DNA of 64,000 nucleotides from contig JAOUHJ010000002.1 of the NCBI GenBank assembly GCA_029865225.1, positions 1-64,000 on the forward strand. Direction: 5' to 3'. The stretch comes from Nitrospira sp. (lineage in GTDB: Bacteria > Nitrospirota > Nitrospiria > Nitrospirales > Nitrospiraceae). Position numbers and translations under genes: made by a program. The notes beneath the pieces were generated by a model. That model made no database searches. It was not told the origin of the DNA and saw only the letters and a program-made list of their open reading frames with translations. Shown one piece after another: positions 1 to 64,000 of this stretch. Each line of letters starts with the position of its first letter. Positions within the stretch are counted from its first letter, which is position 1.

Positions 1-2
1 TT

Positions 3-377
3 CTCATCGCCTTGATCGTTTTCACGCACCATCTGGTCCATGCGGAGTGGGTACCTCTCGAGAAACCGTATCAACCGACCGGTCTCGAAACGGTGTACTT
101 TGACCCGAATACGATTCATCGAGAAGGCAGGCGAGCGACTCTGTGGCAGCTGACCGATCTCACATGGAACAGCACAACACGATTTTTATCTTCCAAAACC
201 CACAAAGAATTCGACTGCGAAGGTTCCCGAGTTCGTGTCCTTCAGGTCCTAGAATTTTCTCGCCAGATGGGAAAAGGGCGGTCCAACCCCGGATACATCG
301 AACAGGGCGGCTGGCAAACCGTTGGCGCAAGAGACATCAACCACGCCTTATCGAAGGTCGTATGCGAGAAGCACTAG
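3..377 (+). CDS. Surface-adhesin-E-like secreted protein, 5' end cut by window
   Basis: The reading frame is open from the window edge, and the first visible residues are hydrophobic and end in an AHA/HAE-like stretch, so they look like the end of a signal peptide whose start lies outside. The mature part (about 115 residues) has the layout of the surface-adhesin protein E family: a WVPLE start, a YFDPNTI segment, a central K..F.C..SRVRVL strand and a C-terminal segment ending in a lone Cys. Family membership is from recognition only. It is convergent with glnA, 40 bp away, and no clear terminator is visible between them. Probably exported to the periplasm or surface; its role is unknown. Confidence 0.6.
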   Translation, partial: LIALIVFTHHLVHAEWVPLEKPYQPTGLETVYFDPNTIHREGRRATLWQLTDLTWNSTTRFLSSKTHKEFDCEGSRVRVLQVLEFSRQMGKGRSNPGYIEQGGWQTVGARDINHALSKVVCEKH

Positions 378-417
378 CGTGTTGACCATGTGGAAGCATA
401 CCGGTCGTCCCGCCAAA

Positions 418-1827
418 TTAAACGTCGTAATATAAGAAAAACTCATAGGGGTGCGGCCGAAGACGCATCTGATCGATTTCCCTGCTTCGCTTATAACCGA
501 TCCAGGCCTCAATCAGATCTTCGGTGAAGACCTCTCCCTTGAGCAAAAACTGGTGATCTTTCTCGAGGCTATTGATTGCTTCATCGAGACTACCCGGCAT
601 CGTGGGGATGCTGGCGGCCTCTTTCGGATCAAGATCATAGAGGTCTTTTTCGGCTGGCTCACCAGGGTTGATCTTGTTCTGGATGCCGTCCAACCCCGCC
701 ATCAGCATCGCGGAAAATGCCAAGTAGGGATTGCACGAGGGATCAGGAAACCGTACTTCGATACGTTTCGCCTTCGGGCTCGGGGAATACATCGGAATAC
801 GGACACCAGCCGACCGGTTCCGGCTTGAATAGGCGAGGAGCACCGGGGCCTCAAATCCCGGCGTGATCCGCTTATAGGAATTCGTCGTTGGGTTGGTAAA
901 CGCCGCCAGCGCCGGCGCATGCTTGAGAATGCCACCGATATAATACAAACAAATCTGCGAGATACCGGCATAGTCCTTACCGGCGAAAAGAGGCTTCCCA
1001 TCCTTCCAGATGCTCTGATGGGTATGCATGCCTGATCCGGCGTCACTAAACAGCGGTTTGGGCATGAACGTCGCTGTCTTCCCGTGACGACGGGCCACGT
1101 TTTTGACGATGTACTTGTACATCATCATCTTGTCAGCCGTTCGCACCAGGGAATCAAACCGTATATCGATTTCGGCTTGTCCGGCAGAAGCCGTCTCGTG
1201 ATGATGCTTTTCCACCACGATACCGACCTTCTCCATTTCAAGGACCATTTCACTTCGAATATCCTGTTGGGTATCGGCCGGAGCGACAGGGAAATAGCCT
1301 TGTTTATGGCGAATCTTGCCGCCTAAATTGATGCCCTCTTGTCCCATGTTCCATGCGCCTTCTTCCGAATCGACATAATAGAAGCCGCTATGGCTGGTTT
1401 GGTCATATCGGGCATGATCGAAGATGAAGAATTCCGCTTCAGGGCCCCAGAATGAGCTATCCCCTATTTTGGTATTTTGGAGATATTTCTCGGCCTTCTG
1501 CGCGATAAATCTTGGATCGCGCTCATAATTCTCGCGTGAGATCGGATCCACGACATTACCGGTCATGCTGAGCGTCGGGACTGCCGTAAAAGGATCCAAC
1601 CCCGCCGTTTCGGGGTCGGGAACGACCAACAGGTCGCTGTTGTTGATGGCCTTCCAGCCACGAATTGAGGATCCGTCGAGTCCGGAGCCGTCCTTGAACA
1701 GGGTTTCTGTCAATTCGCTCACAGGGATGGTCATATGCTGCCACACACCCGGCAAATCGACGAATTTCAGGTCCACCATACGCACCCTGTGTTTCTTGGC
1801 AAACTCCAGCACCTCGCGCACGTTCAT
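418..1827 (-). CDS. glnA: Type I glutamine synthetase
   Basis: Makes glutamine from glutamate, ammonia and ATP in the cytoplasm, the entry point of ammonium assimilation. I chose the ATG at 1827 over an in-frame start at 1857 because a GGAGG ribosome-binding site lies 6 nt before it; this gives 469 residues, the normal length of the dodecameric GSI class. The N-terminal beta-grasp part, the NRSAGVRIP active-site region and the C-terminal KDLYDLDP segment are visible. Tyr397 in that segment matches the position adenylylated by GlnE in GSI-beta enzymes, so covalent control is plausible. It lies 58 bp downstream of glnB, likely the same transcript. Confidence 0.96.
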
Positions 1828-1885
1828 TCCCATCCTCCTTTGAGAGATTCTCTCCAACGATCCGCCCTCGTGAGAATCCTTCGCA

Positions 1886-2287
<402 letters not shown>

Positions 2288-2341
2288 CTAGAAGGCAATG
2301 CAAGGGCCATTCTGCCATAACCTTGGGGTTTGGGGTGGTCA

Positions 2342-2370
2342 TCATAGCCCATCCTTTCTCGTGTCTCAAT
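2342..2370 (-). promoter_or_regulatory. Sigma70-type promoter of glnB-glnA
   Basis: Read on the minus strand, TTGAGA is followed after exactly 17 bases by TATGAT, about 120 bp before the glnB start. This is the only good promoter match I found in the 266-bp gap between nadE and glnB. I saw no acceptable sigma54 (GG-N10-GC) element there, so nitrogen control would have to act after transcription or through another regulator. Confidence 0.5.
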
Positions 2371-2490
2371 GGTTGAAATAGCACAAATTCCGCACAGTTT
2401 CGCACGTTCTCGGGAGGACGGAATCCAAAGATTTCGATGTTCACACAACGGATGAGGATTAGGAGGACGGTCTTTCCCCCTACAAATCAG

Positions 2491-4269
2491 TTACTCGTCG
2501 AGGCCGCGGTACCCGTTTGTGATCGGCATCCGACGATCCTTCCCAAGGGCGCGACGGGTGATCTTGACTCCGATGGGTGCCTGTCGTCGCTTAAATTCAC
2601 TGGCATCGACCATTCTCATCACACGAGCGACCGTCACCCGATCGAACCCCGCCTGGACGATTTCCTCCAGCGAACGGTCTTCTTCTACATAGGCCTGAAG
2701 GATGGGGTCGAGCACTGTGTAAGGCGGCAACGTGTCTTCGTCTTTTTGATCAGGCTTCAGCTCGGCACTCGGAGGTCGGTCCAACGTACGCTGAGGGATC
2801 ACCGTCGACGGACCTCGCGCATTGCAGAATCTGGCCAGCTCATACACTCTCGTTTTCGAGACATCTTTGATGACGGCAAACCCACCGGCCATGTCGCCGT
2901 AGAGCGTCGAATACCCGACGCTCAACTCGCTCTTGTTCCCGGTGGTCAACACCAGGTGTCCAAACTTATTGGACAGAGCCATGAGGAGATTACCGCGAAT
3001 ACGTGCCTGAAGATTCTCCTCTGTCATATCAACCGGCCGCTGATCAAAGGATGGAGCCAGAGACCGTCGATACGCTTCAAACGTTGGGGTAATCGGAATG
3101 ATGTTGAGCTCGATACCGAGGCGCTGCGCAAGCTCGACCGCATCTTCTTCACTCTCCTGAGATGTATAGGGAGACGGCATGAAGAGCCCGAGTACGTTTG
3201 CGGCCCCGAGCGCATCCACGGCAACTACTGCCGTCAACGCCGAATCGACTCCACCGCTGAGCCCAATGACCACCCGCGTAAACCCGTTCTTCCGAACGTA
3301 ATCTTTCACGGCAAGAACCAGAGCCTGATAGACTTCTTCGAGCTCCCCCAAAGGCTCAGCCAATCCCGGCATGATGGAAATCCTCGTTCCCTTTCTTATC
3401 GGCAGCTTGACCAGAAAACGATCGACGGCAGAAATGGGTTTCTTTGTCCGTACCGAATTCCGTCCACTGGCGTTACCACTGCGTTTGACGGATACCAGGC
3501 TTACATCGGCGATGAGCAACTCTTCCTTGAAGGCACCACCACGTGCAACCACCTGGCCCGATTGATCAAGGATGAGACTGTTCCCGTCGAAGACAAGTTC
3601 ATCTTGTCCTCCAATCATATTCGCCACCGTCACAATCACTCCGTTTTTCTTGGCCCAGGTTGAGAAAAAATGTTCTCGCGAACGGCTTTGCTCGACCTGA
3701 AAAGGGAAGGCGGTGAGGTTGACCATCACCTCTACTCCAGCGGCCATTTGTGCGTGGGTGCCAGTTTCCGAATGCCACAGGTCATCGCCGATGGTCACAC
3801 CGATCGTCATGCCGTTAATCACAAGCACTGGAGGCTGTTGGCCCGGTTGAAAATATCTGTTCTCATCTCCATCCCTTGGGAAATACCTTTTGTGCCAGTT
3901 TCCAGCTATCTGATGCTCGTCGACGAGCGCCGCCGAATTGTAGAGTGCCGGCCGACCGTTTGAGTCAACCGATGGGCGCGAAACTCCCGGTTTGATTTGA
4001 GCGTTTTGAGCCACATATCCGACCACGGCAACCACGTCATGACAAGCTTGGGTAACCTCGTTCAGTGCGCGTAGATTGTCGTTCACAAACTGCGGCTTAA
4101 AGAGAAGGTCTTCCGGAAGGTAGCCTGTAATGGCAAGTTCGGGGAAGGCAACCAGGTCGACTTGGGCCTTTCGCGCCTCGCCGAGCCATTCTATGATCCG
4201 CCGGACATTCCCATTCAGATCCCCGACCGTTGGGTTCATCTGTGCCACGGCGATTCGCAACACGCTCAT
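2491..4269 (-). CDS. nadE: NAD synthetase of the two-domain type, glutaminase cysteine missing
   Basis: Last step of NAD synthesis, amidating nicotinic acid adenine dinucleotide with ATP. The 592-residue protein has an N-terminal carbon-nitrogen hydrolase (glutaminase) domain of about 270 residues and a C-terminal NAD synthase domain with the ATP motif SGGVDSALT. In the first domain the catalytic Glu44 (FPELAITGY) and Lys127 are present, but the site that reads ICEDLW in working glutaminases reads IGDDLW here: the nucleophilic Cys is Gly161, codon GGC at 3787-3789. The preceding loop is also short compared with the usual form. I infer that the enzyme uses free ammonia, or ammonia from elsewhere. 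The ATG at 4269 is preferred to a GTG one codon earlier. Confidence 0.93.
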   Translation of the reverse strand: MSVLRIAVAQMNPTVGDLNGNVRRIIEWLGEARKAQVDLVAFPELAITGYLPEDLLFKPQFVNDNLRALNEVTQACHDVVAVVGYVAQNAQIKPGVSRPSVDSNGRPALYNSAALVDEHQIAGNWHKRYFPRDGDENRYFQPGQQPPVLVINGMTIGVTIGDDLWHSETGTHAQMAAGVEVMVNLTAFPFQVEQSRSREHFFSTWAKKNGVIVTVANMIGGQDELVFDGNSLILDQSGQVVARGGAFKEELLIADVSLVSVKRSGNASGRNSVRTKKPISAVDRFLVKLPIRKGTRISIMPGLAEPLGELEEVYQALVLAVKDYVRKNGFTRVVIGLSGGVDSALTAVVAVDALGAANVLGLFMPSPYTSQESEEDAVELAQRLGIELNIIPITPTFEAYRRSLAPSFDQRPVDMTEENLQARIRGNLLMALSNKFGHLVLTTGNKSELSVGYSTLYGDMAGGFAVIKDVSKTRVYELARFCNARGPSTVIPQRTLDRPPSAELKPDQKDEDTLPPYTVLDPILQAYVEEDRSLEEIVQAGFDRVTVARVMRMVDASEFKRRQAPIGVKITRRALGKDRRMPITNGYRGLDE

Positions 4270-4386
4270 CACGCACCAATCTGGCCGGGCTTCACCTCAA
4301 GACACCCGCCCTGAGTTATGAGAAGAGCCGGCTTCCCTTTGAGAGATTCGTCGACGCGGGAATGCAGGGAACAAACGCCGAGTGCG

Positions 4387-5481
4387 TCATGTTGGCTTCG
4401 ACTCAGCCCACCATCGATCAAATACATGCTTCTCTAACGGGGCTATTCGGACCGCTCCAATACGCGAGGGCCACACTCCGATTACCCGCCCCCCCGAGAC
4501 CTTTTTATCATGCAGCATTGCCTTCCATACCTTGGAGGGTGTCCACTTCGGCATTTGGTCGCTGAGCCCCGCCTCTTTCACGATTCGTCGAATCCCTTCA
4601 ACCACTTCACGCCTACATAGCCCCTGAAAACAGGCAAGGTCGGCCTCTTGGACCAGCCCAGTTCCCACCGCTTCCCCATGGACCATTGACTGATAGCCGC
4701 CCAACGCTTCAAGCGCATGTCCAATGGTATGGCCATAGTTCAGGATTCGTCTCCGATCGGACTCTCGTTCATCGGATGAAACAACCTCGGCCTTGATCTC
4801 GCACGATCGTTTTATCACCTTCGCAACGACGCTGGGTGTTTGCTTCAAAAGATCCGGCATGTGTCGCTGTAGGTACAGAAAGAATGTGTCATCTGCAATG
4901 ATGCCGTATTTGATCACTTCAGCCAGACCGGCGACCCATTCACGCCTGGGCAACGTCCGCAGAACCAATGGATCGATCCACACCGCGCGTGGTTGATAAA
5001 ATGACCCAATCAGGTTCTTGCCCAGTCGATGATCGACTCCCGTCTTTCCTCCAACACTAGAATCGACCTGGGCGACAAGAGTCGTGGGCACTTGAATGTA
5101 GGGCATACCCCGTTGGTAAATTGAAGCCGAAAATCCCGCGATGTCCCCAACGACTCCTCCTCCCAGCGCCAACAGCAAGGAGGAGCGTTCAAATCGGTGA
5201 CGTGCCAAGATATCGAGGACGGACTCCACGGTCTTCAACGTTTTCGAACGTTCACCTGGGTCTAGAATGATCGGAACCGGCTGGAGTCCGTGTCTTTTGA
5301 TCGCTTGAGACACGTTTCTCAGGTAATGCCGCGCCACTTGACGATCGGTCACAACTGCAACTTTCCCCTTAATCGCCAGCGGCTTCAGCTCTCGCCCAAG
5401 TCTCTCCAACAACCCCGCACGGATGGTAATTGCGTAACTTCGTTCGGCGAGAGAGACAGGAACGGTGAAGATCGGAGTCAT
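4387..5481 (-). CDS. aroB: 3-dehydroquinate synthase
   Basis: Second step of the shikimate pathway, turning DAHP into 3-dehydroquinate with bound NAD and a metal ion. The 364 residues include the NAD-binding GGGVVGDIAGF motif, the VDSSVGGKTG segment and the metal-ligand motif NYGHTIGHALE, all intact; length is normal. It follows pilQ on the same strand but is separated from it by a strong hairpin terminator, so it probably has its own promoter in the 176 bp before its ATG. No aroK (shikimate kinase) lies between pilQ and aroB, unlike the common proteobacterial order. Confidence 0.95.
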   Translation of the reverse strand: MTPIFTVPVSLAERSYAITIRAGLLERLGRELKPLAIKGKVAVVTDRQVARHYLRNVSQAIKRHGLQPVPIILDPGERSKTLKTVESVLDILARHRFERSSLLLALGGGVVGDIAGFSASIYQRGMPYIQVPTTLVAQVDSSVGGKTGVDHRLGKNLIGSFYQPRAVWIDPLVLRTLPRREWVAGLAEVIKYGIIADDTFFLYLQRHMPDLLKQTPSVVAKVIKRSCEIKAEVVSSDERESDRRRILNYGHTIGHALEALGGYQSMVHGEAVGTGLVQEADLACFQGLCRREVVEGIRRIVKEAGLSDQMPKWTPSKVWKAMLHDKKVSGGRVIGVWPSRIGAVRIAPLEKHVFDRWWAESKPT

Positions 5482-5657
5482 TTCGTGCCCATACAGAGAA
5501 CGGAAGGATGGGAGTTCATATTACTGGTATCATGCCATCACACAACGAATGCTCAAGGGGCTGCATCGTAACACAGCCTGGACAAAACTAAAATGACGGT
5601 CATTTCCTTGTAGAACACCCACCCCTAGAAGACAACCTTGGTTATCGCTCCCAAAGC

Positions 5658-5699
5658 AAAAACGCCTGGGGGCGCCGATCGGCATCCCCAGGCGTTTTT
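5658..5699 (-). terminator. Rho-independent terminator after pilQ
   Basis: Perfect 14-bp inverted repeat (arms 5658-5671 and 5686-5699, 14-nt loop), GC-rich in the middle and flanked by A/T runs on both sides, so it could end transcripts in either direction. It lies 23 bp after the pilQ stop codon and ends the pilMNOPQ transcript before aroB. Confidence 0.9.
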
Positions 5700-5721
5700 C
5701 GGCCATATCCCCGAACAGTGA

Positions 5722-7704
5722 CTAGGCCTTGATGATGCTGGGTGTGAGGAAGATCAGCAATTCTTGTTTGCCGACCGATTCGGACTTGTTCTTGAACAAC
5801 CACCCAAGGACAGGCATGCGAGAAAGATAGGGAACACCTTGCACATTGTTGGACTGTGTATCGACGAAGACGCCTCCGATCACCATGGTTTCCCCATCTC
5901 TCACGATGACTTGTGTCGTCGCCTCTCGCCGATCGATGCTAGGACCAGCCGGGTTACTCCGTGCACCGACGGCATTACGCGTGGCCCGAACCTTCATCAA
6001 GATTCTCTTATACTCTTCGTTGGGATCACGCGAGGTAATCTGCGGCGTGACATTCAACTCCAAGTTGGCATCGACAAATGTTGTTTGTGTCCCCTGTAAC
6101 GATGTCGTTTGAAATGGAATTGACTCGCCTTGGGAAATCTTGGCCTCCCGCTTGTCCAGCGTGGTGATCTTGGGTGCTGCAATCACCTTGGTTAAGCCAA
6201 GCAATTCTCCGGCTGATAGGCGCATATCCAAACCAAATCCATCGGCTAGCTTTCCAAAGGTCCACCCAATACCAGGAACAGCCGGGAGCCCGCCGACTTG
6301 GGCTGGTAAATTGACTAGGAAGGTTCTCTCGATCGTGTCACTACCTGTCCCGGCTGCCTGCGCAAATGCACCGGTAGGGTTTCCAACCAAATGGAAGCCG
6401 CTCGGACTAAACTGCGAGGTCTTAAACCCCCACTGAATCCCCATTCCTCTAGCATAAACCGTATCAGCCTGTACAATACGCGCTTCAATTTGCACCTGAG
6501 GAACCTCCAGATCAAGCCCTTCGACAAGTTGCTTAATGACCGCCAGTTTTGACTCCGTGTCCTGCACGACCAATGCGTTACTCCCATTATTGAATTGCAT
6601 ACGGCCGCGTGGACTCAAGTTCTGCCTGAGCGATTGCATGAGCTCCTGCGCCGGAATATGTCTGATATAGAAGACACGGTCGATCACCGGTTCTGCCTTC
6701 GTCTTAGAATCTCTGGCTCGTGCTTCTTCATCCTGTTGTTTGGAAAGATTCGCTAAGGAGTCGACCCAGACGATGCTTCCTTGACGAAACATGCCGAGGC
6801 CGTTCATCTTCAAGAGCATGTCCAACGCTTGATCCCAAGGCACATTCACCATCTTCATCGTCACCTTCGACTTGACACCTTCTCCGACAACGATGTTGAA
6901 ACCACTGACCTCGGCAATCAATCTGAGAATATTGGTGATATCCGCCTGCTGAAAGTCGAGAGAGATCCGTCGACCGACAAATCTGGTTTTCCCTATCACG
7001 AGATCGTCGGATCGTTCATCCTTCTCAACTGACGCGTTGTCGTCCGTCATCTGAGCACGCTGTATCTTGAATTGAGGCTGCGTGGGTCTAACAATTCGTG
7101 TTGCTTTTCTTACGACTTGGTCCTTCGCTTGAACCATCGGTTTTTTTGAGCGAGGGAGAATGGACACACTCTCCTGGGTATGGATCTTGGTCGCCACCGC
7201 AGGGAGAGCCATGGCCTCACTCGGTTTCAGTGTAATCACCACCTTGTTGGCGTCACGAACCATCGAATAGAGTGGCCGTTCAGGGACATCGAATACCAGC
7301 CTGACCTTATCAGCATGATGCCCCACCCTAATCTTCTTGAGCAGATAATGGTCGGCTCGGATCACGGACCGCCTGAGGGTAGATGACACAGCTGGAATAT
7401 CGACAATCAAGCGAGAGTCATCCAAAAAGTTTGTCTCGGGGAATAGTTGCCCGTCACCAGCGATCACCACTGTTACCACATCTACCTCGGGACGAACCTC
7501 AATTGCCGTCACCGCTTGAGCGAGCAATCGCATAGAAGGCGTTCCGGCACGTTCGATGCCTGCCTGCTTCATCACCTGGTCGGTCTCATTGGCAAGAGCC
7601 CTCGTCTCCGCACTCACAAGGAGAGCGAGAAATACGAGTACCCAGGCTCCGATGAAGCATCTAGCTATCCGGAAACTACCTGCTCGAGAGATTAGTGGTT
7701 TCAT
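5722..7704 (-). CDS. pilQ: Type IV pilus secretin PilQ
   Basis: Forms the outer-membrane channel through which the type IV pilus leaves the cell. It is 660 residues: an N-terminal signal peptide (about 1-38), an AMIN domain (about 65-180) for peptidoglycan contact, a basic linker, an STN/N0 domain (about 248-315), an N1/NolW domain (about 335-420) and the C-terminal secretin domain ending in GWLFKNKSESVGKQELLIFLTP, the classic secretin end (shown here in part). Its ATG overlaps the pilP stop by 4 nt (ATGA). Last gene of the merR-like-pilMNOPQ operon. Confidence 0.94.
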   Translation of the reverse strand: MKPLISRAGSFRIARCFIGAWVLVFLALLVSAETRALANETDQVMKQAGIERAGTPSMRLLAQAVTAIEVRPEVDVVTVVIAGDGQLFPETNFLDDSRLIVDIPAVSSTLRRSVIRADHYLLKKIRVGHHADKVRLVFDVPERPLYSMVRDANKVVITLKPSEAMALPAVATKIHTQESVSILPRSKKPMVQAKDQVVRKATRIVRPTQPQFKIQRAQMTDDNASVEKDERSDDLVIGKTRFVGRRISLDFQQADITNILRLIAEVSGFNIVVGEGVKSKVTMKMVNVPWDQALDMLLKMNGLGMFRQGSIVWVDSLANLSKQQDEEARARDSKTKAEPVIDRVFYIRHIPAQELMQSLRQNLSPRGRMQFNNGSNALVVQDTESKLAVIKQLVEGLDLEVPQVQIEARIVQADTVYARGMGIQWGFKTSQFSPSGFHLVGNPTGAFAQAAGTGSDTIERTFLVNLPAQVGGLPAVPGIGWTFGKLADGFGLDMRLSAGELLGLTKVIAAPKITTLDKREAKISQGESIPFQTTSLQGTQTTFVDANLELNVTPQITSRDPNEEYKRILMKVRATRNAVGARSNPAGPSIDRREATTQVIVRDGETMVIGGVFVDTQSNNVQGVPYLSRMPVLGWLFKNKSESVGKQELLIFLTPSIIKA

Positions 7705-8327
7705 TCTGAGCCCTCTTTGGGATGAAGGAGCTTGACATACTCTCGCTCCTGCTTTTTGCCATATACGTCCGTGAATCGTTCTTGCACGATAATGCCGCGT
7801 TCAGTGATTGCGCTGACCACCCCGTTGTTCTGTCCAATTCTGGTGCCTCGACGAACGGTGTACCCATGCCCCTCAGGAGTCTGAACCATCGCGGTATACC
7901 CATACGCACCCCACACAATGGCGATCAGGTTGAGTTCGGTTAGGGTGACGCGCTGCAATGGGGGAAGTGTCATATCCACCTTTCCCGGTTGCAGTTCCTG
8001 AATGATGGGAGCAAATGGATCTCGGCGGCCTGACGGATCGTATCCAACACCCGGCACACCCTCTGTTAATGGCAACGGAGGAGCCATCGATACGTCTTCA
8101 TGCATTGATGGCGTTTCCATGCTAGGGGGTACCGCCCGAGGCGTGTCGGGGACGGAAGGGATGGGGATTGCCCCTTGCCGCATAGGCGCTATCTGTCCAG
8201 GCAGAGGAGAAGGCTCAGCGTGAACCTGTTGACTCAAGAGCGGGACAATCCATAAGCCTGCCATACCGACACCGGATAACACAAAAGAGCGCCATACCTT
8301 CCTCGCACTCCTAACCAATGGCTGCAT
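7701..8327 (-). CDS. pilP: Type IV pilus assembly lipoprotein-like PilP
   Basis: Inner-membrane-associated partner linking the PilN/PilO complex to the PilQ secretin. The 208 residues hold an N-terminal hydrophobic export segment, a proline-rich linker (about 40-95), the GRRDPFAP motif that opens the PilP beta-domain, and a homology domain with LTELNLIAIVWG and a GYTVRRGTRIG strand pair, both typical of PilP. I see no clear lipobox Cys in the signal region, so it may be anchored by the hydrophobic helix. It overlaps pilQ by 4 nt and follows pilO by 12 bp. Confidence 0.9.
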   Translation of the reverse strand: MQPLVRSARKVWRSFVLSGVGMAGLWIVPLLSQQVHAEPSPLPGQIAPMRQGAIPIPSVPDTPRAVPPSMETPSMHEDVSMAPPLPLTEGVPGVGYDPSGRRDPFAPIIQELQPGKVDMTLPPLQRVTLTELNLIAIVWGAYGYTAMVQTPEGHGYTVRRGTRIGQNNGVVSAITERGIIVQERFTDVYGKKQEREYVKLLHPKEGSE

Positions 8328-8339
8328 AGGGAGTATCCC

Positions 8340-8984
8340 TCACTTACCGGCTTGGGCAACGTTGGGAGCAGTTGCTGATGGTGGTGCCCCTGAAACCGGC
8401 TTCTCTTGGGGGGCGGCATACGCCACAAGATCAAATGTCGTTTGCGATACAATTCGCCCCTGTTCCACTTTTGGAGATCCGATCTTTAAACCTGAGACTG
8501 TAATAATACGAGGGAGCCGATTGATCCGATCAAAGAACAACGCCGCGGTGTGATACACTCCAGCCACTTCAACATTCACCGGCATTTTGACAAAAAGCTT
8601 CGACGCATCTTCGGTCGGTGCCCCCGGCTTCCATAGCTTGATATCCAGCCCTAACCGCACGCCGAGATCAGAGACCTGTTTCAGCAGCATGATGGCCTCT
8701 TCTTCCGGCGGAAGTCGTTCCTTCTTTTTGGCCAGCTCAATTTCGAGCTGTTTGTTGGCGGCGACCAATTCATCAAGGTGCTTTACTTTGATCGTCAGTG
8801 TTTGAATCTCGCTCTCTAGCTTGCTATTCTCGGCCTCCAAGACGGCGATGATCTCAGACTTGGGCTCGGCGATGTAAAAGTAAAAACCTGCGATAATGCC
8901 ACCGACGAGAAGGAATAAAAGCGCGGCCTTTTGGGTAGCCGGCACGTTGCGAAGCGCATCCAGGTTTACTTGTGGCAACGTCAT
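8340..8984 (-). CDS. pilO: Type IV pilus inner-membrane protein PilO
   Basis: A bitopic membrane protein that pairs with PilN to form the inner-membrane alignment platform. The 214 residues show one membrane helix (about 21-40), a long charged coiled coil (about 50-95) and a periplasmic ferredoxin-like domain with the VEVAGVYHTAALFFDRINRL segment expected in PilO. The C-terminal tail is rich in Pro and Ala. It starts 2 nt after the pilN stop codon. Confidence 0.9.
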   Translation of the reverse strand: MTLPQVNLDALRNVPATQKAALLFLLVGGIIAGFYFYIAEPKSEIIAVLEAENSKLESEIQTLTIKVKHLDELVAANKQLEIELAKKKERLPPEEEAIMLLKQVSDLGVRLGLDIKLWKPGAPTEDASKLFVKMPVNVEVAGVYHTAALFFDRINRLPRIITVSGLKIGSPKVEQGRIVSQTTFDLVAYAAPQEKPVSGAPPSATAPNVAQAGK

Positions 8985-8986
8985 TA

Positions 8987-9541
8987 TTACCCTTTCAATC
9001 GGAAGGCTAAACGGAACTGATACAGAGTGAGCTTGTTCTCGACCGTGGCTTTACTTTCCTGCAGATTGATACCGGTAAAATAATCGGTACGACGCAAATT
9101 ATTGACAAATTCGACCACATCGTCGTTCGTGAGCGCCTTCCCTTCCAGCTCAACCGTATCGGAGGCCACACCCAGCCGCGTGAGCCATACTTTAAGCGGC
9201 TCCAAGCTCTGACTCACGTGGTCAAGAACTTTCACAGGCCCCATCCGTGATTGCTCGAGCTGATCAATAATACGATTCTTATCTTCCAGCAGCTTTTTCC
9301 GTTGCTCGAAGTCCTGGACCTGCTTCACCTGCTCCTTCAGCTGAGCAACTTGCCTTTCCTTATCCTGTTTTTCGACTTGCTGAGCTTCAAGTTCGTCGTC
9401 CAAGGAAGAGGAATACCACCAACAGCCGGCCAACGTGATCAGGATGACCCCCACCCCGAGCAAGGCTTGTGCACGGACATCATACTGCGGCTTTGCTGGT
9501 CGCCCCTTTGGTCCGCCAGGAAGTAGGTTGATTCGAATCAT
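8987..9541 (-). CDS. pilN: Type IV pilus inner-membrane protein PilN
   Basis: Bitopic partner of PilO; its short cytoplasmic N-terminus (MIRINLLPG) is the known docking peptide for PilM and is intact here. The 184 residues continue with a membrane helix (about 28-47), a coiled coil (about 50-95) and a periplasmic domain. The start codon overlaps the pilM stop by 4 nt, which fits translational coupling of the two binding partners. Confidence 0.92.
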   Translation of the reverse strand: MIRINLLPGGPKGRPAKPQYDVRAQALLGVGVILITLAGCWWYSSSLDDELEAQQVEKQDKERQVAQLKEQVKQVQDFEQRKKLLEDKNRIIDQLEQSRMGPVKVLDHVSQSLEPLKVWLTRLGVASDTVELEGKALTNDDVVEFVNNLRRTDYFTGINLQESKATVENKLTLYQFRLAFRLKG

Positions 9542-10644
9542 CTGTCACCCACGGCTCGTAGTGCCAGCCCAACGCCAACCGCCGCAGAGGGAGCCATATC
9601 GGCTAGGAGCTCCGGATCGGCATCACACCCTGAGATATCGATTTCTGCAAAAGGGTCCGCCAGTTCCACGGGAAGCTGCATCCGATCGCCAAGTTGCTGA
9701 ATCAAACCATTGGCTCTGGCCACACCGCCGCACAGCAGAACACGATTGAGTTCGGAATTGGTGGTTGAATTCTTAAAGTAGTCCACTGTCCTGGCAATTT
9801 CTGACGCGACTTCTGCATTCACACTATCGATAACGTTGCCTACCGCAACGCCCCCTGAATCACCAGCGCGGTCCTTTTTCTTACTCTCTTCCGCTTCCTC
9901 GAATGACAGTCCGATCTCGCGTTGGATCGCCTCTGTATAGCGATTCCCACCTAAAGGAATATCGCGAGTAAACAGGGACGCCCCCGCGCGGATGATATTG
10001 ACATTCATCACGCTGGCTCCAAGATTCACCAGCGCGGTCGTTTCTTCTTGTGCCATTGGATAGTTGATCGCATGCATATTTTCGATGGCAAAGGCATCAA
10101 CATCCATGACCATTGGAATCAACCCCGCTGCCTTGACCAATTCCGTCAATTCATTGATCTTGTCCTTCTTCGCAGCCACGAGGATGACCGCCATGTCGCC
10201 CTGCCCTTCGTTCATCTCGTCGGGAGGCAATACGTGGAAGTCAATGTTGACTTCGTTGATATCAAAGGGAATATACTGCTCTGCAGCCAGCTTTACTTGG
10301 CCTTCCAATTCCTCATCCGGCATAGGGGGCAAACTAATCTTCTTGACGATTACGGCATGCCCTGAGATTGAGATGGCCACATGCTTGTTCTTGATGTTCG
10401 CTTCATCGAAAAGTTCTCTGATAGCCGCAACCACGCGGCCCTCATCCATGACAGTGCCGTCGACAATCACTTCCGGCTCAAGGAGTTTCACCCCAAACTT
10501 TTGCAGAAGGTACCGCCCCTTCGTTTCCTTCAGTTGGGCTGCCTTGATCGCGCTCGACCCAATATCCAGCCCAACGAGCTGACGGCGAGGCGTCAACATT
10601 GAAATAATATCGGTTTCAACGAGTTTTTTAAGTGAACCCATCAT
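9538..10644 (-). CDS. pilM: Type IV pilus assembly ATPase-fold protein PilM
   Basis: An actin/FtsA-fold cytoplasmic protein that binds the N-terminus of PilN and helps assemble the pilus machine. The 368 residues include the phosphate-1 motif VGLDIGSSAIKAA (about 24-36), the LPPMPDEELEGQVKLAAEQYIPF region that is highly typical of PilM, and the LLCGGVARANGL adenosine motif near residue 310. It follows the MerR-like gene by 18 bp, so the two are likely co-transcribed. Confidence 0.94.
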   Translation of the reverse strand: MMGSLKKLVETDIISMLTPRRQLVGLDIGSSAIKAAQLKETKGRYLLQKFGVKLLEPEVIVDGTVMDEGRVVAAIRELFDEANIKNKHVAISISGHAVIVKKISLPPMPDEELEGQVKLAAEQYIPFDINEVNIDFHVLPPDEMNEGQGDMAVILVAAKKDKINELTELVKAAGLIPMVMDVDAFAIENMHAINYPMAQEETTALVNLGASVMNVNIIRAGASLFTRDIPLGGNRYTEAIQREIGLSFEEAEESKKKDRAGDSGGVAVGNVIDSVNAEVASEIARTVDYFKNSTTNSELNRVLLCGGVARANGLIQQLGDRMQLPVELADPFAEIDISGCDADPELLADMAPSAAVGVGLALRAVGDR

Positions 10645-10662
10645 TTTGTGTTACCTGCTGGT

Positions 10663-10875
10663 CTACGCCACGGCTTTGCGGGCACGAATGACTTTTTCGA
10701 TTTCATCCACATTCTTTCTCGTGTAAAGGCGCCAGTTTCTCCAGTCACGACCCGGCTGTGTAATCACTCCCTCTCGCTCCCATCGAAAGAGTGTAGCCTT
10801 AGAAATATCGAACAAGTCGCATATTTCATAAGCCTTAAACCCTTCCTGCTTCGGTACGTTTCTAGGCTTTTTCAC
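10663..10875 (-). CDS. Small MerR-like DNA-binding protein heading the pil operon
   Basis: A 70-residue protein consisting almost only of a winged-helix of MerR type: YEICDLFDISKATLFRWERE is the helix-turn-helix and the following GRDWRNWRLYTRKNVDEIEK is the wing and helix 3. There is no sensor or dimerisation domain. The start is a GTG at 10875; I see no good ribosome-binding site before it, and a stop codon lies in frame just upstream. Being first in the pilMNOPQ operon, it is likely to regulate this operon, probably including itself through the repeats at its promoter. Function is inferred from fold and position. Confidence 0.75.
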   Translation of the reverse strand: MKKPRNVPKQEGFKAYEICDLFDISKATLFRWEREGVITQPGRDWRNWRLYTRKNVDEIEKVIRARKAVA

Positions 10876-10881
10876 TTGCGT

Positions 10882-10928
10882 AGTATTATCTTAGTATAAG
10901 GCTATTGATATTCACAAAATTAAGTATA
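10882..10928 (-). repeat. Phased AGTATA-type repeats at the pil operon promoter
   Basis: On the plus strand AGTATT (10882), AGTATA (10893) and AGTATA (10923) recur in an AT-rich stretch. The spacings are 11 and 30 bp, close to whole helical turns. The last copy is the -10 element of the promoter and the first lies 7 bp from the GTG start of the MerR-like gene. This could be an operator array for that protein; it could also be chance in AT-rich DNA. Confidence 0.35.
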
Positions 10929-10950
10929 GTCAATATGTTCTACCTGTCAA
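10923..10950 (-). promoter_or_regulatory. Sigma70-type promoter of the merR-like-pilMNOPQ operon
   Basis: On the minus strand, a perfect -35 TTGACA is followed after 16 bases by TATACT. The predicted transcript would begin about 40 nt before the GTG start of the MerR-like gene. The region is clearly more AT-rich than the genes around it. Confidence 0.65.
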
Positions 10951-11011
10951 GGAAAGGGGTGTAACTGGCAATTAGCGGGAGGGATAAGGTTGCAGCTATC
11001 GCTCAAATACC

Positions 11012-11878
11012 CTAGGTTTTATCGATGTCTCGGTGCTTGAGCCCAACTTTGTATCCCAAAGTCCCGAGGCTTTCGCAGAGATGGCTGGCAATGGCTACAG
11101 ACCGGTGGCGCCCTCCGGTACATCCAATGGCAATGGTCAGATAACTGCGCCGCTCCCTTTGAAACAGAGGTAGAAGGAACTTTAGTAGATTATCGACGTG
11201 GTCGACAAAGGCGGTGGCTTCTGGGTCCGTCAACACGAAGTGACGAACCCGTGGGTCGGTCCCTGGAAGTGGCTTTAGGTCTGGCACAAAGAAGGGGTTC
11301 TTCAGAAATCGCACATCGAACAGGAGATCAATATCATAGGGCACTCCAAATTTATATCCGAAGGTTAAAAATGAAATGGTCAGTCGTCGTTCAGATGATT
11401 CTCGTAGAAACTCCTTGGCTAACAGCTCCCCAAGTTCATGAACTGTAAGATCTGAAGTATCGATGATTCGATCTGCACGTCGCCGAAGTTCCGTCAAGCG
11501 CTCTTTTTCGAATCGGATCCCTTCCAGGACTGGTAGATGCGGCAAAAGCGGGTGTGGGCGTCTTGATTCTGAAAAGCGCCTGATCAGGACCTCCTCACGC
11601 GCCTCAAGGAATAACAATTTGACCGAATGGCCCATCGCTTTGACTCGTTCCAGAATGCCAACAAGATCCGAGAAAAACACACGTTCGCGCACATCGATAC
11701 CTAGCGCAACATTGGCTATTTCATCATGTTGTTGGTCACACAGCTCTACAAAGGTTGGAAGTAAAGCGGGAGGAAGGTTATCAATGCAGAAATAGCCGGC
11801 ATCCTCGAACGCCTTGAGCGCGTAGGATTTTCCTGATCCAGATAACCCGCTGATGATCACGAGGTTGAGTCGTGCCAT
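11012..11878 (-). CDS. rapZ: RNase adapter / nucleotide-binding protein RapZ (YvcJ family)
   Basis: A 288-residue protein with an N-terminal P-loop (GLSGSGKS, residues 11-18) and a C-terminal domain ending in IAIGCTGGRHRSVAIA, the conserved signature of the family. In Escherichia coli RapZ binds small RNAs and guides RNase E in control of glucosamine-6-phosphate synthase; in other bacteria its role is less clear. It is the last gene of the lptCAB-rpoN-hpf cluster, 204 bp after hpf. The usual neighbour ptsN is absent here. Confidence 0.93.
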   Translation of the reverse strand: MARLNLVIISGLSGSGKSYALKAFEDAGYFCIDNLPPALLPTFVELCDQQHDEIANVALGIDVRERVFFSDLVGILERVKAMGHSVKLLFLEAREEVLIRRFSESRRPHPLLPHLPVLEGIRFEKERLTELRRRADRIIDTSDLTVHELGELLAKEFLRESSERRLTISFLTFGYKFGVPYDIDLLFDVRFLKNPFFVPDLKPLPGTDPRVRHFVLTDPEATAFVDHVDNLLKFLLPLFQRERRSYLTIAIGCTGGRHRSVAIASHLCESLGTLGYKVGLKHRDIDKT

Positions 11879-12082
11879 AACACCAAACCGTCTCAGCAGA
11901 GATACGAGTTACGGCATCACATCTGAACTGCAGAAGCATACCCCCATGCCATTTGCTCGAGGTACGAGGTGGTGAGGGCTCCTTCTCGATCCAGATTTCC
12001 TGCGTCGAGCAACCATTCATGTGAATACGACGCCAACAGGAACTCTTATGCCGTTCATCCGAGCAGTGCTCAGATCAACCAA

Positions 12083-12394
12083 TCATGATTTCTTGGATTT
12101 GGCTGGCTTATGATGAACGAGGCGATCTTTCCATTTGCGAAACTGGGCGTCCACCCGATCGACAAGTGCATCAATGGTGGCATACATCTCAGGGGTCGAG
12201 GTCTTCGCTTGTATGCGCTTTCCGCTCACAGCCCCAGTCACTTCAGCCTTGTGTTGAAGTTTCTCAACGCCCAGCACGACCTGGAGAGACCCCACCTTCA
12301 ACCCATAGCGATCCAGGCGACCAAATCTCGTTTCTACATAGTTTCTCAAGGCAGGGGTAAGCTCCATATGCCGACTCGTAATTCGCAAGTTCAT
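12083..12394 (-). CDS. hpf: Ribosome hibernation promoting factor, short form
   Basis: Binds the decoding centre of the 30S subunit in stationary phase and silences ribosomes. The ATG at 12394 is preceded by GGAGG at 5 nt and gives 103 residues, the short form without the extra C-terminal dimerisation domain of long HPF. The fold signature MNLRITSRHMELTPALRNYV and the KAEVTG strand are clear, and the C-terminus is basic. It lies 47 bp downstream of rpoN, the classic position of hpf. Confidence 0.92.
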   Translation of the reverse strand: MNLRITSRHMELTPALRNYVETRFGRLDRYGLKVGSLQVVLGVEKLQHKAEVTGAVSGKRIQAKTSTPEMYATIDALVDRVDAQFRKWKDRLVHHKPAKSKKS

Positions 12395-12440
12395 GCCCAC
12401 CTCCAATTTCTCTATTTCGTTGGATGCAGAGCAGCGAGCA

Positions 12441-13946
12441 TCAAAAAAATTGCCTGCGTTGACTGGCCGATGGAATGTTCAATTCAGCTCGATACTTGGC
12501 CACGGTTCTCCTCGCGATACGTACTCCTTGAGTGCTCAGCCGAGCCGCAATTTCTTCATCTTTCAACGGACGTTTTCCATCCTCATCCCCCACCATGTTT
12601 TTAATCATGTCTCTGACGGATATGGAAGAATGCATACTCGACGGTTCATCGGTTCGCTGGAGTCCGGCATTAAAAAAGAACTTGAGCTCTAGCATGCCTT
12701 GCGGGCAGTACATGTACTTGTTCGCCGTCACACGGCTAATCGTGGATTCATGCATTCCAATATCTTCGGCCACTTGTTTAAGGACTAACGGCTTAAGGTA
12801 TTGCACGCCATGCTCAAAAAACTGCTCCTGAAACTTCACAATACTCGACACCACTTTGACGATCGTTCTATTCCGCTGTTCGATACTTCGAATCACCCAT
12901 TGAGCCGCTCGCAACTTCTCATCCATGTACGCTTTAGTTTCAGGGGTTCCACCCTGTTCAGAGGAAATAAGTTGCTTATAGTAGGGGCTGATTCTCATCC
13001 GTGGAAGCCCATCGTCGTTCAACAGCACCACCCACTCCCCTTCATTCTTGACCACAAACACATCCGGCACGATCACATAGTTCTGAGTATTCGTGAACGG
13101 TCGTCCAGGTTTTGGCTCAAGCTCACCGATGATTTTGGTCGCTTGGAACACGTCTTCGATACTGACATTTAAAGCTTTCGCGATTTTGGGATACTGTTTT
13201 TTCTCAAGGTCCTTCAAGTGGTGTTTGATGATACTCTCAATGACTGATCCCTTGAGCGCCCCAGGGGGAGATCCAAGCGAACCGAAAAGATTACGACCTA
13301 AATGTCCGAGCTGGAGCAGAAGACATTCCGCTAAATCTCTTGCGGCGACGCCTGTTGGGTCGAACGTCTGAATGTCCCTGAGCACAGACTCGGCTTCCGT
13401 TTCCTGAAACCGCGAACCAGCCACAATTTCGGCCAAAGGAATGCGAAGATAGCCATCATCATCTAGGTTGCCAATAATCAAGCGACCAAGCTCTTTCTCT
13501 CGATCGGAAAGCGTTGACAAAGACAATTGCCACAGGAGATGCTCTTCAAGCGATGTCGCCTTCGCCACCGTCTGTTCATATGAGGGGAAATCGTCAGCTG
13601 TTCCCGAGTACTCAGACTGCCCGTCTCTCCGATCCCTCCCGAAGTATTCTTCCCATCCAGACGCGGAAAATTCCTCCGGAGATCCTCGCTCTTCCGGTGT
13701 CTCCGCCGTACTCACCTGTTCTTGCCCAGGTGAGACCGAGATCTCCCCTACTTTTTCTTCATTGATCGACGGCTCATTTTCCTCCCCGTCGGATTGAATC
13801 TCATCCAACAAGGGATTCTCAAGGAGATGCTGTGTAAGGCTCTGCTGCAACTCAAGTCGTGACAGTTGCAACAGCTTAATAGCCTGTTGCAATTGTGGCG
13901 TCATGATCAATTTTTGGCTGAGCTTCAGGTCAAGACGCAGTTTCAT
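12441..13946 (-). CDS. rpoN: RNA polymerase sigma-54 factor
   Basis: Alternative sigma factor for -24/-12 promoters that need enhancer-binding proteins. From ATG 13946 it has 501 residues: region I (LKLSQKLIMTPQLQQAIKLLQ) at the N-terminus, an acidic region II (about 55-120), the core-binding and helix-turn-helix parts of region III, and the RpoN box ARRTVAKYRAELNIP near the C-terminus. A GTG 12 nt earlier (13958) is also possible, but the shorter form matches the family's usual N-terminus. It follows lptB by 17 bp. Confidence 0.95.
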   Translation of the reverse strand: MKLRLDLKLSQKLIMTPQLQQAIKLLQLSRLELQQSLTQHLLENPLLDEIQSDGEENEPSINEEKVGEISVSPGQEQVSTAETPEERGSPEEFSASGWEEYFGRDRRDGQSEYSGTADDFPSYEQTVAKATSLEEHLLWQLSLSTLSDREKELGRLIIGNLDDDGYLRIPLAEIVAGSRFQETEAESVLRDIQTFDPTGVAARDLAECLLLQLGHLGRNLFGSLGSPPGALKGSVIESIIKHHLKDLEKKQYPKIAKALNVSIEDVFQATKIIGELEPKPGRPFTNTQNYVIVPDVFVVKNEGEWVVLLNDDGLPRMRISPYYKQLISSEQGGTPETKAYMDEKLRAAQWVIRSIEQRNRTIVKVVSSIVKFQEQFFEHGVQYLKPLVLKQVAEDIGMHESTISRVTANKYMYCPQGMLELKFFFNAGLQRTDEPSSMHSSISVRDMIKNMVGDEDGKRPLKDEEIAARLSTQGVRIARRTVAKYRAELNIPSASQRRQFF

Positions 13947-13963
13947 GGCTGAGTGCACATCCT

Positions 13964-14746
13964 CTACAATTTGAATTGTTCGCCGAGATACACCGCTCGA
14001 GCGGTGTCGCTCTGAACGATAACTTCTGGAGTGCCTGATTCCAGGATCAACCCCTCATTAATGATGTAAGCTCGGTCGACTATCGAGAGCGTTTCCTGCA
14101 CATTGTGATCAGTAATTAAGATCCCAATACCTTTATCTTTCAACCGGGTGATGATCTGTTGGATATCGGCGACAGCGATCGGGTCGATTCCTGCAAACGG
14201 CTCGTCCAGTAGCATGAACGACGGCGTGGCCGCCAAGGCACGCGTAATCTCCAAGCGGCGACGTTCTCCGCCTGACAGGGCATAGGCCATACTTTTACGA
14301 ATATGGAGCAGATCCAATTCTTTGAGGAGCACATCTACCCGCTGATTCCGTTCGTTACGAGCATACCCTAGCATTTCAAGAATCGCCAAGACATTATGTT
14401 CAACCGAAAGCCGTCGAAAGACCGATGATTCCTGAGGAAGATATCCTATCCCTCTCCGTGCTCTCTTATACATGGGCAGGCCGGTGACGGACTCTCCTTT
14501 GAAGGTAATATCTCCTTCATCTGGCTGGCATAGCCCCACGACCATATCAAAAATGGTAGTTTTCCCCGCACCATTAGGACCAAGAAGGCCTACCACCTCG
14601 CCAGCATAGACTTCGATTGCCACACCCTTGACGACTTTTCGACTACGGAAACTCTTGACCAATCCAGTGGCCTGTAGACAGTCGGCATTGTGGGGTGAGT
14701 TCGAATGGATGAGGGAGTCAGCTAGAGCAGGAACGCTCTGAGTCAT
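13964..14746 (-). CDS. lptB: LPS transport ATP-binding protein LptB
   Basis: ATPase of the LptBFG transporter that pulls lipopolysaccharide from the inner membrane. The 260 residues carry Walker A GPNGAGKT (56-63), signature [11 protein letters not shown], Walker [13 protein letters not shown] and the H-loop TDHNV. An N-terminal extension of about 25 residues precedes the usual start of the family; an internal start cannot be excluded. Its ATG overlaps the lptA stop by 4 nt. Confidence 0.94.
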
Positions 14747-15360
14747 GGCGTATTCGCTCCCTCACCCTCGATACGAACGTGAGAGCCTCCCTCTACGACG
14801 CTGCGTTCTTCGGCTAGAAAAAGCGTGATCTGCTGACCACTCACACGTGTTCCCCGCTCCCATGCCACGGGATCACCGGTGAGCACGACCTTTTCGCCCT
14901 CGACAAAATAGACGGCCTTTTGGCAGGTGGCATTGCCATTCTCATATTCGATCTTGACATGGTGCGTATCCGCCGTCGCTTCGATCCGACTGACAGAACG
15001 ATTCGAAATCGTCGATGCAGCACCGCCACCGCCTTCTTTTGATGGAGAGGGACTCTGCACCGGTGCTCCGTGGTTTGTATCATTGGGCGATTTCGGCTTG
15101 AGATCGGGCTTACGCGACCGGAACGACACCACCATTTTGTCAGAGTGAACAACTAGAGCCCCCCTCGTCAACACAACCATCCCCTCAAATACTGCCTGAC
15201 CGTCTTGATTTCGGACAGTCATCTTTTTAGACGTAATGGTAGTTGGGATTCCTGGTGCCTCAACGCTCTGCTTCAGAGTCCCTGATTCCGTGGAAAGAGC
15301 GGCGACTGCGCCTTCAGCACATAGGACACTAAGAAGCAGGAACGAGATCCACGTGAACAT
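14743..15360 (-). CDS. lptA: LPS transport periplasmic protein LptA
   Basis: Periplasmic bridge protein of the Lpt machine, OstA-like beta-jellyroll. The ATG at 15360 gives 205 residues beginning with a signal peptide ([20 protein letters not shown]). The core [19 protein letters not shown] followed by the strand [12 protein letters not shown] is typical for LptA. A low-complexity Lys/Pro/Ser insert (about 95-130) interrupts the domain. The start lies 32 nt inside the end of lptC, indicating coupled translation. Confidence 0.85.
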
Positions 15361-15901
15361 CGTGTAGAACCTCAAATTCTTCTGACTCCATCCTCCCGAG
15401 CAATCCAAGACCTTGTATCTCCAACCCAGGCCCAACAATGCGCACAGGATCTTCGGTCCGAATTTCTTTGGATTTATCCGTCCAGACCAAATGGTTGGTA
15501 TAGATCGTGTACCCGCTCTTGGTTATCACCGTGACGGGCGCCTCACGATTCGATAGGGCAAAGTCTTTGCTCGCGGTATCGAGCATACCTTCGTCGCCAT
15601 GGACCCTCACCTCCTCACCCTCACCCCCATAAAAGGTAAGGGAAACATCATGCAACAATGCTCGCTGTTCTTGTTCAAATATTCGAGCCTGTTTCGCCTG
15701 AACTTGCCATTGGACCACGTCGCCTTTCGATTGTGTAAAAGTAAATTCCGAGAGTTTGGCGTCGGCTTGTTCCATGGGTTCAGGAACGCTCGGTTGGCTA
15801 GTCGACACTGAATCTGCATTTCTGACCAGAAGATATCCGAGGAATACAGCCAATAGTGCACTCGCTGCAAGAAGAGTGCGTCTCGCAATAAGCTCCCACA
15901 T
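15329..15901 (-). CDS. lptC: LPS export protein LptC
   Basis: Bitopic inner-membrane protein passing LPS from LptBFG to LptA. From ATG 15901 it has 190 residues: one membrane helix (about 8-25) and a periplasmic LptC beta-jellyroll with FTFTQSKGDVVQWQVQAKQA and the following LLHDVSLTFYG strands. A longer reading with 22 more residues exists, but the shorter start has GGGGGAG upstream and places the helix at the N-terminus as in the family. First gene of lptCAB-rpoN-hpf-rapZ, with a promoter at 15948-15976. Confidence 0.87.
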   Translation of the reverse strand: MWELIARRTLLAASALLAVFLGYLLVRNADSVSTSQPSVPEPMEQADAKLSEFTFTQSKGDVVQWQVQAKQARIFEQEQRALLHDVSLTFYGGEGEEVRVHGDEGMLDTASKDFALSNREAPVTVITKSGYTIYTNHLVWTDKSKEIRTEDPVRIVGPGLEIQGLGLLGRMESEEFEVLHDVHVDLVPAS

Positions 15902-15947
15902 AAGTTCGGTGTACTCCCCCACTAAGCTCACGACGATACCTGGCACG

Positions 15948-15976
15948 ATCGTAGCATGCACGGGCAATCATGTAAA
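15948..15976 (-). promoter_or_regulatory. Sigma70-type promoter of lptCAB-rpoN
   Basis: On the minus strand TTTACA and TACGAT are spaced by exactly 17 bases, about 50 bp before the lptC start and just after the terminator of the ribosomal supercluster. Position and spacing support it. Confidence 0.55.
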
Positions 15977-15994
15977 CGTCCGTCGGGGTCTAGA

Positions 15995-16038
15995 AACACA
16001 AAGCCTCCCACATGTTCGCATGTGGGAGGCTTTGTGTT
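15995..16038 (-). terminator. Strong terminator ending the ribosomal supercluster
   Basis: Perfect 20-bp inverted repeat (15995-16014 and 16019-16038) closed by a 4-nt loop (CGAA on the minus strand), followed on the minus strand by a T-rich stretch. It lies 29 bp after the rplQ stop and is the only strong hairpin terminator I found at the end of the supercluster. Confidence 0.92.
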
Positions 16039-16066
16039 GATGTCGAACCGACTGTCCAGAGAGAAA

Positions 16067-16498
16067 TTACGCGGATGCTCCCGGCTCTCCTGACACCGGA
16101 GGCGCTGTGGAGGCAGCCGTTGTTTTCTTGCGGACAATTTCTTGACGGGAAACCAACTCGATAGCAACCATTTCCGCCGCATCACCGACACGTCGACGCG
16201 TTTTGATGATCCTGGTGTACCCACCCGATCGATCCTTAAACCGTGCGGCGACGTCGTCAAAGAGCTTGGATACCACTGCCTTACTACGGAGAAAGCCAAG
16301 CGCTCGTCGTCTTGCCGGGAGAGTACCTTCCTTACCCAGGGTAATCATACGATCGGTAAATCCTCGTATCTCCTTGGCTTTAGCCCCGGTTGTTTCGATT
16401 CGCTCCTGATCCAACAATGAGGTAACCAAATTTCTAAATAACGCTCCTCGGTGCTTGGTCTGCCGCCCAAGTTGTCGTCCTTTTTTCCTATGTCGCAC
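16067..16498 (-). CDS. rplQ: 50S ribosomal protein L17
   Basis: Large-subunit protein near the peptide exit. 143 residues; [25 protein letters not shown] (abridged here) is the diagnostic start and TKAKEIRGF-type and GGYTRI motifs follow. The last 25 residues are Ala/Thr/Pro rich and extend beyond the core. Last gene of the alpha operon, directly followed by the long terminator hairpin. Confidence 0.96.
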
Positions 16499-16522
16499 GG
16501 TGTTCCCCTCGGCTAAAAAACA

Positions 16523-17527
16523 TCATTCAGATTTTGGACTTCCGTTGTGTGGGGCAGCCCCATCCTCGACTTTAGTCCCCAGGGAAAGCCCCATCTCCGT
16601 AAGAATTTCCTTGATCTCATTGAGAGACTTTTTCCCGAAGTTCTTCGTCCTGAGCATTTCACCTTCCGATTTTTGCACAAGATCGGCAATCGTCTTGATA
16701 TTCGCGTTCTTGAGGCAATTGGCTGCTCGAACCGATAATTCCAGTTCATTGACGCTGCGCGAGAGGTTTCGATTCACTTCTCGCTGAGACTCCTCATAGC
16801 CCGCTTCGCTTTTTCCTTCGCTTCGTTCTTCAGGATTGATAAAGATATCCAAATGTTCCCGCAAGATACCGGCCCCCGTTGAGAGCGCATCTCTTGGACT
16901 GATGGTGCCGTCCGTCCAGATCTCCATGGTCAGCTTGTCATAGTCGGTCATACGTCCGACCCGCGCATTCTCGACATAGAAATTTACTCGTTTGATCGGA
17001 GAGAAAATAGAGTCGATCGCAATCACTCCAATCGGCAATCCTTCTTCCTTATTGCGCTCTGCCGGCACATAGCCACGCCCATGTTTGATGGTCATTTCAA
17101 TATCAAGTGTCGCATCTTTATCGAGGGTGGCGATATGCAGATCGGGCGTCAAAATCGTCACATCACCGTCATGGAGGATGTCGGAGCCCTTTGCCTCCCC
17201 TGGCCCCTTCTTCTTCAGCCGAATGGTCTTTGGTTTATCCGTGTGGAGCGCCAAACGCAAACTTTTGATATTGAGAATAATCGCTGTAACATCTTCGGTT
17301 ACACCGGCGATCGTCGAGAATTCATGGACGACCCCTTCTATCTTTACAGTGGTCACAGCGGCCCCAGTCAGCGACGACAACAAAATTCGACGGAGGGCAT
17401 TACCAATCGTCGTGCCAAATCCTCGTTCGAATGCTTCAGTTGTAAACCGCCCGAATGTGGGGGACTGTGCATCCTTGTCGACTTCCACCCGCATCGGGAT
17501 CTGAAAGTCTTTCATCGCTTTGATCAT
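16523..17527 (-). CDS. rpoA: DNA-directed RNA polymerase subunit alpha
   Basis: Assembly platform of RNA polymerase and contact for UP elements and activators. The ATG at 17527 has GGAGG 7 nt upstream and gives 334 residues: N-terminal dimerisation domain ([21 protein letters not shown]), a linker, and the C-terminal domain with [15 protein letters not shown] and the helix-hairpin-helix [16 protein letters not shown]. Sits between rpsD and rplQ as usual in the alpha operon. Confidence 0.97.
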
Positions 17528-17605
17528 GACCGATCCTCCATACCATCGAGTAACAAACACATTGACAGATGACACTGAACCGACGGAACGAAATAGCGAG
17601 GTGGC

Positions 17606-18232
17606 CTAGCGTGAGTACAATTCCACCACCATTTGTTCGTTCACCGGTAACGCGATCTGCTCTTTCGCCGGCAAGGACCGCACAATTCCCTTAAATGCAC
17701 CCTTATCCAATTCAAGCCAGTCAGGAATCCCTCGACTATCGACGGATTCCAATGCGGCTTGGATCGCAGCCAAATCCCGACTTTTCTCCCTAATCTCAAT
17801 CACATCGCCCGGTTTAACCAGTGCGCCAGCTACCGTAATTTTCCTGCCATTCAGTGTGAAATGACCGTGACTCACCATCTGACGTGCCTGCTTACGTGAA
17901 GCGCCAAATCCAAGACGATAGGTCACATTATCCAATCGACATTCAAGGAGGCGCAGCAACGAGTCGCCGGTGACGCCCGTCTGTCGTTCAGCACGTTCAA
18001 ACACGCCACGGAACTGGCGTTCCTGAAGTCCATAGATACGTCTCAACTTCTGCTTCTCTCGAAGCTGAAGGCTATAGTCGGAGGTGCGTTGACGCCCCTG
18101 CCCATGTTGCCCAGGTGGATAACTTCGCCGTTCGACGGCACACTTTTCCGTCATGCAGCGAGTTCCTTTGAGAAAGAGCTTCTCACCTTCTCGTCGACAC
18201 AACCGACAGACAGGACCACGATACTTTGCCAC
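17606..18232 (-). CDS. rpsD: 30S ribosomal protein S4, zinc-binding form
   Basis: Primary 16S rRNA-binding protein and often the autoregulator of the alpha operon. 208 residues from a GTG start at 18232 with GGAGGA upstream. The four cysteines C9, C12, C26 and C31 (CRLC and later CMTEKC) make the zinc-binding type. The S4 RNA-binding motif lies near residues 98-160. 97 bp separate it from rpsK. Confidence 0.96.
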   Translation of the reverse strand: MAKYRGPVCRLCRREGEKLFLKGTRCMTEKCAVERRSYPPGQHGQGRQRTSDYSLQLREKQKLRRIYGLQERQFRGVFERAERQTGVTGDSLLRLLECRLDNVTYRLGFGASRKQARQMVSHGHFTLNGRKITVAGALVKPGDVIEIREKSRDLAAIQAALESVDSRGIPDWLELDKGAFKGIVRSLPAKEQIALPVNEQMVVELYSR

Positions 18233-18329
18233 TGCGTCCTCCTCCGGAATTAACTTACAGATTCACTTACACATGACCGTTTTGGACTTTCAAAAGAGCC
18301 GAGTCTTCGATCCATATGCTTAAACGTGC

Positions 18330-18713
18330 TTAAACGCGCCGACGTTTGGGCGGCCGACATCCATTATGTGGAATTGGCGTGACATCCCGAATAAGGTTAA
18401 TCCGCAATCCAGCCCCTTGTAGTGAACGAATTGCGGACTCTCTGCCGGAACCTGGACCATTGACATACACGTCAATTTGTCGCATCCCACTTTCCATCGC
18501 CTTCCGTGCTGCCGCTTCTCCAGCTCGTTGGGCAGCGAAGGGGGTACTCTTACGCGATCCTTTAAACCCTTGGTTACCAGCGCTGGCCCACACCACCGTA
18601 TTGCCGCTCATATCGGTGATCGTTACAATCGTGTTGTTAAATGACGCCTGGACATGCGCCACTCCACTTTGAACGATTCGACGCTCTTTCTTCTTCCCTT
18701 TTTTGACGCTCAT
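18330..18713 (-). CDS. rpsK: 30S ribosomal protein S11
   Basis: Platform protein of the 30S subunit near the E site. 127 residues, ending [18 protein letters not shown], the invariant S11 tail. Basic N-terminal lead KKGKKKERR is typical. Between rpsM (27 bp) and rpsD. Confidence 0.97.
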
Positions 18714-18740
18714 ACAAACCCCTCCTGACGCCCAGGCAGA

Positions 18741-19136
18741 CTAGGCACCCGCCCCTTTTGAACCAGTTGGTCGCGGCTTACTACTTACTCCGGCACGACG
18801 TCCCTTACGTGTTCTGGCATTGGTTTTGGTACGCTGCCCCCGAACCGGTAGTCCTTTGCGATGACGCAACCCTCGGTATGTCCCGGTATCGATGAGTCGC
18901 TTGATGTTGAGAGACACCTCTTTACGAAGGTCCCCTTCGACTCGATGATCGCGCTCGATGATTTCACGTAACTTGACGATCTTGTCTTCGCTCAGATCCT
19001 TGACACGAATCGATCCATCAATACCGGCTTCATCGAGAATCTGTTGAGCCGATGCCCTCCCGATCCCGTAGATGTACGTTAACCCAATATCCGTTCGTTT
19101 GTTCCTTGGCAGATCGACGCCAGCAATACGTGCCAT
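18741..19136 (-). CDS. rpsM: 30S ribosomal protein S13
   Basis: Head protein of the 30S subunit that bridges to the 50S subunit and contacts P-site tRNA. 131 residues: [14 protein letters not shown] start, helix-two-turn-helix [11 protein letters not shown], and the basic tail [14 protein letters not shown]. The C-terminal ten residues ([13 protein letters not shown] region) extend slightly beyond the usual end. Confidence 0.97.
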
Positions 19137-19256
19137 TCTTCCTCCAACTATCCGTCTTCAGCAGTAATCTCTTAGACTCACCTCTCGTCGACTGTGTCCG
19201 CCTTCCCAACCTCGGGTCTGGCGTGGCTTCATTCGTCCGTTAGCACTCTCCTTCAA

Positions 19257-19370
19257 CTATCCCTGCCGCTGCTTGTGGCGCGGGTTCTTGCAGAGAATGC
19301 GGACAACTCCACGACGGCGAACAACTTTGCATTTTGCACAAATGGGCTTCACTGATGATTTGACCTTCAT
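19257..19370 (-). CDS. rpmJ: 50S ribosomal protein L36, zinc-binding form
   Basis: A 37-residue protein, too short for many gene callers: [20 protein letters not shown], then [17 protein letters not shown]. The zinc ligands C11, C14, C27 and H32 are all present, so this is the zinc-dependent form. It lies between infA and rpsM, the standard spc/alpha junction. Confidence 0.96.
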
Positions 19371-19389
19371 ACCAATTCCTAACTCCCAT

Positions 19390-19608
19390 CTATTTAAAGC
19401 GATAGGTGATACGGCCTCTCGTCAAATCATACGGCGACATTTCCACCGTGACCTTATCGCCAGGAAGGATACGGATGAAATGCATCCGCATTTTCCCAGA
19501 AATATGAGCCAGTATGACATGGCCATTATCGAGCCTGACTCGAAACATGGCATTGGGGAGCGTTTCCGCTACCGACCCCTGCACTTCGATAATGTCTTCC
19601 TTTGCCAC
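19390..19608 (-). CDS. infA: Translation initiation factor IF-1
   Basis: S1-fold factor that blocks the A site during initiation. 72 residues from a GTG start: [39 protein letters not shown] and [13 protein letters not shown] are classic. Located between map and rpmJ. Confidence 0.97.
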
Positions 19609-19650
19609 GTCGTGTCGTGTTCTTTCCTAATGAATGCATCACTACATGCT

Positions 19651-20400
19651 TTACAGCTGACTCAGAATGCGCGGACCTCCAGTTGGCTGTATAGCGATTG
19701 TATGTTCAAAGTGAGCGGACAAACTGCCATCAACCGTGACAGCCGTCCATCGATCGTCAAGAATACGCACGGCACTTCGTCCCATATTAACCATCGGTTC
19801 AATGGCCAGCACCATCCCTGGCTGCAATCGAGGGCCTTGACCAGGCTTTCCGTAGTTAGGAACTTGAGGCTCTTCATGTAATTGCCGCCCAATCCCATGA
19901 CCAACAAACTCGGTCACAACTGAGAACCCTGCTGATTCAACATGCTGCTGAACGGCATACGAGACATCTGCTAAACGATTCCCGACTATTGCCTGTGTAA
20001 TACCCAAATGGAGAGCCTCTTTCGTCACTTGAACTAGTTTTTCTGTGGCATCGGAAACGGATCCAACTGCAACAGTCACTGCAGAATCACCATAGAACCC
20101 TCCAACGATCGCTCCGAGATCCAGCCCAATGATATCCCCCTCTTTTAGCTTTCGCTTTGAAGGGATCCCGTGAACAACCTGATCGTTCACGGATGCACAA
20201 AGAGTCCTCGGATAGTTGCGATAGCCTTTGAATGCTGGAAGTGCTCCTCTTACCCGTATCTCCTGTTCCGCGATGGAATCCAGCTCTTCCGTGGTGATCC
20301 CAGGCTGGACTGCCTTCCGTACAATGTCCAGCGCCTCAGCAACTACCCTTGACGCCTGTGCCATCACTTCAATCTCAGCAGGCGTTTTTAAAATGATCAT
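19651..20400 (-). CDS. map: Methionine aminopeptidase, type I
   Basis: Removes the initiator methionine from new proteins. 249 residues with the metal ligands in GLDLGAIVGGFYGDSAVTV (two Asp), the GHGIGRQLHEEP His motif and the VLAIEPM Glu. Follows adk by 5 bp on the same strand, as in many bacterial spc operons. Confidence 0.96.
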   Translation of the reverse strand: MIILKTPAEIEVMAQASRVVAEALDIVRKAVQPGITTEELDSIAEQEIRVRGALPAFKGYRNYPRTLCASVNDQVVHGIPSKRKLKEGDIIGLDLGAIVGGFYGDSAVTVAVGSVSDATEKLVQVTKEALHLGITQAIVGNRLADVSYAVQQHVESAGFSVVTEFVGHGIGRQLHEEPQVPNYGKPGQGPRLQPGMVLAIEPMVNMGRSAVRILDDRWTAVTVDGSLSAHFEHTIAIQPTGGPRILSQL

Positions 20401-20405
20401 GCCGT

Positions 20406-21053
20406 CTAGTGTGCCGCCAACGTTCGGACAAGACTCTGATAGACAGCATCCACTGACTCGGCGCCATTGAGCCGCGATAGCAAACCTTGCTTCTCATAAA
20501 AACCGATCAACGGTGCGGTTTGCTGTTCATACACGCGGAGACGTGTCTCAATCGCCTCGCGTTGATCATCGCTGCGTTGGGTTAAGACTTCTCCACACCG
20601 TTCGCACGTAGTTCCCATCTTTGATGGAGCAAAGTCTACATGATATGTCGCTTGGCACTTTGGACAGCTTCGGCGCCCGCTCAGGCGTTTGACAATTTCC
20701 TCCCGGGGAACTTCGAAATTCACGACGCGATCCAGACGCTCGTCTCGTTCATTCAACACACTGGCGAGAGCTTCAGCCTGAGGAACCGTGCGCGGAAACC
20801 CATCCAAGATAAACCCAGCAGCGCTGGACGAATCATTCAGTTTCTCCCGAACGAGTCCGATAACCACCGAATCCGGCACCAACCCTCCTCGATCCATATA
20901 GCCCTTCGCCTCAAGGCCAAGCGAAGTCTTGTTGCGAACCGCCTCTCGAAGGAGATCGCCGGTCGAGATCTTACAAACGCGAAACTTAACAGCAGCCCTG
21001 TCCGCTTGGGTCCCTTTCCCAACGCCTGGAGCACCAAGAAATACAAGTCGCAT
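20406..21053 (-). CDS. adk: Adenylate kinase
   Basis: Balances AMP, ADP and ATP. The ATG at 21053 gives 215 residues starting MRLVFLGAPGVGKGTQ, with the P-loop at 7-14. It is the long form with a zinc-finger LID (CPKC ... CERC). LDGFPRTVPQAEAL is the conserved AMP/ATP region. It starts 4 bp after the secY stop. Confidence 0.96.
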   Translation of the reverse strand: MRLVFLGAPGVGKGTQADRAAVKFRVCKISTGDLLREAVRNKTSLGLEAKGYMDRGGLVPDSVVIGLVREKLNDSSSAAGFILDGFPRTVPQAEALASVLNERDERLDRVVNFEVPREEIVKRLSGRRSCPKCQATYHVDFAPSKMGTTCERCGEVLTQRSDDQREAIETRLRVYEQQTAPLIGFYEKQGLLSRLNGAESVDAVYQSLVRTLAAH

Positions 21054-21057
21054 CGCC

Positions 21058-22377
21058 TTACCCACTTCTTCCACGTAGCGGAGCCATTCCCTTACCCAAA
21101 AACCCCTCATAGTTCCGCATCAGCATATGGGATTCAATCTGTTGCGCGGTGTCGAGCCCGACACCGATAACAATCAGCAGAGAAGTCCCTCCGAAATAAA
21201 AAGGGACATTCAGCTTATAAATCAGGAATTCGGGGATCACACAGACAATGGCGAGATAAATGGCGCCCGCAAAGGTAATCTTCGTCAGTACATTGTAGAT
21301 ATAGTCGGATGTCCGTTGGCCAGGCCTGATCCCAGGGATGAATCCCCCGTATTTTTTCATGTTGTCGGCCATATCGACAGGATTCAGGACGACCGCCGTG
21401 TAGAAGAAGCAGAAAAATATGATCAACCCCACATACAAGAGGGTGTAGAGTAACGAGCCAGGAGCCAACTGCATCCCGATAGATTTTACCCACGGCGTCT
21501 CAAAGAACCCTGCGATGGTCGCGGGAAAAGCAATGATCGACGAAGCAAATATGGGAGGGATCACGCCGGCAGTATTGATCTTCAATGGAATATGCGTGCT
21601 TTGCCCCCCATAAACCCTGCGGCCAATTACTCGCTTGGCATACTGGACCGCTATCTTTCGTCGTCCGCTTTCCAAAAATACGATCGCAGCCACAACAGCG
21701 ATCATCAAGAGGGCCAACGCCACCAGTAAGAACGCATTAAGCTGTCCAATCTCATACAAATTGTAAGTCTGGGCTACCGCTGATGGTAGTCGAGCGACAA
21801 TTCCAGCAAAAATGATCAACGAAATCCCGTTCCCCACCCCACGTTCGGTGATCTGCTCACCCAACCACATCAGGAAGCCAGTGCCGGCTGTAAGCGTGAT
21901 TACCGTCATAAGACGAAATCCCCAGCCCGCAGTGAGTACAAACGCCCCTTGATTCATTTGCTCTAATCCAACCGCAATACCAAAGCCTTGAATTAGGGCA
22001 ATACCGATCGTTCCAAACCTTGTGTACTGGATAATCTTTTTTCGGCCTCGCTCACCCTCCTTGGCTAACTTGGTCAAGTGCGGGATAACGACCGTCAGCA
22101 ATTGAAGTATGATCGACGCGCTGATATAGGGCATGATGCCCAGCGCAAAGATCGTCAGCCGAGATAACGAGCCACCAGAAAAAATATCGAGGAAACCTAG
22201 CAGAGCCCCACCCTGTTTCTGTAGGAATTCGGATAAGGCGTCTCCATTGATACCAGGAGTCGGAATATGGGACCCGACTCGGTAGACCACTAGCATGCCG
22301 AGCGTGAACAGAACTCGAGTACGCAGCTCGGGAATCTTAAAGATATTCTGAAAACTGGTTAGAAGCCGTTCAAGCAC
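21058..22377 (-). CDS. secY: Protein translocase subunit SecY
   Basis: Channel of the Sec translocon, ten membrane helices. I place the start at a GTG (22377) that overlaps the rplO stop by 8 nt and has a GAGG at 9 nt; this gives 439 residues, a normal SecY, while an upstream reading would add 34 residues unlike the family. Conserved plug region IFSGGSLSRLTIFALGIMPYI and the C-terminal loop with FIPGIRPGQRTSDYI are visible. Confidence 0.95.
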   Translation of the reverse strand: MLERLLTSFQNIFKIPELRTRVLFTLGMLVVYRVGSHIPTPGINGDALSEFLQKQGGALLGFLDIFSGGSLSRLTIFALGIMPYISASIILQLLTVVIPHLTKLAKEGERGRKKIIQYTRFGTIGIALIQGFGIAVGLEQMNQGAFVLTAGWGFRLMTVITLTAGTGFLMWLGEQITERGVGNGISLIIFAGIVARLPSAVAQTYNLYEIGQLNAFLLVALALLMIAVVAAIVFLESGRRKIAVQYAKRVIGRRVYGGQSTHIPLKINTAGVIPPIFASSIIAFPATIAGFFETPWVKSIGMQLAPGSLLYTLLYVGLIIFFCFFYTAVVLNPVDMADNMKKYGGFIPGIRPGQRTSDYIYNVLTKITFAGAIYLAIVCVIPEFLIYKLNVPFYFGGTSLLIVIGVGLDTAQQIESHMLMRNYEGFLGKGMAPLRGRSG

Positions 22378-22819
22378 CGCCGATGACCTCGACTCGCCCT
22401 CCGGCCGCTTGGATCTTTGATTCTGCCGACTTGCTGAACTTATGAGCTTGAACGACGAGGGCTTTCTTGAGCTCACCATTGCCCAGAATTTTTATCGGCA
22501 GCTTTTTCCGCTTCACCAACCCCGCATCGACCATGGCCTGTGGAGTAACGACGTCGCTCCCTTTCCATTCCGCGAAGCTCGTAAGGTTCACAATGGCATA
22601 TTCCACTCGGAATGGGTTTGTGAACCCAAACTTTGGGAGTCGACGCACTAACGGCATCTGGCCCCCCTCGAAACCAGGGCGCTTACCTCCACCGGAACGA
22701 GCTAGTATTCCTTTATGCCCTTTGGTTGCGGTCTTTCCATGACCAGAACCAGGCCCTCGACCAATACGTTTACGTCGTTTCTTTGCCCCTTTTGCTGGGG
22801 CCAAATCATGAAGATTCAT
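22370..22819 (-). CDS. rplO: 50S ribosomal protein L15
   Basis: Late-assembling large-subunit protein. 149 residues: [20 protein letters not shown], the [18 protein letters not shown] glycine-rich arm and [17 protein letters not shown]. Its ATG overlaps the rpmD stop by 4 nt, and its end overlaps the secY start. Confidence 0.97.
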
Positions 22820-23034
22820 GGCCTGACAACCTCAAGCAGATACCCGACTTTATGAATCATCCCACGCACTTGCGGCGTATCAGGACGGACAACCATCTGA
22901 CGAATCCGTCGAAGACCTAACCCCCGCAAGACAAGGCGATGGCGCTCTGGCGTCCCAATCGGACTGCGTTTCAAAGTCACCTGTACATTCGCAGTTTTTG
23001 ATTTTGGTGTTGCTGATGACCGTGCCGCGCCCAT
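22816..23034 (-). CDS. rpmD: 50S ribosomal protein L30
   Basis: Small large-subunit protein. 72 residues: [20 protein letters not shown] and the [22 protein letters not shown] core (abridged here). An N-terminal lead of about 15 residues ([15 protein letters not shown]) is longer than in most L30. Its start directly abuts the rpsE stop. Confidence 0.95.
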
Positions 23035-23544
23035 TTAAACCGTTGCCCTTTCCCGCCCCTCGACACCAGCCTGTCGGCGGAAGCGAAGAACATCATCTAA
23101 ATTTCTCAGTTTGGTTAAACCGTCGAGCGTTGCACGAACTGTGTTAAATGGATTGCCCCGCCCAAGTGTTTTCGCAATAATATTGTGAGCGCCAACTAAC
23201 TCCACAACGGCGCGCACTGCCCCCCCAGCAATGATCCCTGTTCCGTCAACAGCAGGCTTCATTAAGACGTGCTCTGCTCCAAAGAGACCGTGCACTTCAT
23301 GCGGTATCGTTCCACCCTTGAGTGGAACATGGACAAGATGCTTTTTGGCCTGTTCAACGGCCTTGGAGATTGCGACCGGAACTTCAGCCGCTTTCCCCTT
23401 CCCGATACCCACCCACCCATGGCCATCACCCACGACCACAAGCGCACAGAAGTTGAACCGCTTTCCACCCTTGACAACTTTTGCCACGCGGTTGATAAAT
23501 ACGACCTTATCTTTCAGGCTCAGTTCATCGGGATTGACTCGCAC
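23035..23544 (-). CDS. rpsE: 30S ribosomal protein S5
   Basis: 30S protein important for decoding accuracy. The double-stranded RNA-binding domain ([20 protein letters not shown]) and the C-terminal S5 fold ([12 protein letters not shown]) are clear. I prefer the GTG at 23544, with AGGGG 7 nt upstream, giving 169 residues like other S5 proteins. A TTG at 23610 would add 22 residues but has poor spacing to its purine stretch. Confidence 0.93.
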
Positions 23545-23631
23545 GCTCTCACCCCTCAGTCCTAAATTCGCCGACCATTCAATAAGAGGCTTACCCTCGA
23601 CACGGTTCAAGCCCCTGGCATCATCTTCAGC

Positions 23632-23997
23632 TTAAAATTTCAATCCCCCTTCACGAGATGCATCAGCGAGTGCTTTAATGCGTCCGTGATACATCCGTCC
23701 ACCTCGGTCAAAAACCACCGCGGTGACTTTTGCCACCTTTGCACGATCCGCTATCAGTTTTCCGACCGCTTTTGCCGCCTCTATTCCACCGGTTGACGTG
23801 AGAGATTTTCGAAGTGTCTTATCAAGAGATGAGGCAGCGGCAAGCGTCGTACCTTGAATATCATCAATTATCTGCGCATAGATATGAGCCGTACTCCTAA
23901 AGACGTTCAATCGTGGTCGTTCTGCTGTCCCCAGAATGACACGTCGCACTCTCCGTCGCCGTCGTTCAAGTTGTTGAACCTTGTTTGCCGCATTCAT
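23632..23997 (-). CDS. rplR: 50S ribosomal protein L18
   Basis: 5S rRNA-binding protein of the central protuberance. 121 residues with the basic lead [23 protein letters not shown] (abridged here), HIYAQIIDD and [20 protein letters not shown], all typical. Confidence 0.96.
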
Positions 23998-24006
23998 TGT
24001 TGATTC

Positions 24007-24543
24007 CTACTTCCCTGTCTTACCTTCTTTTTTACGTAATATTTCACCGGCGTACCGGACACCCTTTTGCTTATAGACATCCGGCGGTTTAATGGCGCGC
24101 AGATCAGCCGCCACTTGGCCTACCAATCGCTTATCGACTCCCTTGAGATTAATGAGAGTCTGCTTGTCAACTTTCACATCAATACCGGCCGGAACCTGAT
24201 ACACCACAGGGTTAATGTACCCAACGTTAAAGCTTAACGTCCGACCTTGGAGTTGAGTCTTGTAACCAACACCCGTAATTTCGAGCGAACGTTCGTATCC
24301 TTTCGTCACCCCATGAACCATATTGCTCAACACGGCACGAGTGAGACCATGCAACGCTCTCACCTTTCGATCTTCGCTTGCACGATCAACGATGAGTTGA
24401 CCATTATTAACAGCTGCTTTCACGCCATCCTTGAGAGACCAATCCAACTTACCCAATGGTCCCTTCACCGAAACCGTTGATCCAGCAACCTTGACTTCCA
24501 CTCCACCAGGAATGGCAATTGGCTTTTTCCCAATACGAGACAT
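24007..24543 (-). CDS. rplF: 50S ribosomal protein L6
   Basis: Large-subunit protein near the factor-binding site. 178 residues with two duplicated L6 domains; MSRIGKKPIAIPGGV at the start and PDVYKQKGVRYAGE near the end are diagnostic. Confidence 0.97.
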   Translation of the reverse strand: MSRIGKKPIAIPGGVEVKVAGSTVSVKGPLGKLDWSLKDGVKAAVNNGQLIVDRASEDRKVRALHGLTRAVLSNMVHGVTKGYERSLEITGVGYKTQLQGRTLSFNVGYINPVVYQVPAGIDVKVDKQTLINLKGVDKRLVGQVAADLRAIKPPDVYKQKGVRYAGEILRKKEGKTGK

Positions 24544-24578
24544 GGCTTATTCTATCCTTCAGTCGAGAGTGAACCAGC

Positions 24579-24974
24579 TCACCACACTGAGCACAAAACC
24601 TCGCCCCCCAGATGGTTTTTCCGTGATTCCTGATCGGTCATGATTCCTTTTGAGGTGGAAAGGATTGAGAGACCGATACCATTACGAACTTTTCGAATCT
24701 CTTGACTTCCCACATAGACACGGCGCCCCGGTTTGCTGATACGTTCCAAACCTGTAATCATGGGCTGCCCTTCACCTACATATCGAAGCCGAACGCTTAG
24801 AACAGGATGACCATCCCGCACTTCATCGTCGACCGAATCAACATAACCTTCCCTCCTCAAGATCTCCAAAATAGCACGCTTGAGTTTTGAGGTTGGAACG
24901 GTGACTGTATCAAAACGGCGCTGAGCACCATTCTTCAATCGAACAAGAAGATCACCGACTGGATCAGTAACCAT
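24579..24974 (-). CDS. rpsH: 30S ribosomal protein S8
   Basis: Central-domain 16S rRNA binder and, in some bacteria, regulator of the spc operon. The ATG at 24974 gives 131 residues starting MVTDPVGDLLVRLKNGAQR; the C-terminal GIGLSILSTSKGIMTD and GGEVLCSVW are invariant features. A longer frame to 25061 overlaps nothing useful and is rejected. Confidence 0.96.
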   Translation of the reverse strand: MVTDPVGDLLVRLKNGAQRRFDTVTVPTSKLKRAILEILRREGYVDSVDDEVRDGHPVLSVRLRYVGEGQPMITGLERISKPGRRVYVGSQEIRKVRNGIGLSILSTSKGIMTDQESRKNHLGGEVLCSVW

Positions 24975-25023
24975 ACAATACCCTTCTATCCTCCGTTGAC
25001 GGTCATTGGAACGGGAATACCTG

Positions 25024-25209
25024 CTACCAACTCGATTTCCGAACCCCGGGAATCTCCCCACGCAACGTCATCACTCGAAAACAGATCCGACACATCCGAA
25101 AACGCCGCAGATATCCGCGCACTCGACCGCACACACCACAGCGATGATACTCGCGCGTGGAAAATTTTGGCTTCGCTGCTGCCTTATTTCTCAGCGCTAA
25201 TCGTGACAC
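25024..25209 (-). CDS. rpsN: 30S ribosomal protein S14, zinc type
   Basis: 61-residue zinc form (S14 type Z): CGVC and CRIC are the two cysteine pairs, and the protein ends [13 protein letters not shown]. The start is a GTG at 25209 with GGAGG 7 nt upstream; an in-frame GTG two codons earlier is too close to the same site. Between rplE and rpsH. Confidence 0.95.
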
Positions 25210-25254
25210 AACCACTCCTCCTATCCCAAAAAACCATCACAATCTTGTCATGTC

Positions 25255-25902
25255 TTAGGTACGAAACGGCATACCGAGGTGCTTCAAAAGAGCCTTTCCT
25301 TCATCATTTGTCTTGGCCGTGGTGACCACTGTAATATCCATGCCATGAATCGAAGCCACTTCATCGTATTTAATTTCAGGAAAAATGAGCTGCTCTTTCA
25401 GCCCAAGCGTGTAATTACCGCGACCATCGAAGGCTTTCGGTGACACTCCGCGAAAATCACGAATACGCGGAAGCGCTAAGGAGACCAACCGGTCGAAGAA
25501 TTCATACATGCGCCGACTACGCAGTGTGACCTTCGCACCAATCGGGAGTCCCTGCCTTAGCTTGAAACCGGCGATAGCCTTTTTCGCTCTCGTGACCACG
25601 GGCTTTTGACCGGTAATCATTCCTAATTCAGTTACCGCGCTCTCCAAGAGCTTGACATTCTGGATGGCCTCACCCATTCCAACATTCAGCACCACCCGCT
25701 CAAGCTTAGGCACTTGCATGACATTCCCATACCCAAATTCTTTCATGAGCGCTGGAACGACTTGCTGTTCATACACGTCACGAAGCCTTGGACGGAACTT
25801 CGATTCTTCGCTCCCTTGGTCTAATTGCGGAGCTGACGCTTCCTTCTTCGCACTCTTTCGTTCCGATGGTTTACTCGATCGACTTTTTGGTTCCTTGGCC
25901 AT
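25255..25902 (-). CDS. rplE: 50S ribosomal protein L5 with N-terminal extension
   Basis: 5S rRNA-binding protein contacting P-site tRNA. The core ([20 protein letters not shown] onward, [42 protein letters not shown]) is a full-length L5. It is preceded by about 38 residues rich in Lys, Ser and Glu that ordinary L5 (about 180 residues) lacks; total 215 from ATG 25902. The extension is in frame and reaches almost to the rplX stop, so it is probably real but could be partly untranslated if an internal start is used. Confidence 0.94.
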
Positions 25903-25910
25903 CACCTAAC

Positions 25911-26240
25911 CTATTCCACAGTCTCGTTGGATTTCTTACTGAAGCGCACTCGTCGTCCATCTTCCAAAATGCGAATCCCGACTCTTGTAGCTTTTTGAGT
26001 CACCGGACAAAAAAACATGATATTGGAGATCGGCAGAGGAGCCTCTCGCTCCAGTATGCCGCCTTGCTTCACCTTCTGATTTGGCTTTGTGTGTCGCTTG
26101 ATGATATTCAATTTCTCTACGATCACTTTGCCAGCACGAAGGTCGATCGAAAGTACCTTGCCTGTCTTCCCTCGCTCACGGCCTGAAACCACAACGACCG
26201 TATCTCCTTTTCGAATTCTGCTTTTTCTCAGCGCTTCCAC
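25911..26240 (-). CDS. rplX: 50S ribosomal protein L24
   Basis: Assembly initiator of the 50S subunit. 109 residues; KOW motif [21 protein letters not shown] and the [13 protein letters not shown] and [14 protein letters not shown] segments are typical. Confidence 0.96.
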
Positions 26241-26259
26241 GATACTCCTCGCTCGCTCC

Positions 26260-26628
26260 TTACAAAACTTCAGGTGCTAAAGAAATGATTTTCATGAACT
26301 TTTTCCAGCGGAGCTCACGGGCAACAGGACCAAAAATGCGCGTTCCGATCGGCTCTCCTTCTTTGTTGATCAGGACGCAGGCATTCCGATCGAACTTGAT
26401 ATACGACCCATCTTCCCGGCGAACCTCTTTCGTCGTTCGCACGATCACTGCCCGACTCACATCGCCCTTCTTGACGCTCGCCTGAGGGATAGCTTCCTTG
26501 ACAGCTACCACCACAATGTCTCCCAACGAAGCGTAACGTCGCCTTGTTCCCCCGAAAACATGAAAGCACATGGCTTGCTTCGCGCCGGAATTATCAGCTA
26601 CATCCATATAGGTATAATTCTGAATCAT
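26260..26628 (-). CDS. rplN: 50S ribosomal protein L14
   Basis: Intersubunit bridge protein. 122 residues, exact family length: [18 protein letters not shown] start and [20 protein letters not shown] near the end. Confidence 0.97.
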
Positions 26629-26679
26629 TGCGATTTTCCTACGGGTGTTACAAGTAAAGAGGCCCCCTAGAAGCCTTAT

Positions 26680-26946
26680 CTACTTTTCCGGTTGCCCCTT
26701 TTCCATTACCTGAACGACACGCCAATTTTTCTCCTTGCTTAGCGGTCTGCTCTGGACAAGCTTGACCCGATCTCCCACTTTGCAGATGTTACCTTCGTCA
26801 TGCGCCTTCAATCTCGTCACCCGCCGGAGAACCTTTTTGTAGATCGGATGAACGACCGACCGTGAAACAACCACAATGACGGTTTTCTGCATCTTATTAC
26901 TAACAATATCGCCATACCAATGACGACGCTTCACAACTTCAGCCAT
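26680..26946 (-). CDS. rpsQ: 30S ribosomal protein S17
   Basis: Primary 16S rRNA-binding OB-fold protein. 88 residues: GDIVSNKMQKTVIVVV, AHDEGNICKVGDRVKL and SRPLSKEKNWRVV are diagnostic. Confidence 0.97.
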   Translation of the reverse strand: MAEVVKRRHWYGDIVSNKMQKTVIVVVSRSVVHPIYKKVLRRVTRLKAHDEGNICKVGDRVKLVQSRPLSKEKNWRVVQVMEKGQPEK

Positions 26947-26954
26947 AGCGTTCT

Positions 26955-27170
26955 TTACCTCTTAGGCCCTTCAGCTCGGTCCATCCCCTCCTGAAGAATT
27001 GTCTTCACTCGGGCGATATCCCGCTTGGTTTTCCGAATCTGCATGGGGTTTTCAAGACGGCCGGCACCGAACTGAAAGCGCAGATTGAACAGTTCTTGCA
27101 CAAGCTGCTTTTCCTTATCAGCGAGCTCGTCTACCGTCATATTTCGCAGATCTTTAACATCCAACGCCAT
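26955..27170 (-). CDS. rpmC: 50S ribosomal protein L29
   Basis: Exit-tunnel rim protein and docking site for chaperones and SRP. 71 residues: DLRNMTVDELADKEKQLVQELFNLRFQ then RLENPMQIRKTKRDIARVKT (both abridged from the continuous protein). Begins 41 bp after the rplP stop. Confidence 0.96.
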   Translation of the reverse strand: MALDVKDLRNMTVDELADKEKQLVQELFNLRFQFGAGRLENPMQIRKTKRDIARVKTILQEGMDRAEGPKR

Positions 27171-27211
27171 ATACCCACTCCTGACTTCTGGTCACACCTG
27201 CAAGAACCTAC

Positions 27212-27628
27212 CTACCCAAATTCTCCACGAACAACCAACTTTGTTGCAATTGGCAACTTATGGGACGCGAGACGAAACGCCTCTCGAGCGGTTTCTTGGG
27301 TCACTCCATCCATCTCATAAAGAATACGACCAGGCTTCACAACAGCCACCCAATACTCAGGGTTACCCTTCCCTTTTCCCATTCGAGTTTCTGCTGGCTT
27401 TTTCGTAATGGGTTTGTCTGGAAAAATACGGGTCCAGACCTGTCCACCACGCTTCACATGCCGGGTAATGGCAATACGTGCGGCTTCGATTTGACGACTG
27501 GTGATCCACCCTGGCTCTAAGGCCTTCAGCCCGAATTCCCCAAGAGTGATTCGCCCCCCGCGGTAGGCCTTCCCCGTCATCCGGCCTTTTTGCATTTTCC
27601 TGAATTTAACTTTCTTTGGCGCTAACAC
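27212..27628 (-). CDS. rplP: 50S ribosomal protein L16
   Basis: A-site tRNA-contacting protein. 138 residues from GTG 27628: [11 protein letters not shown] start, [19 protein letters not shown], and the [19 protein letters not shown] loop that enters the peptidyl-transferase region. Confidence 0.97.
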
Positions 27629-27640
27629 TGTTCGATCTCC

Positions 27641-28312
27641 TCACCCAAACCTGCGATCCAATGATGACTCTGCTTTTATGGGCTGAACAGGAAGGAGCTC
27701 TCCCTTATAAATCCAGGTTTTCACTCCAATCTGTCCCATCGTCGTATGCGCTTCAGCGAAGCCATAGTCGATTTCAGCACGCAGCGTGTGCAATGGCACC
27801 CGCCCCTCTCGATACCACTCGGTTCGTGCAATCTCAGCACCACCCAACCGACCCGCGACCATAATCTTGATACCCTGAGCGCCAAGCCTCAGAGCGGACT
27901 GAACGCTGCGCTTCATCGCTCGACGAAAGGCTACCCGCTTCTCAAGTTGAGTCGCGACATTTTCGCTGACAAGCTGAGCATCTAATTCAGGCTTTTTTAT
28001 CTCTTTTACGGTGATGTAGACCTGACCACCGTATTGCTTCTCGAGGTCGGCCTTCAGCTTATCGACCTCCGCACCCTTCCGACCAATAATGATCCCTGGC
28101 CGAGCGGTATGAATGATCACCCTGGTCTGATCGCCAGAACGCTCAATCTCGACCTTTGCCACTCCGGCATGGTAGAGCCTGGCCTTGACCATCTTCCTAA
28201 TCTTGACGTCCTGATGGAGAAGCTTGGCATAGTCTTTCCCCGCATACCAACGGGAGCTCCACGTATAGTTGTAGCCAAGACGATAACCGATAGGATGTGT
28301 TTTTTGCCCCAT
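27641..28312 (-). CDS. rpsC: 30S ribosomal protein S3
   Basis: mRNA entry-tunnel protein with helicase activity. 223 residues: [13 protein letters not shown] start, KH domain [21 protein letters not shown] (abridged here) and the C-terminal [20 protein letters not shown]. Confidence 0.97.
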
Positions 28313-28342
28313 GCGCTATATGCCTCAATAAAGAAGAAGAAT

Positions 28343-28699
28343 CTATTTTCGCTTGCCCTGATTTTCCTGCGCCGCCACCACAACGGTGATGTGACTCGTA
28401 CGCTTTTGAATTGCATTTGCCCGACCCATGGACCTAGCACGGACACGCTTGTAGGTCGGCCCACAATTGACAAACGCCTTGGAGATGAACATCGACTCGC
28501 TATCTCCCATCTCCTTCAATTCAGCATTTGCCACAGCTGAACGGACAATTTTTTCTACCACTCTGGCAGCATGTCTCGGAGTATGCTTTAAAATGGCCAA
28601 CGCCGTTGGCACTTGCCTGCCACGAATCATATCGATCACCGGCTTTGCCTTGCGCGGCGCGACACGAACAAACCTTAAAATTGCATGTGCTTCAGTCAT
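28343..28699 (-). CDS. rplV: 50S ribosomal protein L22
   Basis: Lines the peptide exit tunnel. 118 residues from ATG 28699 (a TTG two codons earlier is possible). VRVAPRKAKPVIDMIRG and the beta-hairpin RARSMGRANAIQKRTSHITV are conserved; the hairpin is where macrolide-resistance changes occur, and I see no such change. Confidence 0.95.
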   Translation of the reverse strand: MTEAHAILRFVRVAPRKAKPVIDMIRGRQVPTALAILKHTPRHAARVVEKIVRSAVANAELKEMGDSESMFISKAFVNCGPTYKRVRARSMGRANAIQKRTSHITVVVAAQENQGKRK

Positions 28700-28741
28700 C
28701 TTCAAAACCCTGTAATCGGTGAACCGATACCCATCAATCTT

Positions 28742-29029
28742 CTATTTCAGCGCAACAGCCTTCTCAGTTTTGGCCTGACCATGCCCTTTAAAAAAACGCG
28801 TGGGAGCAAATTCACCAAGCTTGTGACCAACCATGTTTTCAGTCACAAACACGGGAATAAACTTCTTCCCATTGTGAACGGCAAAGGTATGACCGATCAT
28901 ATCAGGCACAACCGTCGAACGACGCGACCAGGTCTTAATCAACTTGCGGTCCTTTACCTGATTCATCTGCTCGACCTTTTTCAGCAAATGATCGTCGACA
29001 AATGCACCTTTACTTACCGATCTAGGCAT
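28742..29029 (-). CDS. rpsS: 30S ribosomal protein S19
   Basis: 30S head protein. The ATG at 29029 overlaps the rplB stop by 8 nt and gives 95 residues starting [43 protein letters not shown] and [15 protein letters not shown] follow (abridged). The longer frame upstream lies inside rplB and is not used. Confidence 0.96.
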
Positions 29030-29864
29030 TGCGCACCCCTGACTTGCGTCGAGCGATAATAAATTTTTCAGTCTTCTTGTTCTGCCTGGTCTTGTAGCCT
29101 TTTGTCGGAAGACCCCAGGGGGAGACAGGATGGGGATTCCCCTGCCCCGACTTACCTTCGCCTCCACCGTGCGGGTGATCAACGGGGTTCATAACCACAC
29201 CACGAACGTGCGGCATCTTCCCTTTCCATCGACTTCGGCCCGCCTTCCCAACACTGATATTCTCATGATCAACGTTTCCCACTTGCCCAACTGTGGCCAT
29301 ACAGACGCCTAAAACCCTGCGCATTTCGCCAGACTTTAGCCGAACCTGCACGTAATCTCCATCGCGCCCCATGACCTGTGCGAAGGCTCCGGCACTTCTG
29401 ATCAACTGCCCACCCTTGCCGGCCGTCAATTCCAGATTATGGATGGTCGTACCAAGAGGCATGTTGATTAATGGAAGCGCATTCCCAGGCCGAATCTCTG
29501 CTTGCGGACCGGATTGAACTTCATCGTTCAGACCAAGACCCACCGGAGCCAGGATATATCGCTTTTCCCCATCTCGATATTTCAGCAACGCTATTCTTGC
29601 AGAGCGATTCGGATCATATTCGATCGCCGCAACTTTCGCAGGCACACCAACCTTGTCCCGACGAAAATCAATCACACGATACAACCGCTTATGACCACCC
29701 CCACGAAACCGAACCGTTACCCGCCCGTTATTGTTCCGCCCACCACTCCGTAAATGGAATTCGGTTAATGCCTTCTCAGGCTTCTTCTTCGTGAGATCTT
29801 TAGACGCCACAGCCGTCATACCTCGACGGCCTGCGGATGTTGGACGATACACTTTCAATCCCAT
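29022..29864 (-). CDS. rplB: 50S ribosomal protein L2
   Basis: Essential for subunit joining and peptidyl-transfer. 280 residues; [29 protein letters not shown]-like segment and the C-terminal [18 protein letters not shown] with the conserved His are present. Confidence 0.97.
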
Positions 29865-29912
29865 ATGCTACCTCTTACGCTCAATTCCCCGGTGACTCGA
29901 ATGCGCTCAGCA

Positions 29913-30206
29913 TTAGGCGCTTTCATACATCTCCAACTTTTCACCTTCCTTGAGCGTGACAAAAGCCTTTTTCCAATCGGACCGCTTACCAGAGAAACGA
30001 CCAAGCCGTTTCACCTTGCCGCGGACATTCATCAGATTCACCTTTTCGACCTTAACCTTGAGCAGAGCTTCAACAGCTTGCTTGATCTGGACACGATTGG
30101 CCTCAGGATGAACGACGAAACCCACAGTGTTCGTCTTCTCTCGAAGTCCAGTAATCTTTTCAGTCAATAACGGCTGAACCAGGACCTTATGCATATCCAC
30201 TTTCAT
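29913..30206 (-). CDS. rplW: 50S ribosomal protein L23
   Basis: Exit-tunnel protein that docks trigger factor and SRP. 97 residues: VLVQPLLTEKITGLREK, FVVHPEANRVQIKQAVE and the basic loop VRGKVKRLGRFSGKRSDWKKAFV (abridged). Overlaps the rplD stop by 4 nt. Confidence 0.96.
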   Translation of the reverse strand: MKVDMHKVLVQPLLTEKITGLREKTNTVGFVVHPEANRVQIKQAVEALLKVKVEKVNLMNVRGKVKRLGRFSGKRSDWKKAFVTLKEGEKLEMYESA

Positions 30207-30826
30207 GACCAGGCCTCATTCACAGGACCAAGTTCCCCCTGTGAAATCAGAATCACATGCGCACGAACAATGTCATAGACGTTCAGTTGATCAGCACTGA
30301 GAACCTTAACCTCGGTCAAGTTTTCAGCTGCTTGGGAAATTTCCGCCTGCGATTTCCCACTGATTAACAACACGTGATCACTTCCACAGAATTGCCTTAA
30401 TGCTTGAGCCAACAATTTGGTCTTAGGCTGTTGCAGAGAGAGATCTGACACTACAAATAATTTCCCCTCGGCGACTTTGGCTGATAAGGCGCTCTGGAGT
30501 GCCGCCCGATATTTCTTCCTCGGCATCGAGTAGGCATAACTCCTAGGCTTTGGGCCAAACACACTTCCACCGTGCCGCCAGACCGGAGAGCGAAGCGAAC
30601 CAGCTCGGGCACGTCCGGTATGTTTTTGCTTCCATGGCTTCTTTCCAGATCCACTCACTTCACCTCGACGCAATGTCGAAGCCGTACCTCTACGTTCGCA
30701 TGCACGCTGCATGATCACTGCTTCATGGACCAACGCAGCACGCGATTCACATCCAAAGACCTGCGGAGACAGATCGACAGTCCCCACCTTTTTTTTCTGT
30801 AAATCCACCAGATCAATAGTAGGCAT
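30203..30826 (-). CDS. rplD: 50S ribosomal protein L4
   Basis: Exit-tunnel protein; regulator of the S10 operon in enterics. The ATG at 30826 gives 207 residues starting MPTIDLVDLQKKKVGTVDL. The tunnel loop GSGKKPWKQKHTGRARAGSLRSP (abridged) is normal and shows no macrolide-resistance change I can recognise. The longer frame overlapping rplC is not used. Confidence 0.95.
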   Translation of the reverse strand: MPTIDLVDLQKKKVGTVDLSPQVFGCESRAALVHEAVIMQRACERRGTASTLRRGEVSGSGKKPWKQKHTGRARAGSLRSPVWRHGGSVFGPKPRSYAYSMPRKKYRAALQSALSAKVAEGKLFVVSDLSLQQPKTKLLAQALRQFCGSDHVLLISGKSQAEISQAAENLTEVKVLSADQLNVYDIVRAHVILISQGELGPVNEAWS

Positions 30827-30827
30827 G

Positions 30828-31448
30828 CTAGCTCTTCTTTGACTTACGCACGACAACAACCCCGTTCGCCGCTCCAGGAATCGCCCCACGGACAAACAGG
30901 AGATTCTCTTCTAATCGCGACTCAATGACTTTCAAACGATGAACCGTGACCCGCTCTGACCCCATATGACCAGGAAGCGTTTTCCCCTTCCAAACACGGG
31001 ATGGGAACGAACTTGCTCCGATCGATCCAGGAGCTCGGTGGAACATTGAGCCGTGAGATTCAGGACCGCCAGCATAATGATGCCGCTTCACAACGCCCTG
31101 ATACCCCTTCCCCTTCGACACACCGATCACATCAACCCAATCACCCTTTTTAAACATCTCTACCGTGACCACCTGGCCCACCGCCACGTCACCGTCTTTC
31201 TGGAATTCGCGCAAGATTCGGCTAGGCGGAGCTTGATTCTTCTTCAGATGACCAAGTTCTGACTTCGAGAGCTTTCGCTCTTTGACCTCACCAAACGAAA
31301 GCTGAATCGCTTCATAGCGGTCTCTCTCTTTTGTCCGCACCGCGACAACTCTGCAAGGGCCCGCCTCGATGACAGTCACCGGCGTCAATCGACTCTCATC
31401 GAACACTTGCGTCATCCCGAGCTTCTTTCCAATCAGTCCGTTTGTCAT
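30828..31448 (-). CDS. rplC: 50S ribosomal protein L3
   Basis: Early 50S assembly protein reaching toward the peptidyl-transferase centre. 206 residues: GLIGKKLGMTQVFDE start, SKGKGYQGVVKRHHYAGGP loop and the GSIGASSFPSRVWKGKTLPGHMG segment (abridged). Confidence 0.97.
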   Translation of the reverse strand: MTNGLIGKKLGMTQVFDESRLTPVTVIEAGPCRVVAVRTKERDRYEAIQLSFGEVKERKLSKSELGHLKKNQAPPSRILREFQKDGDVAVGQVVTVEMFKKGDWVDVIGVSKGKGYQGVVKRHHYAGGPESHGSMFHRAPGSIGASSFPSRVWKGKTLPGHMGSERVTVHRLKVIESRLEENLLFVRGAIPGAANGVVVVRKSKKS

Positions 31449-31517
31449 ATTCGTCCAGTACTGTATGTTGCGTTCTGCGTGCTACCGCTTAACAGTTCGG
31501 TCTTTAGCACTCAAGAC

Positions 31518-31829
31518 TCATAACTTTATCTCGACATCCACACCAGCAGCTAAGTTGAGTTTCATCAGCGAGTCCATCGTTTCAGGAGTTGGCTCCATAA
31601 TATCGAGGAGTCGCTTGTGAGTACGCATTTCAAATTGCTCTCGTGATTTCTTATCGGCATGAGTCGACCGCTGAACCGTAATTTTCTCGATTCGAGTGGG
31701 AAGGGGAATCGGCCCGACCACCCTTGCTCCACTGCGCCGAACAGTTTCAACAATTTCACTTACAGACTGATCGAGGACTCGGTAGTCGAATCCTCGCAAC
31801 CTAATTCTGATTCGCTGATCGACTTTCAC
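31518..31829 (-). CDS. rpsJ: 30S ribosomal protein S10
   Basis: 30S head protein; also the NusE partner of NusB in antitermination. 103 residues: [37 protein letters not shown] and [19 protein letters not shown]. First gene of the S10 series, 45 bp after tuf. Confidence 0.97.
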
Positions 31830-31860
31830 GTCGTTACTCCTAATCCATCCACTGAACGCT

Positions 31861-33081
<1,221 letters not shown>

Positions 33082-33111
33082 ACCCCACTCCCTCCCGTAT
33101 TTCAGTAACCC

Positions 33112-35181
33112 CTACTTCTTAATAATGGCTTCCGCAATATTCTTGGGCACCTGCTCGTAGCGATCGAACTCCATACTGTATGTAGCACGGCCTTGCGTTC
33201 GAGACCGGAGGTCAGTCGCATAGCCGAACATCTCCATCAAGGGCACAGCGGCATCGATTGCTTGAGCTCCGGCACGAACCTTCATACCCTGCACCTTACC
33301 CCGCCGTCCATTCAGATTCCCAATAACATCCCCCATAAATTCCTGAGGAACCAAGACTTCAACTTTCATGATGGGTTCAAGCAATACGGGATCGGCCTTC
33401 TTGCACGCATCAGAGAAACCCATGGAACCGGCAATCTTGAACGCCATCTCGTTGGAATCTACGTCATGGTATGATCCATCAATAATGGTCACTTTCACGT
33501 CCCTGAGAGGATAGCCCGCAACAACCCCGGTCTCCATCCGCTCACGAACCCCTTTTTCAATGGCAGGAATGTATTCTTTCGGAATTGCTCCGCCGACAAT
33601 TTTGTTCACAAACTCCAGACCCTTACCAGACTCAGAAGGCTCCACCGTCAGCACAACATGTCCATATTGCCCGCGACCGCCAGTCTGCTTGATGTACTTC
33701 GATTCAGCCTCTGCTTTTCGCCGAATCGTTTCCCTAAACGCAACTTCTGGCTTCCCAACGTTCGCCTCAACCTTGAATTCCCTCAACATCCGATCGACAA
33801 TGATTTCGAGATGTAGCTCCCCCATCCCGGCAATGATCGTCTGAGCAGTCTCCTCATCGGTCCGCACACGGAATGAGGGATCCTCTTGAGACAATTTCTG
33901 CAGAGCAAATCCCATTTTTTCCTGATCTTGCTTGGTCTTGGGTTCGATTGCCATCGCAATAACCGGCTCAGGAAACTTCATCACCTCCAGCAGGACAGGC
34001 TGCTTCTCATCAGCTAACGTATCCCCTGTAGTGGCTCCTTTAAGCCCGACCGCTGCAGCGATGTCGCCTGCATGAACTTCATCGATGTCTTCGCGCTTGT
34101 TCGCATGCATCTTAAGGAGACGCCCGATGCGGTCCTTGGTCCCCTTCGTCACATTCAGAACCGGGGTGCCCGTCTTGAGCGTGCCCGAATAAACACGGAA
34201 GTATGTTAATTGACCAGCAAACGGATCCGACATGATCTTGAATGCGAGCGCCGCAAAAGGCTCAGCGTCATCCGACTTCCGCTCAACCTCTTTACCGCTG
34301 TTCGGCTCAACCCCTTTCACCGGAGGGATATCAAGAGGCGACGGCAGGTAATCCACTACGCCATCCAAAAGCTGCTGCACTCCCTTGTTCTTAAAGGCAG
34401 AACCACAGAGGACCGGTGTGATTTTCATCGAAATGGTCGCGGCACGGATTGCGCGCATCACTTCTTCCTCTGTCAATGGATGGCCATTCAGATACTTTTC
34501 CATCACTTGGTCGTCAAACTCCGCAACCGCGTCGAGCATTTTTTCTCGATATTCCGTTGCCTGCGCGAGCAAATCAGAAGGAATCTCATCCACCTTATAC
34601 TTAGCGCCCAACGTCTCGTCGTCGTAGAAATACCCTTTCATCCTAACGAGATCGATTGTCCCACGAAACTCGGCTTCCCGGCCGATCGGAATTTGGATCG
34701 GGACAGGTTTGGCACCGAGGCGATCAATGATCGATTGAACACTTCCATAAAAATCAGCCCCTACCCGATCCATCTTATTCATGAAGGCAATGCGCGGAAC
34801 ATGATACTTATCCGCCTGCCGCCAAACCGTTTCAGACTGAGGCTCAACCCCCTGCACAGAATCGAAGGCTGCCACCGCCCCATCAAGCACGCGCAGTGAC
34901 CGCTCGACTTCAATCGTGAAGTCAACATGGCCAGGAGTGTCAATGATATTGATGCGATAGTCACGCCAAAAACAGGTCGTCGCGGCAGACGTAATCGTAA
35001 TCCCACGCTCTCGCTCCTGCTCCATCCAATCCATGGTCGCTGCACCTTCATGAACCTCACCCAATTTATGAGTCATGCCGGTGTAGTAGAGAATACGCTC
35101 GGTCGTCGTAGTCTTCCCCGCATCAATATGAGCCATGATGCCGATGTTTCTAGTACGTTCTAGCGATGTTTGACGCGCCAC
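33112..35181 (-). CDS. fusA: Elongation factor G
   Basis: GTPase that drives translocation and, with RRF, ribosome recycling. 689 residues; G1 [15 protein letters not shown], the DTPGHVDF motif, NKMDRVGAD, then domains II-V ending with [24 protein letters not shown] (abridged). Length is that of a standard EF-G. 112 bp after rpsG. Confidence 0.97.
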
Positions 35182-35293
35182 TTTACTCCCCTAAAAACAG
35201 TTGTGCCGCAGATCAAGCCGCACCACACTGCTGCGATATTGAAGCACTCAAGCCTGCGATCGCAGCACGGCCCGACTGCAGCACAGAACGACG

Positions 35294-35764
35294 CTACCAG
35301 CGATAATGAGCGAATGCCTTATTCGCCTCTGCCATCCGATGTACGTCTTCCCGCTTTTTCACCGCAGCCCCGGTATTGTTCGATGCATCCAACAATTCGG
35401 CTGCGAGTTTCTCTCGCATACTCTTACCAGCGCGCGTACGCGCAAACTGCGACAACCAACGAAGCGCCAACGAAACTCGACGCGCCGGCCTGATTTCGAC
35501 AGGAACCTGATAAGAAGCTCCACCAACACGACGAGATTTAACCTCAACGATCGGCTTCACGTTGTCGACTGCGGTCTTGAACACTTTGAGCGGATCACCG
35601 CCGGTCTTTTCCTGAATAGCATCGAACGCCCCGTAACAGATGCGCTCAGTAGTGCTTTTCTTCCCATTGATCATCAAGGTATTAATGAATTTCCCAACCA
35701 GCTTGTCACGATATCGCACATCCGGAAGCACTTCCCGTTGGCCCAAAAATCTACTGCGTGGCAT
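35294..35764 (-). CDS. rpsG: 30S ribosomal protein S7
   Basis: Organises the 3' domain of 16S rRNA; regulator of the str operon in enterics. 156 residues: [20 protein letters not shown] (S7 lead usually MPRKG), [16 protein letters not shown] and [15 protein letters not shown] at the end. Confidence 0.97.
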
Positions 35765-35824
35765 AATTTCCTACTATTGATGAATCTTGGTTAGAATCAG
35801 GGAACCAGTCCGCCTACCCATTTA

Positions 35825-36196
35825 TTATTTAGGCCGTTTCGCACCGTACTTTGAGCGGCTTTGCTTTCTGTCCGCCACACCTACCGCATCCAGCGCCCCA
35901 CGAACCAAATGGTATCGTACACCAGGAAGGTCTTTAACGCGCCCTCCGCGCACGAGGACAATTGAATGCTCCTGGAGATTATGGCCCACCCCTGGGATGT
36001 AGGTCGTGACCTCCATCCCGTTCGTGAGACGCACACGAGCAACTTTTCGCAAAGCCGAATTTGGTTTTTTGGGCGTTGTGGTGTAGACCCTCAGACAAAC
36101 ACCTCTTTTTTGCGGGCAAGACTTCAGAGCCGGGCTCTTGGTTTTTGCCTTCACAAAAACTCGCCCTTTTCGAACCAGCTGATTAATCGTCGGCAT
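35825..36196 (-). CDS. rpsL: 30S ribosomal protein S12
   Basis: Decoding-centre protein. 123 residues: [12 protein letters not shown] start, [12 protein letters not shown] with the Lys whose change gives streptomycin resistance intact, and [20 protein letters not shown] with the second resistance Lys also intact. First gene of the str operon, directly behind a perfect-consensus promoter. Confidence 0.97.
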
Positions 36197-36254
36197 CTGT
36201 TTAAACCTTCTTCAAAAAACTTAAATCACTTACAAGCAAGCCCAAAGCCGCAGG

Positions 36255-36283
36255 ATTATAATGATCAACCATGCGACTGTCAA
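36255..36283 (-). promoter_or_regulatory. Perfect-consensus sigma70 promoter of the str operon
   Basis: On the minus strand TTGACA, 17 bases and TATAAT: both hexamers and the spacer match the consensus exactly. It lies in the 106-bp gap between rpoC and rpsL, 59 bp before the rpsL start. It would let rpsL and all genes down to rplQ be transcribed independently of rpoBC. Confidence 0.85.
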
Positions 36284-36302
36284 GTGGAGAAGATACCTTT
36301 TG

Positions 36303-40490
<4,188 letters not shown>

Positions 40491-40536
40491 GGTAATGACC
40501 TCCTCTGATGCCGGTCTTCCGCCGGCACACAAGCAG

Positions 40537-43500
40537 TTAGTCTTGCGTCTTGACCAACTCTACGTCGAGACCCAGGCTCTGCAGTTCCTTGACTAACACA
40601 TTGAACGACTCCGGCAACCCTGGTTCAAGAAACGGCTCACCCTTGACGATCGCTTCGTACATACGCGAGCGCCCCGGCACATCGTCTGATTTGACGGTGA
40701 GAAACTCCTGCAGGGTGGACGCGGCTCCATACGCTTGGAGCGCCCAGACTTCCATTTCCCCTAGGCGCTGCCCACCAAATTGAGCCTTGCCCCCTAGCGG
40801 CTGTTGCGTCACTAGAGAATAGGGACCGATGGAACGGGCGTGGATCTTGTCGTCCACGAGGTGGTGAAGCTTGAGGACATACATATACCCTACGGTAACC
40901 GGACTAGCGAATGTCTCACCCGTTTTGCCATCGATGAGCTGAGATTGCCCGCTCATGGGCAATTTGGCCTTCTTCAGTAAGTCCTTAATTTCCTTCTCTG
41001 CTGCACCATCAAACACCGGGCTCGCGACCTTGATGCCCAACGCCTTCGCCGCCCACCCGAGGTGAGTTTCCAAAATTTGCCCCACGTTCATACGTGACGG
41101 CACACCGAGAGGATTCAGCACGATTTCTACCGGTGTTCCATCCGGCAGATAGGGCATATCCTCTTCCGGCAGGACCCGTGACACGACACCTTTATTTCCA
41201 TGGCGACCAGCCATCTTATCGCCGACCTGGATCTTACGTTTCATGGCGATGTACACCTTCACGAGCTTGATGACACCCGGAGGCAGCTCATCCCCACGCC
41301 TCAAGCGACCAACTTTCTCGTCGTACAGGGTCTGGAGGATCTCAATCTGCTCCTTCGCCCGCCGCTCGACATCCTCCAGCTCCTTTTGCTCATCAGGATC
41401 GCTCAGGATGATGTGACGCACGGTGTCGTCAGGCAATCGTCTGAGAATCTCCGCCGTCAACTTCCCCTTCTTCTTCAAAATGACGTCGCCGCTCTCCGGA
41501 TCCATGAGATCCCGACCCACGACCTTACCGAGCAACAACTTCCGTATCTTCTTCGTCTTTTCTTCATCGATGATCCGCAGCTCTTCGTGGTGATCCCGCT
41601 GCAGCTTCATCTGGTCATCGGTCTCGATACTCTTCGAACGCTCGTCCTTATCCAGCCCTTTACGTGAAAAGATTTTCACGTCGACCACAATGCCCTCGAC
41701 GCCAGGAGGGACAGTCAGGGACGTATCCTTCACATCACCGGCTTTTTCACCAAAGATCGCCCGAAGCAGTTTTTCTTCGGGAGTCAATTGGGTTTCACCT
41801 TTAGGCGTCACTTTGCCGACGAGAATGTCGCCTGGCTTTACTTCTGCGCCGATCCGGATAATGCCGCTCTCGTCCAAATTCCGCAGCGCCTCTTCGCCGA
41901 CATTAGGAATATCCCGGGTGACATCTTCCTTGCCTAACTTTGTATCCCGAGCTTCTACCTCAAACTCCTCGATATGGATGGAGGTGAAGGCATCTTCACG
42001 AACCAATTTTTCACTGAGCAAGATAGCGTCTTCGAAGTTGTAGCCACCCCATGGCATAAACGCCACAAGCACATTTTTACCCAGCGCTAATTCCCCATGA
42101 TCAATAGCCGGCCCGTCGCCAAGCACTTGCCCTTTCTTGACCGGCTGGCCTATCCGAACCACGGGAGTCTGCGTGATACATGTGTTCTGATTCGATCGTT
42201 GAAACTTGATCAGATCGTACACATCGAGCCCGGAATCCTTTCCCTTCTTGCCGTCTTTCGAATCGGCCCGCACCACAATCCGAGTCGCATCGACGCTTTC
42301 GACAACCCCGGATCGGCGTGCCTGAATCACATATCCCGAGTCTCGAGCCACCACGGCTTCCATTCCGGTCCCGACCAAAGGTGATTCGGAAGTCAATAAT
42401 GGAACGGCCTGACGCTGCATATTGGAACCCATCAGCGCGCGATTGGCATCGTCATGCTCTAAGAACGGCACGAGAGCGGTCGCGACGCTGACGACTTGCT
42501 TTGGCGAGACGTCCATGTATTCAATCCGATCCGGAGCCGCCAGTACAAAGTCTCCGCCATGCCGACACGAAACCGTTTCCGATACTAGTTTGCCAGACCC
42601 ATCGAGCTTCGAGTTGGCCTGCGCGATGATGTATTTGTCGCCCTCAATTGCCGAAAGAAATTCAATTTCGTCCGTGACTCGCCCCTTCGCGACCTTGCGG
42701 TAGGGCGCTTCAATGAACCCAAACTGATTGATACGTGCATACGTCGCTAACGACGTGATCAACCCGATGTTGGGACCTTCAGGCGTCTCAATGGGACAGA
42801 TACGGCTATAGTGAGAGGGATGGACGTCCCGAACTTCGAACCCGGCCCGTTCTCGCGTGAGCCCGCCTGGGCCCAACGCTGAAAGTCGACGCTTGTGCGT
42901 GATTTCAGCCAGCGGATTCGTTTGGTCCATAAACTGAGAAAGCTGACTACTGCTGAAGAACTCCTTCACTGCCGCCACAACCGGTTTGGCGTTGATCAGG
43001 TCGTGTGGGAGTACCGTTTCCATATCGAGGAGATTCATGCGCTCCTTGATACTTCGCTCCATCCGCACCAGCCCCAGCCGGAATTGATTCTCTAGCAATT
43101 CTCCCACGGATCGGACACGGCGATTTCCCAAGTGGTCGATATCGTCGATTTCGCCCTTCCCGACCTTGAGATTGACCAGATAGCGAATGACTTCCACAAT
43201 GTCCTGGGCCGTCAAGGTCCGCTGCTCAAGAGGCAGGTCTAATCCGAGCTTCTTATTGAGCTTGAGACGGCCGACCGGGGACAAATCGTACCGCTTGGAG
43301 TTCAAGAACAAATTATCAAATAACGCCCGAGCTGTGTCGACCGACGGTGTTTCACCAGGACGGAGGCGACGATAGATTTCAACCATCGCTTCTTCCTTTG
43401 AGCCGATCTTCTCCATCTCCAAGGTATCAAGGATGACCGGCGTCGCAGTGGCCATGTCCAGATAAATAACTTTGAACTCCTCAACATCGCTCTCGGCGAT

Positions 43501-44493
43501 TTGCTCGACAATCTCGGGCGTTAATCGCTGATTTTTCTCTGTGAGCTTTTCATTCTTCGAATCCAGCAATTCCGTCAAAATGGCGCGCCCCACCAATTCA
43601 GTGGGAAGCATGGGAATTTCCTTCACCCCCGACGCCTTGAGCTTGGCAATAACTCCCTTCGTCAGCCTGGCACCTTCCCGCACCAATGGTTCCTTGCTAT
43701 TTTTGTCCGTCACCTCGACCGAGCATCGAAGGCCATGGTGGATCTCGGGATCAAGCTTACGAAACATCTTGCCTTTCGATACCCGAATCTCTTCGACCGG
43801 GTAGTACATCTTGAGCAAGTCGTCGCTCGAGAATGCAAACGCCTTCAGCAAGATGGTGGCCTGCATCTTTCGTCGACGATCGATGCGGACGTAGAGAATA
43901 TCCCTCGCATCGAACTCGAAATCGAGCCATGAGCCTCGATACGGAATGATTCGCGCAGAATATAAGACCTTCCCGCTCGCATGGGTCCTACCTTTATCAT
44001 GCGTAAAGGACGCACCCGGCGATCGATGCAGCTGACTGACAACCACTCGCTCTGTCCCGTTGATGATAAAAGTTCCTCGCTCAGTCATGAGCGGCAATTC
44101 ACCGACATAGACTTCTTGCTCCCGCACATCGAGCACTTTCTTGCGAGGACCCTTATCCTCCTTGTCAAATACCACCAGGCGAACACGCAACTTAAGAGGA
44201 ACCGCGAACGTCATTCCCTGCTCTAAACATTCGCGCTCATCGTACTTCGGCGTCCCTAACGTGTAGCTCGAGAACTCGAGCATGGCGGTATTATTATAGT
44301 CCGGTATGGGGAAGACGCTGGCTAACGCCGCCTGCAATCCATGATCTTTTCGACGCTCAGGCTCGGCTTCAAGTTGCAAAAACTCTTCATAGGAACGCTT
44401 CTGAATTTCGATCAGATCTGGAATATCGATGTTCGTTCGGATGCGAGAAAAATCTTTTCGCTCGACGAAATCTCGCAGAGTCGTTTCGGACAT
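40537..44493 (-). CDS. rpoB: DNA-directed RNA polymerase subunit beta
   Basis: 1318-residue polymerase subunit; start ATG 44493 with GGAGG 7 nt upstream. The rifampicin pocket ([20 protein letters not shown], then RLSALGPGG) has the sensitive-type residues throughout. [33 protein letters not shown] and the [10 protein letters not shown] motif are all present. Follows the rplL-rpoB spacer with a nested hairpin. Confidence 0.97.
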
Positions 44494-44526
44494 TCCTACC
44501 CCTCCACACGGTTAGCGGTGAACAGC

Positions 44527-44598
44527 AGTCGCCAGCCCTGTTACCAGACAACAGAGCCGACACATGACTCCATCACTCCGAATACACAACTGGCGACT
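44527..44598 (-). promoter_or_regulatory. Nested hairpin in the rplL-rpoB spacer
   Basis: A perfect 9-bp inverted repeat (44527-44535 with 44590-44598) encloses a second, smaller hairpin (about 44535-44557, five pairs plus two beyond a mismatch). There is no T run, so it is not a normal terminator. In Escherichia coli this spacer holds an attenuator and an RNase III site that set the L7/L12 to beta ratio; a similar role here is an inference from position and shape. Confidence 0.45.
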
Positions 44599-44614
44599 AT
44601 GACGAATTCCTTGG

Positions 44615-45016
44615 TTACTTGATTTCGACTTTGGCACCGCTTTCTTCGAGCTTTTTCTTCATCGTGTCTGCCTCTTCCTTGGTCGCCCCGGTCTTGATCG
44701 GCTTCGGTGCACCCTCCACCAGATCCTTCGCTTCCTTGAGGCCGAGACTCGTCAGCTCTCGCACGACTTTAATGATTTGAATTTTCTTGTCAGCCGGCGC
44801 GGACGCGAGCACCACGTCAAACGCCGTCTTTTCCTCAGCCGGGGCCGCAGCTCCACCCCCTGCAACCGGTGCTGCAGCGATCGCGACCGGCGCAGCCGCC
44901 GTCACACCAAACCGATTCTCTAACCCCTTCACGAGCTCGGCAAGATCAAGCACGCTCATGCTTTCGATCGCCTTAATCAATTCCTCTTGTGATAACTTCC
45001 CCTCTGTAGCTGGCAT
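44615..45016 (-). CDS. rplL: 50S ribosomal protein L7/L12 (own start inside the rplJ frame)
   Basis: Stalk protein that recruits translation GTPases; normally four to six copies per ribosome. The ATG at 45016 has AAGGAG 8 nt upstream and gives 133 residues: N-terminal dimerisation part ([19 protein letters not shown]), an Ala-rich hinge (about 40-65) and the globular domain ([20 protein letters not shown], then [20 protein letters not shown]). No stop codon separates it from rplJ upstream, so the same sequence is also the C-terminus of the L10 reading frame. Confidence 0.93.
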
Positions 45017-45550
45017 ATCCCCTTCTCCTTTCCGTTTATCCTGAATGGCTGCAATGACTCGTACGAACTTCGATAAGACCGCGTTCAATGTGTAAACGAC
45101 TCCACGAATCGGCCCCTGCATGGCCGAGAGCAACATAGCCACGAGCACTTCTTTTTTCGGTAGCGTCGCGACGGCTGCCAACTCATCCGGCTGGAGGATC
45201 TTGCCCTCCAATACTCCGGCCGTCATCCGAATCTTTTCTTCTCGCTTCTCCGCACCGATAAAATCCTTTAAAACCTTGGTCGGTAACACGGGATCATCAT
45301 ATCCGATCACGACACCGGTCGGACCCTTCAGATGCCCCTTGAGTCCGGCCAACGCCGTTCCTTCGGCAGCACGAGCGGCAAGGGTATTCTTCACGACTCG
45401 ATATTCCGCCTTGACCCCACGGAGCTGTTTACGCAACTCGGTCACTTGATTGACCGGAAGACCGACACATTCCGTCAGAATCGCTAGACGCGCGCGACCG
45501 AATCTTTCGGCCAAGTCCGCTATTGCCGTAACCTTTTCTTCCTTCTTCAT
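44615..45550 (-). CDS. rplJ: 50S ribosomal protein L10 running in frame into L7/L12
   Basis: Residues 1-178 are a complete L10: the [18 protein letters not shown] start, the [15 protein letters not shown] rRNA-binding region, [20 protein letters not shown] and the C-terminal helix (about 150-175) on which L12 dimers sit. Where L10 should end (DKRKGEGD) there is no stop codon, and the frame continues through the rplL start at 45016 to the rplL stop, giving 311 residues. Start ATG has AAGGAG 4 nt upstream. Either a real L10-L12 fusion is made next to free L12, or a stop codon was lost by sequence error. The reading frame itself is plain from the bases. Confidence 0.88.
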
Positions 45551-45636
45551 CGCTCTCCTTCTTCGAACGATCGCCGACCGTCAATCGAGAAACCCGAAAT
45601 CATCTAACCCGCCATCTAACGAAAGACGTCGTTCGA

Positions 45637-46329
45637 TTAACTCCATTGCTTCGCCAGTGCGACGGTATCCAACTGCACACCAGGACCCATCGTACTCGAA
45701 ATCGTGGCACTCTTGAGATAACGCCCTTTGCAGGAGGCAGGCTTTGCCTTGAGGACAGACTCAATGATCGCAGACGCATTGTCGTACAGCTTCGTCGGCT
45801 CAAAAGACACTTTCCCGACCGGAACATGCACGATGCCAGCTTTTTCGACCTTGAACTCAACTCGGCCCTTTCTGATATCCGAAACCGCTTTTCCTACCTC
45901 GAAGGTCACAGTACCGGTCTTCGGATTCGGCATCAATCCCCGAGGTCCCAGGACCTTCCCAAGTTTCCCGACCGACGCCATCAGGTCCGGAGTGGAGATT
46001 GCACAGTCGAACTCCATCCATCCGCCCTTAATTTTCTCCATCAAATCATCCGCGCCGACGTAGTCGGCTCCTGCCTGCCTCGCTTCCTGCTCCTTTTCAC
46101 CCTTCGCAAACACGAGAACACGAACCTTTTTCCCTGTCCCATGAGGAAGAGAGGCCGTCCCTCGAACCAATTGATCCGAACGCTTCGGATCGATCCCCAA
46201 CCTGAGAGCAAGATCGACCGATTCGTCAAACTTGACAAAAGCCGATTTCTTAACCGTCTCAACGGCTTCACGCAACCCATACGCACGCGGCTCTACATTC
46301 TTGATTGCCGCATTCATTTTCTTCCCCAT
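45637..46329 (-). CDS. rplA: 50S ribosomal protein L1
   Basis: L1-stalk protein that helps release E-site tRNA and often represses its own operon. The ATG at 46329 with AAGGAG upstream gives 230 residues: [53 protein letters not shown] and the end TMGPGVQLD. 25 bp after rplK. Confidence 0.96.
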
Positions 46330-46354
46330 TGCCTGCCGCTCCTTCGCTCTAAAA

Positions 46355-46780
46355 TTATCCCTGAATGACGACGCCCATACTACGGGCAGTTCCTTCAATG
46401 ATCTTGGCTGCTCCCTCGACATCAGCCGCATTCAAATCGGCCATCTTCTTGCGCGCAATCTCATTCAACTGTTGTCGCGTAATGGCTCCCACTTTATCCT
46501 TCTGCGGCACACCGGAGCCTTTAATGATCCCCGCAGCCTTTTTCAAGAGATCCGACGCAGGAGGCGTCTTCATGATGAAGCTGAAGGTACGATCTTTATA
46601 CACGGTGATGACGACGGGGATAATACTGTCGCCTTCCTTCTGAGTCTTGGCATTAAACTGCTTACAAAATTCCATAATATTGACGCCGTGCTGACCCAGC
46701 GAAGGCCCGACAGGAGGGGCTGGATTGGCTTTGCCGGCCGGAATTTGCAACTTGATCTGCGCCGAAACTTCTTTCGCCAT
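46355..46780 (-). CDS. rplK: 50S ribosomal protein L11
   Basis: GTPase-centre protein and target of thiostrepton-type antibiotics. The ATG at 46780 with AGGAG upstream gives 141 residues: [35 protein letters not shown] (in part) with the proline hinge, and the RNA-binding end GTARSMGVV. Confidence 0.97.
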
Positions 46781-46862
46781 GACGTTTCTCTTTCTCCTTA
46801 CACGACCGGCAATCAGCGCGTAGTCGACACACGCGACCACAAACTGACGGTGCTCGATCGGC

Positions 46863-47399
46863 CTAAATCCGTTCTACCTGTAAAAATCCTAATTCCACCG
46901 GAGTCGATCGCCCGAAGATACTCACCATCACCTTCAACCGACTGTGGTCTTGATCAACTTCTTCAACCACACCGTTGAACCCAAGGAATGGGCCGTCGAT
47001 GATGCGAACATTGTCGCTTTTGATAAATTTAATCTGCTCCCGAGGTTCCGCCTGGCCCGCATCAACCTGCTTGAGCAACGATTCCACTTCTTCGTTGGTC
47101 AGCGGGATCGGAACCGTACCCCCTCCTACAAATCCGGTCACTTTTGGAGTTTCCTTGATCATCTGCAAGGTCTCATCCTCCAGCGGCGACTCCAGCTCGA
47201 CCAGGACATAGCCTGGGAAAAATTTTCGTCGCGAAGTCCGTCGTTTCCCATCCTTAATTTCGATCACATCCTCTGTCGGAACGAGCACCTGCCCAACCTT
47301 TTCAACAAGCCCCATCTGATTTGCCCGCTCCATAAGGCTGGTCTTCACACGTCCCTCAAAACCCGCGTACGTATGGATGACGTACCAGTTCTTTGTCAT
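46863..47399 (-). CDS. nusG: Transcription termination/antitermination factor NusG
   Basis: Binds the RNA polymerase clamp and Rho or S10. 178 residues: NGN domain [32 protein letters not shown], and C-terminal KOW domain [20 protein letters not shown]. Between secE and rplK as usual. Confidence 0.96.
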
Positions 47400-47454
47400 G
47401 CACCACCCTCAGACTTCGATGAACTGCCAATGAGCCTGTCTCTTCTCGCTCGGT

Positions 47455-47649
47455 TCAAATGAGTTTGCTGACCAACCATGAAAGGAATGAATCAACGACG
47501 GACAAATACACAGACATCAGGATACAAAAAACAATGACCACTGCCGTCGACCCAACGGTTTCCCCGCGACTTGGAAATGAAACCTTCTTCAGCTCCGCAC
47601 GCACGTCGGTCATGAACAATCGAATCGTGCTAGTCATTCGTGTAAACAT
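47455..47649 (-). CDS. secE: Preprotein translocase subunit SecE
   Basis: Single-span clamp of the SecY channel. 64 residues: amphipathic helix FMTDVRAELKKVSFPSRGETVGST followed by the membrane helix (about 36-56); in bacteria with one-span SecE this is the full length. Start ATG 47649 has GGAG at 5 nt. Confidence 0.95.
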   Translation of the reverse strand: MFTRMTSTIRLFMTDVRAELKKVSFPSRGETVGSTAVVIVFCILMSVYLSVVDSFLSWLVSKLI

Positions 47650-47836
47650 CTGAACTCCGTCTCTCTAGATCAATTTCCAAGCTCTACTCTGAATACATTA
47701 AGAATTCCCCATCCAGGGGAGCCCTTTCCTCTCAACGCAGCAGTCGATACACACCCTCGCTATTGCCAACCATCCTCTTACTGACGCTTCTCCGTCAGCC
47801 GCGCGAATGAGACCGACGGCATGATCAAACTTGTGG

Positions 47837-47911
47837 TGGCAGGGGCACTAGGATTTGAACCCAGACTCTCGGTTTTGGAGACCGATGTGCTGCCATTAAC
47901 ACCATGCCCCT
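47837..47911 (-). tRNA. tRNA-Trp (anticodon CCA)
   Basis: Read on the minus strand, a full cloverleaf starts AGGGGCA and ends TGCCCCTG plus an encoded CCA. The anticodon loop CTCCAAA gives CCA. The T arm GGGTTCAAATCC is standard. It lies between rpmG and secE, a position seen in many bacteria. Confidence 0.95.
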
Positions 47912-47990
47912 CCATTTAGCGCCGAGCACTGAGCCTTCACACTCCACTCCCCATTACTTACTCAATGCTCAACCTCGATACCTCGGCACG

Positions 47991-48140
47991 TTATTTCACT
48001 TCTTTATGAGGCGTATGCTTTCGGCAGAACTTGCAGAACTTGTTACGCTCCAACCGATCTGGATCGTTCTTCTTGTTCTTCATGGACGAGTAATTGCGCT
48101 GTTTACAGAGCGTACAGGCCATGTCGATAATTTCACGCAT
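47991..48140 (-). CDS. rpmG: 50S ribosomal protein L33, zinc-binding form
   Basis: 49 residues found by direct reading: [19 protein letters not shown], then a Lys/Asn-rich turn, then [16 protein letters not shown]9, C12, C36 and C39 form the zinc site, so it is the zinc-dependent form. Lies between tuf and tRNA-Trp. Confidence 0.95.
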
Positions 48141-48214
48141 CTCTTTCTCCTCGATACAAGCTCACAGGCCCCCACGCTGGCAAACACCGCCACCTCCACA
48201 CCAGCCAGCCTCTC

Positions 48215-49435
<1,221 letters not shown>

Positions 49436-49594
49436 CGTCACTCCTTTTCTAGAACCGCCGCCAGCACTCTTCCCCGCCATCCATTCCGAAGGCGGTAGCA
49501 CGAGCAAGCTTGTTTAGATCCAAGAGCCCACATACTCGAGGAGTTGATCCGTTCGCCCACAGGGCATTCACTCCCGGTCGAGTCAAGCATGGCA

Positions 49595-49670
49595 TGGAGC
49601 CCACGACGCGGATTGAACGCGTGACCTCGTCCTTACCAAGGACGTGCTCTACCAACTGAGCTACGTGGGC
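49595..49670 (-). tRNA. tRNA-Thr (anticodon GGT)
   Basis: On the minus strand it starts GCCCACG, pairs with CGTGGGC, and has T plus encoded CCA at the end. The anticodon loop CTTGGTA gives GGT. It is 160 bp upstream of tuf. Confidence 0.95.
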
Positions 49671-49778
49671 ATTCGACACGTCATACCCCATCTGTAACCC
49701 GAGGCTCCTCCATTAAATCCCCGTGAATACCCGCACTCACAAACAAGAGCACAATGACCGCCCCAGCACCATCTTTTT

Positions 49779-49853
49779 TGGAGCGGGCGATGGGATTTGA
49801 ACCCACGACAGCCAGCTTGGAAGGCTGGAACTCTACCACTGAGCTACGCCCGC
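49779..49853 (-). tRNA. tRNA-Gly (anticodon TCC)
   Basis: Acceptor stem GCGGGCG/CGCCCGC with T plus encoded CCA; anticodon loop CTTCCAA gives TCC; T arm GGGTTCAAATCCC. Middle member of the Tyr-Gly-Thr group. Confidence 0.95.
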
Positions 49854-50015
49854 CTAAATTTCTCCAGTCCCCTTATATTCAGATTCGCGCCAAGCCAAAT
49901 AAGGCATACGTCCAACTCGCCCACAGACCTTTTGAAATCAAACCAACCTCAAAACACTTGAGGTGCTTATCCGGCTCGCCCACTCTCGAGCTCGCCGGCA
50001 CGAGCAAGTTCGGTA

Positions 50016-50101
50016 TGGTGGGCAGGCAAGGATTCGAACCTTGGAAGACATAAGCCAGCAGATTTACAGTCTGCCCCCTTTGGCCACTTGGGTACCTGCC
50101 C
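50016..50101 (-). tRNA. tRNA-Tyr (anticodon GTA)
   Basis: Acceptor stem GGGCAGG/CCTGCCC with A plus encoded CCA; anticodon loop CTGTAAA gives GTA. The 86-nt length reflects a long variable arm, as expected for a class II tRNA. First gene of the tRNA-tuf cluster; no convincing promoter was found in the 197 bp before it. Confidence 0.95.
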
Positions 50102-50298
50102 GCAGTGAGTCATGAATCTACGTGGATGAAAATTTATTGCTCACCCGCCTGACGCTATCTTCGACTTGCCTACCACAAAGACAAGCAGGCCTACCCGTGC
50201 ACAGCTTTACTCCTCAATCATTCAAGATTGATTCCACTGGTGTGCTCGGACAGGCTAGATTACGAAATGCTGGATTCTATTGATGAACTTCCTCCGTG

Positions 50299-51249
50299 TC
50301 AAGAGGAGAATTCGGCTCTTGTCTTTTTATCCTGTTTTCCTTCGACGGTAGAACAGGGCGACGCCTCCGATGATCTAACCGACGCCATCAGTTGCTCGAT
50401 AAAATTACGTTGGAAACCAAGCACTTGATCCAGCAAAACCACGGCTTCATCCAAACTCAATTGAGATTGCTGCGCTAAGTATCTTTTCTGTGCCAGCCGT
50501 CGTTCGTCCGGATCCTCTGGAACATAATAACCACGAAACTCTCCCCTCTCAAAAGCCGTTTTGAATCGTTGCATCCAGCGACCGGCTTGCCGCTGACCCT
50601 GAAATATTGACTGGTCGGTCTCGCGCTGCGCTTCAAGCTGATTCCAGACCGCCCAACCAATGAAGACCGCCCACGTTTCGTTCAATGCTTCCCATGACTC
50701 AGTCTGAGTCAAATAGCGCGATTCCGTCTCTCCCTTACGCTGAAGAATCGGCGTGATCTGCACTTCGCCATACCGACACACTTGTTGTCTTCTGGCAAAA
50801 TGTAATAATTCATCGGACCGACGATCGACCGAATCGGGTTGCGCCTCGATAACCACGAGGTAATCCAGATAGGCATGAAACAATTCATGATACAGGACTT
50901 CCAATTGCTTGGGCATCATCTTGCTCAGTGGCTTAAGCCCTCTTCCCGCCGCATTGAATGATAAGGACCGGTCGAGCACCATTCGATGCTCACCGGGATG
51001 GTACTCCGCCGCGTACGTCCGCAGATCATCAAACTCCACCTGGATAAAGTCTGCCGGGAGCGCCTTCAGAAACTTTGTCGGCAGCTGGAAACGTTCAGCG
51101 TCCTCGATCAGACGCGCCCACATCTGCTCTCCACTACCCGCTTCATTCCGAGTGGTAGCTGATGTCTCTATGGGCTGCGCCCACACTACCCAGTAGCACA
51201 CCAAGACCAGCCGAGTCGCAAAGTGGCAGATAGAGATCGGAAAAGGCAT
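50299..51249 (-). CDS. Putative secreted zinc metalloprotease-like protein
   Basis: Not a family I can name. 316 residues from ATG 51249, beginning with a signal-like segment (about 4-25, ending VWAQP). Residues 121-125 read HELFH, a match to the zinc protease motif HExxH, inside the hydrophobic helix EVLYHELFHAYLDYLVV. A downstream NETWAVFIGW could supply the third, acidic ligand; this is inference. The C-terminal half is polar and helical. A longer frame upstream overlaps uvrD and is unlikely. It lies 26 bp downstream of the helicase gene. Confidence 0.65.
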   Translation of the reverse strand: MPFPISICHFATRLVLVCYWVVWAQPIETSATTRNEAGSGEQMWARLIEDAERFQLPTKFLKALPADFIQVEFDDLRTYAAEYHPGEHRMVLDRSLSFNAAGRGLKPLSKMMPKQLEVLYHELFHAYLDYLVVIEAQPDSVDRRSDELLHFARRQQVCRYGEVQITPILQRKGETESRYLTQTESWEALNETWAVFIGWAVWNQLEAQRETDQSIFQGQRQAGRWMQRFKTAFERGEFRGYYVPEDPDERRLAQKRYLAQQSQLSLDEAVVLLDQVLGFQRNFIEQLMASVRSSEASPCSTVEGKQDKKTRAEFSS

Positions 51250-51275
51250 GAATGTACGGTGAGCAAACACGGCAA

Positions 51276-53303
51276 TCAAAAATATGGATCCTGCGCCATC
51301 CCCCACCCGTCTCGCCCTCCTTCTTCCACGAGCGCGAGCGTCTCGATCAGGTTCGAGGATACATGGTCCAGAAACCGTGACGGCTTTGACAGCAGCATCC
51401 CGCTGGTCTTGTCGTAGACATTGATGGGGTAGGTCAAAAACAAATGTCGCTTCGCTCGAGTGACCGCCACGTAGAAGAGCCTCCGCTCTTCTTCCAATTC
51501 GTCTTCGGTCAGAAAGGAATAGGCCGACGGGAACCGGCCATCGACCACCCAGATCACAAAGACGCACTGCCACTCTAATCCCTTCGCGGAGTGAATCGTC
51601 GAGAGCACCATGCGTTCATCATCGCGGTCAGGCGCTTCCACATCCACCGCACTGCCGTCGGGCGGCTCCAGCGCCAAGTCGGCCAGAAACTCGTCGATAC
51701 CATGATACCCCTCGGCAATCGTATGGAGATGGTCAAGATCTCTTGTGCGCTTCGGGTAATCGTCGTACTGGTCTTTCAAGATCGGAAGGTAATACTCATA
51801 GATGTGGCTTACTTGATGTTCAGGTTGCCGATCATCCGCCCCAGCAAGACTCTCCAAGGTATTGGCTAAGTTCTTGAGTCCCGGCCCAGACCGCCCGCTC
51901 ACCCCGCGCAACACATCGTACGGTCGATCCGTTTTCATAATGGCGGCGAGCAAATCCTGAGCCTTCTTCGGCCCCACCCCTTCGACCAACATCAGGACGC
52001 GGTGCCAACTGACGGTATCGAGTGGATTCGAAATGACGCGCACATGCGCCAGCAGATCTTTGACATGGGCGGTCTCGATAAATTTCACTCCCCCGCGTTT
52101 AAGAAAGGGGAGCCCCTTGCGTGAGAGTTCAATTTCCAGGTCAAACGAATGGAAACTCGAGCGAAACAGGACCGCCACCTCATCCAGCGGCACCCCCTCT
52201 TCGCGAAGTTCAAGAATCTTCTGTGCGATGAATCGTGACTGTGCGTTTTCCCCCGCCGCTTCGACCAGCGACGGCAACGGCCCATCGATTTTCCTCGTAA
52301 AAAGCCGCTTCGAATACTTTTCCGTCGCCTCCTCGATGACGCAGTTCGCGAGATTCAAGATCGGCTGTGTGCTACGGTAGTTCTCTTCCAGCTTATAGAC
52401 CGTCGTGCCGGGGAACAGCTGCGGGAACTCCATGATGTTTTTGAACGTCGCTCCACGGAACGCATAGATGGATTGCGAGTCGTCACCCACCACCATCACA
52501 TTCTGATGCGTCGCTGCTAGTTGACGGATGACCTCCGCCTGCAGCCGATTCGTATCTTGATACTCGTCCACGAGGATGTAGCGATATTGACGTGAAATGT
52601 TCGTGCGCGCCGTTTCGTCGAACAACAGCAGTTGTCGCAACATCACCAATAGATCGTCGTAGTCCAAGAGCTGCTTTTGACGCTTTGCCGCCTCATACGC
52701 CTTTTGAAGCCGTCCGAGGTCCTCCGAGTGATCGGCAAAATGGCCGAACTCTTCCAGGATGATCTCATCGAGACTCCGCAGCGTATTCTCGCTCTTGCTG
52801 ATCATTTCCATGATCGTTCCCTTGCGGGGGAATCGCTTATCTTTTTCGTTGAGACCCAGCTGCGACCGCACGAGCGCGATCAAATCTTCTGCATCACCCC
52901 GATCTAAAATCGTGAACCCAGGCTCGATGCCGATCGATCGGCCATATCGGCGCAGGAGCAGATTCGCCACGGAATGGAATGTCCCGCCACAGACTCGCTG
53001 GCTACTCGTCCCGATCAGATCACCGGCCCGTTCCAGCATCTCTTGTGCTGACTTCCGCGTGAAGGTCAGCAAGAGGATGTTCGAAGGGTCTACGCCGGAG
53101 TCGATCAGGTAGGCCACGCGATAGACCAACGTTCGTGTCTTACCGCTTCCCGCGCCGGCAATGACCAGCGACGGGCCATCGCCCGCCGTCGCCGCAGCCA
53201 ACTGTTGAGGATTCAGCGCCGCCGCATAGTTGATCGACAACTTCCGCGGGACAGCCTCCTCAGTCGGCCGTTTCAGCACATAGGTTTTAACTTCTCGTTC
53301 CAC
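51276..53303 (-). CDS. UvrD/Rep-family superfamily 1 DNA helicase
   Basis: 3'-5' DNA helicase for repair or replication restart. 675 residues: Q-motif LNPQQLAAA, Walker A GAGSGKTRT (50-58), motif Ia TFTRKSAQEMLERA, DEYQDTN motif II near 250, GDDSQSIYAFRGA motif III, STIHSAKGLEWQCVFV motif V and VAVTRAKRHLFL motif VI. It lacks the C-terminal Tudor-like tail of the long UvrD/PcrA proteins, so Rep-like or generic UvrD. GTG start at 53303 is a best guess; no strong ribosome-binding site is seen. Confidence 0.92.
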   Translation of the reverse strand: MEREVKTYVLKRPTEEAVPRKLSINYAAALNPQQLAAATAGDGPSLVIAGAGSGKTRTLVYRVAYLIDSGVDPSNILLLTFTRKSAQEMLERAGDLIGTSSQRVCGGTFHSVANLLLRRYGRSIGIEPGFTILDRGDAEDLIALVRSQLGLNEKDKRFPRKGTIMEMISKSENTLRSLDEIILEEFGHFADHSEDLGRLQKAYEAAKRQKQLLDYDDLLVMLRQLLLFDETARTNISRQYRYILVDEYQDTNRLQAEVIRQLAATHQNVMVVGDDSQSIYAFRGATFKNIMEFPQLFPGTTVYKLEENYRSTQPILNLANCVIEEATEKYSKRLFTRKIDGPLPSLVEAAGENAQSRFIAQKILELREEGVPLDEVAVLFRSSFHSFDLEIELSRKGLPFLKRGGVKFIETAHVKDLLAHVRVISNPLDTVSWHRVLMLVEGVGPKKAQDLLAAIMKTDRPYDVLRGVSGRSGPGLKNLANTLESLAGADDRQPEHQVSHIYEYYLPILKDQYDDYPKRTRDLDHLHTIAEGYHGIDEFLADLALEPPDGSAVDVEAPDRDDERMVLSTIHSAKGLEWQCVFVIWVVDGRFPSAYSFLTEDELEEERRLFYVAVTRAKRHLFLTYPINVYDKTSGMLLSKPSRFLDHVSSNLIETLALVEEGGRDGWGMAQDPYF

Positions 53304-53366
53304 AGGTCTCTGGAAAGATAAAGAAATTGACGACCAGCACTATATCAGGACGGCGTCGATCCCCAC

Positions 53367-53720
53367 TTACATCCTGGGGCGAATCCGAATACGGCCACGG
53401 GTCACGACCATCACGGCTCCAGACTCTAACTCATTTCTATAGCGATTCAGGACTTCTTGCATAGCCGCGACTTGTTCTGAGACTGACAATTCGAGGAAGC
53501 GAATGATACCAGAGTGCGGACGGCGCTGGACGGCAATCAACTCACCAAAATCTTTGTCTTCCGTGATGACTATGCTGCCTCCCTCGTATGCCATGGCTAA
53601 CACTGTCTCGTCCGAAGCACGAGGGTCGGTTTCACTCACGAGTCTGACATCGTGACCGCCTTCGACCAATAGGCGACGAAGCGAGTGCGAAGAGCAGCAG
53701 ACATCGAGAAGAAACTTCAT
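53367..53720 (-). CDS. DUF5615-type PIN-like toxin
   Basis: 117 residues with the layout of the DUF5615 PIN-like family: MKFLLDVC with Asp6, GHDVRLVSE, A-SDETVLAMAYEGGSIVITEDKDFGEL (in part) and a C-terminal RGRIRIRP strand. The family's usual DxNxP after the first Asp is DVCCS here. Such proteins are predicted RNases acting as toxins. Its start overlaps the DUF433 stop by 4 nt, the usual antitoxin-toxin coupling. Confidence 0.78.
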   Translation of the reverse strand: MKFLLDVCCSSHSLRRLLVEGGHDVRLVSETDPRASDETVLAMAYEGGSIVITEDKDFGELIAVQRRPHSGIIRFLELSVSEQVAAMQEVLNRYRNELESGAVMVVTRGRIRIRPRM

Positions 53721-53971
53721 GCAGATTTGGTCAGGGGCATCCGATCATACACGTGCTCACCGCTCAGCGAACGATGAGCAAACAGAAGGCACGCCTGAAT
53801 ATCCTCTCGCTCCAAGAAAGGATACTCCTTCACAATCGTCTCAGGTGTATCTCCGGCCGCTAACATACCGAGAACATGCTCGACAGCGATTCGCATACCT
53901 CGAATAATCGGCTTGCCACCAAAGATTTGAGGGTTCACCACAATACGCTCAAGTAACTGCTGTTCATCCAT
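53717..53971 (-). CDS. DUF433-type antitoxin
   Basis: 84 residues from ATG 53971. LERIVVNPQIFGGKPIIRG followed by MRIAVEHVLGMLAAGDTPETIV and YPFLEREDIQACLLFA is the DUF433 (VapB-like helix-turn-helix) signature (abridged). Precedes and overlaps the DUF5615 toxin. A promoter with 17-base spacing is at 54018-54046. Confidence 0.8.
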   Translation of the reverse strand: MDEQQLLERIVVNPQIFGGKPIIRGMRIAVEHVLGMLAAGDTPETIVKEYPFLEREDIQACLLFAHRSLSGEHVYDRMPLTKSA

Positions 53972-54017
53972 ATGCTGCCCTGCTGAATACAAGCTCTAAT
54001 CTTAAACAATAATGGCA

Positions 54018-54046
54018 ACTGTACGCCGTCCGACAACAAATGACAA
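54018..54046 (-). promoter_or_regulatory. Putative promoter of the DUF433/DUF5615 pair
   Basis: Minus strand TTGTCA, 17 bases, TACAGT, about 45 bp before the antitoxin start. One of two overlapping possibilities; the other has a poorer -10 element. Confidence 0.4.
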
Positions 54047-54068
54047 GCAAGTCGAGACGTGCGATAGG

Positions 54069-54596
54069 TCAAGCCTGGACCATTGCCCACAGCTTGTAAA
54101 TCAGCCAGATTATGACGGCGATCATCAGCAACAAGAGGGCTACCGTTCCCCCGATGATTCCGCCCACGTAGAACCAATCAGCATGAGTCTCACGATCCGG
54201 CTTCATAGCCGCGTCGCGAAGCAGCGCAGCATTTCTGGAATGACTCCGAAACCAGACCGAGAAAAGATCTCCGAAAATCGGAACTGCGCCGACCGTTCCA
54301 TTGATCAGGAGATTGAGGCTCATACGGGCCAGCACGACCCTGGGAACCTGCAAGCGTGTCCCCAATCCAAGAATGACCGTGCCGATGAGATTGGCCAGTG
54401 TGTCGCCGATCCCTGGAATGAGCCCCAACAGTGGATCCAACCCCATGTACCAGGACGTCCCTGGAATCCTGATCGTCGTATCCATGACCTTGGCAATAAG
54501 GTCCGCGATCGCAAGCAGGTGTTCCCGCGCCTCATCACGCGGCAAAACTTTAACACGAGGTTCCGACTCCCTATCCCGCACCGAGCTATATTCCAT
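54069..54596 (-). CDS. DUF4112 membrane protein
   Basis: 175 residues. The segment WYMGLDPLLGLIPGIGDTLANL (abridged), then NLLINGTVGAVPIFGDLFSVWFRSH with a C-terminal membrane helix (about 146-170), is the DUF4112 pattern: two PG-GD loops that may form re-entrant hydrophobic segments. Function unknown; presumably in the inner membrane. Divergent from the plus-strand operon at 54780. Confidence 0.82.
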   Translation of the reverse strand: MEYSSVRDRESEPRVKVLPRDEAREHLLAIADLIAKVMDTTIRIPGTSWYMGLDPLLGLIPGIGDTLANLIGTVILGLGTRLQVPRVVLARMSLNLLINGTVGAVPIFGDLFSVWFRSHSRNAALLRDAAMKPDRETHADWFYVGGIIGGTVALLLLMIAVIIWLIYKLWAMVQA

Positions 54597-54729
54597 TTTG
54601 AGAAACCCTCTGACCTGCGGTGCTCACTCTATCCGAAGGGTTGGGCAACGGCAACACGGAAGCAGGGTACCCCTGGGAAACGAAAGGATTTGCGCTAAGG
54701 TGGATCTTCCATAATTAATTCTCCGCCCT

Positions 54730-54758
54730 TTGAATGCCCCGCCGGTCTCCGTTATAAT
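54730..54758 (+). promoter_or_regulatory. Sigma70-type promoter upstream of the 54780 gene
   Basis: TTGAAT (54730), exactly 17 bases, and a perfect TATAAT (54753-54758). The predicted transcript would start near 54765, only about 15 nt before the ATG at 54780. This argues against a TTG start at 54759. Confidence 0.7.
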
Positions 54759-54779
54759 TTGCCGCTGATCGAACGACCT

Positions 54780-55616
54780 ATGGCCACTGCCACGACTGAA
54801 TACAAGGAACGCCTTCGCCAGCTCGCCGAACTGATGCTCGCCGTGTCGGGCGAGTCGGTCACGATGATGAAGCGCAATGCCCCCGAGCAAGCGCTGAAGC
54901 TCAAGCGCCAGGATGAGTGGGGCATCTACCTCGAATTCCTTAAGATCATGTTCAACCTCACGGATCGACTCGTAGCTCTGCACATTCCTTTGAAAGACCA
55001 GATGGAGTTTATGAACGGTCTGGAGGACGCCGTGACGCAACAGATGAAGCGAGCGCTGGAGCCTGCATTTGGAAACAATACCGATCAGATGGAAATCGTC
55101 ATGACGATCGGCACGACCGTAGCAGAGAGCCGCCAGACCTATGAAAAATACAAGTTCCTGATCACGGAAGAGTCTAAGATGAAGAATGAGATGTTCCACG
55201 ACTTCGGCGAGAGAGTGGCCGAGGTGCTCGGAGCGCCCGGCAATGCACAGCTCAGTTCAGCAGCAACGCTCTGTGCCAGCGCAGTCGTGCCGGCCCTCAG
55301 TGCAGTCCTACAAGGACAGGCTCCGCCCTCCCAGGAAACATCACAGTCTGTCCCAATGCCTGCCGGGGCCACGACCGATCTCAAGAAATCCACCGGGCAG
55401 GAGATTAAGCTGGTCAGCTTGATGTCGAGCGTATCGGGCGAGGAAGTCGAAACCCGATGGGGACTTCACCCACGGTTCCGTGAGGATCTCACACCGTCCG
55501 AGCTGCAGCAACTCACCAAACTGCTCAACCAAGTCGCAAAAATCCTTGGCGAACGCTATGCCGCCGTGGCATTCTCCAAGGAATGGGCCTCATGGCACAA
55601 GGCCGGGCACGCCTAA
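54780..55616 (+). CDS. Conserved hypothetical protein, mostly helical
   Basis: 278 residues; I do not recognise the family. The N-terminal 160 residues are amphipathic helices with no signal peptide or membrane segment. There is a Pro/Ser/Gln-rich linker (about 175-195), and the C-terminal 80 residues (LKKSTGQEIKLVSLM onward, ending with YAAVAFSKEWASWHKAG) form a second helical part. The ATG at 54780 is favoured by the promoter just upstream. It precedes the glucan phosphorylase gene by 62 bp on the same strand. Confidence 0.75.
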   Translation: MATATTEYKERLRQLAELMLAVSGESVTMMKRNAPEQALKLKRQDEWGIYLEFLKIMFNLTDRLVALHIPLKDQMEFMNGLEDAVTQQMKRALEPAFGNNTDQMEIVMTIGTTVAESRQTYEKYKFLITEESKMKNEMFHDFGERVAEVLGAPGNAQLSSAATLCASAVVPALSAVLQGQAPPSQETSQSVPMPAGATTDLKKSTGQEIKLVSLMSSVSGEEVETRWGLHPRFREDLTPSELQQLTKLLNQVAKILGERYAAVAFSKEWASWHKAGHA

Positions 55617-55678
55617 CCCACCAGTGATCGCCCGTCATTGTCGGTATTCGACTCGTTATCTTGACTAAAGGAGCGCTT

Positions 55679-57829
55679 GTGGATTTTCCGAATGGCACGA
55701 ACAGTTCTCTCCCACAAAATTTGAGCCGTTTACCCGAACTGGCGCAAAATCTCTGGTGGAGTTGGACGCTGGAAGCGCGTCAACTCTTTGAAACCATCGA
55801 TCCGACTCTTTGGTTCCTCACACACCACAACCCGGTCAAACTGCTGGCCGACGTCAAACCCGACCAGTTGACACGTTTAGCTGAAGATCCCTCGTTTCTC
55901 CGTCAATATTCGGCCGTGTTTCGATTGTTCGATGAATATCTGGCCAACAAGAAGAGTTGGGTGGGAACGCACCATGCCGACCTAACAAAGACGACCATCG
56001 CCTACTTTTCGGCTGAATTCGGGTTACATGCTTCTGTGCCGATCTACAGTGGTGGGCTCGGCATCTTGGCCGGAGACCATTGCAAAGAGGCAAGCGACCT
56101 TGGGATCCCCCTGGTCGGTGTCGGGTTCATGTACCCGCAAGGCTATTTCCGGCAACGCATCACCCCTGAAGGCTGGCAAGAGGCAGCCTATGCTCCGTTC
56201 AACCGTGACGAGTCTCCTATTCATCTGGCGCTCACTCCATCGGGAGAACCCTGCCGGTTTGCCGTCGAGATGGGTGGTCGTCGTGTGACTGCGGCAGTCT
56301 GGAAGGTGCTGGTGGGCCGCATCACGCTGTATCTTATCGATACGGATGTGCCGGAAAACAGCCCGGAAGACCGAGCCCTCTCCGCCCGTCTCTACGGCGG
56401 GGATCAAGAAATGCGGGTCTGCCAGGAAATCCTACTGGGTATCGGTGGCGTCCGGATGTTGCGCGCGCTCGGCATCTCGCCGTCGGTCTGGCATGCCAAC
56501 GAAGGTCACTCGGCCTTCCTCACATTGGAACGGGTGCGGGAGCTGGTTCAAAACGGCTCATCCCATGCAGAGGCTTGCGAGCTTGTCCGTCAGAGCACCG
56601 TCTTCACGACGCACACGCCCGTGCCGGCCGGACATGACGTCTTCCCACACCATTTGATGGATCGATACTTTGCCGGCTACTGGGAGCAACTGGCCCTCTC
56701 GCGCGACGAGTTTCTCCGCCTCGGCGAAACTCCCGAATCAGGCGAGCACGGCTTCAACATGACCGCGCTCGTGATGCGTCTGTCGGCCCACGTCAACGGC
56801 GTGAGCCGAGAGCATGGCCGTGTAACGCGAGAGATGTGGCAGCACTTTTGGCCGGGATTGCCAACCGACCAGATTCCTATCCGGAGTATAACCAACGGCA
56901 TTCATGCGCCGACATGGATCTCACCGGAACTGCACCACTTGTATGGCAAGTCCCTCAGCCCAACTTGGACCCAGGCCTGTGATGATCCGGCCATGTGGCA
57001 GCGCGTGATGGATGTCCCTGACCATGAATTGTGGGCCGTTCGACAGACGATGAAGCGCAAACTGATGGGATTCATCCGTGAACGAGCCAGAAACGGGTGG
57101 ATGCAGGGGCATCTCCAACCTTCGCAAGTGATCACACGGGGAACCCTCCTCGACCCCGAAGCGTTGACGATCGGGTTCGGGCGACGGTTCGCCACCTACA
57201 AGCGGGCCACGCTGCTCTTTCGAGACTTGGAACGATTGAAGATCATTCTTCAAGATCGATGGCGTCCGGTTCAACTGATCTTTGCCGGCAAAGCCCATCC
57301 GGCCGATGAACCGGGTCGGTACTTCATTCATGAAGTGTTGAACTTCTGCCATGATCACAAGCTGGGAGGCCACATCGCCTTCCTTGAAGACTACGAGATG
57401 CATATGGCGAAATATCTCGTTCAAGGCGTCGACATTTGGTTGAATACCCCTCGCTTCCCCATGGAGGCCAGCGGTACCAGCGGCATGAAAGCGGCGCTCA
57501 ACGGCGTCCTGAATCTCAGCGTCCTGGATGGATGGTGGGTCGAGGGATACAATGGGGCCAACGGGTGGGGAATCCTACCGCTCACCGAGCCGGTCGAAGC
57601 GCCGGCTCAAGATCATCACGATGTGGAGGAGCTTTATCGCGTGCTGGAACAAGAGGTCGTCCCGCTGTTCTACCAGCGCGATCGAGACGGTATTCCGCGC
57701 GGATGGCTCCAAATGGTCAAAGAATGCATACGCACCGTCGCCCCTCAGTTCTGCACCACGCGCATGCTCAAAGATTATGTCACTCTCATGTACCGTCCCG
57801 CGACGGTGCGCATGCCGACGACATGGTAG
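55679..57829 (+). CDS. glgP: Alpha-glucan (glycogen/maltodextrin) phosphorylase, GT35
   Basis: Releases glucose-1-phosphate from storage glucan. The GTG at 55679 has AAAGGAG 5 nt upstream; 716 residues. It is the short bacterial/archaeal type, with the DUF3417 N-terminal part (NLWWSWTLEARQLFETIDP region), FSAEFGLHASVPIYSGGLGILAGDH (abridged), TTHTPVPAGHDVF and the pyridoxal-phosphate site ASGTSGMKAALNG with Lys604. The downstream HEAT-repeat gene starts 7 nt before its stop. It implies storage-polysaccharide use. Confidence 0.93.
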   Translation: MDFPNGTNSSLPQNLSRLPELAQNLWWSWTLEARQLFETIDPTLWFLTHHNPVKLLADVKPDQLTRLAEDPSFLRQYSAVFRLFDEYLANKKSWVGTHHADLTKTTIAYFSAEFGLHASVPIYSGGLGILAGDHCKEASDLGIPLVGVGFMYPQGYFRQRITPEGWQEAAYAPFNRDESPIHLALTPSGEPCRFAVEMGGRRVTAAVWKVLVGRITLYLIDTDVPENSPEDRALSARLYGGDQEMRVCQEILLGIGGVRMLRALGISPSVWHANEGHSAFLTLERVRELVQNGSSHAEACELVRQSTVFTTHTPVPAGHDVFPHHLMDRYFAGYWEQLALSRDEFLRLGETPESGEHGFNMTALVMRLSAHVNGVSREHGRVTREMWQHFWPGLPTDQIPIRSITNGIHAPTWISPELHHLYGKSLSPTWTQACDDPAMWQRVMDVPDHELWAVRQTMKRKLMGFIRERARNGWMQGHLQPSQVITRGTLLDPEALTIGFGRRFATYKRATLLFRDLERLKIILQDRWRPVQLIFAGKAHPADEPGRYFIHEVLNFCHDHKLGGHIAFLEDYEMHMAKYLVQGVDIWLNTPRFPMEASGTSGMKAALNGVLNLSVLDGWWVEGYNGANGWGILPLTEPVEAPAQDHHDVEELYRVLEQEVVPLFYQRDRDGIPRGWLQMVKECIRTVAPQFCTTRMLKDYVTLMYRPATVRMPTTW

Positions 57830-59235
57830 TTTGGTTCGACGCAAGGAACCGGCGTCCCCTGGAGCAATCGCGGAACAACGGAATACCCAGCCTGTTGGTA
57901 TGGGGGACGCTCGTGCTGAGCCTCATCGTTCCAACGGTGCTCCATGCTGCAGCTCCAGAATCCTCTTCAAAGCTTGAGTCCAAGGCTGCAGCTTTGTTCA
58001 AGGCCGGTGATTTCCCGGCGGTGGCCAGTTTGTTCAGAGAGCTGCCTCCCGACGCAACTCCCTCAAAATCATTCCTCCGGCTGGCCTTGCTGAGTTATGT
58101 CCGGCTGGGACGAACAGACGATGCACTGACAATCTACGCAAAGTTGAGCCAGACGGGGAACTCCCATGATTACTCCCTCCTCCGTCCCTTGGCGCTTGGT
58201 GTGATCACCAGCCACGTCCGAGACCGCCACGAACATGTTCGCATCGCTGCTTACTCGGCTCTGGCTGAGTTAGGCCTCCCGGAAACCGCCGCTTTGTTGG
58301 AAGATGGGTTACTGGATATCTCGGTGGTCGTACGGGCACGAGCAGCAGAAGCGATCGGAAAAGCCGGACTCGCGGCAAAATCCGGTGCCTTGCGTCGCGC
58401 ATTGAGAGATGAGATGCCGACCGTCCGTATTGCCGCCATGGCGGCGTTGGGTGATGCGAAGGCGAGCGATGTTCGACAACGGCTCCTCGATGTCGCCCGC
58501 ACCGAAGACGGACCTGAAGCCGTCTTCGCCTACGCAGCGTTGGTCAAACTGGGCCTCTCCGAGAAGATGAACGATATCAAGAGCGCCGCGACCTTACCAG
58601 ATGCAGAATCGAGAATGGCGGCGCTCGGGGCGCTGGGACGCCTCAAGCACCCCAGCAGCCTGGCAGTCCTGTCCCAAGCGGTGTATGATCCTGATCCATC
58701 CGTGCGAGCCTTCGCCGCAGGAGCATTGGGAGAATTCGGATCTCCAAACGGCGTCGCTCCGTTGACACATGCCATCGGGGACGAAATGGGGATGGTGCGC
58801 GGCGTGGCCGCCGCAAGTTTAGGACGACTCGGCATCAAGGAGAACCGGCCCCTCCTGCTGGCGCTCACCCGGGACCCCAATCCTCACGTCCGTGCCAGCG
58901 CCGCTGAAGGGTTGCTCCGCCTCGGCGATGTCTCGGCCTTGGCTATTGCAACCGATCTCGCGCGACACAAGGACCCTTCCATTCGCGGTGCAGCGGCACA
59001 AGCACTGAGTGCCTCCTCGGACAAGCAAGCCCTGACGCTCCTGCACGCGCTCCTCCAAGACCAGCAACCGCTCCCTCGACTGATGGCTGCTAAAGCATTA
59101 CGAAAGAGCCGCGCCGAGGCCGTCCCGGTCCTGGTCCAAGGGCTCCAAGACTCCGATGAGGCGGTGCGCATCGCGTCGGCACAGAGCCTCCTGCAACAGA
59201 TCATGCAACTGACGTCAGGAACACGTCGCCGTTAA
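57823..59235 (+). CDS. Exported HEAT-repeat protein
   Basis: 470 residues beginning at ATG 57823, 7 nt inside the end of glgP, so translation is probably coupled. A hydrophobic stretch (about 22-42, LLVWGTLVLSLIVPTVLHA) looks like a signal peptide or anchor. From about residue 120 on come repeated 30-residue units of the HEAT/PBS-lyase type, with recurring V-R--AA-ALG-LG cores; I count about nine or ten. Such solenoids bind proteins; the partner is unknown. No catalytic motif. Confidence 0.8.
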   Translation: MVVWFDARNRRPLEQSRNNGIPSLLVWGTLVLSLIVPTVLHAAAPESSSKLESKAAALFKAGDFPAVASLFRELPPDATPSKSFLRLALLSYVRLGRTDDALTIYAKLSQTGNSHDYSLLRPLALGVITSHVRDRHEHVRIAAYSALAELGLPETAALLEDGLLDISVVVRARAAEAIGKAGLAAKSGALRRALRDEMPTVRIAAMAALGDAKASDVRQRLLDVARTEDGPEAVFAYAALVKLGLSEKMNDIKSAATLPDAESRMAALGALGRLKHPSSLAVLSQAVYDPDPSVRAFAAGALGEFGSPNGVAPLTHAIGDEMGMVRGVAAASLGRLGIKENRPLLLALTRDPNPHVRASAAEGLLRLGDVSALAIATDLARHKDPSIRGAAAQALSASSDKQALTLLHALLQDQQPLPRLMAAKALRKSRAEAVPVLVQGLQDSDEAVRIASAQSLLQQIMQLTSGTRRR

Positions 59236-59248
59236 CGAGGAACCTATT

Positions 59249-59704
59249 ATGGTGAAATTTCTCACGGTGCTCCTGCTGCTCGTCGGCGCTTTCGGGGCGG
59301 GTTATTATATGGGGCAACGACCAGTCGGCACACTGCAGCGAACCGTCGCCGAGCTGCAGCAATCCTTAAAAGATGTATCCAGAAATGTGTTGGACACCAC
59401 GCTCGGGATTGAGCGCGATCTCCGCCGTCGTCAGGGACTCGTGGAGGCCAAGTCCAGATTGGTCCAGACCAAGGCCCACATGGTCGAGCGACAGTATGGC
59501 GACGCAGCAAAGGAGCTAGCGCAAGCCATCGATACCGTGGAAGCCCTCACCAAGGGAGCCAAAGCCGATTCCATGACGAAGGCCCTACGAGATCTGGCTG
59601 GGTCACTCCAAGAAGTGAAGCTGGAACTTGCCATGGGGAAGGCGGTTACGCTGAAGAAGTTAGATGAGCTTCAGGTGAGGATGGATCAACTCCTGAGCCA
59701 GTAA
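59249..59704 (+). CDS. Membrane-anchored coiled-coil protein, unknown
   Basis: 151 residues: one N-terminal membrane helix (about 4-22, VLLLLVGAFGAGYYMG), then a charged coiled coil to the end with heptad-like Leu/Val spacing. I do not recognise a family. It starts 13 bp after the HEAT-repeat gene, and its stop is 1 bp from the stop of the opposite gene. Likely same operon as glgP. Confidence 0.7.
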   Translation: MVKFLTVLLLLVGAFGAGYYMGQRPVGTLQRTVAELQQSLKDVSRNVLDTTLGIERDLRRRQGLVEAKSRLVQTKAHMVERQYGDAAKELAQAIDTVEALTKGAKADSMTKALRDLAGSLQEVKLELAMGKAVTLKKLDELQVRMDQLLSQ

Positions 59705-59705
59705 C

Positions 59706-60521
59706 TCAGGCGTTGGTCGGCTGAGAAGAAGACGACTTCTTCCACTTCGCAAGGATACGCTCGACGCGCATCTTCACGACCATGTCCGGGTCCTTGAGCA
59801 ATGGTTTGATGGCCTCACGCCCCCGTTCGTCGCCGATCGACTCTAAGGCAGCAGCCGCCGTTAGCCGAGTGAACCAGTCTTGATCACCGAGCATGGTGAT
59901 GAGCGGCGTGATGGCATCGCTGTTCTTGATCCTCCCCAAAGCCAGCACCGCGCTCTTCCGAACGTTTTCATCCTTGTCTCGAAGCGCCACGATCAACTTC
60001 TCGACCGCAGGCTCACCGAGCTCCACCAAGGCATGAATGGCATCATCCTTAAACTCATCGTTCCGAAGTTGGAGCATCAAGGGATCGAGCACCCGCTCAT
60101 CGCGAATTTTCCCAAGCGCCAAAATGGCATACTTACGCACTTCCCAGTCGCGCAACAGTTTAAGGAGCGTTTCAACAGCGGGAGAGCCCACCTGCCCCAT
60201 CGCCTCGATCGCAACTTCTCGGACCTGCCAATCCCCATCGCGCAACGCGCGGGCCAATGGCTCCACACATCGTTCATCGCCCATCTCGCCGAGCGTGATG
60301 ACGGCCTCTCGACGGACGACCCAATCAGGATCATTGAGGAGATCGATTTGGATATCGATCTCATCTTTGATCTGCTCTTCCTCAAGGGCAACAGCCTCTT
60401 GATCAGCGGGGATCTGGTCCACTTGTATCGAATCAGCCGCGACGTCTCTGACGGGATCCTCACTGGCGTGATGTCCTAGGGGATTCATACCCGGTGATGA
60501 AGATTTTTGATCTTGCTCCAT
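59706..60521 (-). CDS. Cytoplasmic HEAT-repeat protein
   Basis: 271 residues with no signal peptide. The first 45 residues are polar, with an acidic stretch; then about six or seven HEAT/PBS-lyase units with a VRREAVITLGEMGDER-type repeated core and similar -VR--A--ALG-I-D- units. Ends in a Lys/Ser-rich tail. It converges on the coiled-coil gene with a 1-bp gap. No enzyme motif, so probably an adaptor. Confidence 0.8.
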   Translation of the reverse strand: MEQDQKSSSPGMNPLGHHASEDPVRDVAADSIQVDQIPADQEAVALEEEQIKDEIDIQIDLLNDPDWVVRREAVITLGEMGDERCVEPLARALRDGDWQVREVAIEAMGQVGSPAVETLLKLLRDWEVRKYAILALGKIRDERVLDPLMLQLRNDEFKDDAIHALVELGEPAVEKLIVALRDKDENVRKSAVLALGRIKNSDAITPLITMLGDQDWFTRLTAAAALESIGDERGREAIKPLLKDPDMVVKMRVERILAKWKKSSSSQPTNA

Positions 60522-60565
60522 AGAAGAACTACCAGCTGCAACTATTCTGACCGAATACCCAAGCT

Positions 60566-60772
60566 TTATGCGGTGGCCGCCTCTGCCTTACTTCCTGCCG
60601 CTTGCTTCTTCCGTTGTGCCACAGCCCGCCTCTTCCGTTGCTCCCTTTTCAATCGCTTCTTCAGTGATCTGATTGCGGTGTCTCCTTGCGAATTCTTGTG
60701 GTCGGTGAGCTTGGCGGCAATCTTCTTCTTGAGCTTCGCTTCTTCCGGCTCCGCTGCCCGCTTTTTAGCCAT
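60566..60772 (-). CDS. Small basic Lys/Arg/Ala-rich protein
   Basis: 68 residues from ATG 60772 with a GGGAG purine run about 11 nt upstream. Nearly a third are Lys or Arg, with an amphipathic LKKRLKREQRKRRAVAQRKKQ helix. Composition suggests nucleic-acid binding, but no family is recognised. A longer frame to 60895 overlaps the end of rlpA and is not used. Confidence 0.55.
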   Translation of the reverse strand: MAKKRAAEPEEAKLKKKIAAKLTDHKNSQGDTAIRSLKKRLKREQRKRRAVAQRKKQAAGSKAEAATA

Positions 60773-60887
60773 CGATCTGTGCCTCCCCCTTCGGTGAACA
60801 AACACTTTATCGTTTGATAATGAGAACAGGCAGTCTAGTAGAGACCTTTGCGCACTGTCAACCTGGACGACATCCACGTCGGTGGAG

Positions 60888-61523
60888 TTAGGCAAGCACT
60901 AACGCAGCAACCGAAGGTTCCACTGAATGATCGACAGCGAGCATCGCCAGAGCCCAGCGATTACGCCTGGCTACCCAGAGGTCACCCTGAAGGTTTCGAG
61001 CATGAGCAGTCATGCCGGATGAAGTCCGGTCAGCCCATGGCCTGGCATCCGCAGACACCGAGGCCGTTCGTCCAGTAACGGTCTCTACAAGCCACCTGAA
61101 CTCCGGACGGCGCTCACCGACGATCTCAATCTGCACATACGTCAATCCCTCACGCTCCATGCCCAATTGCATCGCTGCTCGGCGGGAAAGATCAAGGATT
61201 CGCCCTTTCTCATAGGGACCTCGGTCGGTAATCCGCACATAGATATGTTTGCCGTTGATGAGGTTGGTGACACGGACAACGCTCCCCAGAGGCATGGTCC
61301 GATGTGCCGCGGTCAGAGCTTCCATGTCGAACAATTCACCGTTCGCCGCCTTCCTGCCGTGGAACTGCGCACCATACCAGGACGCCACCCCTCGATCCTT
61401 GATACCGACGTCAAGTTGCACATCCCCCTTAGGAACCCATGAGCAGGCCCCCAGGGAGAGGCAAAAGAGGAGCGCAAAAGAACTTGAGGTTGAGAGCCGA
61501 GTGCGATGAGAGTAGGTGTTCAT
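60888..61523 (-). CDS. rlpA: RlpA-like lipoprotein (septal ring lytic transglycosylase family)
   Basis: 211 residues. Lipobox SLGAC after a hydrophobic segment predicts lipid anchoring at Cys27. The double-psi beta-barrel follows (GVASWYGAQFHGRKAANGE, AAHRTMPLGSVVRVTNL, VRITDRGPY, ILDLSRRAAMQLGM), with the Asp and His of the catalytic site present. There is no C-terminal SPOR domain; the last 70 residues are unlike it. Acts on peptidoglycan at the cell envelope. Confidence 0.88.
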   Translation of the reverse strand: MNTYSHRTRLSTSSSFALLFCLSLGACSWVPKGDVQLDVGIKDRGVASWYGAQFHGRKAANGELFDMEALTAAHRTMPLGSVVRVTNLINGKHIYVRITDRGPYEKGRILDLSRRAAMQLGMEREGLTYVQIEIVGERRPEFRWLVETVTGRTASVSADARPWADRTSSGMTAHARNLQGDLWVARRNRWALAMLAVDHSVEPSVAALVLA

Positions 61524-61579
61524 GCTATGAGCCGCCTCCCTCTACTGGAATCGTTCACTTCTTAGGACGAGTGGAGATC

Positions 61580-61608
61580 AGAGTATGAAAGGTATGGGCT
61601 TTCAACAA
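61580..61608 (-). promoter_or_regulatory. Putative rlpA promoter
   Basis: Minus strand TTGTTG, 17 bases, TACTCT, about 57 bp before the rlpA start. Each element has mismatches, so low confidence. Confidence 0.3.
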
Positions 61609-61896
61609 CACCGACGGGAGTACCTGTCTCCCCCACCTCCGTATAGAAAACCCGGTGGATCCATGAGGAGAGTCACCCTACACAAAACCGAAAGTGGTCT
61701 GCTCCCTCGGGGTCCAGATATAAATGAGATGGGATCGAAATTCAACACCTGAAGTTGACACGTACTCTAATGATGAGATGGAGACTCCTGAATGAGTCAT
61801 CCGGAACGGCGAAGAACTCTTCCTTTACGACGAACGCGTTCGTACGATCACTCAACGTGATGGAGTCACCTGTCACTCTTAATCCACATGGCCGTA

Positions 61897-61925
61897 TTGA
61901 CTGCTTCGGAGGTTGTGAGTAAGAT
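61897..61925 (+). promoter_or_regulatory. Putative promoter of the ABC transporter operon
   Basis: TTGACT, 17 bases, TAAGAT, about 80 bp upstream of the GTG start at 62007. Best plus-strand match in the gap. Confidence 0.4.
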
Positions 61926-62006
61926 CCCGGTGGTTGATGCTAAGGTTGTTGGTTTGAGAGCGAGACCACTCCAGTCTCCACAGTTGTTCGCACCGATATC
62001 ACTTTC

Positions 62007-62990
62007 GTGATCGACGTTCACAACATTACCAAGCGGTACGGCCATCATACGGCAATCGATCACGTCACCTTTTCGGTGGCCAAGGGAGAGGTGTTGGCAT
62101 TTCTCGGTCCCAATGGGGCAGGCAAGACGACCACGATGCGGATCTTGACGTGCTTTATGCCGGCGACTGAAGGCCACGCGCGTGTCGCGGGATTTGATTG
62201 CACGGATCAGCCACTGGAAGTAAAGCGGCAGATCGGCTATCTGCCGGAGACACCGCCCGTCTATCAGGAGCTCACCGTCACTGAATATCTAACCTTCGTC
62301 GGCCGTCTCCGTGGCATGACGGGGCAGAACCTCACGGCAGGGCTCGACCAAGCCATCGGCAAGCTTGAGCTGGGCTCAGTGCGTCATCGGCTGATCGGAA
62401 ACCTCTCGCGCGGATACCGCCAGCGCGTGGGGCTGGCGCAGGCGTTGCTCCATGATCCCCCAGTCCTGATCCTCGACGAACCGACGGTCGGGCTCGACCC
62501 AAAGCAGATCATCGAGATCCGGGAGCTCATCAAGAGCCTGGCCGGTTCCCATTCCGTGATCCTCAGCACGCACATTCTCCCGGAGGCGACCGCAGTCTGC
62601 CAGCGAGTCGTCATTATCAACAAGGGGCGCATCGTCGCAGAGGACACCCCCGAACAATTGTCGGCCCGATTACGTCAATCAGAGAAGGTTTCCATCACGC
62701 TCAAGACCGTCCCCCCGGACTGCGACATGAAACTTCGCGCGATCCCAGGCATCCTCAATGTGCTGCCGGGACAGGCAGGAGGGAGCTTCCTCCTCGAATG
62801 TGAGCTAGGCCGTGATCTGCGGGATGAGATCGCGCGTCTGGTGGTCTCATCCAACTGGGGCTTGCTCGAACTCCGCACCATATCCATGACATTGGAAGAC
62901 GTCTTCCTCCAACTCACACGCCACGAGGATCACCTCGCAGAGCCGACAGAGGCCATGGTCGGTGCCTCCGCCGAACGGACGGACGCGTAG
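62007..62990 (+). CDS. ABC transporter ATP-binding protein, GldA-like
   Basis: 327 residues from GTG 62007. Walker A GPNGAGKT (34-41), GYLPETPPVYQELTV Q-loop, signature LSRGYRQRVGLAQ, Walker B LILDEPTVGLDP and H-loop STH. The extra C-terminal domain of about 90 residues after GRIVAEDTP is typical of the GldA/NatA branch. It heads an operon with two membrane subunits. GldA-type systems move unknown substrates and are linked to gliding only in Bacteroidetes; that role is not implied here. Confidence 0.88.
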   Translation: MIDVHNITKRYGHHTAIDHVTFSVAKGEVLAFLGPNGAGKTTTMRILTCFMPATEGHARVAGFDCTDQPLEVKRQIGYLPETPPVYQELTVTEYLTFVGRLRGMTGQNLTAGLDQAIGKLELGSVRHRLIGNLSRGYRQRVGLAQALLHDPPVLILDEPTVGLDPKQIIEIRELIKSLAGSHSVILSTHILPEATAVCQRVVIINKGRIVAEDTPEQLSARLRQSEKVSITLKTVPPDCDMKLRAIPGILNVLPGQAGGSFLLECELGRDLRDEIARLVVSSNWGLLELRTISMTLEDVFLQLTRHEDHLAEPTEAMVGASAERTDA

Positions 62991-62998
62991 GTGGATCA

Positions 62999-63769
62999 AT
63001 GACCCCTGTCCAAGCCGTCATCGCCAAAGAACTCCGCGGGTACTTCGTCTCACCCATCGTGTATGTCGTGGGAGCGGTCTTTCTGCTCATCTTTGGACTC
63101 CTCTCGTATCTCTATGTCGGATTTGCCGGGGCACAAGCCATTCAGCTGATGCAAATGCAGGGAGGAGTGGCCCAAATCAACCTGAACGACTTGGTCTTCC
63201 GAAACCTCTTCGCCAGCGTACGAATCGTGCTGCTGATCATTTTGCCGATCCTGACCATGCGCCTCTTCGCAGAAGAACGAAAATTACGAACCTTTGAGTT
63301 CCTGCTCACATCCCCCATCAGAATCACCGACATCATCATCGGCAAATTCGTGAGTGTTCTGTTGATCTATCTCGGGCTCTTGGGATTCACGGTCCTGGTC
63401 CCGACCGTCTTGATGCTGTTCAGCGATTTTGATTGGAACCCAATCTGGACTGGGTACCTGGGAATGGTGCTGTTGGGAGCCTTGTTCCTCTCCGTGGGGG
63501 TCTTTGCCTCGGCGCTGACGGAAAACCAAATCGTCGCCGCCTTTGTCAGCTTCGGCATGTTGTTGACGATCTGGTTGATCGCCGGTTTGGGCAGTCTGTT
63601 CGGTGATACCACCGCCGGCCATATTATTTCATATGTCTCCTACATGGAGCACTATGATCACCTCGTCCGCGGGTTGATCGACACGAGCGACCTCGTGTAC
63701 TTCGGAAGCGGACTCGTGCTCATGCTGTTTCTCACACATCGCGTTGTGGAATCGACTCGCTGGAAATGA
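62999..63769 (+). CDS. ABC-2 type transporter permease, GldF-like
   Basis: 256 residues with six membrane helices. The N-terminal MTPVQAVIAKELRGYFVSPIVYVV and the RLFAEERKLRTFEFLLTSPI region (abridged) are characteristic of GldF/ABC-2 permeases. Begins 8 bp after the ATPase stop and overlaps the next gene by 4 nt. Confidence 0.88.
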   Translation: MTPVQAVIAKELRGYFVSPIVYVVGAVFLLIFGLLSYLYVGFAGAQAIQLMQMQGGVAQINLNDLVFRNLFASVRIVLLIILPILTMRLFAEERKLRTFEFLLTSPIRITDIIIGKFVSVLLIYLGLLGFTVLVPTVLMLFSDFDWNPIWTGYLGMVLLGALFLSVGVFASALTENQIVAAFVSFGMLLTIWLIAGLGSLFGDTTAGHIISYVSYMEHYDHLVRGLIDTSDLVYFGSGLVLMLFLTHRVVESTRWK

Positions 63770-64000
63770 ATCTACGATCCATTCCTCTCGGTCTCATCGG
63801 AATCCTCCTCGGAGTCGGCGGCATGATCGCCTACAGCCTTCGACCAGACTGGCTGTGGGCCGTCACGATTGCGGAGGGGGCGGCGCTCCTATCCTTGGTC
63901 CTGTTCTTCGTCTTGCATTTCGAAACCGTGAAAGCGTTCTCCGGCCGGCGCTCCACGAAGATGGGGCTGAACAGCGCCCTGATGATCCTGCTGTTTTCAG
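63766..64000 (+). CDS. GldG-like ABC auxiliary protein, 3' end cut by window
   Basis: ATG overlaps the permease stop (ATGA). The 78 visible residues hold at least two hydrophobic helices (about 6-23 and 29-52) and a GRRSTKMGLNSALMILL segment resembling the start of GldG-type membrane proteins, which follow GldF in this operon type. Only the start is seen, so the call is tentative. Confidence 0.55.
   Translation, partial: MNLRSIPLGLIGILLGVGGMIAYSLRPDWLWAVTIAEGAALLSLVLFFVLHFETVKAFSGRRSTKMGLNSALMILLFS

Follow-up and report, generated by a model that had tools for sequence, protein, structure and literature searches.

BldC of Streptomyces (PDB 6AMA and 6AMK) is a MerR-type protein in which, according to its description (PMC5859096), each protomer binds a 9-bp direct repeat and the interface is formed on F21, W31 and L43. 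The same text describes BldC, a pleiotropic regulator with many targets, as a repressor that sustains vegetative growth, and reports that the G44E substitution abolishes its binding. It also names GlnR and TnrA as MerR-like winged helices that lack a coiled coil. The classical regulators CadR, CueR, MerR and SoxR carry a dimerisation helix and an effector domain in addition to the winged helix. Promoters controlled by MerR-type activators have a spacer of 19-20 bp with a dyad operator. Here, we compare these systems with a locus of Nitrospira in which a one-domain MerR-type gene directly precedes the pilus genes pilMNOPQ.

A one-domain MerR-type gene in front of pilM

The DNA analysed, a 64,000-nucleotide stretch from Nitrospira sp. 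that we call the window, contains on its minus strand a gene of 70 codons with a GTG start (10663..10875). It is preceded by rapZ (11012..11878, minus strand; NCBIfam RapZ 344 bits, cut-off 244) and a 136-bp intergenic region in which the promoter sits, and is followed after 18 bp by the first pilus gene, pilM (9538..10644, ATG at 10644; PilM_2, 1.2e-78). The genes pilN (8987..9541; PilN, 1.3e-14), pilO (8340..8984; PilO, 1.8e-21), pilP (7701..8327; PilP, 4.7e-11) and pilQ, encoding the secretin (5722..7704; Secretin, 1.1e-42), follow on the same strand. An earlier note on this DNA had described a small winged-helix protein without a sensor domain 18 bp before pilM, and our results agree. The 70-residue product scored above the curated Pfam cut-offs for MerR_1 (32.5 bits, cut-off 21.6, E 9.3e-08) and MerR (30.2 bits, cut-off 28.2), which places it among the winged helices of the MerR superfamily, while four other Pfam families scored below their own cut-offs. 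AlphaFold2 modelled a winged helix with confidence: the mean pLDDT is 82.8, and residues 1-9 fall below 50. The model has helices at residues 15-22, 26-35 and 53-69, terminates with the last of these and contains neither a coiled coil nor a sensor domain. The gene is under purifying selection, with a median dN/dS of 0.054 over a 50-codon core; 53 sequences were compared, and the median is taken over the 416 pairs whose dS lay between 0.05 and 1.5.

The top fold matches were the classical regulators CadR (Z 9.5, rmsd 1.6, 58 residues aligned) and CueR, and the candidate site of the Nitrospira protein, like theirs, overlaps the promoter spacer. However, the protein has neither the dimerisation helix nor the effector domain of the classical regulators and was not assigned to them; its promoter has a spacer of 16 bp in the window and in every genus-level locus, and its direct repeats outscore the inverted ones. 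HiNmlR (PDB 5D8C, 5D90 and 5E01) likewise has a MerR fold without a sensor domain (5d90_C: Z 8.6, rmsd 2.0, 60 aligned), but its chains have 125-132 residues rather than 70 and, judging by the title of 5E01, it binds a palindromic promoter. With GlnR and TnrA the regulator shares a MerR-like winged helix free of a coiled coil (PMC5859096).

The likeness to BldC extends to the DNA. Both proteins are single MerR-type winged helices of 68-70 residues without a coiled coil or effector domain, and both go with 9-bp direct repeats of variable number that have an AT-rich 4-bp core, for BldC as given in PMC5859096 and here by sequence comparison. Hydrophobic residues also stand at BldC positions 21, 31 and 43. 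The aligned residues are F/Y22, W32 and W45, and among 122 distinct segments (from 197 records) they are F in 115 or Y in 7, W in 122 and W in 122, respectively; the equivalent of BldC Arg30, residue 31, is kept in 121 of the 122 (lysine in L200). This residue alignment comes from hhalign, which compared the regulator and BldC with an E-value of 1.7e-4 and a probability of only 49.

In contrast, the R22-E16 pair and G44 of BldC are absent from the regulator, which has D23 and R46 in 122 of 122 segments. As G44E abolishes BldC binding and the regulator has R46, its interface must differ from that of BldC. The wing reads RDWRnWRLY instead of RTLGGHRRY, with W48 for H46. Similarly, the repeat consensus is TATAnTWAS instead of AATTnnnnC, and there is approximately one site per genome instead of many targets. 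The NCBIfam BldC model NF033787 gave 13 bits, far below the cut-off of 77 for the subfamily. The BldC chain 6ama_Y reached a TM-score of 0.68 by target length at a Foldseek E-value of 6.6e-03, in a search in which no match to the regulator reached E 0.001, and BldC was found neither among the PDB profile-search matches at E <= 0.01 nor in the VIA-align top 50. By the evidence at hand, it appears that the regulator works like BldC, but because the R22-E16 pair and G44 are not kept, the wing is different and the NCBIfam score is low, we do not file it as a member of the BldC subfamily.

We scanned one genome per species (84,980 species, all phyla) for relatives, a search that reaches close relatives only, and considered the best 80 of 91 loci. 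With the exception of two records titled 'uncultured Nitrosospira', these best 80 of 91 are titled Nitrospira or other Nitrospirota. The regulator gene is directly followed by pilM in 79 of the 80 (L069 ends at a contig end), and pilN, pilO and pilP are present in 77, 77 and 74, some loci being cut short. Upstream, rapZ was found in 69 of the 80, at a distance of around 1 kb or more in four of them (L108, L109, L110 and L112). Since rapZ can be distant or missing while pilM stays, the tie is to pilM. We also examined 40 regions from other genera, chosen for holding the regulator gene: in all 40, it directly precedes pilM on the same strand. Eight of these regions have a promoter that also occurs in the set of 80 loci. 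Within the genus, 64 of 79 genomes match the regulator at E <= 0.01, 58 of them strongly (E <= 2.4e-27) and six only weakly (G008, G024, G029, G030, G039 and G040). A draw of 295 Nitrospirota genomes gave 123 matches at E <= 1e-4, and 95 at E <= 3.5e-26.

Several loci depart from this layout. In L041 and L046 (JABMDK010000014.1; G025:C46), rapZ-regulator-pilM occurs twice approximately 8 kb apart with a partial second pilM match, which reflects either a recent tandem duplication or an assembly error. G030, a 99% complete genome of 2.0 Mb from the same genus, gave no PilM family match, and its regulator match is weak (E 0.004); the regulator and pilM seem to be absent together. A second PilM-family match in a longer frame, mostly of 530-550 residues, was observed in many genus genomes among the matches listed (for example, G000:C133:71688-72569) and possibly belongs to a further pilus or secretion system.

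The promoter, its leader and tandem 9-bp units

The promoter that the earlier note had read as TTGACA, 16 bases and TATACT is present on the minus strand at 10950-10923, matches the consensus at 11 of 12 positions and lies 47 bases upstream of the GTG. Its -35 element (10945..10950) is unchanged on a tree of 82 rows. No Shine-Dalgarno-like 4-mer precedes the GTG in the window, as had also been noted; such a 4-mer is present in 11 of 47 genus-level leaders. The note had further pointed to three AGTATA/T repeats at the promoter. These exist on the plus strand with the spacing claimed, 11 and 30 bp (AGTATT at 10882-10887, AGTATA at 10893-10898 and AGTATA at 10923-10928), in a window that contains AGTATW 19 times as compared to 18.4 expected. 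While the gene is conserved before pilM in relatives, the two downstream repeats are not: a second TATACT in the leader was found in 3 of 47 genus-level loci (the window, L033 and L034), and AATACT in 22 of 47. The three repeats were thus rejected as a conserved operator, and of the sites proposed for control only the AGTATA at the -10 element is conserved, as part of a 9-bp tandem that reaches upstream into the spacer. The conserved element, which the note had not named, is the spacer plus the -10, CATATTGAC-TATACTT.

We read this element as tandem 9-bp units of approximately TATAnTWAS that lie over the -10; in the window they are CATATTGAC|TATACTTAA (10920-10937, minus strand). The upstream unit, CATATTGAC (10929..10937), falls within the 16-bp spacer, and the TATACT (10923-10928) of the downstream unit, TATACTTAA (10920..10928), doubles as the -10 element. 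We examined 198 gene-bearing records whose upstream sequence was long enough; the window is one of them, and a genome may recur in the set. A TTGAC-type -35 with a TATA core was found in 197 of them (the exception is L179), and these 197 promoters collapse to 103 distinct ones. The pattern TTGACAGGT.GA.CATATTGACTATACTT is nearly invariant in the genus-level loci, whose flanks are mostly variable. Outside the genus, the corresponding place is taken by TATACTAAC|TATACTTAC, CATACTAAG|TATACTTAC or TATATTAAG|TATATTAAC|TATAGTTAA.

Distances between units were counted in 57 distinct promoters from non-genus loci (by number, L079-L112 and L178-L214). With at most one mismatch, pairs of units occurred 9 bp apart 50 times, 18 bp apart 7 times and 27 bp apart twice, whereas every other distance up to 30 bp gave 0 or 1 and shuffles gave at most 0.1. 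When two mismatches were allowed, there were 82, 35 and 15 pairs at 9, 18 and 27 bp, as compared to 3.2, 2.4 and 1.6 in shuffled sequence, and the best other distance gave 9 pairs. The match count is partly circular, because the consensus was derived from the same sequences; the strict 9-bp phase is not. A test free of any consensus gave the same phase: in each of three promoter groups (45 from the genus, 10 and 48), no direct lag scored higher than lag 9. Here, 6.27, 6.90 and 6.94 of 9 positions matched, against 4.20, 4.2 and 4.62 in shuffles, kinship being ignored in this comparison; direct lags 5, 16 and 18 were likewise elevated in the genus. In the window itself, the two units agree at just 5 of 9 positions, and the best single consensus match is an unconserved copy in the leader, TATACTAAG.

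In some families, units occupy other positions. In f16 (L190, L194, L198, L201-L203, L205 and L206), TTGACA and a TATACTTAC-like unit are 27-28 bp apart, a TATCAT-like hexamer was seen by eye at 15-16 bp, and the array reaches downstream of the probable -10. Family f14 (L189, L193, L212 and L213) has a -10-like unit at 15 bp and another unit downstream, and L197 has a pair at 15 and 24 bp. Thus, the unit can be separated from the -10 position and is more than a conserved -10 element. An in-frame TAA inside the f14 gene was dismissed as an anomaly, being the normal stop codon.

The 47-nt leader between the -10 and the GTG (10876..10922, minus strand) contains the two further AGTATA/T copies. 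The copy TATACTAAG (10890..10898, minus strand) is a perfect consensus match out of the 9-bp phase and, in the window and its two nearest relatives (L033 and L034), is possibly a lone extra site. A TGTG-like stretch lies 3' of the -10 (10911-10922 in the window) in most loci with the gene and in most without it; since it is also found in the latter, it probably marks the region where transcription starts and not an operator. Immediately before the GTG, the window (10876-10890) and many genus leaders have a GTRTAAATACT-like stretch. In one clade, this stretch reads as coding from an upstream ATG or TTG (in frames such as MGVNTE), suggesting that the start codon of the regulator drifts between clades. 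A leaderless start via TATAAAT before the GTG, taken from the GTRTAAATAC motif, was considered and not adopted, as the motif reads as coding in one clade and is absent from others. In the Nitrospira defluvii clade, a five-codon mini-ORF (ATG AAT AGC GGC GTT TGA or similar) precedes the regulator in leaders of L080-L107; read by eye, it is present in 15 of 17 loci of that clade and missing in L079 and L100. It is possible that this mini-ORF serves translational control.

The promoter after loss of the gene

Some Nitrospiraceae have lost the gene and kept pilM. We collected 11 such loci of the genus and 14 of other genera, in all of which the gene was undetectable in the whole genome, together with five pseudogenes. 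Four of the five entered the tree; the remaining one, L177, has a cut pilM and was left out for that reason. Promoters of gene-less loci were taken as the best TTGACA-N16-TATACT within 700 bp before pilM, a choice that partly builds in the constancy of the hexamers. All 30 loci that lack a working gene have an unchanged TTGACA, and 29 of them an unchanged TATACT. The 9 bases before TATACT behaved differently. In the 49 gene-bearing rows of the genus, which represent 46 genomes plus three repeats, they differed from CATATTGAC by a mean of 0.14 positions, as compared to 3.8 in the 11 genus loci that lack it and 0.2 in the five pseudogenes. The 14 loci of other genera differed by 2.9, although the genus consensus is perhaps the wrong ancestor for these. 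When matches between the two units were counted instead, a measure that is neutral to clade, none of the 53 gene-bearing rows had a degenerate upstream unit (fewer than 5 of 9 matches), whereas 24 of the 29 rows lacking a working gene did. The five rows that keep the unit are L128 and the four pseudogenes, which presumably are recent.

On the PilM tree (82 rows), changes in the upstream unit rose from 0.23 to 1.24 per site per unit of PilM branch length after loss of the gene (12 and 36 events), an approximately five-fold faster evolution. The adjacent 7 bases of the spacer went from 0.90 to 1.55, the 3 bases 3' of the -10 stayed at 1.23-1.24 with and without the gene, and the -35 and -10 hexamers were essentially fixed. 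The contrast between the upstream unit and its neighbouring bases was significant (Fisher p 0.007). A paired sign test over independent losses was not, because such losses are few: the best tree has 5 changes of gene state, at least 3 of which fall on starred branches.

A candidate autorepressor dedicated to the pilus operon

We asked how many other sites of this kind occur in the genome. The exact promoter pattern was found once per genome in 14 of 39 genomes, the other lineages having variants or lacking the gene. Near-exact sites were counted with a 17-base core. With up to two mismatches, all 15 genus genomes searched had this core at the operon, and a single additional hit appeared among them (in G005), as compared to 3 for the reversed control; in the window's own genome, a search allowing up to three mismatches returned one site besides the promoter, while the control gave 8. 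From these near-exact sites, a wider regulon was rejected for the genomes searched, and with a site found about once per genome, the regulator looks dedicated to the pilMNOPQ operon.

Our preferred reading, to which we assign a probability of about 0.62, is that the regulator is a dedicated autorepressor of its own operon with pilMNOPQ and binds direct repeats head-to-tail like BldC. The earlier note had suggested that a one-domain MerR-type protein may control the pilus operon and itself. Synteny, the conserved operator and its decay upon gene loss strongly support this suggestion; the sites that had been named for it fared worse, as described above. We infer that the regulator binds here, represses rather than activates and assembles head-to-tail. 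Monomers would bind the tandem 9-bp units cooperatively, the head-to-tail order being suggested by the combination of 9-bp direct repeats with a single winged helix and F/Y22, W32 and W45, as in BldC. The units overlap the spacer and -10 of a strong promoter of the sigma-70 type, where binding would exclude RNA polymerase. The operon would in this way set its own level, and the pilus assembly platform would be made under negative feedback. As the protein has no sensor domain, negative autoregulation is the simplest function, and any signal would have to arrive through a partner or through protein turnover.

A GlnR- or TnrA-like arrangement, in which a symmetric dimer represses from a palindrome centred on the -10 (TAAGTATACTTA), seems to us unlikely. 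Perfect palindromes do occur in some distant loci, such as CTAAGTATACTTAG in L110, and inverted 9-mers exceed shuffles at gap 0 in the third promoter group (6.60 vs 5.61) and at gap 1 in the genus (5.98 vs 5.20). However, this excess is smaller than that of direct repeats at lag 9 (6.94 vs 4.62 and 6.27 vs 4.20 in the same two groups), arrays of 3-4 in-phase units such as that of L199 do not fit a single palindrome, TAAGTATACTTA is imperfect in Nitrospira (TTGACTATACTTA), and the 70 residues hold no coiled coil. Somewhat less probable still is an activator that untwists a non-optimal promoter like MerR, CueR or SoxR. The MerR fold, the top matches to CadR and CueR and the overlap of the site with the spacer and -10 would suit it, but the 16-bp spacer falls short of the 19-20 bp of activator promoters, and loci without a working gene keep both pilM and the promoter hexamers. 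Hexamers that are near consensus and remain unchanged after gene loss make repression more likely than activation.

We give slightly less credence again to the idea that free, unassembled PilM, a cytosolic ATPase-like protein, titrates the repressor or acts with it as a co-repressor, so that transcription would be coupled to pilus assembly. This would agree with the lack of a sensor domain, with a single target that is the very operon encoding PilM, and with an adjacency to pilM that also holds in loci lacking rapZ upstream; an autoregulated operon would account for that adjacency equally well. It is quite improbable, finally, that the spacer is conserved for reasons of RNA polymerase or DNA shape and that the small protein acts elsewhere. 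The element does always lie within a promoter, and conservation of its -10 half would be expected in any case, but the spacer unit loses its constraint when the gene is lost, the f16 array lies off the canonical -10 position, and no other clear site was found in the genomes searched.

One-domain MerR-type regulators are already known, but one that is dedicated to pilMNOPQ and has a tandem array as its operator was not found in the literature searched. In the open literature searched, including PMC12542776, we found no link between a MerR-type gene and pilM and, likewise, no dedicated transcriptional control of the type IV pilus platform in Nitrospira. More tentatively, and at slightly worse than even odds, we suggest that Nitrospirota have a widespread family of such regulators that assemble head-to-tail on 9-bp arrays, differ from BldC in operator, wing and part of the interface, and have the pilus assembly operon as their one target, with arrays of 2 to approximately 4 units whose number and position relative to the -10 vary by lineage.

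The family would be a compact second case, in another phylum, of what is described for BldC, with an operator that can already be read from evolution: there are lineages with 2, 3 and approximately 4 units, lineages in which the array is shifted off the -10, and lineages in which the regulator has been lost and the promoter retained. If this reading is true, repeat number would be an evolvable dial of repression strength, and Nitrospira, a nitrifier, would have a dedicated transcriptional control for its type IV pilus platform.
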